From a marine gamma proteobacterium HTCC2089 (lineage in GTDB: Bacteria > Pseudomonadota > Gammaproteobacteria > Pseudomonadales > Azotimanducaceae), in the NCBI GenBank assembly GCA_905182905.1, contig CAJJDH010000098.1, forward strand, positions 1 to 43,237: a stretch of DNA of 43,237 nt, written 5' to 3'. The translations under genes and the position numbers were made by a program. The notes under the pieces are model-generated. The model had not been told where the DNA came from, made no database searches, and saw nothing but the letters and a program-made list of their open reading frames with translations. Of this stretch, positions 1-43,237 are shown piece by piece (position 1 is the first letter of the stretch; the number at the start of each line of letters is the position of its first letter).

Positions 1-106
1 CAATGTCGTTAAGCCCCAGTTCCCGCGCCACCTCATCAATAGGTTTGCCGGGTTGATAGGGCTTAAGGCCTGTAATCTTGGTATTTACCGGTGCATCTAA
101 ATTCAT
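1..106 (-). CDS. hisC: Histidinol-phosphate aminotransferase, N-terminal fragment (cut by window edge)
   Basis: Only the first 35 codons are inside the window. They read from an ATG at 106 and contain the LKPYQPGKPIDEVARELGL stretch typical of the HisC N-terminus. HisC is a PLP-dependent aminotransferase that converts imidazole acetol-phosphate to histidinol-phosphate; paralogues beside pheA are often called HisC2 and may also act on aromatic keto acids. The start codon overlaps the pheA stop codon in an ATGA arrangement, so translation is probably coupled. The gyrA-serC-pheA-hisC order matches what I remember of Pseudomonas. Identity is fairly sure despite the short length; substrate choice cannot be judged from this piece. 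Confidence 0.85.
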   Translation of the reverse strand, partial: MNLDAPVNTKITGLKPYQPGKPIDEVARELGLNDI

Positions 107-1209
107 GCTGGAACCACTGCCTTAGGGTAAGAACCCAACGTGCGCACTTCTAATGCAACGTCTGATATTGCGTCTATTACCAATTGAGCATTGGATTGCG
201 ATTGGTGTCCGTCAAAATCGATAAAAAATACGTAGGACCAATCCCCAGATCGTGCTGGGCGAGTTTCTATCCGCGACAGGCTTATATCAAAACGTTGGAA
301 AGGTTCAAGAACGCGTAGCAACGCGCCCGGTTCATTCTTCACTGAAACTAAAATTGAAGTTTTGTCGTTACCACTTGGACCTACAACCTGCTTGCCAATC
401 ACCAAAAATCGGGTTTTGTTGTCTGGATTATCTTCAATGCGAGTAGATAAGATATGCAGGTTATAACGCTCCGCCGCCATCTCCCCTGCAACTGCAGCGA
501 CCCCTGGACGCGCTAAAGCCTGCTTCGCTGCCTCAGCATTGCTTGCCACAGCAACACGCGGCACACCCGGATAATGCTGATCCAACCAACCTCGGCACTG
601 GGCCAGACTTTGGGCATGAGAGACAATTTCAGTAATCTGCGGGGCTTCATCTTCGTTGCTTGCTTGCATAAAGGCATGATGAATAGGCAACTCTACTTCG
701 GCGCAAATCCGTAACCGAGTGCTTAGAAAACAATCCAGCGTGTGATTAACCATGCCTTCGGTAGAGTTCTCTACCGGTACAACGCCATAATGAACGGCTT
801 GCGACTCTACCTCGCGGAACACTTCATCAATGGAAGCCATAGGCGTGGTATTGGCAAAATGACCAAACTGCTTAACAGCCGCGGCTTCAGTGTAAGTGCC
901 TTCCGGCCCGAAATACGCAATTGTTAAAGGTTGCTCAAGATTCAAGCAACAAGAAATAACTTCTTTAAACAGTCCTGCAATATCGGCATCAGATAATGGC
1001 CCAGGGTTGTCTGCCATCAGGCGAGTCAATATCTGCGCTTCTCGCTCGGGACGATAAAAAATCGGCGCCTCGCTCATAGGCTGACCCTGCTTGATTTCTC
1101 CAACATCTAATGCGCACTGAGCACGTGCATTGAGCAAAGTCAGTAACTGACGATCAATGCTGTCAATACGCTCCCGTAAGGGTTTTAACGCTTCATCATC
1201 CACGCTCAT
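103..1209 (-). CDS. pheA: Bifunctional chorismate mutase / prephenate dehydratase (P-protein)
   Basis: The 368-residue protein makes phenylpyruvate from chorismate through prephenate, the committed branch to phenylalanine. Residues about 1-90 form an AroQ-type helical chorismate mutase domain (LRERIDSIDRQLLTLLNAR). The prephenate dehydratase domain starts near residue 95 (IAYFGPEGTYTEAAA) and includes GVVPVENSTEG. A C-terminal ACT domain (TSILVSVKNEPGALLRVLEPF, ESRP-like region read here as IETRPARSGDWSYVFFID) should bind phenylalanine for feedback inhibition. Length and domain order fit the family. The ATG at 1209 lies inside the end of serC (14-base overlap), and the stop overlaps the hisC start, so the three genes look like one operon. 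The predicted location is cytoplasmic. Confidence 0.96.
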   Translation of the reverse strand: MSVDDEALKPLRERIDSIDRQLLTLLNARAQCALDVGEIKQGQPMSEAPIFYRPEREAQILTRLMADNPGPLSDADIAGLFKEVISCCLNLEQPLTIAYFGPEGTYTEAAAVKQFGHFANTTPMASIDEVFREVESQAVHYGVVPVENSTEGMVNHTLDCFLSTRLRICAEVELPIHHAFMQASNEDEAPQITEIVSHAQSLAQCRGWLDQHYPGVPRVAVASNAEAAKQALARPGVAAVAGEMAAERYNLHILSTRIEDNPDNKTRFLVIGKQVVGPSGNDKTSILVSVKNEPGALLRVLEPFQRFDISLSRIETRPARSGDWSYVFFIDFDGHQSQSNAQLVIDAISDVALEVRTLGSYPKAVVPA

Positions 1210-2275
1210 TTTCGAATTCGCTCATAAAACTGACCAAGGCTTGAACGGCTTCCAACGAAACCGCGTTATAAATGCTGGCACGCATTCCACCAACACTTCT
1301 ATGTCCTTTCAGGTTAAACATACCTCGTGCTTCCGCCTGCTTAACAAACTCACCGTCCAATGCGGAATCCGCTAAGGTAAATGGCACGTTCATGGTAGAG
1401 CGATTAGCCGATGCAACTGGCGAGCTGTAGAAATTACTATTTTCTATTGCACCGTATAGCAGGTTCGCTTTCACCTGATTGTGCTCGTCAATGGCGGCCA
1501 CACCACCCTGCGCTTTGATCCACTTGAATACTAGTCCAGCCAAATACCAACCATAGGTAGGCGGCGTATTAATCATAGAATCGTTGTCTGCCTGTTGTGC
1601 ATAGTCGAGAAATGTTGGCGTCATATCTCTGGCATTACCACACAGGTCTTTGCGCACAATAACTACGGTTAAACCTGCGGGACCAATATTTTTCTGTGCA
1701 CCAGCATAAATCAGCGCAAAATTGTTCACATCCACTGGGCGCGACAAGATATCCGAGGACATATCAACGGCGATAGGCACGTTGCTTGAAGGGAAATTTT
1801 TAAACTGCACACCGCCGATGGTTTCATTGGAACAAATATGCAGCAGACGCGCATTATCGCTGAGTTGCCACGCACCTTGATCTGGTATGTGATCAAAATT
1901 CGAGTCTGCACTGGAGGCGGCAACGTTAACGTTACAGTACTTTTTCGCCTCTTTGATCGCTTTCTTGGACCATGCGCCAGTTTCAATAAAATCTATCGTA
2001 TCGTCAGCTTGGGTCAAATTCATTGGAATACCCGCGAACTGGCCTGTTGCACCGCCCTGCAAAAACAGCACATGGTAGTCGTCGGAAACACCCATCAATT
2101 CACGCAAATCTGCTTCTGCTTGAGCCGCAATATCAACAAAAATCTTGCTGCGGTGACTCATTTCCATAACCGACATGCCGCTACTTTGGTAGTCAGTCAT
2201 TTCTTCCGCGGCTTGCTTTAATACTGCTTCCGGTAACGATGCAGGTCCGGCAGAAAAGTTATACGTACGACCCAA
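1196..2275 (-). CDS. serC: Phosphoserine aminotransferase
   Basis: SerC transfers an amino group from glutamate to 3-phosphohydroxypyruvate (serine synthesis) and to the related PdxB-pathway intermediate of pyridoxal phosphate synthesis. The 359-residue length is normal for the family. Visible landmarks are NFSAGPASLPEAVL at the N-terminus, FLQGGATGQF in the phosphate-binding region and the PLP-lysine segment IYAGAQKNIGPAGL. The start codon is TTG at 2275: a GGAGG lies five bases upstream and the family N-terminus begins right there, so an ATG further in is unlikely. It sits between gyrA (122-base gap) and pheA (14-base overlap). The final enzyme before it in the serine route, serA, is present separately at 19871-21049. 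Confidence 0.96.
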   Translation of the reverse strand: MGRTYNFSAGPASLPEAVLKQAAEEMTDYQSSGMSVMEMSHRSKIFVDIAAQAEADLRELMGVSDDYHVLFLQGGATGQFAGIPMNLTQADDTIDFIETGAWSKKAIKEAKKYCNVNVAASSADSNFDHIPDQGAWQLSDNARLLHICSNETIGGVQFKNFPSSNVPIAVDMSSDILSRPVDVNNFALIYAGAQKNIGPAGLTVVIVRKDLCGNARDMTPTFLDYAQQADNDSMINTPPTYGWYLAGLVFKWIKAQGGVAAIDEHNQVKANLLYGAIENSNFYSSPVASANRSTMNVPFTLADSALDGEFVKQAEARGMFNLKGHRSVGGMRASIYNAVSLEAVQALVSFMSEFENERG

Positions 2276-2397
2276 GAGAACCTCCAGTTATTATTTATTT
2301 ATCAGTAACTTATAGCAGACAGTCGTTGTAGCTGACTTGCCAAGTACATTGCAAATTTGGACCCTTTAAATGGTACAAAAGGCCACATCGAACGCGC

Positions 2398-5010
2398 TTA
2401 TTCCGCGTCAGTTCCTGCCGTTTCATCGGTAGCAGCAACCTCACCGCCTTCACCTTCAGCGGGCGTTTCTAGGCTGCCTTCAGCAATACGTCCCACACTA
2501 TTGAGTAGTTCGCCACCTTTAAGTTTGATTAAGCGCACGCCTTGAGTGTTCCGTCCGACAATAGATACTTCATCGCCGCCGGTTCTAACCAGCGTGCCCA
2601 TGTTTGAAATCAACATCAGTTCATCGCCATTGAATACTTGAACAGCGCCAACAAGTTCGCCATTACGATCACTGGTCTGCATGGCAATAACACCCTGAGC
2701 ACCGCGGCCGCGAATGGGGAAGTCTGTAATCAATGAGCGTTTACCGTAACCATTTTCACTTGCAGTTAACAGGTAGCCGTCCGCGTCTGGGATGATCAAC
2801 GAAATTACTCGCTGGTCTTGGCCAAGCTTAATACCCCGCACACCCTTGGCTGTACGACCCATGGTTCTTACGTCAGTTTCTTTAAAGCGCGCCGCCTTTG
2901 CTGCATTGGAGCAAAGCATTATGTCGCAGCCACCGTTGGTTATGGCGGCGCCAACCAAGGTATTGCCTTCTTCTAGATCAATGGCAATTAGACCACTAGG
3001 GCGCGGACGCGAAAACTGCTCAAGCGGTGTCTTTTTCACGGTACCGTTTGCGGTAGCCATAAAGACAAAGTGATCCGCAGCGTAATCTTTAATTGGCAGA
3101 ACCGCGGTAATGCGCTCATCGGCTGCCAACGATAGTAAATTGATCATTGGGCGACCCTTGGCACCACGACTGCCCTGCGGGATTTGGAATACCTTCAGCC
3201 AAAACACTTTGCCCATATCTGAGAAACACAGCAAAACGTCATGAGAATTAGCCACAATCAAGTGCTCGACAAAATCTTCATCTCTCACCGTAGTCGCAGC
3301 TTTACCACGACCACCGCGGCGCTGCGCTTGATACGTGTCCAGCGGTTGAGTCTTGCCGTAACCAAGGTGAGAAATAGTCACCACAAGCTCTTCTTCGTTA
3401 ATTAGATCTTCAACAGACAAATCTTGATGACTGGTAACAATTTCCGTACGACGCTCATCACCATAAGTTGTGCGAATTTCCTCTAACTCACCGCGAATAA
3501 CGGAAATCAGTCGCACATGAGAGCCTAGGATATCCAACAGATCAGCAATCTCATCGATAACACCCTGATAGTCTTCCATCAGTTTGTCTTGTTCCATTGC
3601 AGTTAACCGGTGCAAGCGAATCTCTAGAATAGCTTGCGCCTGCTCTTCAGTAAGGCGATACAGACCTTCGTTGAAACCAAAGTCTTCTGACAAACCTTCA
3701 GGTCTACATGCATCACTACCGACCCTTTCTAGCAGGTCAAATAATGCTGGCGCAGCCCAACGCTGTTCCATCAAGGTCACGCGCGCTTCCGCGGCGGATG
3801 GAGACTTTTTAATCAGCTCGATAACGGCGTCGATATTTGCCAAGGCAACCGCTTGCCCCTCCAAAATATGACCGCGCTGGCGCGCGCGACGCAGTAAATA
3901 TAGCGTTCTGCGGGTTACAACTTCTTGCCTGTGCTGCAAGAAAGCTTCAAGCATTTCCTTGAGGTTAACCGTGCGGGGTTGGCCTTCAACAAGTGCCACG
4001 CAGTTAATACCAAACACAGATTGCAGCTGCGTTTGTGTATAAAGATTATTGAGGATAACTTCGCCAGATTCGCCCCGGCGCACCTCGATCACAACGCGCA
4101 AACCGTCTTTGTCGGACTCGTCGCGCAACTCTGTAATGCCATCGATACGCTTTTCTTTCACCAGCTCGGCAATTTTCTCAATGAGTCGAGACTTGTTCAG
4201 CTGATAAGGGATCTCCGTGATGATAATGCGCTCACGGCCATTCTTTTCTAACTCAACAGTGGCGCGACCACGCACATAAATACGGCCACGACCCGTGCGA
4301 TACGCTTGCACAACCCCCGCCCGACCGTTAATGATTCCGCCCGTTGGGAAATCTGGCGCGGTGATGTAGTCCATCAAACCATCTACATCAATCTCTGGAT
4401 TTTCCAACATGGCTAAGCACGCATTCACAACCTCGGTTAAATTGTGCGGTGGAATATTGGTTGCCATGCCTACAGCAATACCTGAACTACCATTGACCAA
4501 CAAATTAGGTACGCGGGTAGGCAGCACCTCTGGCATAGTCAACGTGTCGTCGTAGTTGTTAACAAACTCGACTGTATCTTTGTCTAGATCGGCTAACAGG
4601 TCTGAAGCCATCTTCGACATACGCACTTCTGTGTAGCGCATTGCGGCAGGCGGATCCGCGTCTATTGAGCCGAAGTTGCCTTGACCGTCTACAAGCAAAT
4701 AACGCATGGAGAAATCTTGAGCCATACGCACAATGGTGTCGTAGGCTGCGGTATCTCCGTGTGGGTGATACTTACCAATTACATCACCAACAACTCGCGC
4801 AGACTTAACGTAGGGTCTGTTATAAGTGTTGTTAAGCTCGCTCATGGCAAACAACACGCGCTTATGCACTGGCTTTAAACCATCGCGAATGTCCGGCAAT
4901 GCACGCCCTACAATTACGCTCATAGCGTAATCTAAGTACGACTGGCGTAATTCATCTTCAATGTTTACAGGGACAATATCTCTAGAATCTGGAGGCGTAA
5001 TTTCGGACAT
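2398..5010 (-). CDS. gyrA: DNA gyrase subunit A
   Basis: GyrA cuts and rejoins DNA in the A2B2 gyrase that introduces negative supercoils. The 870 residues contain the winged-helix breakage domain with the catalytic Tyr (AAMRYTEVR, Tyr126, equivalent to E. coli Tyr122), a coiled-coil gate, and a C-terminal beta-pinwheel. The GyrA-box, read as QRRGGRGK near residue 560, separates it from ParC. The quinolone-resistance region reads [13 protein letters not shown]: Thr87 stands where E. coli has Ser83, and the Asp equivalent to Asp87 is kept. The C-terminal tail is acidic and rich in Glu, Ala and Thr. It is the first gene of the minus-strand run with serC, pheA and hisC. A TTGACG at about 5065-5060 could be a -35 element, but I see no convincing -10 at proper spacing and no strong ribosome binding site. 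Confidence 0.98.
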
Positions 5011-5376
5011 AAATGCGGCGCTATCAGCTTGGAAAATTAGCTGAAAATACTAACACATACGTCAACAAATGGGGCATTTGAAAGCGTCTTTTACGCCCCA
5101 ATTCGGACTAAAAAAGACATTTGCCCAACACTACCTGAGACATTGCTAGCGGCCCCCGAGCGAGGCTGCAAAAACCGTGCTTATGACTCACGCAAAATAC
5201 GACAACAACCTCAACTAGGCGGACTCAAAAACCACTTTCTGCGACATTTTCTGCCAATTTGCAGCTATTCCTTCCGTGCAGCGATGGCGGCGGCTAGAAT
5301 ACCGCCACAGCAAAACTGCAGCGCTGAAATTTAGGCTACTTTCAGTCAATGCGATTACGGAGTGTGATGACACATT
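5011..5376. other. Divergent intergenic region between gyrA and ubiG
   Basis: These 366 bases separate two divergently read genes and should hold promoters for both. I recognise no RNA gene, and the small open frame inside (5143-5334) has no recognisable product. A TGGGGC...GCCCCA inverted repeat (5070-5075 with 5095-5100) lies in what would be the gyrA leader. A weak TAGAAT -10-like hexamer lies at about 5295 for the ubiG direction. Immediately before ubiG there is a five-codon mini-frame at 5367-5384 that overlaps its start. Confidence 0.5.
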
Positions 5377-6084
5377 ATGGCTAACGCGCAAAATGTCGAC
5401 CCTGAAGAAATAAGTAAGTTCAACGCACTGGCGAGTCGCTGGTGGGACCTCAATGGCGATTTCAAAGCCCTACATGACATCAACCCAAGCAGGTTGAACT
5501 ATATCCAAGAGCGCACCGAGTTAGGTGACGGTCCAGTAATCGATGTTGGCTGCGGCGGCGGCATTCTTGCAGAATCACTAGCTGCAGCAGGCGCACAGAC
5601 TACGGGCATTGATATGGCCACAAAGGCACTAGGTGTAGCTAAACTCCACGCTCTAGACAGCGAAATCCAAGTCAATTACGTTGAAACCACTGCTGAGGAA
5701 TATGCGGCACTCAAACCTGCCCACTTCCGCACAGTGACCTGTTTAGAAATGCTCGAGCATGTGACCCACTACCCTGACACCATCAAGGCGTGTGCGGACT
5801 TAGCCCAACCCGGTGGAGATCTGTTTTTTTCCACCATCAATCGCAACCCAAAGGCATACCTGCTGTTGGTGTTGGGCGCCGAATACCTGCTCAACATCCT
5901 CCCCAAAGGAACCCATGAATATGCCAAATTCATTAAACCTTCGGAACTCGCTCAGGGGTTAAGAGACGCAGGTCTTGAGCTGGTGGAAATCAGGGGTATG
6001 AATTACAACCCGCTATCGCGTAATTGCCGCATTAGCAATGACACCGATGCCAATTACATAGTCCATGCAAGAAAACCCCAATGA
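5377..6084 (+). CDS. ubiG: Ubiquinone biosynthesis O-methyltransferase
   Basis: UbiG is a SAM-dependent methyltransferase that performs both O-methylations in ubiquinone synthesis. The 235 residues match the family length. The family N-terminus VDPEEISKFNALASRWWDLNGDFKALHDINPSRLNYI and the SAM-binding loop VIDVGCGGGILAESLA (about residues 53-68) are clear, with the later motifs EMLEHV and FFSTINRNPKAYL. The start at 5377 is the only ATG in this frame before the family N-terminus because stop codons precede it. The GGAG at 5359-5362 is 14 bases away, which is long. The stop overlaps the yciK start (ATGA), suggesting translational coupling. In Pseudomonas a phosphatase gene (mupP) sits between these two; it is missing here. 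Confidence 0.97.
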   Translation: MANAQNVDPEEISKFNALASRWWDLNGDFKALHDINPSRLNYIQERTELGDGPVIDVGCGGGILAESLAAAGAQTTGIDMATKALGVAKLHALDSEIQVNYVETTAEEYAALKPAHFRTVTCLEMLEHVTHYPDTIKACADLAQPGGDLFFSTINRNPKAYLLLVLGAEYLLNILPKGTHEYAKFIKPSELAQGLRDAGLELVEIRGMNYNPLSRNCRISNDTDANYIVHARKPQ

Positions 6085-6929
6085 CACAACCCAATACAGA
6101 AAGTACTCACTTGAGCCATTACCCTGAATTGGAGGCAAAACAAAGTACTTGGCAGCACCAGTTTGAAAAAGGTGCACTGCAAAATCAGACAATCTTAGTC
6201 ACAGGAGCTGGGGACGGCATTGGTCGCGCTACCGCGATGACTTATGCCAGTTTCGGGGCGAATGTCATTCTTTTGGGCCGCACTAGAAGCAAGTTAGAGA
6301 ACGTATTTGACTGGATAGAAACCAATACAGAGACCTCCCCTGTAATAGTGCCCTGCGATTTAGAAAATCTGGACAGCGAAACTGTAGATAACTTAGCTGA
6401 CTCTATTGCAGAGAATTTCGGCCAACTCGACGGTCTGGTACATAACGCATCACACCTTGGACCCAAAGTACCTATTGCACATTATCCAGCGGATGAGTGG
6501 CAAAAGGTTATGCAGATTAACGTTAACGCCGTGTTTATGCTGAATAAGGGATTGTTTGAGTTACTGGATAAAAGCGCTGACGCTTGTGTTATCCATACTT
6601 CCTCGAGTGTAGGCCGCCAAGGTAGAGCTTACTGGGGTGCTTATGCGGCATCCAAATTTGCGCTTGAAGGCCTTAGCCAGTTATTCGCTGACGAAACAGA
6701 AACCGCAGGGCGCATTGGTGTGTATAGCGTCAACCCGGGAGGCACTAGAACAGCCATGCGTAGGGAAGCCTACCCGCTGGAGGACCCTGCCATATTGCCA
6801 ACGGCTGAAGATCACATGGAATTATATTTGGCCTTAATGTGCCCCCAAGATTGCGTCAGCGGTAATGTCGTGCACTTTACTACGGGGCAACAGCTGGACG
6901 CTCGAAATTGGCTTGAAAACAGCCAATAG
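6081..6929 (+). CDS. yciK: YciK-family short-chain dehydrogenase/reductase
   Basis: This is an NAD(P)-dependent oxidoreductase of the SDR superfamily whose physiological substrate is not known. The nucleotide-binding TGAGDGIGRA motif starts near residue 41, followed by the NAS-type element read as VHNASHLGP, the catalytic Ser in HTSSSVGRQG, and the YAASK (Tyr-x3-Lys) pair. The VNPGGTRTAMRREAYPLEDP tail agrees with YciK. It is about 30 residues longer than E. coli YciK because of an N-terminal helix-like extension; no internal Met offers a shorter start, and the ATG at 6081 overlaps the ubiG stop. The conserved pairing with ubiG suggests a role linked to quinone or envelope metabolism, but that is inference only. 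Confidence 0.9.
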   Translation: MTQPNTESTHLSHYPELEAKQSTWQHQFEKGALQNQTILVTGAGDGIGRATAMTYASFGANVILLGRTRSKLENVFDWIETNTETSPVIVPCDLENLDSETVDNLADSIAENFGQLDGLVHNASHLGPKVPIAHYPADEWQKVMQINVNAVFMLNKGLFELLDKSADACVIHTSSSVGRQGRAYWGAYAASKFALEGLSQLFADETETAGRIGVYSVNPGGTRTAMRREAYPLEDPAILPTAEDHMELYLALMCPQDCVSGNVVHFTTGQQLDARNWLENSQ

Positions 6930-6952
6930 CATGAGAACAAGGCACTGACTAG

Positions 6953-8338
6953 CTAACGCTTAGTCGAGGTTTTGCCACTTCTCCCGGCGCGATTACCAGC
7001 AGCACTCGCCTTACCCTGACTTCTAGCTTTTGCAACGGCGTCAAGCTTGCGCGTTGACCCAGCTCGATTGTCGGCGTTGTTCTTTTTAACCACCTTACCA
7101 CCGGTTTTTTTCCCACCTTTGGTCGGCCCACTGTCTGCAGATTTAGCCGGGGTTTTAGCGCCCGTTTTAGCATAACTTTTACCTAAAACTGGGCGAGCCT
7201 TGAACGCGGGAGCGCGTGGAGATTTACTTCTAGCTGCCCCACTTTTCCCATTTCTCTCGTTCCAAACATCAAGCTCATCTGCGCCACCTTCGTCAAAATC
7301 TAAACCCTCAGATAATGACGCTGCCATGACTGAAGGGTCCACTTCTTTTTGCGCAGACTTAGGTGCGGTGAGTTTTGGATACGGAATCAAACAGCTACTT
7401 TTAGCCACCCGCGAACGCTTGAGCCTTTGCCCAGACTGTCCAGGGCGCGGCAAACCAAGCATTTTGTATAAAAGCTTAAGGTCTTCTTGTTGCAGCGACG
7501 CCCACTGGCCTACCGTCAGCCAAGAAGGTAGGACTACTGGTCCATAGCGAACCCGCTTTAGCCGACTAACCATGCAACCAGCACTTTCAAACAGGCGCCT
7601 AACCTCGCGGTTACGTCCTTCTGTTAGCGCCACATGATACCAAAAATTATTTTCGCTGCCGTTGTAATAACGGATATCCGAAAAACGCATCATCTGGCCT
7701 TCCAGCTCCACACCGGCCTTTAACTGAGCAATAGCTTTATCTTCAAGTTTTACGTTCACCCGAACAGCATACTCGCGATCCAATCCCGTAGAGGGGTGCA
7801 TCATCCTATGTGCCAGCCCGCCGTCATTGGTGACTAACAATAAACCTGTAGTTTGTACATCTAAGCGCCCAACAGTAACCCAGCGACTGCCAGGAATTTT
7901 AGGTAGCTGGTCAAATATGGTGCCCCGTCCTTCTGGGTCCCGACGACTGCAGACCAACCCCCCGGCCTTGTTTAAAACGATCACCTGTGGAGTTAACCCC
8001 TGGTCAGAGGAGACCGGTTGCCCATCAATTTCAATCTGATCTGCACCGGTTACACGCTGCCCCAAATGCGCTGGTTCACCGTTGACAACAACTCTACCCG
8101 CGCTGATCCAAGATTCAATTTCCCTGCGCGAACCACGCCCGTGTGATGCCAGAACCTTTTGTAGCTTTTGCGCCTCCGGCTCTTCCTCAATCAACGCGCG
8201 GCGCGGACCTTCTCTATTCAAATAAGACCTCGAGCGGTCTCTTTCTTTTCTTTCTTCTCGGGTGCCAGATGGCGCCTTGCGCGAAAGAATTGTCTTGGGA
8301 CCAGTGTTACCAATGGCTGGAGGTCTAGACTTAGTCAT
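6953..8338 (-). CDS. rluB: 23S rRNA pseudouridine synthase, RluB type, with long basic tail
   Basis: RluB converts U2605 of 23S rRNA to pseudouridine. An S4 RNA-binding domain begins near residue 58 (KLQKVLASHGRGSRREIESWISAGRVVVNG) and the RsuA-family catalytic core contains the Asp motif GRLDVQTTGLLLVTNDG, then EGRNREVRRLFESAG. The protein has 461 residues against roughly 290 in E. coli. The extra length is a charged N-terminal extension of about 55 residues and a C-terminal tail of about 150 residues very rich in Lys, Arg, Ala, Gly and Ser, probably disordered and RNA-binding. It follows scpA-scpB on the same strand (55-base gap), a neighbourhood shared with many gammaproteobacteria. RluB versus RluE/RsuA is judged from the S4 domain and context. 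Confidence 0.92.
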   Translation of the reverse strand: MTKSRPPAIGNTGPKTILSRKAPSGTREERKERDRSRSYLNREGPRRALIEEEPEAQKLQKVLASHGRGSRREIESWISAGRVVVNGEPAHLGQRVTGADQIEIDGQPVSSDQGLTPQVIVLNKAGGLVCSRRDPEGRGTIFDQLPKIPGSRWVTVGRLDVQTTGLLLVTNDGGLAHRMMHPSTGLDREYAVRVNVKLEDKAIAQLKAGVELEGQMMRFSDIRYYNGSENNFWYHVALTEGRNREVRRLFESAGCMVSRLKRVRYGPVVLPSWLTVGQWASLQQEDLKLLYKMLGLPRPGQSGQRLKRSRVAKSSCLIPYPKLTAPKSAQKEVDPSVMAASLSEGLDFDEGGADELDVWNERNGKSGAARSKSPRAPAFKARPVLGKSYAKTGAKTPAKSADSGPTKGGKKTGGKVVKKNNADNRAGSTRKLDAVAKARSQGKASAAGNRAGRSGKTSTKR

Positions 8339-8393
8339 GAAAAAAGATGCCTATTTGAGGATCGGGATAAAAAGCAGCTACCAAACGAGTGCA

Positions 8394-9203
8394 TCATTCG
8401 CTTTGCTCAGATTTTGGATTCGTGTCCAACTGAGATTCTTCATCAGTGACTTGCGTAAATGCCTCACTGGGCTCCGGGTCTGCGCTGCCCTGTGCTATTA
8501 AGTTTTGATTTTCATCCAACGTTTCTTCTTCAGTCGAATCAGTAACGTCAGCATCATCGGTAACTTCGCCCTGCACGAGATCACCAGTCTGCGACCCGGC
8601 ACCTTCTGCATTGCCCTGTTCAACCTCTTCGCTGACAAGTGTAGGTTCAATCAGTGCGCGGATTTCATCTAGTGGGGGCAATTGGTCGAGATTGTTTAAA
8701 TTGAAATAGTCTAAGAATGTTTTAGTAGTCCCATATAAAGATGGCCGACCAGGGGCCTCACGCTGACCAACAACACGTATCCAATCTCGCTCAAGTAGCG
8801 TTCGCATAATATTTTGACTTACGCCAACGCCGCGAATTTGCTCTATGTCCCCTCGGGTGACAGGCTGCTTGTAGGCTACTAATGCCAATGTCTCTAGTAA
8901 GGCTCGGGTATATCGGGGTGGCTTTTCTTCCCACAAGCGGCTTACCCAAGCACTTAAGTCTTGCCGTGCTTGATAGCGGTAACCACTGGCAACACGAATA
9001 AGTTCTACGCCGCGCTCGCTACAAGCTTCTTCCAAGGCGGCAAGTACATCGCGTATCTGTTTACGACCGTTTTCTTCTTGTAACTCACCATCGGCAAAGA
9101 GTTTAAATAAATTCTCTACAGTTAAAGGGCCTTCAGCGGCTAACAGCGCAGCTTCAACAATCTGTCCTACTTTTTCCTCGGCCAACATCTGCCCGTCAGA
9201 CAT
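8394..9203 (-). CDS. scpB: Segregation and condensation protein B
   Basis: ScpB binds the ScpA kleisin and, with an SMC ATPase, helps compact and separate chromosomes. Residues about 10-190 form the two winged-helix domains: VGQIVEAALLAAEGPLTVENLFKLF, YRYQARQDLSAWVSRLW, PRYTRALLETLALVAYKQPVTRGDIEQIRGVGVSQNIMRTLLERDWIRVVGQREAPGRPSLYGTTKTFLDYFNL. The last 75 or so residues are strongly acidic (Glu, Asp, Gln, Thr, Ser) and probably disordered. The start ATG at 9203 shares one base with the scpA stop (TGATG), and an AAGGAG lies about eight bases upstream inside the scpA coding end, so the two are almost certainly co-translated. Confidence 0.95.
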   Translation of the reverse strand: MSDGQMLAEEKVGQIVEAALLAAEGPLTVENLFKLFADGELQEENGRKQIRDVLAALEEACSERGVELIRVASGYRYQARQDLSAWVSRLWEEKPPRYTRALLETLALVAYKQPVTRGDIEQIRGVGVSQNIMRTLLERDWIRVVGQREAPGRPSLYGTTKTFLDYFNLNNLDQLPPLDEIRALIEPTLVSEEVEQGNAEGAGSQTGDLVQGEVTDDADVTDSTEEETLDENQNLIAQGSADPEPSEAFTQVTDEESQLDTNPKSEQSE

Positions 9204-10321
9204 CAGTCATTCTCCTTATCAGGTGGGGTGGAGGCATTATCACCAGCGCCTCTGTCTTCACTGCGCTCTTCAAAATCTTCTCCAATGCTCTCTACAGTAT
9301 TTTGCTCTTGAGTAGCCGCAGCATCAGCGACCATTGGCACTACCTCGCCACCGTCTTCATCAGTAAAAACGGCTTCTTCGCTGTCTGCTTTTGGCCCGCC
9401 ATATTGATCGTCATAAGACTCATCAAACTGCACGCCACCGTCTGTTCTAGCGGCACCAACCCGCACATGTATTGGTGCGAATGGTTCATTTTGTACAAAG
9501 TCTATTAACGACTCTCTAACCAATTCCATAATCGCCAAGAACGTAACCACCACCCCTAAGCGCCCTTCTTCAGCAATAAATAGCTCGTAAAAAGGAATAA
9601 ATCCGTCACGTTCACTTACCGCTGACAAAATATTACCCATGCGCTCACGCACAGACAGCGGCTCGAACTTAACCTCATGCTTGGTAAACATCTCAGCACG
9701 GCGCAGCACATGGGACAGCGCGAAAAGCACATCGCGTAAATCCACATCAGGTTCCGCGTGCATCTTGACCAAATCTGGCTTGTTCGCAGCACTCGGAAAA
9801 ACATCTCGCTCTAAACGCGGAATTTCATCCAGGTTCTCCGCCGCGGATTTTATTTGCTCGTATTCTTGTAAACGCCGGATTAATTCGGACCGAGGATCTT
9901 CCTCATCTTCAATGCTTTCAGGCCTGGGCAGCAACATACGAGATTTAATTTCTGCCAACATAGCCGCCATTAACAAATACTCGCCAGCTAACTCCAACTG
10001 CAAGGCTTGCATAAGTTCAATGTAGCTCATGTATTGAGCGGTAATAACAGACACCTGCACCTGCAAAATATCTAGGTTTTGGCGTCTAATCAGGTACAAC
10101 AAAAGATCCAGTGGCCCTTCGAAGGTTTCTAAAAACACTTCCAAAGCCTCGGGTGGAATATAGAGGTCGGTTGGCACCTCAACGTAGGGCTGACCTGCCA
10201 CCACAGCCACAGTATTTTCGTCAGCTTCACGAGCAGCATCTAAACGTTGTGCCACCTGAACCTCAGGTTCTTGAGCGTCTGTTTCAGCCACAGTGTCTTC
10301 CACGTTCGTATTAGTTGACAT
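9203..10321 (-). CDS. scpA: Segregation and condensation protein A (kleisin)
   Basis: ScpA is the kleisin that bridges SMC heads and recruits ScpB. The core is recognisable from about residue 62: LEVFLETFEGPLDLLLYLIRRQNLDILQVQVSVITAQYMSYIELMQ, then ELAGEYLLMAAMLAEIKSRMLLPRP and the C-terminal winged helix (VVTFLAIMELVRESLIDFVQNEPFAPIHV). At 372 residues it is longer than the usual 250-300: about 60 acidic residues are added before the core and about 80 after it, and both look disordered. trpS lies upstream on the same strand and scpB overlaps by one base. Whether the cell uses an Smc or MukB-type partner cannot be seen here. Confidence 0.94.
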   Translation of the reverse strand: MSTNTNVEDTVAETDAQEPEVQVAQRLDAAREADENTVAVVAGQPYVEVPTDLYIPPEALEVFLETFEGPLDLLLYLIRRQNLDILQVQVSVITAQYMSYIELMQALQLELAGEYLLMAAMLAEIKSRMLLPRPESIEDEEDPRSELIRRLQEYEQIKSAAENLDEIPRLERDVFPSAANKPDLVKMHAEPDVDLRDVLFALSHVLRRAEMFTKHEVKFEPLSVRERMGNILSAVSERDGFIPFYELFIAEEGRLGVVVTFLAIMELVRESLIDFVQNEPFAPIHVRVGAARTDGGVQFDESYDDQYGGPKADSEEAVFTDEDGGEVVPMVADAAATQEQNTVESIGEDFEERSEDRGAGDNASTPPDKEND

Positions 10322-10365
10322 GACCTGCTCCTAACAACAGCACGTGCGGAGAGAGGCCTGCAATA

Positions 10366-11583
10366 TTACTGGCGATAACTAATCCCCACAGCTTCCTTCA
10401 CATCTTCCATAGTTTCACGAGCGATAATGCGCGCTTTTTCTGAACCTTCCTGAATAACTGCGTGAACTAGGTCCGCGTCTTCTTCAAATTGTTGGGCCCG
10501 ATTACGAATCAAGTCTTGCTCTACGTTGATGCTATCTATTAACGGTTGTTTGCAATCGATACAGCCAATACTGCCAGCTCGGCAGCCCGCAGTACTCCAA
10601 TCTAATACCTCTTGATTTGAATACACTTGGTGTAAAGCAAACACTGGGCAATTCCCAGGTTCGCCAGGATCGGTCAAACGCACACGCGCAGGGTCTGTTT
10701 GCATGGTGCGGATTTTTGCTTCTACCACGCCGGGCTCTTCTCGCAGCGCAATAATATTATTGTAGGATTTGGACATCTTCTCGCCGTCCAATCCGGGCAT
10801 CTTGGCCTGTTCTGACAAAAGAGATTGGGGCTCCGGCAGAATAATTCGACCGCCGCCCTCCAAATAACCAAAAAGTCGCTCGGTATCACCTATAGAAAGG
10901 TTCTGCTGTTCAGAAAGCAGTGCTCTTGCCCGTTCAAGAGCTTCGGCATCACCGCGTTCCAAATACTCCCGGCGGAAACTCACATACAACTTAGCGGCTT
11001 TCTTACCCATTTTCTTCACAGCCGCTTCAGCCTGTTCCTCAAAGCCTGGTTCCCGTCCATAGATATGGTTAAAGCGCCGCGCCACTTCGCGGGTAAGTTC
11101 AACATGTGCCACCTGATCAGCACCAACCGGCACTCGACCCGCGCGATAAATCAAAATATCTGCCGCTTGCAGCAAGGGGTAACCCAAAAATCCATAGGTA
11201 GCTAAATCACGATCTTTCAGCTTTTGTTGCTGGTCCTTATAAGAAGGTACTCGTTCCAGCCATGAATTTGGCGTAATCATTGAGAGCATGAGGTGCAGTT
11301 CTGCATGCTCTGGCACTTTACTTTGCACAAAAATCGTCGCTGCGCCCGGGTTAACGCCAGCAGCTAGCCAATCTACTACCGTATCAAAAGTGAACTGATC
11401 GATATTTTCCGAATGTTCATAGTTGGTTGTCAGAGCGTGGTAGTCGGCTACAAAGAAGAAACACTCGTACTCATGTTGCAACCGCACCCAGTTATTAAGC
11501 ACACCGTGGAGGTGGCCCAAATGTAGCCGCCCAGTAGGGCGCATTCCAGAGACAACCCTCTGATTCGAATCATTACTGCTCAA
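10366..11583 (-). CDS. trpS: Tryptophanyl-tRNA synthetase with a Cys cluster
   Basis: This class I synthetase charges tRNA-Trp. The HIGH motif reads PTGRLHLGHLHGVL (residues 16-29) and the KMSKS motif GEKMSKSYNN (268-277). It has 405 residues, about 70 more than E. coli TrpS; the excess is a charged insertion at about 175-245. Cys312, Cys334, Cys341 and Cys344 give C-x21-C-x6-C-x2-C, close to the C-x22-C-x6-C-x2-C that binds a [4Fe-4S] cluster in Thermotoga maritima TrpRS as I recall it. The start is TTG at 11583, preceded by AGGTG five bases upstream; the next in-frame Met (residue 14) would cut into the conserved VVSGMRPTG. It precedes scpA by 44 bases. Confidence 0.96.
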   Translation of the reverse strand: MSSNDSNQRVVSGMRPTGRLHLGHLHGVLNNWVRLQHEYECFFFVADYHALTTNYEHSENIDQFTFDTVVDWLAAGVNPGAATIFVQSKVPEHAELHLMLSMITPNSWLERVPSYKDQQQKLKDRDLATYGFLGYPLLQAADILIYRAGRVPVGADQVAHVELTREVARRFNHIYGREPGFEEQAEAAVKKMGKKAAKLYVSFRREYLERGDAEALERARALLSEQQNLSIGDTERLFGYLEGGGRIILPEPQSLLSEQAKMPGLDGEKMSKSYNNIIALREEPGVVEAKIRTMQTDPARVRLTDPGEPGNCPVFALHQVYSNQEVLDWSTAGCRAGSIGCIDCKQPLIDSINVEQDLIRNRAQQFEEDADLVHAVIQEGSEKARIIARETMEDVKEAVGISYRQ

Positions 11584-11776
11584 GCGAGCACCTTATCGTC
11601 AAAATTGACTGTGTAGTATAGATGACATGGCCTCCAATGGCAGGTATTTCCTACGTTGCAGGGGAATGAATCTACCGTGCTAGGCAAGCCCAATTGAGCA
11701 ACACTGGAGGGCAAACTGAGTAACCAACCTGCCTGAGATTTCAGCCTTCGGCGCCAGTTAGCCCAACGCAAACCCT

Positions 11777-12394
11777 TCAGCTGAGAATGCCAAGCCCTTG
11801 GCGGGTTACCACAGGGTCGCCGTCAGACATATCAACAACGGTAGAGGTCTCTGCACCACAGGAACCGCCGTCCAAAATCACTTCTATGTCTCTGTGATTA
11901 CCCAGCGTGTCAACAATTTCGTCGATATCAACTAAGTTGTCATCGGTATCTTCCAGCCGCAACGTCGCGGTAACCATGGGCTCGCCGAATACTTCGAGTA
12001 AACCTTGAGCAATGGGATGGTCAGGAACGCGCAAGCCGATCAGCTTCTTCTTCGGGTGCATCAAACGCTTGGGTACTTCTCGACTAGCCTGCAAAAGAAA
12101 AGTAAACGGCCCAGGCGTATTTCTCTTGAGCAGTCGGTAATCGGCATTTTCCACTTTGGCATAAGTGGACAGATCGCTCAGATCTCTACAAGCCAAACTG
12201 AACTGGTGGTTTTTATCCAAATTGCGCAAGGCAATGATCTTTTCCAGAGCTGCTTTGTCACCCATATGACAGGCGATGGCATAGGTGGTATCCGATGGAT
12301 AAATAACCAACCCACCTTTATGCATAGCTTGCGCCGCAATCTTTAACAATCGACTTTGGGGGGTGGCGGGGTGAACGCGCAAATGTTGGGCCAC
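11777..12394 (-). CDS. yciO: YciO, Sua5/YciO/YrdC-family protein
   Basis: Members of this family bind nucleotides and double-stranded RNA; the related TsaC makes threonylcarbamoyl-AMP for tRNA t6A. YciO itself is a paralogue of uncertain function. The sequence carries HPATPQSRLLKIAAQAMHKGGLVIYPSDTTYAIACHMGDK, LACRDLSDLSTYAKV, RNTPGPFTFLLQ and KKLIGLRVPDHPIAQGLLEVFGEPM, which fit YciO better than TsaC. I chose the GTG at 12394 (205 residues) because AGGAC lies ten bases upstream and E. coli YciO begins just before the HPxNPQ segment. The longer alternative from 12466 would nearly reach the divergent yciB start. Divergent from yciB across 84 bases. Confidence 0.9.
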   Translation of the reverse strand: MAQHLRVHPATPQSRLLKIAAQAMHKGGLVIYPSDTTYAIACHMGDKAALEKIIALRNLDKNHQFSLACRDLSDLSTYAKVENADYRLLKRNTPGPFTFLLQASREVPKRLMHPKKKLIGLRVPDHPIAQGLLEVFGEPMVTATLRLEDTDDNLVDIDEIVDTLGNHRDIEVILDGGSCGAETSTVVDMSDGDPVVTRQGLGILS

Positions 12395-12478
12395 GGCTTT
12401 TTGTCCTATGAAAAACTTACAGCAACAGTGTATTCCTTTATCATCGCCATTCCATACACCAGTCACAAAAGAACTTTC

Positions 12479-13102
12479 ATGCAGCAGCTACTCGACTACC
12501 TGGCAATCATTGCCTTTGCCATTGTCTACTTCACCACTAAAGACATATTTTTAGCCACAGGCGTATTGATGGTAGGCGTTACGCTGCAAGTAATTGCTTA
12601 CAAAGTGCTTGGCAAACCCATTGGCAATGAGCTTAAGATCACTTTCTGGGTGAGCATGGCATTGGGTGGTCTGACCCTACTCTTCAGAGATGAAGCTTTC
12701 ATACAATGGAAGCCCAGTATTGTCAGCTGGGTCATCGCTTTGGCGCTTCTTGGTGCCCATTGGATTGCCAAAACTTTCTTGCTGAAGAAAGTCTTAGGCC
12801 ATGCGCTACAGATACCAGACGAAAAATGGAAAGTACTCACATACGGCTGGGCCTTAGCATTTACCTTTTCCGGAATACTCAATTTATGGGTGGTAGAAAA
12901 TTTCTCCATGGACACATGGGTGACATTCAAGCTATTCGGTCAAATGGGCATTAACTTTTTCTACATCATTGTCATGGTAGTTTATCTCGTCGCATCCGGA
13001 GCACTGAGCGAGGCTCAGCTCAACGAGGGGCAAGACCCTGATAAAAACGGCGACGAGGACGATAGCGCCATTGCAAATTCATCAGATGGATCAAACAAGT
13101 GA
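12479..13102 (+). CDS. yciB: Inner membrane septation protein A family (YciB)
   Basis: YciB is a small polytopic inner membrane protein implicated in envelope stability and cell division. The start at 12479 gives [33 protein letters not shown], the family N-terminus, so the longer frame from 12356 is not the gene. The 207 residues contain about five hydrophobic segments and the family landmarks [59 protein letters not shown] and [25 protein letters not shown] short charged tail follows. The stop overlaps the pdxJ GTG start (GTGA), so the two genes are probably translated together. The yciO-yciB closeness is seen in other gammaproteobacteria. Confidence 0.93.
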
Positions 13103-13866
13103 CAGCACTCAGTGTTAACTTAAATAAAATTGCCCTGCTGCGGAACTCTCGCCTAGGCGATAGACCTAGTGTGGTGAATGCCGCCCGGCAAGCCATTGCA
13201 CAAGGAGCACTTGGCATAACCGTACACCCCAGACCTGATCAACGACACATTCGTCCACAGGATGTGTACGATTTGGCACAGCTTCTGAAGGAAGAATACC
13301 CGCATATTGAGTTCAATATTGAAGGCAACCCCTTCGCAGGGCCTCGTGATAATGGCTACCCGGGTTTTGACGCACTGGTTGCTGCAACTCTGCCTCAACA
13401 GGTCACTCTTGTTCCAGACAATGACGACCAGCTAACCTCAGATCACGGCTGGGATCTAAGCCAAGACACAACTCAGCTGCAGGAAAAAATCACTTACTAT
13501 CATTCATTGAGAGCTAGAGTCAGTTTGTTTATGGATCCGGTTGAAGAGCAGATCAGCGCAGCCCAAGAACACTGCGCTGATCGCATTGAATTTTATACCG
13601 GCCCCTACGCTGAAACCTATTGGGCAAACGGTCCAGCACACCCTGCCACCCAAGCTAGTTTTAACACCTATGCAGATGCGGCGAAAATAGCCATGGATAT
13701 AGGTTTAGGCATTAACGCTGGTCATGATTTAGACCAAGCGAACTTGCCGCTCTTCGCAACCTTACCCGGACTACAAGAAGTCTCTATCGGCCACGCAATT
13801 ATTTGCGAGTCACTACAATCAGGCTTTGAACCGACTATTCGCGCCTACGTAGATATACTCAATTAG
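13099..13866 (+). CDS. pdxJ: Pyridoxine 5'-phosphate synthase, divergent type
   Basis: PdxJ condenses 1-deoxyxylulose 5-phosphate with the 3-amino-2-oxopropyl phosphate made by PdxA, giving pyridoxine 5'-phosphate. The active-site set is visible: His43, Arg45 and His50 in [11 protein letters not shown], Glu75 in FNIEGNP, and the GH of INAGHDL. The protein has 255 residues, near the family's 240. The N-terminus reads [13 protein letters not shown] where E. coli-type enzymes have VNIDHIATLRNAR, and [25 protein letters not shown] and QVTLVPD resemble the Bacteroidetes form in my memory. The GTG start overlaps the yciB stop. In most gammaproteobacteria pdxJ sits after recO, so both location and sequence type are unusual. 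Confidence 0.9.
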
Positions 13867-14003
13867 TTAGGGCCGCCAGATCTAACAAAGAGCGCTAGGC
13901 TAGCTTTTGCGCGTATAGACTTGGTTGTCAGCATCTTTCGGTCAAGGCAAAATAAAGCGCTAATCAGGTATCCTAAGCTCATCAAGGAACAGGAGTTCTA
14001 GCA

Positions 14004-14600
14004 ATGCAAAATACTTCCGCCAAAACCAGCTTGATGAGCTTCGTCTCTATCATCATCGCCACAACTATCATCTTGCTGAGTTTGCTACCAAGCAAGGTTA
14101 CGGCTGCAGATAACCCGCAGGTAGTTTTAGTGACGACCCATGGAGAAATCCAAATTGAGCTTTTACCAAAGTTCTCGCCACGACATGTAAGCAACTTCCT
14201 TGCACTGATTGACGAAAATTTCTACGAAGGTTTGGTTTTTCATCGGGTGATCCCCAACTTCATGATTCAAGCCGGTGGCTATACCGAAAACCTCACATAC
14301 AGACCCACAAATCGCAGCGTTGCCAATGAATCTTTTAACGGTCTAAAAAACCGAAAATATACAGTGGCCATGGCGCGCCTAGATCACCCGGATTCTGGTG
14401 ATACGCAATTTTTTATTAATGTTGGGAATAATACCCACTTGGACGCTACGCCTGATGGACCCGGTTACACAGTATTTGGCCGTGTGGTAAGCGGGCGTGA
14501 TGTGATTGAGAGCATAGAACTGGTGGACACCGGCATCAGCATGGGCATGGTTGCAGTTCCTGAAACACCAATTGTTATAACAAAAACCAGAAGGCTGTAA
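14004..14600 (+). CDS. Periplasmic peptidyl-prolyl cis-trans isomerase, cyclophilin type
   Basis: Cyclophilins speed cis-trans isomerisation of proline bonds during folding. Residues 1-35 form a signal peptide: a short N-region, a long hydrophobic core (FVSIIIATTIILLSLL) and a cleavage region VTAA before DNPQ, so export to the periplasm is likely. The mature domain shows TTHGEIQIELLPKFSPRHVSNFLALIDENFYEGLVFHRVIPNFMIQAGGY-type sequence, then AMARLDHPDSGDTQFFINVGNN and VFGRVVSGRDVIESIE. The Arg in FHRVI and the Gln in MIQAGG are catalytic-site residues. At 198 residues it matches PpiA. A good ribosome binding site (AGGAG) lies about nine bases before the ATG. It could be named ppiA, but PpiA-like paralogues are common. 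Confidence 0.92.
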   Translation: MQNTSAKTSLMSFVSIIIATTIILLSLLPSKVTAADNPQVVLVTTHGEIQIELLPKFSPRHVSNFLALIDENFYEGLVFHRVIPNFMIQAGGYTENLTYRPTNRSVANESFNGLKNRKYTVAMARLDHPDSGDTQFFINVGNNTHLDATPDGPGYTVFGRVVSGRDVIESIELVDTGISMGMVAVPETPIVITKTRRL

Positions 14601-14665
14601 TTTCCCGCACTAAAGCGTCCAATTCCTGTACAATCTTCCGCTCTTTTTACAGACCTAAGATTACT

Positions 14666-15298
14666 ATGCGGACTTTTATCATCGCCCTAGCCAGCGCCCT
14701 TCTGCTGGCTTACATCGTCACCGAATTGTTTACTCGTATTTGGCCGGGCAATTCCCTAGCTCTTGCTGCACTGATGATCGTAGCACTACTTATCAACGGC
14801 CTTTTCAACGCAAAACTCAGCGAAAATAGTGGCCGCAATCAGCGCGGACGCAAGCCTCGTCGCGAAAATAACTCTCGCAATAACAAAGATACGCGCGGCA
14901 ATAGAAATAACAACGAGCGTAAAGAACGTAACCCAAAAAATAACGATCGCAATGGCAACACTCAAGCTGATCGCAAAGGTAAGGGTAGGGATTCGAAAGC
15001 GGATAACCGTAATAGACCTGATGCTGCCGATAAAGAAGAAAGCAGCGAAGATCTATCACCAAGGCCTGATACCAGCAATCTGCCTACAGAAAACGGTTCC
15101 GTGAAATGGTTTAACCGAACCAAAGGCTATGGCTTTATTGTACGAGAATCCGGCGAAGAAATTTTTGTCCACCAGCGCTGCATCGTTACTACAGAGGAAG
15201 GCCAGCGGCCGAATCTGCGTGACGGACAAGAGGTCACCTTTGTTGTAGTAAACCACGACAAAGGTGTTCAGGCTGACCGGGTTACGCCCATCAACTAA
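14666..15298 (+). CDS. Membrane-anchored cold-shock-domain protein
   Basis: I do not know a named function for this protein. Residues 3-20 and 30-48 are two hydrophobic segments forming a hairpin in the inner membrane. Residues about 52-140 are a low-complexity linker dominated by Asn, Arg, Lys and Asp, surely disordered and strongly positive, so it should lie in the cytoplasm. Residues 143-210 form a complete cold-shock domain with NGSVKWFNRTKGYGFI (RNP1) and EIFVHQR (RNP2), which bind single-stranded RNA or DNA. The gene stands between a periplasmic isomerase and argS (19 bases upstream of argS). TACAAT at about 14629 may be a -10 box. A role holding mRNA near the membrane is inference. Confidence 0.85.
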   Translation: MRTFIIALASALLLAYIVTELFTRIWPGNSLALAALMIVALLINGLFNAKLSENSGRNQRGRKPRRENNSRNNKDTRGNRNNNERKERNPKNNDRNGNTQADRKGKGRDSKADNRNRPDAADKEESSEDLSPRPDTSNLPTENGSVKWFNRTKGYGFIVRESGEEIFVHQRCIVTTEEGQRPNLRDGQEVTFVVVNHDKGVQADRVTPIN

Positions 15299-15317
15299 CC
15301 GACTTGGCGACTAAGCA

Positions 15318-17009
15318 ATGAATATTAAGGCGCTATTGTCTCAGCGAATTGAGAGTGCCTTTGAGGCACTGGGGCTAGAAGGCCAGGCCATGTTACAAGC
15401 CGCTAGCCGTCCGGAGTTTGGTGACTACCAAGCCAATGGGGTAATGGCCGCGGCTAAACGCAGCCGACAAAACCCAAAAGAAGTGGCCGCTCAGGTCATA
15501 GCTCAAGTAGATCTAAAAGGCATCGCCAAAGATGTCAGCATCGCTGGACCTGGCTTTATCAACATTACTTTAGCTGAAGAATTTTTGGCCACCGCTTGTA
15601 ATACCCAGCCTACCCAAACAGCCACCCCACAGACAGCAGTAGTAGACTACTCTGGGCCAAACCTAGCCAAAGAAATGCATATTGGACATATTCGCAGCAC
15701 CATTATTGGTGACTGCATTGCTAGAGTTTTAGAGGCACAAGGGCACAAAGTTGTACGCCAAAATCATGTCGGCGATTGGGGCACCCAATTTGGCATGTTA
15801 TTAACTTATTTGAATGAGACTGGCGAAAACTCAGACGCTCTGTCTGATATCGAAGACTTTTATCGCGCGGCAAAGCAACGCTTCGACGAAGACGAAGACT
15901 TTAAAAGTCGCAGCAGACAGGCAGTGGTCGCACTACAGGCTGGTGATCATGACGTCACCGCTCATTGGCACCGGTTCATTGATATGTCCATATCGCATTG
16001 TCAGCAACTGTATCAGCGCATGGGCGTTGAATTAACGCGCGAAGACATTAGAGGCGAGAGTTCATACAACGACGAACTCGCACCCATGATTGAGCTGTTA
16101 GCGAAAGCAAATTTGCTCACTGAATCAGACGGCGCTCAGTGCATTTTCTTGGACGAATTCAAAAACAAAGATGGCGACATTCTGCCATTGATCGTGCGCA
16201 AGTCTGATGGGGGCTACCTCTATGCAACCACTGATTTGGTTGCTCTGAAACATAGAACCCAAAATCTGGCTGCGGACCGCGTATTGTATTTCGTTGACGC
16301 CCGCCAATCTTTGCACTTTAAACAAATATTCGCCGCAGGCCGAGCTGCCGAATTAGTCTCTGAACATGTAGAACTCGCACACATGCAATTTGGCACCATG
16401 CTTGGCAAAGACAATAAGCCCTTCAAAACACGGCAAGGCGCTTTGATCAAACTCGCCGATTTGCTGGACGAGGCTATTGAACGCGCCCAGGTAGTGTTGA
16501 CAGAAAAGCGCGGCGGCAAGCCTGAAGACATGGCCCACCTTGCCGAAGTCATTGGTATCGGCGCAGTAAAGTATGCCGACCTGTCGAAAAATCGCACCAG
16601 CGACTACGTTTTCGACTGGGATCAAATGCTCAGCTTTGAAGGCAACACATCTCCATACCTACAGTACGCCTATAGTCGTATTCAGAGTATTTTCAGCAAA
16701 AGCGAGATTGCACGAGATTCATTACCTGAACAAATAACCACGGTAGATGAAGCGGAGCGCCGCTTAGCTGTGGCCATTGCTGGCTTTGATGACATGCTCG
16801 ACCTAGTAGCCAAAGAGGGTTACCCACACTACTTGTGCGGTTATCTATATGACCTTGCGGGTAGATTCACTCAGTTCTACGAGCAATGTCCCATACTCAC
16901 CAGTTCAGACGAAGAAAAAATTCGCCGTCTAAGGCTAGCCGAGCAAAGTGGGGAAGTTTTGGCTAAAGGCCTAGAGCTATTGGGTATCGGTGTAGTTGAA
17001 CGCATGTAA
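15318..17009 (+). CDS. argS: Arginyl-tRNA synthetase
   Basis: This class I enzyme charges tRNA-Arg. The 563 residues match the family (577 in E. coli). An N-terminal Add-1 domain (RPEFGDYQANGVMAAAKRSRQNPKEVA) that contacts the tRNA D-loop is followed by the HIGH region DYSGPNLAKEMHIGHIRSTIIGD. The enzyme has MLGKDNKPFKTRQG in place of a classical KMSKS, as is usual for bacterial ArgRS. The C-terminal anticodon-binding domain ends GLELLGIGVVERM, a family-typical end. It begins 19 bases after the cold-shock-domain gene and lies 43 bases before sseA, so the four plus-strand genes may share transcripts. Confidence 0.97.
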   Translation: MNIKALLSQRIESAFEALGLEGQAMLQAASRPEFGDYQANGVMAAAKRSRQNPKEVAAQVIAQVDLKGIAKDVSIAGPGFINITLAEEFLATACNTQPTQTATPQTAVVDYSGPNLAKEMHIGHIRSTIIGDCIARVLEAQGHKVVRQNHVGDWGTQFGMLLTYLNETGENSDALSDIEDFYRAAKQRFDEDEDFKSRSRQAVVALQAGDHDVTAHWHRFIDMSISHCQQLYQRMGVELTREDIRGESSYNDELAPMIELLAKANLLTESDGAQCIFLDEFKNKDGDILPLIVRKSDGGYLYATTDLVALKHRTQNLAADRVLYFVDARQSLHFKQIFAAGRAAELVSEHVELAHMQFGTMLGKDNKPFKTRQGALIKLADLLDEAIERAQVVLTEKRGGKPEDMAHLAEVIGIGAVKYADLSKNRTSDYVFDWDQMLSFEGNTSPYLQYAYSRIQSIFSKSEIARDSLPEQITTVDEAERRLAVAIAGFDDMLDLVAKEGYPHYLCGYLYDLAGRFTQFYEQCPILTSSDEEKIRRLRLAEQSGEVLAKGLELLGIGVVERM

Positions 17010-17052
17010 CTTGGGGCATTTAGCCACCAAACCCATCCATGGGGATTAGCCA

Positions 17053-17919
17053 ATGAGTTTCACCACCCTTATCAGCGCCAATGAACTGGCCAACCATGAC
17101 CCAAAAAATCTACGCCTTATCGACTGCAGAGGCCGGCTTGGAAACCCAACTTGGGGGCAATTGGCATTTGCAGAAGGTCACATTGCCGGCGCTGTACATG
17201 CTGATATGGACTTACACCTTGCAGCTGCGCCAAACCAACATGGCAGGCATCCCCTACCCTCTCAACAAACATGGTTAGCGCAAGTACGCGCTTGGGGTAT
17301 CGAAAACCAAGATCAAGTTGTTGTCTACGATGACGCTGGCGGCAGTTTCGCTGGCCGCGCATGGTGGATGCTGCGCTGGCTCGGTCATACAAATGTTGCA
17401 GTATTAGACGGTGGCCTGAGTCATTGGACACAAACCTTAACTGCAAGTGCGACAAAGCCCTATCCACCCAGCCAATACCAGGCCACTGCCCCCCTCACCA
17501 AACTGTCTTCAGTAGATAGCGTAAATTTCTTGAGCAATGAGCTACACAAGGCTACCCACTCAAGCAATGAGTATTTGATAGATGCACGTGCGCACGTGCG
17601 GTTTTCTGGGGAGCAAGAACCTATAGACCCAGTGGCAGGACACATTCCCGGAGCCATATGTCTACCCTTCAGTGACAACTTAAACGATCAGGGGTTATTC
17701 AAATCCCCGGATGAGCTAGCCCAGCGTTTTATGGCCTTAGGCTTAGACCCCGCCAACACAGACCTAGCTATCACAATGTATTGCGGGTCTGGAGTCACCG
17801 CCATACATAACATTTTGGCTATGCGTATTGCTGGATTTGGTGAGGCCTCGTTGTATGCAGACTCGTGGAGTGGCTGGATTACAGACGCTAACCGACCTGT
17901 TGCTACTGGCTCAGACTGA
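17053..17919 (+). CDS. sseA: Sulfurtransferase (3-mercaptopyruvate / thiosulfate type)
   Basis: The protein has two rhodanese domains, the second carrying the active site CGSGVTA (YCGSGVTAIHNILAM); the CG(S/T)GVTA loop favours 3-mercaptopyruvate as sulfur donor over the CRKGVTA of classical rhodanese. The first domain is the inactive structural one, with FAEGHIAGAVHADMDLHL and VVYDDAGGSFAGRAWWMLRWLGH. The inter-domain part has LIDARAHVRFSGEQEPIDPVAGHIPGAICLPF. Length (288) matches SseA of E. coli. It is nine bases upstream of mnmC, which is a tRNA-thiouridine-side enzyme, so a shared link to tRNA wobble-base chemistry is tempting, though unproven. Cytoplasmic. Confidence 0.92.
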   Translation: MSFTTLISANELANHDPKNLRLIDCRGRLGNPTWGQLAFAEGHIAGAVHADMDLHLAAAPNQHGRHPLPSQQTWLAQVRAWGIENQDQVVVYDDAGGSFAGRAWWMLRWLGHTNVAVLDGGLSHWTQTLTASATKPYPPSQYQATAPLTKLSSVDSVNFLSNELHKATHSSNEYLIDARAHVRFSGEQEPIDPVAGHIPGAICLPFSDNLNDQGLFKSPDELAQRFMALGLDPANTDLAITMYCGSGVTAIHNILAMRIAGFGEASLYADSWSGWITDANRPVATGSD

Positions 17920-17928
17920 TAATCATCA

Positions 17929-19725
17929 ATGCCACAAAAACCCGCCTATCACCAAGAGTACATTGCCCCCGCCGCCCTTGATTGGCTTAGTGGTCAGCCT
18001 TATTCAAAACTATACGAAGATATCTATTACACCGCCGACGGCACGGATGAAGTGCACCGAATATATCTCAAGCCCAGTAACTTACTGGAGCGTGCAGATT
18101 TACCCGACTGCGTGAATATCGGCGAGCTGGGCTTTGGGAGCGGCCTAAATTTCGCCATCACAGCCAGTGAGCTTCTAAACAAAACAACAAAGCACCTGCA
18201 TTTCATCAGTTTTGAGGCACACCCACTGGACTATGAGGCGTGGCAAAAAGTTGCCTTAACTCGTACAAAGATCCCCCTCTACCAAGCGTTAGCAGACAAC
18301 CCACCACCGCTGCTTACCGGCTGGCACCGGCGTAGCTTTGCTAATGGGCGAGTACAACTGAGCGTCTATCATGGGCCTGCCTTGGAAGGTGTGAAAGATC
18401 TGGCACAGCGACAGCGCCAACCAATAGATACTTGGTTCCTGGATGGCTTTTCCCCACCCAAAAACCCCGAAATGTGGGATTTAGATATATTGTCGGCGCT
18501 AACAAGTACCTGTACACAAGGTACTACAATCTGTTCCTTCACCTCTGCCGGCGCAGTGCGACGAGGCTTAGAGTCGCTGGGATTTACTATGCGTAAAGTG
18601 GATCAACAGCCGGTCAAACGCTCTAGTTTAGCTGGGGTATTTGTTGCTACCGGGCGCGCGCGGCAAAGCACACCCAAACAAGTAAGTGTCTTTGGTGCAG
18701 GCATAGCCGGATGCGCTATTGCACGGCACCTTGCCGACCAAGGTGTCCACGTACAAATTTTTGACCCTAATGGTGTGGCCAGCGGTGGCTCTAAGATGGA
18801 TGCCAGCGCATTACACTGCCGCCTACTGGGAGACAGCAGTCCCGGTGCAGAGTTTCGAGCCCGCGCCTTTCATTACGCGCGTAGTTACCATCACAACTTT
18901 CCAGGCTTTGCTGACACTGGCGCTGTGCAACTGGCCATGAACGACGGTGAGTTAAGCAAAATCCAGCGCATTGCCAAGGTTTATGCGCCAGACCCTAGTG
19001 CCGCAGAGAATTGGCTAACCTACTTAGACGAACAAACACTTACCGAGAAGTTCCAACTGGCGGGGTTAGGGGCGCTAGTATTTCCAAGCGCCGCTATCAT
19101 TGATTTACCCCAACTTTGTCACGGCCTTATAGATCATTCACGAATCGAATTTATCAATCAAGACGGTATCGAAACAGACCAACGACCCTTTATCGTGGCA
19201 TGTGCTGGAGCCAGTAAAAACTTCACCCATACTGAGAGCTTAGAAATCGGCGAAATGTACGGACAACTGGACTGGATAGCACCACAAGCTCCAATACCTA
19301 TGCCCATAGTGGGCAACGGGTACGTCATCCCAGGCGCTAAAGAATGGACCGTAGGTAGCAGCTATGAATATGAGCCTTGGCCCTCTATCGAGGCCAGTAC
19401 CAGTAACATCAACAAAAACCGGCGTTTTTTGGGCAACGGAAAAATGACTTCGCTGCGCCATAAACGAGCACCGCGCTGTGTGTCTAGTGACCGCGAACCA
19501 GTGGTAGGCAAGCTAAGCGAAACGGGATGGATTTCCACCGCTCATGGATCTATGGGTACAAGTTCCGCGCCAATGGCTGCCGCTATGATTAGCAGCCAGC
19601 TACTTGGATGGATACCACCCGTATCTAAACGGGTCGAAACAAGTTTAAGTCCCCAGCGATTTATTCCTCGGCAGGCGCGGCGCGGGGTAAAACATGTGGG
19701 GCCTAAACCGGACCCTGCCGAGTGA
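17929..19725 (+). CDS. mnmC: tRNA 5-methylaminomethyl-2-thiouridine biosynthesis bifunctional protein
   Basis: MnmC finishes the mnm5s2U wobble base: the FAD domain removes the carboxymethyl group and the methyltransferase domain adds the methyl from SAM. The N-terminal methyltransferase shows INIGELGFGSGLNF-type glycine loop (about residues 60-73) and DTWFLDGFSPPKNPEMWDLD (about 180-200). The FAD domain starts near residue 245 with VFGAGIAGCAIARHLADQGVHVQIFD and ends with the SDREPVVGKL and HGSMGTSSAPMAA segments. The segment after the Rossmann fold, ASGGSKMDASALHCRLL, departs from the usual GASGN..GALYP pattern. The 598 residues are shorter than the 668 in E. coli. A strong hairpin terminator follows 38 bases after the stop. 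Confidence 0.94.
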   Translation: MPQKPAYHQEYIAPAALDWLSGQPYSKLYEDIYYTADGTDEVHRIYLKPSNLLERADLPDCVNIGELGFGSGLNFAITASELLNKTTKHLHFISFEAHPLDYEAWQKVALTRTKIPLYQALADNPPPLLTGWHRRSFANGRVQLSVYHGPALEGVKDLAQRQRQPIDTWFLDGFSPPKNPEMWDLDILSALTSTCTQGTTICSFTSAGAVRRGLESLGFTMRKVDQQPVKRSSLAGVFVATGRARQSTPKQVSVFGAGIAGCAIARHLADQGVHVQIFDPNGVASGGSKMDASALHCRLLGDSSPGAEFRARAFHYARSYHHNFPGFADTGAVQLAMNDGELSKIQRIAKVYAPDPSAAENWLTYLDEQTLTEKFQLAGLGALVFPSAAIIDLPQLCHGLIDHSRIEFINQDGIETDQRPFIVACAGASKNFTHTESLEIGEMYGQLDWIAPQAPIPMPIVGNGYVIPGAKEWTVGSSYEYEPWPSIEASTSNINKNRRFLGNGKMTSLRHKRAPRCVSSDREPVVGKLSETGWISTAHGSMGTSSAPMAAAMISSQLLGWIPPVSKRVETSLSPQRFIPRQARRGVKHVGPKPDPAE

Positions 19726-19762
19726 CCGCACTGATAGACGGCTCTCTACGAAAAAATTTAGG

Positions 19763-19794
19763 CAAAAAAAACGCACCTAGAATAGGTGCGTTTT
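19763..19794. terminator. Bidirectional intrinsic terminator between mnmC and serA
   Basis: A perfect 10-base-pair stem (19770-19779 with 19783-19792) closes a three-base GAA loop. A run of eight A precedes it and TTTT follows, so it can act on both strands. The longer tract is on the serA side, making it stronger for the minus strand. It sits between the convergent ends of mnmC and serA. Confidence 0.92.
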
Positions 19795-19870
19795 GGGGCG
19801 AAGTCTCTCTGCCCTAAAAGAAGTGTTTCTAGTTTAGAAGCAGTAGTTCTGCTCTAAAACCAGAACAGGT

Positions 19871-21049
19871 CTAACTCCCCTCAATCACACGAACGTTAAT
19901 CACGCTCTCGATAGAACGAATGGCTTCTAACAACCCTTCGTCCGGCGCTTCAGAAAGATCGATCAGATTATAGGCCAGCTCATCACGACTCTTATTGAGC
20001 AAATCAATAACATTGATATTACGCTCCGCCAAAACTGCTGTCATTTGACCTAGCATTCCTGGCACATTGTGATTGCTCACGGCTAAACGATAACCACTAA
20101 CAACATCCATACTTACTGATGGGAAATTTACAGAATTAACAATGCTGCCGGTTTCCATAAAGCGAACCAATTGATCTGCAGCCATTATCGCGCAGTTTTC
20201 TTCTGCTTCATCGGTACTCGCACCCAAGTGAGGGGTCAGCATAACTCGATCATGATCCAACAAACCCGGTACCGGGAAGTCAGCTACATAACGCCCTAAA
20301 TGCCCACTTTCCAATGCCGCCGCCAATGCTTGTGAGTCAACAATCGGCTGACGAGCAAAGTTCAATAAAACACTACCTGGCTTGAACGCTTTCAGTGCTT
20401 CCTCATTAATCATACCTTGCGTGGCAGGCAGCAATGGCACGTGCACGCTGACATAATCTGCTTTGGCAAAAAGGCTTGGCAGATTTTGCATGCGCTCTAC
20501 TTGTGACGGTATGCGCCACGCAGCATCTACAGATAAAGCGGGATCGTAACCTAGAACATTCATCCCCAAATCTAAGCCAGCTCTAGCGACCATGGAGCCG
20601 ATAGCGCCAAGGCCAACAACGCCCAAAGTCTTGCCGACCAACTCACGTCCTTTAAATCTCTTTTTTTCTGCTTCTACCAACTTGTTCAGTTCAGCTTCAT
20701 CGCTAACGTTGGCTAGGGAACGCACATAGGCAATACCGCCAAATACGTCTCTAGAGGCCAGCAACAATGCAGTTATAACCAACTCTTTAACCGAGTTAGC
20801 GTTGGCGCCAGGCGTATTAAAAACAACAATACCTTTCTCGCTACAAGCATCAACCGGCACATTATTAGTACCAGCACCTGCACGAGCTACAGCTCTAAGG
20901 CCTGGATTAAGATCTGGGGCTGCCAGTTTATGACTGCGAATCAGCAATGCGTCAGGAGACTCATGCTCCGCATTGACTTCATAACCACTGGTTGGAAATC
21001 GCTCTAGGCCAATTGGCGCGATAGCGTTATAAGTTCTAATTTTATACAT
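19871..21049 (-). CDS. serA: D-3-phosphoglycerate dehydrogenase, 390-residue type
   Basis: SerA oxidises 3-phosphoglycerate with NAD, the first step of serine synthesis; SerC for the next step lies at 1196-2275. The 392 residues show VARAGAGTNNVPVDACSEKGIVVFNTPGANANSVKELV at the N-terminal half, the Rossmann loop TLGVVGLGAIGSMVA near residues 143-157, and catalytic His in LTPHLGASTDEAEENC. A C-terminal ACT domain starts near residue 322 (HNVPGMLGQMTAVLAERNINVIDL) and should bind serine. The shorter form with an inserted KKRFKGREL segment differs from the 410-residue E. coli enzyme and is shared by Firmicutes and many gammaproteobacteria. A structured leader (21067-21118) lies just upstream, and no clear ribosome binding site is seen. 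Confidence 0.93.
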   Translation of the reverse strand: MYKIRTYNAIAPIGLERFPTSGYEVNAEHESPDALLIRSHKLAAPDLNPGLRAVARAGAGTNNVPVDACSEKGIVVFNTPGANANSVKELVITALLLASRDVFGGIAYVRSLANVSDEAELNKLVEAEKKRFKGRELVGKTLGVVGLGAIGSMVARAGLDLGMNVLGYDPALSVDAAWRIPSQVERMQNLPSLFAKADYVSVHVPLLPATQGMINEEALKAFKPGSVLLNFARQPIVDSQALAAALESGHLGRYVADFPVPGLLDHDRVMLTPHLGASTDEAEENCAIMAADQLVRFMETGSIVNSVNFPSVSMDVVSGYRLAVSNHNVPGMLGQMTAVLAERNINVIDLLNKSRDELAYNLIDLSEAPDEGLLEAIRSIESVINVRVIEGS

Positions 21050-21066
21050 AATTTCTAAGCCGAAAA

Positions 21067-21118
21067 TGAAGCAGGCACGTTAGGCAACCCGCAGGGTCAA
21101 GTCAAGGAGCGTGCTTCA
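21067..21118 (-). promoter_or_regulatory. Structured leader upstream of serA
   Basis: On the transcript strand, TGAAGCACG pairs with CGTG and CTTCA across a four-base bulge, forming a nine-pair outer stem (21118-21110 with 21079-21076 and 21071-21067). Inside it ACCC and GGGT make a second small hairpin. The structure ends 17 bases before the serA start codon. It does not match a riboswitch class I know. Confidence 0.4.
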
Positions 21119-21222
21119 TGATTCGATGAATTTCTTCAAGCCATGACGGTTGAAGGAGGATTTGAGCAGTCGTATCAATTTGACCTCAAGCCCTTAGACA
21201 ATTGATATTGCGGGTTTGCAGT

Positions 21223-22305
21223 CTACTTTGCTACAGCCTCTAGCTCGGCTACCAACATCTCACTCGCCTTTAAGTTCGCGATACCGTTGAGGGCTTGGCG
21301 GTAACCCACTTCTTGGGCACGCAGATTTTCTAAGCTGGCTAGCAGCTGCTGAGTGTCGAGATCTTCCTCTGCCACCACCTCGCTCAACCCCTGCCGTCTT
21401 GCGTATTCGGCATTAGCTAGTTGATCCCCTCGGGAGGCAGCGCCAGACAATGGCACTAAAAGGGTAAGCTTCTTTAAGGCCCACAGTTCAAACAGAGCAT
21501 TTGCACCAGCCCTGGATACCACAATATTTGCCGCAGCCAGAATATCGCCCCAACCGGCGTCCACATACTCCAACTCCAAATAACCTTCTTGTTCTAAGCC
21601 TTCGGCCTTACCTGGACCACAGACATGAACTACAAAATAGCTAGCACACAACTCAGGCAATGCTTGCCTAATCATCGCGTTTAGTTTCTCTGCACCCAAA
21701 CTGCCCCCAGTGACCAACAAAATATCGCGATCATCGCTAACGCCCAAATAACGCTTACCTGATTCGGCATCACCTAAAAGAAGGTCATCGCGTATAGGCG
21801 TACCTGTATTGACAACGCGCCCCTTAAAACCTGCAAATTGAGTATCGGCAAAACTTGAACAAAGAGTTGAGACAAAAGGCATGACCAGCCTATTGGCCAA
21901 CCCGGGAGTCAAATCTGACTCGTGGGCGAGCACTGGGATTCTTAACAACCAACCGGCAAACACCAGTGGAAAAGAGACAAAACCGCCTTTGGAAAAAATA
22001 ACATTGGGTCGGATACGTCTGAGCAGAAACACCGACTGCACAACACCGAGTACAATACGTAAAACATCGGTGAAGTTTTGCCACGAAAAATAACGGCGCA
22101 ACTTACCCGCAGCCACGCCATGAAAAGTAATAGCCAGATCACCCAATAACTTTTCTTCTAGGCCGCTATGGGTACCTACAAAATGCACTTGCCACTGCCG
22201 TTCGATCAATCTTTGCGCTACTGGCAATGCAGGCAATACATGCCCGGCGCTACCACCGCCTACAATTACAATGGTCTTTGGATCTGTTTTTATATTTAGA
22301 CTCAT
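21223..22305 (-). CDS. murG: MurG-family GlcNAc transferase (lipid II synthesis), Firmicutes-like type
   Basis: MurG adds GlcNAc to lipid I to make lipid II at the inner face of the membrane. The 360 residues have the GT-B fold landmarks: VGGGSAGHVLPALPVA (residues 15-30, family GGTGGHxxPAL), VFSKGG-like IFSKGGFVSFPLV (103-115), LAHESDLTPGLANRL (126-140), VTGGSLGAEKLN and SRAGANALFELWALKK, then RGDQLANA. The KLRRYFSWQNFTD and HESDLTPGLAN segments match, from memory, the second MurG of Bacillus and the MurG of clostridia; gammaproteobacterial MurG normally has HEQNAVAGLTN here. It is not beside ftsW, murC or other cell-division genes but downstream of hda. It could be an extra copy, a replacement, or a relative with another lipid-linked substrate. 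Confidence 0.8.
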   Translation of the reverse strand: MSLNIKTDPKTIVIVGGGSAGHVLPALPVAQRLIERQWQVHFVGTHSGLEEKLLGDLAITFHGVAAGKLRRYFSWQNFTDVLRIVLGVVQSVFLLRRIRPNVIFSKGGFVSFPLVFAGWLLRIPVLAHESDLTPGLANRLVMPFVSTLCSSFADTQFAGFKGRVVNTGTPIRDDLLLGDAESGKRYLGVSDDRDILLVTGGSLGAEKLNAMIRQALPELCASYFVVHVCGPGKAEGLEQEGYLELEYVDAGWGDILAAANIVVSRAGANALFELWALKKLTLLVPLSGAASRGDQLANAEYARRQGLSEVVAEEDLDTQQLLASLENLRAQEVGYRQALNGIANLKASEMLVAELEAVAK

Positions 22306-22383
22306 GCGTGATCTTTAATTTTGCGTCGCCACCCTGTCACCAGAGTTAGGCCAAATATCAGTGTCTGCATACTAACCCGTAAA

Positions 22384-23127
22384 TTAGTAACCTAAGACTT
22401 CTTTTAGCAATGGAATAGTCAACATACGCTTATGCTGAAGTGTGGCGTGATCCAATTTTTCCAAGTCTTCTAATAAAACCTGAAGCTGACGCGGGCCGCG
22501 ACGCAGCCAATATTCCAAAACGCTTTCGGATAAATGATAGCCGCGCTCCTCCGCCCGCAAGCGCAAAACTCGAGCCTTGCCGCTGTCGTCCAATGGCACA
22601 ATTTGGTAATGACTCAATGATCGCATCCTAGAATTCAAATCAGCCAGATCAAAGTTTTCGACTAAAGCAGATTGGTTATGCGTAATAAGTAGCGTTCCTG
22701 CAACAGCCAGCACATGATTATAAAGGGCCATCAGTAGTTCTTCGCCAAGAGCATTGGATTTAAGTTCTTGAGCATCATCCACTGCGACCAGTACTCTGCC
22801 TTTGGCAAGCCCATCTGATGAGGACTCTAAAGCTTGGCGAAACCCTTGCTGCAAAGCCAGCTCGCCAGCACTGGCTAGCTCGGCACAATTGATAAAGAAA
22901 CAGTTTTCACCCTGCTCTTGTCCCGCGCTATAGCGACCTTGTAATAAGTGACTGCGTCCACTGGATACTTCACCATAAATCCACATGCCAGAAAATTCAG
23001 CAACAGGACTATTGAGATTTTTCACCAACTCAACATTGTTGCCCACAACAAAGTTGCCCAACCTTGGCTGGTGCGGTGCGTCAATAGACAGTACATCTTG
23101 GTCTAACAATTCAGTAGTCGCCTTCAT
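22384..23127 (-). CDS. hda: DnaA regulatory inactivator Hda
   Basis: Hda works with the sliding clamp to trigger ATP hydrolysis by DnaA after initiation. The AAA+ domain has a Walker-A-like WIYGEVSSGRSHLLQ, a Walker-B-like VLVAVDDAQEL, LNSRMRS (sensor 1/arginine region) and the ending ATLQHKRMLTIPLLKEVLGY, which matches E. coli Hda closely. I chose the ATG at 23127 (247 residues), which overlaps the upstream gene by 17 bases; the longer start at 23181 adds residues with no family match. The usual clamp-binding QLSLPL pentapeptide near the N-terminus is not obvious; LDQDVLSIDAP is the nearest. Followed by a MurG-like gene on the same strand. Confidence 0.9.
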   Translation of the reverse strand: MKATTELLDQDVLSIDAPHQPRLGNFVVGNNVELVKNLNSPVAEFSGMWIYGEVSSGRSHLLQGRYSAGQEQGENCFFINCAELASAGELALQQGFRQALESSSDGLAKGRVLVAVDDAQELKSNALGEELLMALYNHVLAVAGTLLITHNQSALVENFDLADLNSRMRSLSHYQIVPLDDSGKARVLRLRAEERGYHLSESVLEYWLRRGPRQLQVLLEDLEKLDHATLQHKRMLTIPLLKEVLGY

Positions 23128-23731
23128 CTGATTTAGCTTCGCCGCCCACAACTCGCGCCTCACGCAACTTTTTAAACGCAAGCGCTTTTGCCGATCTATT
23201 TACCCAAACCACGACGTAATGCACACCCGAAACTGCGCTGAGTACAGCAAGCAAATAGATACCAAAATCATCAACAGCACTTTGAGCATAGCCCCCTGCC
23301 ACACCGATGGGTAATTGGCTGGCCATTAGTAATGATAAGACCAGCATTTGCATGGCGGTATTAGCCTTACTCACCAAACTCGGTTGTACCTTGATATGAC
23401 CAATAATAACTCGGTAGGCGGTGCCACCTATGAGCAAGACCATATCTCTACCTAAGGTCAGGATGACAAGCCATAACGGAATCAGATTTTGCAGCGCAAA
23501 TACAATAAATACAGCTGCCACTAAAAATTTGTCTGCCAGGGGGTCAAGCAATCTGCCCAAATCAGTTGTCCAGTGATAGCGCCGCGCCAAGGCACCATCT
23601 AAGGCATCAGAGAAGCTGGCCATTAGCATAAGTGCAAATGCCAGAAGGGTTTGCCCGTGCCACAAAAACCAACTCGTGGGGAAGACCAGTATGATACGAA
23701 TCACTGTAACGATATTGGGCAAATGCCGCAT
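23111..23731 (-). CDS. CDP-alcohol phosphatidyltransferase family membrane protein
   Basis: The family joins a CDP-activated lipid to an alcohol, as PgsA does for phosphatidylglycerol phosphate. The signature D-G-x2-A-R-x8-G-x3-D-x3-D is complete here: DGALARRYHWTTDLGRLLDPLADK (about residues 48-71). There are five or six hydrophobic segments, so it is an inner membrane protein of 206 residues. I use the ATG at 23731, since AGGGA is nine bases upstream; a TTG at 23737 is possible but too close to that site. Its neighbours DUF2066 (adjacent) and hda (17-base overlap) suggest a tight operon. The substrate cannot be deduced; many gammaproteobacteria keep a separate true pgsA next to uvrC. Confidence 0.85.
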   Translation of the reverse strand: MRHLPNIVTVIRIILVFPTSWFLWHGQTLLAFALMLMASFSDALDGALARRYHWTTDLGRLLDPLADKFLVAAVFIVFALQNLIPLWLVILTLGRDMVLLIGGTAYRVIIGHIKVQPSLVSKANTAMQMLVLSLLMASQLPIGVAGGYAQSAVDDFGIYLLAVLSAVSGVHYVVVWVNRSAKALAFKKLREARVVGGEAKSDEGDY

Positions 23732-23737
23732 GACCAA

Positions 23738-24883
23738 TTATCCCTGCCAACTCATCAATGGCTTGGCATCAATCAGACTGATATTGGTGAGCCTACCTTC
23801 CATGGCAAGTAAGGTTACCAATCTATCAACGGGGGCCGAAGAACGGACTTGAAGCGAGATTACGTCTCCTCGCAAAGCCAAAACATTGACCTGCTCGACA
23901 AACTCGAAGCCGCGTAAATAGGCAACAAGATCCGAGTAGTTTTGTAAACTGTTGAGTCCACTCACACTGATCTCGTGACTGCGTGAAGTACGGCCAAAAA
24001 TCGCGTACTCCTCAGCCAAGCGGGTGGCACCCATATCTACCGCCACTCGCGCCACTTCATCTATTTTCTGTGCTTGCACTCCGCGAACCCCGGCAACCAC
24101 AAACTTATCGGCATTTAGACTGCCCATAACCACATCGCCAGTTTGAGCCTTCATTAACTGCCACTCTCCACTGTACAAACGCTCGCCCAAGATTTCCTGC
24201 ACTCTAAACCTACCAATCAAATACTGTGCTGCCTCATACCTTGAAGAGGCGTTATCGAGTGCATCTGTAAACTTGCCCCAGATATCACTTACCGAAACTA
24301 AAATACTGTCGTCCAGATCCATCAACGGTAACGCCACAGGCAGCCCTCGCAAATCAGCTTGCAACATTATTTCTTGAATCAGAGGGTTGCTGTCATCCGC
24401 GCCTAGAATACTTCTTTGTGTAGGTTCATCCACTACCACCCATGCCACTGTTTGTGGCCGTTTAGTCCACCAAATGGGTAATCCGGCTTGCCGCACCAAT
24501 GCGAGAATCGTATTAGGTTGAAAGGTAAATCGGATACTCAGCATCTGGCCTGACTGATCACGCCCAGGACTGCGCAGGTAGTCAAATGTACTGTAGTAGC
24601 GATCGGGCGAAGAAAGCGCCGTGTTTATCAAAGCAGATCTAGGGATGGAGGCTAAACCGGTCAGTCGAGAAAGCACCGTCAACAACGCGTCCCGCGCGGC
24701 TACCCGTCTTTTTTCACTACTTTGATCTAAGATAGGTTGATCGACACTGTACAACCATTTGTCGGTGCCTTCTGCAGCGCCAGCAAACGGCATGCTAGTA
24801 ATAAGTAGCAGACAAACGCACGCAGCTTCGATGGTGTTACGAAGCGGCTTAATTCTAAGACCTAGGACTTCTATCAACGTCAT
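23738..24883 (-). CDS. DUF2066 domain-containing exported protein
   Basis: No biochemical function is known to me for this family. The 381 residues begin with an unusually long N-region and a hydrophobic core (AACVCLLLITSMPFAGAAEG, about residues 20-39), consistent with a signal peptide or anchor. The body has the family-like VAARDALLTVLSRLTGLASIPRSALI and YYSTFDYLRSPGRDQSGQMLSIRFTFQPNTILALVRQAGLPIWWTKRPQTVAWVVVDEP. DUF2066 genes beside hda and opposite purM are common in Pseudomonas-like genomes, as here. It is directly followed by the CDP-alcohol phosphatidyltransferase (stop TAA at 23740-23738), so the two are surely co-transcribed. Expected location is periplasm or membrane. Confidence 0.85.
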   Translation of the reverse strand: MTLIEVLGLRIKPLRNTIEAACVCLLLITSMPFAGAAEGTDKWLYSVDQPILDQSSEKRRVAARDALLTVLSRLTGLASIPRSALINTALSSPDRYYSTFDYLRSPGRDQSGQMLSIRFTFQPNTILALVRQAGLPIWWTKRPQTVAWVVVDEPTQRSILGADDSNPLIQEIMLQADLRGLPVALPLMDLDDSILVSVSDIWGKFTDALDNASSRYEAAQYLIGRFRVQEILGERLYSGEWQLMKAQTGDVVMGSLNADKFVVAGVRGVQAQKIDEVARVAVDMGATRLAEEYAIFGRTSRSHEISVSGLNSLQNYSDLVAYLRGFEFVEQVNVLALRGDVISLQVRSSAPVDRLVTLLAMEGRLTNISLIDAKPLMSWQG

Positions 24884-24970
24884 GCAGTAATTTGGAGCGG
24901 CTATAGAGGCTCCCAGTGTAACGAAATTCAGCCGTTGGTAGAATATTTCTACGTGCTATATGGTCTGAGT

Positions 24971-24988
24971 TGGCAAGTACTTTTGCCA
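24971..24988. promoter_or_regulatory. Inverted repeat upstream of DUF2066 / TfoX-N genes
   Basis: TGGCAA (24971-24976) and TTGCCA (24983-24988) flank six bases. It lies in the 220-base divergent region and could be an operator, but no known regulator site is recognised. Confidence 0.25.
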
Positions 24989-25006
24989 GAACACTGGGCA
25001 AGCGAG

Positions 25007-25044
25007 TTGTCTATTGTCTAGGGAGTTGTCTAGGAAGTTGTCTC
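25007..25044. repeat. Four short TTGTCT repeats upstream of the TfoX-N gene
   Basis: TTGTCT occurs at 25007, 25014, 25026 and 25039, three of the copies as AGTTGTCT, with spacings of 7, 12 and 13 bases. They lie about 60-100 bases before the TfoX-N start, and the third and fourth sit close to helical spacing. They may be a regulator site or slipped duplication. Confidence 0.5.
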
Positions 25045-25103
25045 AGAAGTAAAAAGGGTTAAACCCAAGGGCTGGTCTACAATAAATAGCGCGGAGTCAG
25101 ATT

Positions 25104-25445
25104 ATGGCGACAATCGATGAGGGCCTTGCCCAACGAATACGCGAAACTCTATTTGAGTTAGCGGACTTTGCTGACATCAGTGAACGAAAAATGTTTGGTA
25201 GTCTAGTGTTTATGGTCAACGGCCACATGACCTGTGGCGCCGGCGACGAAGGAATGATGCTCCGCGTGGGCGCGGATCGTTATGTTGATGCGCTAAAACA
25301 CCCCCACGCTGAGGAAATGGATTTCACTGGGCGACCTATAACAGGTTTTTTATATATCACTGCGCAGGGTACCGAAACTGATGAAGACCTAACCTATTGG
25401 CTGGACTTAAGTTTGGGTTTCATTTTGGCGCAACCGCCCAAATAA
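25104..25445 (+). CDS. TfoX N-terminal domain protein
   Basis: The 113 residues form a single TfoX-N domain: RKMFGSLVFMVNGHMTCGAGDEGMMLRVGADRYVDALKHPHAEEMDFTGRPITGFLYI. The DUF-like RKMFGG pattern and the GLLLRV-type strand are the recognisable parts. True TfoX/Sxy competence regulators also have a C-terminal helix-hairpin domain, absent here, so a competence role is doubtful. It is a free-standing gene facing DUF2066 across a 220-base region and followed by purM after 96 bases. Cytoplasmic, function unknown. Confidence 0.85.
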   Translation: MATIDEGLAQRIRETLFELADFADISERKMFGSLVFMVNGHMTCGAGDEGMMLRVGADRYVDALKHPHAEEMDFTGRPITGFLYITAQGTETDEDLTYWLDLSLGFILAQPPK

Positions 25446-25541
25446 CACTGATAAATTAACCCCACAAAGCCCTGCGGAATTTATTAAACGGCAAATAATC
25501 CTGTACACTGCACGCCTCGCATCAAGACTAAGGGAACAAAG

Positions 25542-26600
25542 GTGCCGCAACCTCCGACAACAGATGATCAACCCAATAACACTGGCCTGACCTATAAAGA
25601 AGCTGGGGTAGATATTGAGGCCGGTGCAGAACTGATCAGACGTATCGGCCCTGCTGCTAAAGCAACTAGACGCCCTGAACTTTTGGGTGGACTCGGCGGT
25701 TTTGCAGCCATGGCAGAAATGCCCGCCGGTTATACCCAGCCTGTTATTGTCACCGGTACTGACGGTGTAGGTACTAAACTCAAATTAGCCATTGATTACG
25801 CACGCCATGACGGTGTGGGCCAAGACCTTGTCGCCATGTGTGTCAATGATGTTCTGGTCACTGGTGCAGAGGCGTTTTTATTTCTCGACTACTACGCCAC
25901 CGGCCGCCTAGATGTAGATGTTGCCGAACGGGTTATTAAGGGTATTGCCCACGGCTGTGAATTGGCTGGCTGCGCCCTTGCTGGTGGTGAAACTGCAGAG
26001 ATGCCCGGCTTCTACAGCGACGGCGAATACGACCTTGCAGGCTTTTGCGTTGGTGTTGTAGAAAAAGCAAAGATCATAGATGGCAGCAAAATCGCAGCCG
26101 GTGACACCATCATTGGACTACCCAGCAGCGGCCCGCACAGTAACGGCTACTCATTGATCCGCAAGGTGATCGAACGTCAGGATATGATTCCTAACGATGA
26201 CCTTTTAGATGACTTACTTGCACCCACAAGAATTTACGTAAAGAGCGTAAGACACCTGCTAAAACAGGTAGACGTACATGGCATGGTGCACATCACCGGC
26301 GGCGGTTTCTTTGAAAACATTCCCAGAGTGTTTAGCGATCCAAATCACGGTGCGCTATTAGACTTAGATAGTTGGCAGCAGCCAGAGGTTTTTTCATGGC
26401 TACAGCAAGCGGGCAATATCAGTAATGATGAAATGATGAGTACGTTTAACTGTGGACTTGGCATGTTGTTGCTAGTCGCTGAAGCAGATGTAGAACAAAC
26501 CCTGCAGACATTGAAAGAACAAGGCGAACACCCAGTTACAGTAGGCCAGGTGGTAGAGGGTGATGTTGCAGTGGCCAAAGGCCAAATACTGGTTCGATAA
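25542..26600 (+). CDS. purM: Phosphoribosylformylglycinamidine cyclo-ligase
   Basis: PurM (AIR synthetase) closes the imidazole ring of 5-aminoimidazole ribotide using ATP in purine synthesis. The 352 residues begin with [19 protein letters not shown] and contain [12 protein letters not shown], the [23 protein letters not shown] segment, [14 protein letters not shown] and [15 protein letters not shown], all family signatures. The start is GTG at 25542, with AGGG eight bases upstream. The usual partner purN does not follow: only a 131-base gap with a strong hairpin separates purM from the convergent dcd. TACACT at 25504-25509 may be a -10 box; no clear PurR-like operator is seen. Confidence 0.97.
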
Positions 26601-26646
26601 CTATTTGCTAAGCGCTACAAATTCTCATGTACAAACGTATGCTATT

Positions 26647-26682
26647 GGTTTGAGCTAGCGGGCAGCTAGCTCGCAGCAAACC
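26647..26682. repeat. Hairpin between convergent purM and dcd
   Basis: GAGCTAGC (26652-26659) pairs with GCTAGCTC (26665-26672) around a GGGCA loop. GGTTT and AAACC extend it outside a five-base bulge. It lies between two convergent stop codons, so it may end transcription, but there is no T-run on either side. Confidence 0.5.
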
Positions 26683-26731
26683 TTCATATACGCAGCAAGG
26701 CCAACCTTTAACTCGCTCCCAGCAAGGGCAA

Positions 26732-27295
26732 TTAAGGCTTGGGCAGGGTTACCCCTGTTTGACCCTGATACTTTCCGCCGCGATCCTTGTAAGTTGTTTG
26801 ACACCGTTCATCCGACTGAAAAAACAACATCTGGGCGACACCCTCATTGGCATAGATCTTCGCAGGCAAAGTTGTTGTATTAGAAAATTCCAATGTTACG
26901 TGGCCTTCCCACTCAGGCTCTAATGGCGTCACATTGACAATTATTCCGCACCTCGCATAGGTCGACTTACCCAAACAAATTGTTAGCACGTCTTCGGGGA
27001 TACGAAAGTACTCAACGGTACTAGCCAACGCAAATGAGTTCGGCGGAATAACACAGACATCGCCTTCCACATCAACAAAACTTCTTTCATCAAAGGCTTT
27101 AGGGTCAACGGTGGCTGAATGAATGTTGGTGAACACTTTGAACTGGGGACCACAACGCACATCGTAGCCGTAGCTAGAAGTACCGTAAGAGATAACCTTA
27201 TTGCCATCGTGGGTTTTAATCTGGCCGGCCTCGAAGGGTTCAATCATGCCTTTTTTTGCTTGTTCTACAATCCAGCGGTCAGCTTTAATGCTCAT
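26732..27295 (-). CDS. dcd: dCTP deaminase
   Basis: Dcd deaminates dCTP to dUTP, feeding thymidylate synthesis. The 187 residues fit the proteobacterial size (188-193). Landmarks are [47 protein letters not shown], the catalytic Glu region [36 protein letters not shown] and [14 protein letters not shown]. It sits 70 bases after mrp, the same order as I recall in Pseudomonas. Whether it is bifunctional (dUTPase as well) cannot be judged from reading. Confidence 0.96.
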
Positions 27296-27365
27296 ACTTT
27301 GTGTCTCTTCATCTCTTTAATGCAAAATCTATAGATCATTGCGCTAGTGGTAACATCTCTGGACT

Positions 27366-28379
27366 TTAGTCATCAACCATAGTGATAGTCGGCGTAGTAC
27401 CTTGGTTACCCCATAACCGCGCCGCCATGTTACGCGCTGCGTCTCGATAAAGCTCACTAATGATGCTGTCAGGTTCTGCTTTTACCGTTGGGTGACCGCC
27501 ATCGGCTTGTTCTCGAATAGACATTGCCAGCGGCAATTGCCCCAGCAACGGCACGCCTAAGTCTTGCGCAACACGTTTGCCTCCATCTTCACCAAACAAA
27601 TGGCTGAGGTGACCACAGTTATCGCACTGATGAACACTCATGTTTTCCAAAATGCCTAGTACTGGAATATCAACTTTGGCAAACATTTCTATACCCTTAA
27701 GAGCATCGAGTAATGCAATGTCTTGAGGTGTAGTGACAATCACCGCACCAGCAACGGGCGCTTTCTGCGACAGGGTTAACTGAATATCACCTGTACCCGG
27801 TGGCATATCTACAATCAGGTAATCTAAATCTCCCCACAGCGTCTGGCCCAAAATTTGCTGCAATGCGCCGCTGGCCATTGGACCGCGCCAAACCATGGGC
27901 GTTTTATCCGTAATCATAAAACTCATCGACATAGCTTTAAGACCATGTGCTCGAATTGGCTCAAAAAATTTGCCATCTTTAATATCTGGGCGGCGACCTT
28001 CGGCAACGCCGAGCATCATCCCCTGGCTAGGGCCGTAAATGTCTGCATCCAAAAGACCCACTTTTGCACCTTCAGCATCCAACGCTAGAGCGAGGTTTAC
28101 AGCGGTGGTTGATTTACCCACCCCACCTTTGCCGCTGCTAACTAAAACCACATTCTTAACCTGCCCAAAGCCGCGGCCAGGAGTGGCAGAAAAGCCAATA
28201 TCTAGCTCAATGTCATCCACACCCAGAAAGGTGGACAACTGCTTAGTCAACTGAGTCTGCATGCCAGCTGCTGGATAACCAAGGGTCACGGAAATACGCT
28301 TACCAGAGGACAACACTCGTGCGCCTAAGGACTGCCAAGTCTGGCCCAAATAGGGATCTATAAATTCTTCAACCTTCAT
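27366..28379 (-). CDS. mrp: Iron-sulfur cluster carrier protein Mrp/ApbC
   Basis: Mrp is a P-loop ATPase that binds and transfers an iron-sulfur cluster. The deviant Walker A reads SSGKGGVGKSTTAVNLALAL (about residues 82-101), Walker B includes LIVDMPPGTGDIQLTL, and the bridging Cys motif is CDNCGHLSHLFGEDGG. The N-terminal DUF59-like part is short. The 337 residues are slightly less than the E. coli 369. It is divergent from metG across 156 bases and precedes dcd; this mrp/metG pairing is widespread in proteobacteria. Given the iron-sulfur-rich Rsx proteins and Nth close by, a supporting role is plausible but not shown. Confidence 0.95.
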   Translation of the reverse strand: MKVEEFIDPYLGQTWQSLGARVLSSGKRISVTLGYPAAGMQTQLTKQLSTFLGVDDIELDIGFSATPGRGFGQVKNVVLVSSGKGGVGKSTTAVNLALALDAEGAKVGLLDADIYGPSQGMMLGVAEGRRPDIKDGKFFEPIRAHGLKAMSMSFMITDKTPMVWRGPMASGALQQILGQTLWGDLDYLIVDMPPGTGDIQLTLSQKAPVAGAVIVTTPQDIALLDALKGIEMFAKVDIPVLGILENMSVHQCDNCGHLSHLFGEDGGKRVAQDLGVPLLGQLPLAMSIREQADGGHPTVKAEPDSIISELYRDAARNMAARLWGNQGTTPTITMVDD

Positions 28380-28535
28380 CGATGTCTAACATCCAAATAA
28401 AACAAGGCGCATAGTGTAAGCCCATTTAATGTAATTTGGCTTTATTCTTCTTGTGGGCAATGTATATTGCTCCGATCTTAATGCTGTCGATCATTTCCGC
28501 AGCATTCAATGCTCTACGGTACTCATAGGCCAAAC

Positions 28536-30593
28536 ATGTCACGTCGAATTTTAGTTACTAGCGCCCTCCCAAATGCCAACGGTCCAATCCACCTTGGCCA
28601 CATGCTCGAACATGTTCAAACCGATATCTGGGTGCGCTTCCAGCGCATGCGTGGCAATCAAACTGTCTATGTGTGCGCAGACGACACCCACGGTACGGCC
28701 ACAATGATTAAGGCCGAAGAGGAGTCTGTAACACCCGAGGTATTGGTTGAGGGGATCCGGCAATTACATATAAAGGACTTTCAGGGCTTTTTGATTAGTC
28801 ATGACAACTATCACTCAACCCATAGTGAGGAAAATCAGCATTTCTCATCTCTGATTTACAATCGCCTGCAAGAAAAAGGGCTGATCTTTACTAAAGAGGT
28901 AGAGCAACTTTACGACTCAGAGAAAGGCCTATTTTTGGCAGACCGTTTTGTCGTTGGTGGTTGCCCCAAGTGCAAGGTGGAAGGTCAATACGGGGATAAC
29001 TGCGAAGCCTGCGGCGCTACCTATGACGCTACAGACCTTATAGAACCTAAATCTATTTATTCTGGCGCCACACCAGAGCTGCGTGCTTCAACACATTACT
29101 TCTTTGATTTAGCCAGCTATACCCAATTTCTCAAAGACTGGACACGCACCAACGCGGTTCAACCTGAAATAGCCAACAAACTAAGTGAATGGTTGGACGA
29201 CGGCCTGCGTGCTTGGGATATCTCAAGAGACGCACCCTATTTTGGCTTTACTATTCCGGGCACCACGGACAAGTACTTTTACGTTTGGATGGACGCGCCA
29301 ATTGGCTATATGGCCAGTTTTCAGAACTACTGTAACGCGCAAAACGATCCTAACTTGCAGTTCGACGATTTCTGGAAAGCAGATTCCAGCGCCGAGGTGC
29401 ACCATTTTATTGGCAAAGATATCGTTAACTTCCATGCATTATTCTGGCCCGCAGTTTTAGATGGCGCAGACTTCCGCACACCAACCAAAGTTCACGCACA
29501 CGGCTTTGTCACCGTGGACGGCACTAAGATGTCAAAGTCCCGGGGCACCTTTATCCTCGCAGAAAAGTACTTAGAACATCTAAATCCCGAATACCTGCGT
29601 TACTACTACGCAGCAAAGCTCAACAGCTCTGTAGACGACTTAGACATCAACCTAGAAGATTTTGTTCTGCGGGTAAATTCTGACCTCGTGGGTAAGGTCA
29701 TCAATATCGCCAGTCGCACCGCAGGATTCCTCGTGAAAAATTTCGACGGCAGCATGGCTGCGGAAGTGGACGATAGCGAGTTGATGGCAAAATTCAGTAC
29801 TCAAGCTGAAAATATTGCTGGCCTTTATGAAGATGGCGAGTTCAGCAAAGCGGTGCGAGAAATCACCGGACTTGCAGATTTAGCCAATCAATACATTGCC
29901 CACCACGAACCTTGGGCAATGGTTAAGAACCCTGAACAGCATGACAAAGTGCAGCTGGTGTGCAGCCAAGCGATAAATATGTTCCGCTTCTTAGCTATTT
30001 TTCTTAAGCCTATTTTGCCAGCGACGGCAGAAAAAGCTGAGGAGTTTCTTGGCGTACCACCGCTTACATGGGCAGACTGTGACCATCTGCTTAGCGGTCA
30101 CAAGATCAATAAATTCAAACCAATGTTGCAACGCATTGAAGCAAAAACAGTCGCGCAATTAGTCGAAGCTTCAGCGGAACCTGCAGAGCAAGCAGATGGT
30201 AAAAAACCTGCCGCGAAGAACAAGCCGCAAAAATCTTCCAAGCAAAAGGGCGACAGTTCAGACAGTGAATATATCGACATAAATGACTTCAACAAAGTAA
30301 GCCTCAAGGTAGCTAAGATTATCTCCGCAGAACCGGTAGAGGGCGCAGATAAACTACTCCAGCTCACCTTAGATGTTGGCGATCATCAACGATCAGTATT
30401 CTCAGGCATTAAAGAAGCCTACAACCCAGAAGATCTGGTCGGCAGATTAACCATTGTGGTCGTTAATCTTGCACCCAGAAAAATGCGCTTTGGCGTCTCC
30501 GAGGGAATGGTATTAGCTGCGGGACCCGGCGGCGCAGATATTTTCCTCCTATCTCCTGACAGCGGTGCAACACCCGGCATGGATGTTAAGTAA
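28536..30593 (+). CDS. metG: Methionyl-tRNA synthetase
   Basis: MetRS charges tRNA-Met, including the initiator. I use the ATG at 28536 ([30 protein letters not shown]), where the family N-terminus begins; a longer start at 28509 adds nine unmatched residues. The zinc knuckle is CPKC...CEAC, the KMSKS loop is [10 protein letters not shown], and the anticodon domain holds [21 protein letters not shown] charged Lys/Gln/Ser linker near residues 545-580 leads to a C-terminal EMAP-type tRNA-binding domain ([35 protein letters not shown]), the dimeric form. The 685 residues match E. coli (677). It is followed 140 bases later by rsxA, separated by two hairpins. Confidence 0.97.
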
Positions 30594-30610
30594 TGCTACG
30601 CGCAACCTTT

Positions 30611-30653
30611 ACAGTGATCACGGTTTGGATAGCTCGCCTATCCACTACACTGT
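30611..30653 (+). promoter_or_regulatory. Composite hairpin between metG and rsxA
   Basis: An inner seven-pair stem (TGGATAG 30626-30632 with CTATCCA 30638-30644) lies within an outer pair ACAGTG (30611-30616) and CACTGT (30648-30653). It starts 18 bases after the metG stop. No T-run follows, so it is either a poor terminator for metG or part of the rsx leader. Confidence 0.4.
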
Positions 30654-30678
30654 GCTAGTCAGAGCTGGCAAATATTGT

Positions 30679-30695
30679 ACGCGGAAAATCCGCGT
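30679..30695 (+). promoter_or_regulatory. Hairpin/operator upstream of rsxA
   Basis: ACGCGGA (30679-30685) and TCCGCGT (30689-30695) form a perfect seven-pair stem around AAA. It lies 37 bases before the rsxA start codon. It could be an operator (palindrome) or an RNA hairpin controlling the operon. I do not recognise it as a SoxR, Fur or IscR site. Confidence 0.4.
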
Positions 30696-30720
30696 CAAAG
30701 CTGCCTCGTTGCGAGTTGTG

Positions 30721-30727
30721 AGGAGGT
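30721..30727 (+). promoter_or_regulatory. Strong ribosome binding site of rsxA
   Basis: AGGAGGT, a full anti-16S match, stands five bases before the rsxA ATG at 30733. The later rsx starts have none this strong and rely on overlapping stop/start codons, so this site probably sets translation of the whole operon. Confidence 0.85.
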
Positions 30728-30732
30728 AGCGT

Positions 30733-31311
30733 ATGACTGAACTGGGTGTAATTCTCATCGGCGCTCTATTGGTCAATAATTTCGTCTTAGCGCAGTTCTT
30801 GGGCCTGTGTCCGTTCATGGGCATCACCAAAAGTTATGACACCGCCTTTGCCACAGGTCTGGCCACGACATTCGTACTCGCACTAGCAGCCGTTATCTCC
30901 CACCTGATTTACCATGGCATTTTAGTGCCGCTTGAGCTGACCTATCTAAACATCATTTTATTTATTGTGGTGATCGCAGGCCTAGTTCAGTTGATCCAAG
31001 TTTATCTCCACGCCACCTCTCCGGTACTACATCAGTTACTGGGCATTTACCTACCACTTATTACCAGCAATTGCGCCGTGTTGGGTGTGACCTTATTGGC
31101 AATCAACCAAGATCTCACATTGCTACAAACCTTAACCTTCGCCATTGGCGCAGCAGCAGGTTTCACTTTAGTAATGGTGTTGTTTGGCGCTCTGCGCGAA
31201 CAGCTGCAACAGGCAAGCATACCCAAAGCCTTCGACGGCACACCTATAGCCTTAGTCAGCGCAGGACTTATGAGCCTTGCGTTTATGGGCTTCCAAGGTA
31301 TTGGTAGCTGA
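30733..31311 (+). CDS. rsxA: Electron transport complex subunit RsxA (RnfA)
   Basis: RsxA is a six-helix inner membrane subunit paralogous to RsxE; the pair form the core of the Rnf/Rsx complex and, in related complexes, hold an iron-sulfur centre between them. The 192 residues match E. coli (193). Family segments [37 protein letters not shown] and [26 protein letters not shown] are clear; the Cys of LGLCPF and of SNCAVLG are the conserved ones. First gene of rsxABDGE-nth, with the rsxB start sharing one base with its stop (TGATG). Confidence 0.97.
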
Positions 31312-32192
31312 TGTTCGGTCCGCTACTCATTGTTTGCGCTTTAGTGATTTTCGCTGCGGGTGTGCTGTGGATTCGCAGCAATGTGACCAAAGACGAAGAC
31401 AGTTTGATTGAGACAATCGATGCACTGCTGCCGCAAACTCAATGTGCCCAATGTGGCTACCCTGGTTGCCGCCCCTACGCCAGTGCCGTTGCCGAGGGCG
31501 TTCCAATAGACTTATGTCCTCCTGGTGGACAAGAACTAGTGATTGCGCTGAGTGATCTAATGGGTGTTGATATTCCTGAGCAAACTGTCGACGAACCGGC
31601 GGCCCTAGTTGCGGTCATTGATGAAACCCAGTGCATTGGCTGTACCTTGTGCCTGCCACCCTGCCCGGTAGATGCAATCATTGGCGCTCAAGGATTCATG
31701 CACACGGTTCTGAGCAAAGATTGTACCGGTTGCGAACTGTGTATAGCCCCATGCCCGGTGGATTGCATCAGCCTTGTCCCAGCCGCTAAAACTGTGCCGC
31801 AAACACCAGCGTTTCAACTTCACGGCAAGGGTTGTATTAATTGTGGCCAATGCGCGCCAGCCTGCCCCAAAGATCTGCTACCGGACCAACTACTGAAACT
31901 TGGCAAAGGGCAACTCTGGGAACAAGCCGGTGCACTGAACCTACAAGATTGTATCGAATGTAGTTTATGTGACAGCGTTTGTCCCAGCGAAATCAATTTG
32001 GCGCAATTTTTTGCCCATGGCAAATCTATTGAGAACAAACGGCTTGCAGAAGATGCAGAGAAACTGCGCATCTTAAATCGCTTCGGAAATCATCAGCGCA
32101 GATTACAAGCTAAAGAAAATGATGTTAGCCAGCGTCGACAACAACGCATGAATGAACGCTTGCAAAAGCTTCAACAAGGCAAGGCTCAATGA
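31311..32192 (+). CDS. rsxB: RsxB fused to the C-terminal di-[4Fe-4S] domain of RsxC
   Basis: RsxB is the iron-sulfur subunit of Rsx/Rnf. Residues 1-22 are a membrane helix. Cys45, 48, 53 and 69 (CAQCGYPGC...LCPPGG) form the first [4Fe-4S] site. Two ferredoxin repeats follow: [16 protein letters not shown] (Cys108, 111, 114, 118) and [16 protein letters not shown] (Cys138, 141, 144, 148). Normal RsxB stops near residue 190. Here the chain continues with [20 protein letters not shown] (Cys175, 178, 181, 185) and [20 protein letters not shown] (Cys214, 217, 220, 224), then a charged helix [18 protein letters not shown]. That part matches the end of RsxC, which in E. coli reads CI.C..C...CP..LLPQQL, DCIECG.C..VCPS.IPLVQ. 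The FMN/NADH body of RsxC is absent. The stop overlaps rsxD (ATGA). Confidence 0.92.
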
Positions 32193-33145
32193 GAGCGCGC
32201 ACGATCATCAAAACACCTAATGTAATGGGTTGGGTTTTAGTCGCACTGTTACCCGGGCTGGCGGGTATGACCTACTATTTCGGCCTCGGGATATTGTGGA
32301 ACCTATTTTTCTTATCAGCCCTTTGTCTTGTCACAGAGTTCGCAGTTATCGCCCTTAGAAATGGCTCGCTTGCTAGCAACCTACTAAAGACCCCGCTGAA
32401 AAATTGCCTTGGTGACGGCACTACCCTACTGGCGGCCTGGCTCATTGCCATTTGCCTGCCGCCCTTTGTCTCAATTCAAATCTTAGCGGTTGCAGCACTT
32501 GCCTCCATTGGCCTGGCAAAACACGCCTACGGCGGCCTCGGTAACAATATCTTTAACCCGGCGATGGTCGGCTACGCGGTAATATTACTCTCCTTCCCCC
32601 AAGCCTTGGCAGCGTGGCCGGCCCTAGGTGGCGCAGAAAGTCTTACTACAGATACTTTGAGCGGCGCAACCTACCTTTCTGAATTTCGTTATCGCGAAGC
32701 AATGACCGTCGATGAATTCTTAATCAACAACCCACAAGTTATTCACCAACAAATCATAGCTGCGCTATTTTTGCTCGGAGGCCTCGGCTTAATTTACCTA
32801 AAAATTATCAGCTGGCGCATTCCATTGACCCTACTCATTACTGTGGGTGTACTGGCCAGCGTTACCTACGATCAGGGCTCAACTCAAAGCTTGGGTTCAG
32901 CTTGGTTTCATTGGACCACCGGCGGCACTGTCGCAGCAGCTTTTTTTGTCGCTACAGATCCAGTAACCCACCCCAGCCGTCATAGCCATCAAGTGATCTT
33001 TGCCATCAGTATAGGAATACTACTGTTTGTAATTCGCACCCAAGGCAACTTGCCGGACGGTATCGCTTTTGCCGTATTGCTCGCAAATTGCGCAACCCCG
33101 CTGCTTAACAGAATCCACCGTCAGCGAGCAAGCCAGCGTGTATAG
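32189..33145 (+). CDS. rsxD: Electron transport complex subunit RsxD (RnfD)
   Basis: RsxD is an integral membrane flavoprotein subunit that carries covalent FMN. The 318 residues (E. coli 352) show about nine hydrophobic helices, the N-terminal [60 protein letters not shown] and [12 protein letters not shown]-like [17 protein letters not shown]. The flavinylation site is DTLSGATYL with Thr161 as the expected acceptor. It starts inside the rsxB stop (ATGA), so no room exists for an rsxC gene, and overlaps rsxG by eight bases at its end. The shorter length comes from trimmed loops. Confidence 0.95.
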
Positions 33146-33668
33146 AACTGTTGCAGCACTCATACTGATCGGCGCAGCTTGTGGCACTTTGCTCTACGGC
33201 ATCAATGCACAAACCTATGGCGAGATCGAAAAAAACAGAACGCAGAAAGCGCGTGAGATTATGCGCAGTCTGCTTAAACAGCCATTACCCGACAAAATCC
33301 AATGGGTAGAAGGAATCAGCGGTTCATGCACTCAAGGCTACTTTCTCAAACGCATTGAAAACGGCTATTCCGGACCTATCAATTTCTTCGCACTCTACCA
33401 ACAAGATGCTTCAAGTGAGGGCGTTAGCAACCCAGAACGTCTTAGCCTTAGAGTCACGCGTCACCAAGAAACTCCAGGCATAGGTGATTTTATTGACCAC
33501 GAGAGAGACAGTTACCTACCTGACCAAGATGGACAATCTGTCGCACAATGGCAGGAACTGGACAATATTGTTGGCGCAACCATTACCCATCGGGCCATAA
33601 AGAAGGCCGCTCAGAACATTCAACTGGCAGTTAAATACCACCAAGAGCAATACGCCTGTGTCGAATAA
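33138..33668 (+). CDS. rsxG: Electron transport complex subunit RsxG (RnfG)
   Basis: RsxG is a membrane-anchored periplasmic subunit with covalent FMN. I chose the GTG at 33138 (176 residues): the family starts with a short run before its single membrane helix (VAALILIGAACGTLLYGINAQT), and the upstream TTG frame at 33069 adds residues without match. The start overlaps the rsxD stop by eight bases. The periplasmic part includes RVTRHQETPGIGDFID, matching the family's HQETPGLGD. The flavin-attachment sequon reads DNIVGATIT with Thr150 as the expected acceptor; Val replaces the usual Ser or Thr before GAT. Overall shorter than E. coli RsxG (206). Confidence 0.92.
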   Translation: MYRTVAALILIGAACGTLLYGINAQTYGEIEKNRTQKAREIMRSLLKQPLPDKIQWVEGISGSCTQGYFLKRIENGYSGPINFFALYQQDASSEGVSNPERLSLRVTRHQETPGIGDFIDHERDSYLPDQDGQSVAQWQELDNIVGATITHRAIKKAAQNIQLAVKYHQEQYACVE

Positions 33669-34323
33669 TGACTTCAGCCGCGGGGCAATAGAGAACAACC
33701 CAGCTTGGGCCCAGCTGCTTGGGTTATGCCCGTTGCTGGCAGTGAGCAACAGTGTTGCCAACGCGGTGGGTTTGGCCTTGGCGAGCGGATTTGTACTGCT
33801 CGGTGCCAACACTAGCATTTCGCTGCTTAGAAAAATCATTCCCGACGTAGCGCGCCTACCTTGCTTCGTACTCATTATTGCCACCTTCACTACCGTGGCG
33901 GTAATGGTACTGGAAGCTTATGCCTTTGATATGTTCACCCGTATAGCACTATTCGTACAAATCATTGTCACTAACTGCATGATTTTAGGCAGAGCTGAAG
34001 CCTTCGCTAGCCGGCAACCGGTTAGCCGAGCAGTCTTTGATGCCCTAGGTACCGCGGTGGGTTTTACCATTGCATTACTTGCCCTAGGCACCGTCAGAGA
34101 AATACTCGGCAACGGTACAGTGCTTGCCGACATGGACTTGCTTATCGGTGACACGGCGGCTAACTGGCAACTCACTATTTTCACGTCGCCACCATTGCCC
34201 TTGGCGCTATATCCACCCGGCGCATTTCTTTTAGCTGGGATTTTATTCGCTGCAGTAAAAGCCCTAACCGCAAAAGACGATACAATTGAACGCCCTGCTA
34301 CGCAGAGCGAGGCCAAGCAATAA
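33658..34323 (+). CDS. rsxE: Electron transport complex subunit RsxE (RnfE)
   Basis: RsxE is the second six-helix membrane subunit, paired with RsxA. Its 221 residues show NPAWAQLLGLCPLLAVSNSVANAVGLALASGFVLLGAN, LPCFVLIIATFTTVAVMVLEAYAFDMF, and IIVTNCMILGRAEAFASRQPVSRAVFDALGTAVGFTIALLALGTVREILGNGT, all family marks including the conserved Cys in LGLCPLL and TNCMILG. Translation starts at a GTG that overlaps the rsxG stop by 11 bases. It is the last rsx gene; nth follows after 31 bases, the same order as in E. coli and Pseudomonas. Confidence 0.96.
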   Translation: MSNNDFSRGAIENNPAWAQLLGLCPLLAVSNSVANAVGLALASGFVLLGANTSISLLRKIIPDVARLPCFVLIIATFTTVAVMVLEAYAFDMFTRIALFVQIIVTNCMILGRAEAFASRQPVSRAVFDALGTAVGFTIALLALGTVREILGNGTVLADMDLLIGDTAANWQLTIFTSPPLPLALYPPGAFLLAGILFAAVKALTAKDDTIERPATQSEAKQ

Positions 34324-34354
34324 TGAAAGCCAAAACCTGATCTGAAGGTGATCT

Positions 34355-34993
34355 ATGAACGCTGAAAAACGCTATGAAATTTTCACTCGCTTACGTGCGG
34401 AAAATCCAAACCCCACTACCGAACTCAATTTTAATTCGCCCTTTGAACTATTGATTGCAGTATTGCTCTCAGCCCAAGCCACGGATGTGGGCGTAAACAA
34501 GGCAACCGGACCGTTGTTTGCTGCGGCGAATACCCCCAAGGCCATTTATGATCTTGGCATTGATGGCCTCAAGGACTACATAAAGACCATTGGCTTGTTC
34601 AATACCAAAGCAGTAAACGCACATAAAACCTGCAAAATTTTGTTCGAAGAGTACGACAGCCAGGTACCGGAAGATCGTGCTGCATTAGAGGCGTTACCCG
34701 GCGTTGGTCGCAAAACCGCAAATGTTGTACTTAACACCGCATTTGGCCATCCAACCATTGCCGTGGACACACACATCTATCGCGTGTCTAACCGAACCAA
34801 AATCGCGCCAGGAAAAAATGTTCGCGAAGTGGAGGACAGACTAATAAAGTTCGTACCAGATGAGTTTAAGGTCGACGTACATCATTGGATGATTCTTCAT
34901 GGGCGTTACGTTTGCGTAGCGCGCAAGCCCCGGTGCGGCAGCTGTGTAATAGAGGACTTATGCGAGTTTAAAGATAAGGTAGGCGATGACTAG
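34355..34993 (+). CDS. nth: Endonuclease III
   Basis: Nth removes oxidised pyrimidines from DNA and cuts the abasic strand. The helix-hairpin-helix LPGVGRKTANVVLNTAFGHPTIAVDTHIYRVSNRT contains the catalytic Lys (GRKTA) and Asp (VDTH). The C-terminal [4Fe-4S] loop is C-x6-C-x2-C-x5-C (CVARKPRCGSCVIEDLC), complete. The 212 residues match E. coli (211). GAAGGTG seven bases before the ATG is a usable ribosome binding site. It ends the rsx operon, 26 bases before the convergent murI stop. Confidence 0.97.
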   Translation: MNAEKRYEIFTRLRAENPNPTTELNFNSPFELLIAVLLSAQATDVGVNKATGPLFAAANTPKAIYDLGIDGLKDYIKTIGLFNTKAVNAHKTCKILFEEYDSQVPEDRAALEALPGVGRKTANVVLNTAFGHPTIAVDTHIYRVSNRTKIAPGKNVREVEDRLIKFVPDEFKVDVHHWMILHGRYVCVARKPRCGSCVIEDLCEFKDKVGDD

Positions 34994-35019
34994 TCAAACT
35001 GGGTCACCCGACTTATGAA

Positions 35020-35844
35020 CTATAAATCCACCAGCTCTACATGGCTCAATGCGCCGCCGAAGAAGTAGCCGCCAACCTTACGAAAACGCTCAACACCATC
35101 AGTAGCTAAAAATTGCATCTGATGAGTAGCAGTTGACGCATTCCGCAAAAGATTATGCTTCGATAAATCCTCTGCAACGACAGCAGCTGTTGTTTGGGCA
35201 GAATCCACAACACTCACACCAGCGCCAACTAATGTCTCAATTTGCTGGCGAAACACAGGAAAGTGTGTACAACCCAACAATACCGTATTGGGGCGAGAAC
35301 CAACTTCAATGAACCCACGCAGCCCATGCTCTAAAGTATGCTGAGTTAACGCCGCAGCCTGATGGCCCACCCACCCTTGCTCAGCTAGCGTGACCCACAA
35401 CGGACAAGCACGACCATATATTTCTAAAGAAGGGTTTTGTTGCAGCAGTGCGCGCTGATAAGCGCCGCCCAAAATTGTACTCTCGGTGGCTAGCACCAGC
35501 ACACCACTTGAGTCCGCCTGAGACGCAGCAGCTTGGGCTCCGGGTTCTACAACGCCGTAAACTGGCAGTGGAGCATAATCTTCTGCAAGGGTTTTTAAAG
35601 CCGAGGCCGATGCGGTATTACACGCAACGACCAAGGCTTTGACACCGCGTCGTACCAATTCACCAGACGCCTGACGCGCATAACGCACTACCGTATCCGC
35701 TGATTTAGTGCCATAGGGTAGGCGTGCGCTGTCACCTAAATAGATGAACTGTTCATGGGGCATGGCTTTAGCCAAGGCCGAGAGAACAGTTAACCCGCCC
35801 ATACCTGAGTCAAATACACCTATTGGCAACTGGCTATCAGGCAT
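35020..35844 (-). CDS. murI: Glutamate racemase
   Basis: MurI makes D-glutamate for peptidoglycan. The 274 residues open with PIGVFDSGMGGLTVLSALAKAMPHEQFIYLGDSARLPYGTKS, hold the first catalytic Cys in ALVVACNTASASAL and the second in VLLGCTHFPVFRQQI. Length is that of typical proteobacterial enzymes. It follows argG by 15 bases on the same strand with GGGGTGA as ribosome binding site, so it is probably co-transcribed with argG. Cytoplasmic. Confidence 0.96.
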   Translation of the reverse strand: MPDSQLPIGVFDSGMGGLTVLSALAKAMPHEQFIYLGDSARLPYGTKSADTVVRYARQASGELVRRGVKALVVACNTASASALKTLAEDYAPLPVYGVVEPGAQAAASQADSSGVLVLATESTILGGAYQRALLQQNPSLEIYGRACPLWVTLAEQGWVGHQAAALTQHTLEHGLRGFIEVGSRPNTVLLGCTHFPVFRQQIETLVGAGVSVVDSAQTTAAVVAEDLSKHNLLRNASTATHQMQFLATDGVERFRKVGGYFFGGALSHVELVDL

Positions 35845-35859
35845 AACTTCACCCCTACG

Positions 35860-37077
35860 TTAGGAGTAATCGCGTCCGCGCTTGGCTCCAAGGCGTAAGC
35901 GCAAGGCGTTAAGCTTAATAAAACCAGCAGCGTCTACTTGGTCGTAGGCGCCTTGATCATCTTCAAAGGTCACCACGTCTGCATCGTAAAGACTGTCTGC
36001 CGAAGCACGCGCCAATACTGACACAGAACCCTTATACAATTTAAGCGTTACGGTACCGTTTACCGGCGTTTGCGATGCATCAATAAGAGCCTGTAAAACC
36101 TTGCGTTCTGGCGACCACCAATAGCCGTTGTAAATCATCTTAGCGTAGCGTGGCATAAGCTCGTCTTTTAGGTGGCCTACTTCACGATCAAGGGTAATGG
36201 ACTCCATGGCCCTGTGACCGCACAACATAATGGTGCCGCCCGGTGTCTCGTAGCAGCCTCGAGACTTCATACCCACCATGCGGTTTTCTACTATGTCCGA
36301 GCGCCCAACGCCGTGCATGCCACCCAAACGGTTCAGCTCGCGAAGCATTTCAGCAGGCGATAGAGGCTTGCCGTTTAATGCCACTGGATCTCCTGCTTGG
36401 TAGGTGATCTGAATAATCTCTGCCTGATCTGGTGCAGCCTCGGGAGCAACAGTCCAACGCCACATTTCTTCATCAGCAGGCGCACTAGGATCTTCTAGGC
36501 CACCACCCTCATAAGAAATGTGTAGCAAATTTGCATCCATTGAATAAGGTGATTTGGAACCACGCTTATAGTCCACGGGGATTTGGTGTTTCTCGCAAAA
36601 ATCCATCAACGACTCCCGAGAACTTAAATCCCATTCGCGCCAGGGAGCGATCACCTTAATGTCTGGATCCAATGCATAAGCACCCAGCTCAAAGCGCACC
36701 TGATCGTTACCTTTGCCTGTTGCGCCATGGGAAACTGCAAAGGCCCCTGTTTCTTGTGCGATCTCTACCAGTCGGCGCGCAATAAGCGGTCTGGCAATAC
36801 TGGTGCCGAGCAAATATTCACCTTCATAAACGGTGTTGGCACGGAACATTGGGAAAACATAGTTGGCGACGAAGTCTTCGGTGATATCTTCGATATAGAT
36901 TTCTTTCACGCCCATAGCTTTGGCTTTTTCCCGAGCGGGCTCTACCTCTTCACCTTGACCAATATCTGCGGTGAAGGTCACTACTTCTGCGTTGTAAGTT
37001 TCCTGTAACCAGCGGCAAATAACCGAGGTATCTAGGCCACCGGAATAAGCGAGGACAATTTTGTTTTTTTCTGACAC
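35860..37077 (-). CDS. argG: Argininosuccinate synthase
   Basis: ArgG joins citrulline and aspartate with ATP in arginine synthesis; argD and argF for neighbouring steps lie 3-5 kb away on the other strand. The 405 residues start [23 protein letters not shown] (PP-loop SGGLDTS), with [17 protein letters not shown] and [22 protein letters not shown] further on. The start codon is GTG at 37077, preceded by AAGGGAA. murI follows 15 bases later. The 221 bases upstream, shared with divergent rnt, contain a T7G10 tract. No argininosuccinate lyase is in the window. Confidence 0.97.
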
Positions 37078-37185
37078 GGAACTTCCCTTGAAATTAACCG
37101 CGCCATCTTATGCGAACCCCCTTTAGATGACCATATGTATGCATTACTTGAACAAAGAAAGAAATCTTCAACTAAGGGACTTTTA

Positions 37186-37202
37186 TTTTTTTGGGGGGGG
37201 GG
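37186..37202. repeat. T7G10 homopolymer tract upstream of rnt
   Basis: Seven T (37186-37192) run directly into ten G (37193-37202), preceded by TTTTA. It lies in the argG/rnt divergent region, 97 bases before the rnt start and about 110 before argG. Long G-runs change length easily during copying and also cause sequencing errors. Confidence 0.85.
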
Positions 37203-37298
37203 CGGCAAGACAATTCGGCTTTCTTTGCAGGCAAGATTGGGGGCAGGAAAGTCGATAAATAACCCTGTGCTGATATTGAATTCTGTTATCGTGCGACT

Positions 37299-37925
37299 AT
37301 GGAAATATTTGAACGCTTTCGCGGCTATTTGCCGGTTGTGGTTGATTTAGAAACGGGTGGATTCAGCAAAGAGTCGAACCCGATACTAGAGCTGGCCTGC
37401 ACTTTTCTTTCAATGCACGAAGACGAGCTGTCGGTTAAAAGACATGCCAAGTGGGAGGTAAACCCGTTCCCCAATAGTATTATTGATCCGGCGAGTCTAA
37501 AGGTCACAAAAATTGATCTCGAAGATCCAGATAGACACGCCATTGATGAAAAAGATGCATTAACAGAGTTTTTTCGCGAAGTCAGAGAAGAGATGAAAGT
37601 TTCAGGCTGTCATAGAGCGGTTATGGTCGCCCACAACGCCTCGTTCGATCAGGGTTTTTTAAATATGGCCTGTGAACGCACCAATCTAAAGCGCAATCCA
37701 TTTCATCCATTTACCGCCATAGACACTGCAACACTAGGTGCACTGGCATTCGGTCATACGGTGTTGCGCGAAGCTTGTCGGCGGGCCGGGATAGACTTCA
37801 GTGAAGCCAAGGCTCATAACGCCGCCTACGATGCGGAAAGAACAGCGTTGCTGTTCTGCCATATTGTCAACGCTTGGGATTATCAAACCGCCTGGCTGGA
37901 TTCAGCCAGGGATGCTGAAATTTAG
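37299..37925 (+). CDS. rnt: Ribonuclease T
   Basis: RNase T trims the 3' ends of tRNA and other stable RNAs. The DEDDh exonuclease residues are visible: Asp and Glu in VVVDLETGGF, Asp in VAHNASFDQGFL, and His and Asp in AHNAAYDAERTALLF. FHPFTAIDTATLGALAFGHTVL also fits. The 208 residues match the family (215 in E. coli). The start at 37299 has no good ribosome binding site, but the family N-terminus MEIFERFRGYLPVVVDLE begins there. It is divergent from argG and ends six bases before the convergent grxD stop, as in the Pseudomonas arrangement of rnt near grxD. Confidence 0.95.
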   Translation: MEIFERFRGYLPVVVDLETGGFSKESNPILELACTFLSMHEDELSVKRHAKWEVNPFPNSIIDPASLKVTKIDLEDPDRHAIDEKDALTEFFREVREEMKVSGCHRAVMVAHNASFDQGFLNMACERTNLKRNPFHPFTAIDTATLGALAFGHTVLREACRRAGIDFSEAKAHNAAYDAERTALLFCHIVNAWDYQTAWLDSARDAEI

Positions 37926-37931
37926 CAGTAT

Positions 37932-38276
37932 CTACTGAGCTTCTGGGGTGGGGTGTTTGGCACTGGTTTCAACCAAGAGCGTTTCTAATTCGCCAGCCTC
38001 AAACATTTCTGTGATGATGTCACAGCCGCCGACTAACTCGCCTTCTACCCAAAGCTGGGGAAAAGTTGGCCAATTCGCATAACCCGGCAGTGCAGCTCTG
38101 ATTTCAGGGTTGCTCAAAATATCCACATAAGCAAAGCGCTGACCACATGCCACCATGCACTCTATAGTCTGGGCTGAGAAACCACATTGAGGCGCTTGGG
38201 GAGAGCCCTTCATATATAGAATGATCGGATTTTCAGTTATCTGCTGCTTGATGTTATCCAAGACTTCTTCTGACAT
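37932..38276 (-). CDS. grxD: Monothiol glutaredoxin (Grx4 type)
   Basis: GrxD binds a [2Fe-2S] cluster with glutathione and passes it to apoproteins. The single-Cys active site is PQCGFSAQT near residues 31-39, with the TFPQLWVEGELVGGCDII thioredoxin-fold segment. I use the ATG at 38276 (114 residues): an AGAGGTG lies seven bases upstream, and the longer frame from 38303 adds nine residues outside the family. It ends six bases from rnt, and its promoter side faces the MalY-like gene across a region with a perfect nine-pair inverted repeat. Confidence 0.94.
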   Translation of the reverse strand: MSEEVLDNIKQQITENPIILYMKGSPQAPQCGFSAQTIECMVACGQRFAYVDILSNPEIRAALPGYANWPTFPQLWVEGELVGGCDIITEMFEAGELETLLVETSAKHPTPEAQ

Positions 38277-38338
38277 GTTGAGCACCTCTTGATAGAAGGG
38301 CATATTGTAGCCCTTAACGTTTAGCTTTTTATAGGCAT

Positions 38339-38359
38339 TTACTCAGCGTTGCTGAGTAA
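38339..38359. promoter_or_regulatory. Perfect inverted repeat between grxD and patB
   Basis: TTACTCAGC (38339-38347) and GCTGAGTAA (38351-38359) flank GTT. The site is 63 bases upstream of the grxD start and 145 upstream of the divergent lyase gene, a fit for an operator of either. No T-run follows, so a terminator is unlikely. Confidence 0.5.
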
Positions 38360-38504
38360 CTGATCATCACGCGTAATAATGTGGCTGCGGCAGAATTTTG
38401 CAAGTGCTGACGCAAATGCTGGAAAAGCAAAAAAACATAAGAAGTACTAAGAAAGGCTCAACCGAGAGGTCGGTATTGATTAGCATCTATCTAAAAGGAT
38501 CCGT

Positions 38505-39629
38505 ATGGCTATACCCCTAGATCAAGTGATTAACCGCCAAGGCACCCAGAGCACCAAGTGGGAAAAATATGCTGACCGAGACATCCTACCTTTTTGGATT
38601 GCGGACATGGATTTCGCTTCACCGGATTTCGTTTTCCAAGCACTACAGCAGCGGCTCGAGCACCCTATTTTGGGTTATACAAAAACGCCAGATACGCTCA
38701 CCGAGGCCTTTCAAGGCTGGCTAGCCTACCACTTTAACTGGCACGTACCCGAGGAGTGGATCGTTTGGTTACCTGGTGTTGTACCGGGCCTCAATATGGC
38801 TGCCCACACGCTGAACTGCGACCAGAGCATTATGATCCCAACTCCCGTCTACTATCCGTTTTTAGAAATTGGCGAAAATTCTGGCTTGGAGCAAATATTA
38901 ACGCCCCTGCAGCTAATCAATGGTCGCTGGGAAATGGACATCGAGCGTATGGGCGATCAGCTGACTAAAGGTACCAAAATGGTCTTCATTGCAAACCCGC
39001 AAAATCCAACTGGTCGTGCTTATACTCTCGATGAGCTAACAGCGCTCGCGCAATTTATTGAAGCCAATGATCTATTACTTGTGTCGGATGACATTCACTG
39101 CAATTTAATCATCGACCCAGACGCCAAACACCTCCCGGTTGCCCTGGCAGTACCCGAGATTGCTGATCGGACCATTAGCCTCTTCGCAGCAACCAAAACC
39201 TATAATATTCCGGGCTTGAGTTGCGCGGCGGCTGTAATACCCAATGCGCAGCTAAGGGCGCGATTCCAAGGTATGGAAAAGGGTTTGGTGCCGGGTGTCG
39301 GTCCGCTAAACCACGTTGCATCACAAGCTTGTTTTAACGATCGCTCAGACTGGGTACCAAACTTACTGACCCAGCTGCGCGCAAATCATGAACGGCTAAA
39401 AAGTGTCGCAGGGGGCCGCATGTCTACACTGGACGCCACCTATCTTGCATGGATAGATGTAAGAGATTTGCGTCTCAATGATCTAGAAGCCCACTTTGAA
39501 AGCCACGGTTTGGGCATATCAGATGGCAAGCAATTTGGCCTTGAAGGTCATATCCGATTTAATTTTGCCTGCCCCAAGGCAACCCTTGACGAGGGCTTAG
39601 CCCGCCTGCAAGAAAGCCTAAATGATTAA
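38505..39629 (+). CDS. MalY/PatB-family aminotransferase-like C-S lyase
   Basis: This fold-type I PLP enzyme probably splits cystathionine or cysteine (beta-lyase) rather than transaminating, as MalY and PatB do. The N-terminus DQVINRQGTQSTKWEKYADRDILPFWIADMDFASPDFVFQAL is the family signature. The other marks are FIANPQNPTGRAYTLDEL, VSDDIHCNLI and the PLP-lysine AATKTYNIPGLSCAAAVIP. The 374 residues are a normal length. An AAGGAT lies before the ATG and a good terminator follows the gene, so it is transcribed alone. Divergence from grxD hints at sulfur metabolism, but exact substrate is unknown. Confidence 0.92.
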   Translation: MAIPLDQVINRQGTQSTKWEKYADRDILPFWIADMDFASPDFVFQALQQRLEHPILGYTKTPDTLTEAFQGWLAYHFNWHVPEEWIVWLPGVVPGLNMAAHTLNCDQSIMIPTPVYYPFLEIGENSGLEQILTPLQLINGRWEMDIERMGDQLTKGTKMVFIANPQNPTGRAYTLDELTALAQFIEANDLLLVSDDIHCNLIIDPDAKHLPVALAVPEIADRTISLFAATKTYNIPGLSCAAAVIPNAQLRARFQGMEKGLVPGVGPLNHVASQACFNDRSDWVPNLLTQLRANHERLKSVAGGRMSTLDATYLAWIDVRDLRLNDLEAHFESHGLGISDGKQFGLEGHIRFNFACPKATLDEGLARLQESLND

Positions 39630-39722
39630 ATGCCGCTGGTAACGGCTTTATGACCGCAGGTCGGCAGACTAAATAACATAGTTGCCCACCACCACTGCAT
39701 TTAGTATTATCTCGCTCTTATT

Positions 39723-39753
39723 GGCCGCATTCGTTGCGGCCTTTTTTGTTTTT
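39723..39753 (+). terminator. Intrinsic terminator after the MalY/PatB-like gene
   Basis: GGCCGCA (39723-39729) and TGCGGCC (39735-39741) form a seven-pair GC-rich stem with a TTCGT loop. TTTTTTGTTTTT follows. It lies 93 bases after the lyase stop codon and before the argD promoter region. Confidence 0.93.
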
Positions 39754-39907
39754 GCTAGGAATGTTTCTGTATTCTGCAACGGCCTTAAGAACAGGCAGGG
39801 CAGCTTAGTTAAGTGATTAACATCGAAGGCAGGACGAATCAGCGGGTTGGAATTATTCAGCCATTGACCATTTATACGAATTAAATGCAGTACGCAAAGT
39901 TGTAAAT

Positions 39908-41068
39908 ATGAATCACGTGATGAACACCTATGGTCGAATGCCAGTTAACTTTGTTAGCGGTCAAGGCAGCTACCTGGAAGATTCTGACGGCAAACGCTAC
40001 CTAGACGGTCTGACCGGCATTGCTGTGTGCGGCCTCGGCCATGCGCACCCGCATGTGGCTCAAGCCATAGCAAACCAAGCAAATACGCTTGTGCACACTT
40101 CAAATTTATACGAAATACCTTTGCAAACTGCACTCGCCGCTCGCCTATGCGAGAAAACCGGTATGGATAATGTTTTCTTTGCCAATTCAGGCGCAGAGGC
40201 AAACGAAGCCGCCATTAAACTGGCGCGAATGAAAGGCAATAACAAAGGCATTAAGTCGCCATGTATTGTTGTTGTAGACGGCAGCTTCCACGGCCGCACA
40301 ATGGCGACACTTACCGCCACAGGTAACCGCAAAGTACACGCCGGCTTTGAACCCCTACTTAGCGGATTTGTACGCGCACCCTTCGACGATATAGAAGCCA
40401 TTGAAAAAATTGCACGCAATAACCCAAACGTGGTCGGCCTATTTGTTGAACCCATACTTGGTGAGGGTGGCATACATATTCCGCAGAAAGGTTATTTAAC
40501 CGCGCTACGCAAAATTTGTGACCAGTACGACTGGCTTATGATGGTAGACGAAGTCCAAACTGGAAATGCCAGAACGGGCAAATACTTTGCCTTCCAGCAC
40601 GAAGGCATTATGCCGGATGTGCTAACCACGGCTAAGGGCCTTGGTAACGGTATGCCTATTGGCGCATGTCTCGCCCGCGGCGAAGCAGCATCTCTTTTCG
40701 TTCCGGGCAATCATGGCTCCACCTTTGGCGGCAACCCGTTAGCCTGTGCAGCAGCCCACGCGGTAATTGATGTTATCGAGCAAGAGAATCTAGAAGAGCG
40801 GGCTATTGCCTTGGGTGAGCACATTCAAGATGCCTTTAGAAAGGCGCTAGATGGCAATAATAACGTCAAAGAGATTCGCGGCGCAGGACTTATGTTAGCT
40901 GTAGAACTAAATGAAGATGCACCCGACCTTGTACATCGCGCCTTGGCGGATGGTGTGCTGATCAACGTCACCCAAGGCAATATCGTACGATTACTGCCAC
41001 CGTTGACAATGACTAATGCTGAGGCGGATGAATTAGTCGCCAAAGTTGCTGGCCTAATCAACCCTTAA
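39908..41068 (+). CDS. argD: Acetylornithine aminotransferase
   Basis: ArgD transaminates N-acetylglutamate semialdehyde to N-acetylornithine, and often also the succinyl-diaminopimelate intermediate of lysine synthesis. The 386 residues show FVSGQGSYLEDSDGKRYLDGLTGIAVCGLGHAHP, NSGAEANEAAIKLARM, LMMVDEVQTGNARTGKYFAFQHEGIMPDVLTTAKGLGNGMPIGA with the PLP Lys in TTAKGLG, and GSTFGGNPLACAAA. It stands 32 bases before argF, forming an argDF pair. No strong ribosome binding site is visible before the ATG at 39908. Confidence 0.95.
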   Translation: MNHVMNTYGRMPVNFVSGQGSYLEDSDGKRYLDGLTGIAVCGLGHAHPHVAQAIANQANTLVHTSNLYEIPLQTALAARLCEKTGMDNVFFANSGAEANEAAIKLARMKGNNKGIKSPCIVVVDGSFHGRTMATLTATGNRKVHAGFEPLLSGFVRAPFDDIEAIEKIARNNPNVVGLFVEPILGEGGIHIPQKGYLTALRKICDQYDWLMMVDEVQTGNARTGKYFAFQHEGIMPDVLTTAKGLGNGMPIGACLARGEAASLFVPGNHGSTFGGNPLACAAAHAVIDVIEQENLEERAIALGEHIQDAFRKALDGNNNVKEIRGAGLMLAVELNEDAPDLVHRALADGVLINVTQGNIVRLLPPLTMTNAEADELVAKVAGLINP

Positions 41069-41100
41069 GAATTCAACAAGTACTGAAGAGTAATACTCCT

Positions 41101-42009
41101 ATGGCAAAACGGGATTTTTTGTCGTTGCTGGATTTCACTAGCAATGAACTTAAGTATGTAGTTAATCGAGCTAAAGAACTCCGCATAATGCATGCGGCAG
41201 GCGAAATTTATCAGCCGTTAGTGGGCAGAACTGGCGCACTCGTAATGGATTTGAGCAGTACTCGAACACGCGTTGCTTTTGAGGCAGGTTTTGCGCAGAT
41301 GGGAGCCCACGCTATTTTCCTCGCCAGCGCAGATACACAGATTGGTCGCGGTGAACCCATTGAGGATTTGGCGCGAGTAATGTCTGAAATGGTTGATATA
41401 GTCATGATCAGAACCCTTGATCAAAAGGTGATGGAAAGCTTGGCCGAGCACGCGACTATTCCGGTCATAAACGCCATGAGTTCGTTATTGCACCCTTGCC
41501 AACTTTTAGCAGATGTTCAGGCATTTGAAGAGCACAGAGGTTCGATAGAAGGCAAAACGGTGACCTTTTTAGGTGACGGTTACAATATGTGCCACTCTTA
41601 TATTAACGCGGCCAAACAGTGGGGCTTCAACTTAAGAATTGCCTGTCCAGATAGCCACCAACCTGATGCAGACATTCTCGCTAGCTGTGCCAGCGCCCAG
41701 CGAGTATTAGACCCACAGGAAGCCGTTGAGGGCTCACACCTAGTAGTTACGGATGTGTGGTCGTCTATGGGTCATGAAGGTCAAGAATCTGATCGCCGAG
41801 CAATCTTTGGCCCGTACCAAGTAAATGAAGCACTATTAGACCTTGCCGATCCCGAGGTACTCTTTATGCACTGTTTACCAGCCCACCGCGGCGAGGAAGT
41901 CAGCGACACGTTGCTAGACGACCCGCGATCGGTAGTCTTCCATGAAGCAGGCAATCGTCTGCACACGCAAAAAGCATTGGTAGAGTTTTTGCTGATGGGC
42001 CGCCAGTAG
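41101..42009 (+). CDS. argF: Ornithine carbamoyltransferase
   Basis: ArgF makes citrulline from ornithine and carbamoyl phosphate; ArgG in this window uses the citrulline. The carbamoyl-phosphate loop SSTRTRVAFEAGFAQMGAHAIFL, the HPCQLLADVQ motif, and the ornithine-binding HCLPAHRGEEV are all present. The FLGDGYNMCHSYINAA and TDVWSSMGHEGQESDRR segments are also clear. The 302 residues match the short anabolic form. It follows argD by 32 bases on the same strand and is convergent with glpK. Confidence 0.96.
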   Translation: MAKRDFLSLLDFTSNELKYVVNRAKELRIMHAAGEIYQPLVGRTGALVMDLSSTRTRVAFEAGFAQMGAHAIFLASADTQIGRGEPIEDLARVMSEMVDIVMIRTLDQKVMESLAEHATIPVINAMSSLLHPCQLLADVQAFEEHRGSIEGKTVTFLGDGYNMCHSYINAAKQWGFNLRIACPDSHQPDADILASCASAQRVLDPQEAVEGSHLVVTDVWSSMGHEGQESDRRAIFGPYQVNEALLDLADPEVLFMHCLPAHRGEEVSDTLLDDPRSVVFHEAGNRLHTQKALVEFLLMGRQ

Positions 42010-42132
42010 GTTAATTCAACAAAGCTTTTGGAAGAGCCCAAACCTCACGGGGCCTACCACCTAGAACAAAACCTTGGTTAAGAACCTTGCAGAAAGCTTG
42101 GCTAAACGCTTTATTACAAACCCAGAGCAAGC

Positions 42133-43237
42133 CTAAGTGAGTGCTTGCTGCAAAGCATGCTCATAGCCGCTGAGCAGTTTTTCTCTGATCGCGCCGGCCA
42201 TATCGGACTCAAAACGTTTATCCAAACGCCAATGCGTTGCGGCATCTGGTAGATCTTTCAGCACACCACAGCCTATAGCAGCAAGCACACCCGCACCCTT
42301 TGCCGTGGTTTCAATGTCTAAAGGTCGCTCAACCACCACTTGCAAGATATCGCTTAAAAATTGGCACAACGCGTGGTTCACCACCATGCCACCGTCCACG
42401 CGCAGGGTATCCACCGGAGCACCCTCCTCGGCCATTAGCCTAAGTAAGGTCTCGGTTTGAAATACCACACTCTGCAAGAACGCTGTAATGATGTGGTCCT
42501 TATCGGTGCTTAAGGTCATACCCGTGATTAGGCCACGCGCATCAGGCCGCCAATGTGGCGCACCTAAACCGGTAAAACTTGGCACAACATAAACACCTTG
42601 TGCATCTCCACCGGTGCGCTCATAAGCTGCTTGGGTATCAGCAGCCTGCTCAATTAAACCTAGCTGGTCACGCAGCCACTTCACTGCTTGGCCTGCAACA
42701 AAAATGCTGCCTTCCAGAGCGTAACTGGTTTGGCCATCGATACGATAAGCAATAGTCGCCAAAAGGTTTTTCTTTGAATAGCGCACGGTTGGACCCGTAT
42801 GAGTCATAACGAAACAACCGGTACCGTAGGTACTTTTAGACATACCGGGGGTAAAACACGCCTGTCCTATTAGCGCCGCTTGCTGATCACCAGCGACACC
42901 GAGTATGGGAATGGCGGCACCAAACCATTGCGGGTCGGCAACGCCAAATTGAGAAACACTGTCGTGTACTTCAGGCAAAATACTTTGAGGAATTGCAAAG
43001 TACTCTGTGAGCTCTGGGCTCCACTGATTAGCGCAGATATCAAATAACTGCGTCCTACTTGCATTAGTCGCGTCGGTAACATGACTTACGCCAGTGGTCA
43101 GTTGCCAAATCAAATAAGAGTCCACCGTACCAAAGCATAGTTCGCCCGCTTCAGCCTTGGATTGAGCCTGGGGCACATTGCTCAGCAACCAAGCAAGTTT
43201 CGTACTGGAAAAATAAGGATCAATGATTAGGCCAGTG
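42133..43237 (-). CDS. glpK: Glycerol kinase, C-terminal part (cut by window edge)
   Basis: GlpK phosphorylates glycerol to glycerol 3-phosphate. The reading frame continues to the window edge (TGLIIDPYFSSTKLAWLLSNV upstream of the internal TTG at 43188), so the real start is outside. About 367 of the usual 495-505 residues are here. Landmarks are GELCFGTVDSYLIWQLTTG, VAGDQQAALIGQACF, KSTYGTGCFVMTHTG, VVPSFTGLGAPHWRPDARGLITGMT and LRVDGGMVVNHALCQFLSDILQV. FGGY kinase second domain and nucleotide-binding segments look intact. The convergent gap to argF is 123 bases and shows no clear terminator. Confidence 0.96.
   Translation of the reverse strand, partial: TGLIIDPYFSSTKLAWLLSNVPQAQSKAEAGELCFGTVDSYLIWQLTTGVSHVTDATNASRTQLFDICANQWSPELTEYFAIPQSILPEVHDSVSQFGVADPQWFGAAIPILGVAGDQQAALIGQACFTPGMSKSTYGTGCFVMTHTGPTVRYSKKNLLATIAYRIDGQTSYALEGSIFVAGQAVKWLRDQLGLIEQAADTQAAYERTGGDAQGVYVVPSFTGLGAPHWRPDARGLITGMTLSTDKDHIITAFLQSVVFQTETLLRLMAEEGAPVDTLRVDGGMVVNHALCQFLSDILQVVVERPLDIETTAKGAGVLAAIGCGVLKDLPDAATHWRLDKRFESDMAGAIREKLLSGYEHALQQALT

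Follow-up and report, generated by a model that had tools for sequence, protein, structure and literature searches.

RNF complexes are defined as ferredoxin:NAD+ pumps, coupled to Na+ or H+, and the rsx operon of the marine gammaproteobacterium HTCC2089 (family Azotimanducaceae) raises the question of what a complex of this kind may do when the NAD site is missing from its sequence. The window (the whole stretch of 43,237 nucleotides that was analysed) is a contig (CAJJDH010000098.1, C98) of a genome of 2.83 Mb in 125 contigs, 94.4% complete. The genes lie on its plus strand in the order metG-rsxA-rsxB/C-rsxD-rsxG-rsxE-nth (Table 1), in which the rsx subunits are recognised by Pfam and NCBIfam profiles and the flanking genes are, judging by their sequences, presumably metG and nth, the latter doubling as a tblastn reference in the classification of loci. 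By sequence, the gene between rsxA and rsxD is an rsxB fused to the 3' end of rsxC, the rest of rsxC apparently having been lost from the operon, whose ORFs are A, B/C, D, G and E only, with no donor gene among them. The probable start of rsxG is a GTG at 33138, where the gene overlaps the last nucleotides of rsxD (33138-33145), and the ORF called mechanically begins at a TTG (33069) within rsxD.

Table 1. Features of the rsx operon in the window, with the evidence for each.
Feature	Position	Strand	Evidence
rsxA, membrane subunit, 192 aa	30733..31311	+	TIGR01943 rnfA 245.5 bits, above cut-off
Fused rsxB/C ORF, 293 aa, intact	31311-32192	+	Translation
RsxB part, residues 1-162	31311..31796	+	NF003475 RsxB E 3e-57 (residues 8-162)
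Variable linker, residues 163-172	31797..31826	+	Residues 161-172 25% identical to nearest relative
RsxC-derived domain, two predicted [4Fe-4S] sites, residues 173-228	31827..31994	+	Tail-only profile matches
RsxC C-terminal long charged helix, residues 229-293	31995..32189	+	Model helix 230-292, block pLDDT 82-98
rsxD, 318 aa	32189..33145	+	TIGR01946 above cut-off; translation
rsxG	33138..33668	+	TIGR01947 E 6e-17, under cut-off
rsxE, 221 aa	33658..34323	+	NF009070 RsxE 248 bits, above cut-off

The original prediction, that a complete RsxB continues into the two-cluster tail of RsxC as one gene, is borne out by the intact reading frame and by its matches to both RsxB and RsxC profiles. The RsxB part passes the TIGR01944 cut-off (190 bits against 68.7) and falls narrowly under the equivalog cut-off of NF003475 (193.4 of 203 bits); it comprises a transmembrane helix at residues 3-24 in the structure model, a first predicted [4Fe-4S] site (C45/48/53/69) and the ferredoxin repeats (C108-118 and C138-148). 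The tail cysteines stand where the original prediction placed them (C175/178/181/185 and C214/217/220/224), and all eight are invariant in 32/32 aligned fused proteins, a set hand-picked for diversity, so that the Cys motifs predict five [4Fe-4S] sites on one chain. The spacing from Cys152 to Cys175 is 22 residues; among 95 fused proteins the distance from the last ferredoxin Cys to the first tail Cys is 19-235 residues, with a median of 24. A charged helix follows the second cluster as predicted (approximately residues 230-292), but the LLPDQL motif, which had been placed after both clusters, lies between them (residues 189-194).

The likeness of the tail to RsxC, as first proposed, is now supported by profiles, by the sequences of solved structures and by the phylogeny of the tail domain. 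Positions 353-483 of the RsxC profile NF003454 match residues 155-289 of the fusion (E 3e-27, or 5e-28 with the tail alone), whereas the best NCBIfam family other than RnfC reaches 1.8e-8, and positions 363-429 of TIGR01945 (rnfC) align to residues 173-239 (E 1e-18, tail alone). A search of PDB sequences with the tail places three solved RnfC subunits first, those of A. vinelandii (8ahx_C, 5.7e-11), C. tetanomorphum (1.2e-9) and A. woodii (2e-9), followed by PsaC (7e-8), and the profile of the 32 fused proteins (171-284) aligns with residues 361-476 of 8ahx_C. In the tree, fused tails from one genus of the family (g37) fall together with that genus's unfused RsxC tails (support 98), other branches being weaker. 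An unrelated polyferredoxin, which was held out as an alternative source of the extension and scores below the RnfC match, is ruled out by the profile scores and the PDB ranking.

An assembly error or frameshift, the other possible refutation, is ruled out by a second assembly (G050) and by the 79 fused loci of the family, since an uninterrupted frame runs from RsxB into the tail both in the window and in every one of these. The fusion in the second assembly is 81% identical over residues 1-291. Among the segments that were compared, amino acid identity is highest in the tail clusters (91%), with 85% in the RsxB core, 72% in the tail helix and 25% in the linker; synonymous sites between the two are near saturation. 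The nearest named relative is the K189A clade MAG NorthSea_HE361-14_B43, which NCBI assigns to the OMG group. An AlphaFold2 model of the single fused chain, built from a 33-row alignment, has a pLDDT of 74 and a pTM of 0.40; in blocks of ten residues, pLDDT is 73-98 from about residue 191 onward and below 50 at 109-150 and 163-176, so most of the ferredoxin repeats and the linker lie below 50 and the relative placement of the two halves is unreliable. A Foldseek search with the whole model ranks RnfB of A. woodii (9eri_B) first, as the sole match under E 0.001, and RnfC of C. tetanomorphum (7zc6_C) fourth (E 0.035), a ranking that weakly supports the likeness to RsxC.

The N-terminal barrel, the FMN/NAD body and the SLBB domain of RsxC are all missing from the fused protein. 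A profile search of the window genome, which is 94% complete, finds no RnfC barrel (PF13375) above the cut-off, and the only TIGR01945 matches are the tail and one weak hit of 18 bits. A hidden rsxC elsewhere in this genome was considered and rejected, the candidates being weak sub-cut-off hits in a 598-aa frame of contig C84 (PF13375) and a 449-aa frame of contig C89 (TIGR01945), which may be a lipoyl-type E2 and NqrA, respectively. TIGR01945 is matched above its cut-off in 19/150 family genomes. Of the 79 fused family genomes, some of which were scored on their first 10 candidates, 76 have no RnfC body by this cut-off; in the exceptions (G030, G044 and G095) a full RnfC lies on a contig other than that of the fusion. 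Neither of two fused genomes that consist of a single contig (G076 and G120) has an RnfC above the cut-off, nor has any of 8 fused genomes from outside the family sample.

The survey of rsx loci proposed with the original prediction indicates that this arrangement is widespread. Among 150 family genomes, 120 gave 121 loci, 12 have no RsxB match, 14 have weak matches only, and G026, G027, G106 and G140 fall outside the locus set. The fused arrangement occurs in 79/121 loci, spanning 19/31 genera of the family; the others have a separate and approximately full RsxC (23), a separate RsxC minus much of its N-terminus (11), a separate stub (6), or a fusion with a large RsxC body (1, in G037), and one lies at a contig end. 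The labels of full and truncated RsxC are rough, being based on tblastn coverage, such that a protein of 342 aa with no barrel (G078) was scored as full and one of 440 aa (G009) as truncated. In samples of 293 genomes of the order and 369 of the class, which overlap and include family members, at least 8 further fused genomes are found among the matches listed (G395, G311 and G282 in the order; G642, G522, G655, G539 and G564 in the class). The fused rsxB of G395 (L268) is almost identical to that of G053 (L080), a genome of a different family; bin contamination, for which the statistics of G395 itself give 6%, is the probable explanation.

Phylogenetic analysis of RsxA, the RsxB core, RsxD and RsxE (LG+G4, quick search, several deep branches weak) requires a minimum of 12 changes of the fused state in 193 rows, 11 in 72 rows and 6 in 52 family rows, counts that could include gene transfer. 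Monophyly of the fused rows as a whole is rejected (p-AU 8e-103), as is monophyly of those excluding g37 (1e-58), a group that was chosen after the trees were seen. In the tail-domain tree, which has many weak branches, the fused tails do not form one separate group. From these sequence comparisons, the fusion seems to have arisen more than once in related bacteria. Two other loci carry an orphan RsxB beside nth, with rsxA, rsxD and rsxE not found in the stretch: in L271 (G520) it is fused to RsxC-like clusters, and in L214, of a betaproteobacterial MAG, it is followed only by a charged stretch.

Within the family there is a graded series of forms, from a degraded RsxC to a barrel-less RsxC, a two-cluster stub, and an RsxB fused to a degraded body. 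Both cluster motifs are intact in 34/34 family RsxC proteins and in the scored RsxC proteins from outside, whereas of six motifs of the NAD/FMN body only 0-3 are found in 33/34 family RsxC proteins, against a mean of 5.47 (range 3-6, n=66) outside the family, a comparison that favours the outside group because the patterns were drawn from outside sequences after the alignment had been seen. The exception (G074) has 6 of 6 body motifs and falls among the outside sequences on the tree. Because this series has decayed motifs where the body remains, the NADH site of RsxC would have decayed ahead of the deletion of the body. The genus g37 alone contains the fused form, the fused form with a body, a barrel-less RsxC of 342 aa and a stub, so that the order of loss can be put to the test within one genus. 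The fusion with a body (L152, G037) is a protein of 499 aa in which RsxB, a large degraded RsxC body and the clusters are joined, the sole such case in 121 family loci. A separate two-cluster RsxC stub of 171-192 aa is found in four loci of family genus g11 (L145, L147, L148 and L151) and in Pseudohongiella (L192); in both L147 and L148 the RsxA-like ORF is devoid of Cys, and the RsxE-like ORF has a single Cys in L147 and lacks it in L148; RsxA of L192 has lost the first ligand Cys and kept the second.

The membrane core of the complex is retained alongside the fused gene. In the window, translation shows both [2Fe-2S] ligand cysteines in RsxA (GLCP, NCAV) and in RsxE (GLCP, NCMI), and the flavin threonines are kept in the SGAT site of RsxD and the FMN site VGATITH of RsxG, although rsxG is below the family cut-off; the genome encodes one ApbE. 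Across the 79 fused family loci, both ligands are present in 71 RsxA (the first is a gap in 2, the second is Arg in 1, and 5 were not found) and in 71 RsxE (the second is a gap in 1, and 7 were not found), and the flavin Thr is present in 75 RsxD (2 gaps, 2 not found); thus the misses in core ligands are gaps, bar the one Cys-to-Arg change in RsxA. The GAT motif of RsxG is present in 73/81 fused loci in and outside the family and was not found in 8, and the fusion begins with an N-terminal hydrophobic segment in 72/79 fused family loci.

In A. woodii the terminal loops of RnfD bind cavities of RnfC, as described in PMC11889175, and a change would therefore be expected in the termini of RsxD where the body of RsxC is gone. 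A motif near the N-terminus of RsxD, SP[HYFW], which would be the RnfC docking loop, is present in 36/42 outside loci with a full RsxC and in 0/44 fused family loci scored, the window included, only loci whose RsxD fitted the pattern having been taken (44 of the 79). The motif occurs in 0/12 family loci with RsxC and in 0/7 with a truncated RsxC, and outside the family it is lacking in three genomes with the fusion (L263 = L159, L266 and L269). L153, L154, L156 and L160 belong to the family and are thus not among these three, and L166, likewise a family member, is left out of the 42 outside loci here and of the 66 outside RsxC proteins above. The median length of RsxD ahead of its first PG is 18 residues in fused family loci versus 29, and the RsxD of the window, with a short N-terminus lacking the motif, has 21. 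Since family loci that still have RsxC show the loss just as fully, it is not tied to the fusion; judged from these sequences, it accompanies the decay of the RsxC body throughout the family, with counts that shared ancestry inflates.

In RNF, the two clusters of RnfC bridge the riboflavin of RnfD and the FMN of RnfC, according to PMC12174285; with the FMN and NAD sites gone, the clusters would become a terminal relay, which fits a soluble one-electron partner. The retention of ligands and the recurrence of the fusion make it reasonably probable that this is an NAD(H)-independent Rsx, in which the RsxC clusters exchange electrons with such a carrier. The U-shaped path would be retained, leading from the RsxB clusters through the [2Fe-2S] cluster of RsxA/E, the FMN of RsxG, and the FMN and riboflavin of RsxD to the two RsxC-type clusters, which would trade single electrons with ferredoxin, flavodoxin or another Fe-S protein rather than NAD(H); the identity of the partner is a guess because the operon holds no donor gene. 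RnfC is described in PMC11889175 as the sole subunit that is not membrane-bound, its C-terminal helix touching RnfB, and fusion to RsxB would thus supply a tether that anchors the orphaned cluster domain, with the long RsxC helix still resting on RsxB. In such a complex, electrons could be driven by the ion gradient from one pool of one-electron carriers to another. More tentatively, it could be a NAD-free Rnf that couples one-electron transfer to the ion gradient and carries its two soluble-side cluster relays on a single polypeptide, moving electrons between two low-potential pools (for example from flavodoxin to ferredoxin) and perhaps boosting the potential of ferredoxin in marine bacteria; it would have evolved repeatedly as the NADH head of RsxC decayed and RsxB took over the clusters.

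The headless complex might instead have stayed linked to NAD(P)H through a separate oxidoreductase, such as a ferredoxin or flavodoxin reductase, that docks on the RsxC clusters, so that only the gene arrangement has changed. Something would have to act in trans in the window, given an operon with no donor gene, and the strong conservation of the tail clusters would also suit a docking site; against this, rsxD comes directly after rsxB in fused loci (gap of -1 nt at the median and 321 nt at most), the distance from rsxD to rsxE (median 552 nt, up to 825) has space for rsxG alone and so for no built-in partner, and the decay of NAD/FMN motifs in bodies that are still present suggests that the use of NADH went first, all of which makes such a linkage unlikely. 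It is harder still to credit that the tail clusters exchange electrons with the ferredoxin repeats of RsxB as a store or a five-cluster wire for which crossing the membrane is no longer obligatory: five sites on one chain and the short spacing between repeats and tail would allow it, but the clusters of RnfB and RnfC are more than 30 A apart in A. woodii, as given in PMC11889175, and a short circuit would offer little explanation for the retention of the [2Fe-2S] and flavin ligands in the membrane subunits.

The complex might also be heading for loss, with the tail as a passive remnant, and further-reduced forms are indeed represented here by Pseudomonas-type loci (discussed below) and the g11 genomes, as well as by a genome of the window's own genus (G070) and 11 others of the 150 family genomes in which RsxB has no match. 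Decay of this kind is very improbable for the fused form itself in view of the eight invariant tail cysteines, the position of the tail clusters as the best conserved segment despite near-saturated synonymous divergence, and the spread of the fused state across loci and genera. An exit of electrons from the riboflavin of RsxD to quinone, as in NQR, with the clusters merely structural, hardly merits consideration, for although RnfD and NqrB share a fold and loss of RnfC cofactors accompanied the origin of NQR (PMC12174285, PMC4014512), the quinone site of NqrB uses two extra N-terminal helices according to PMC12174285, the N-terminus of RsxD in fused family loci is shorter rather than longer, and NqrA lost precisely the clusters that fused loci keep.

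If the preferred reading, an Rsx that works independently of NAD(H), is right, a recurrent and conserved form that keeps the ligands of the core without the NAD site would separate the ion-coupled core from the terminal module and would reveal what the RsxC clusters do alone; the repeated loss of the head in relatives suggests that an enzyme linked to NADH in textbooks may have turned NADH-independent. Neither a fusion of RnfB with RnfC nor a complex lacking the RnfC head is described in the titles and abstract openings of the literature searched, a search with most subscription journals outside its scope. The form also bears on a question posed in PMC12174285, namely why Rsx would spend an ion gradient if NADH alone could reduce SoxR, as NADH is seemingly unused here and SoxR is mostly absent. 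SoxR is matched above the TIGR01950 cut-off in 15/150 family genomes, 5 of them among the 79 fused, and in the window genome by a sub-cut-off hit only. Reduction of SoxR as a general role is rejected on this account; it could still be the role in some fused genomes, those with SoxR including two of the window's genus (G103 and G115). RseC (PF04246) is matched in 80/150 family genomes and not in the window genome (G000); of the 10 other members of its genus sampled, 9 likewise have no match and only G115 has one.

Compared with RNF (RnfABCDGE of Azotobacter RNF1, A. woodii and C. tetanomorphum), the operon of the window shares homologues of A, B, D, G and E, the cofactor ligands and the two-cluster domain of RnfC, but lacks the RnfC body (barrel, FMN/NAD domain and SLBB) and has the cluster domain joined to RnfB. 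Its subunits also match the models of RsxA, RsxB, RsxC (in the tail), RsxD and RsxE, and nth lies downstream of the rsx genes in E. coli as well; in contrast to the SoxR-reducing RsxABCDGE complex of E. coli, the window genome has no SoxR above the cut-off, no RseC match and no RsxC head. The rsxABDGE loci of the Pseudomonas fluorescens/syringae type resemble the window in that no rsxC is found in the stretch, and their RsxB is extended by a charged coil which, on visual inspection, looks like the C-terminus of RsxC, but they lack the tail clusters and the transmembrane helix of RsxB and have lost both ligand cysteines of RsxA and the first of RsxE. In eight such loci (L173, L182, L183, L196, L203, L204, L206 and L216) rsxB is flanked by rsxA and rsxD, nth lies downstream and the stretch has no rsxC, the coil of RsxB is long and free of cysteine, and the ligand cysteines of RsxA are replaced by D and A. 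By their sequences, these loci are in a different and apparently further-reduced state. Na+-NQR differs in that its NqrB has quinone helices, a feature for which the RsxD of the window has no counterpart in the residues before its first PG, and in its NqrF-type subunit, of which the operon has none. NqrA is, according to PMC4014512, a homologue of RnfC that lost its redox role; it kept the body and lost the clusters, and the fusion in the window is the reverse, with the clusters kept and the body lost.
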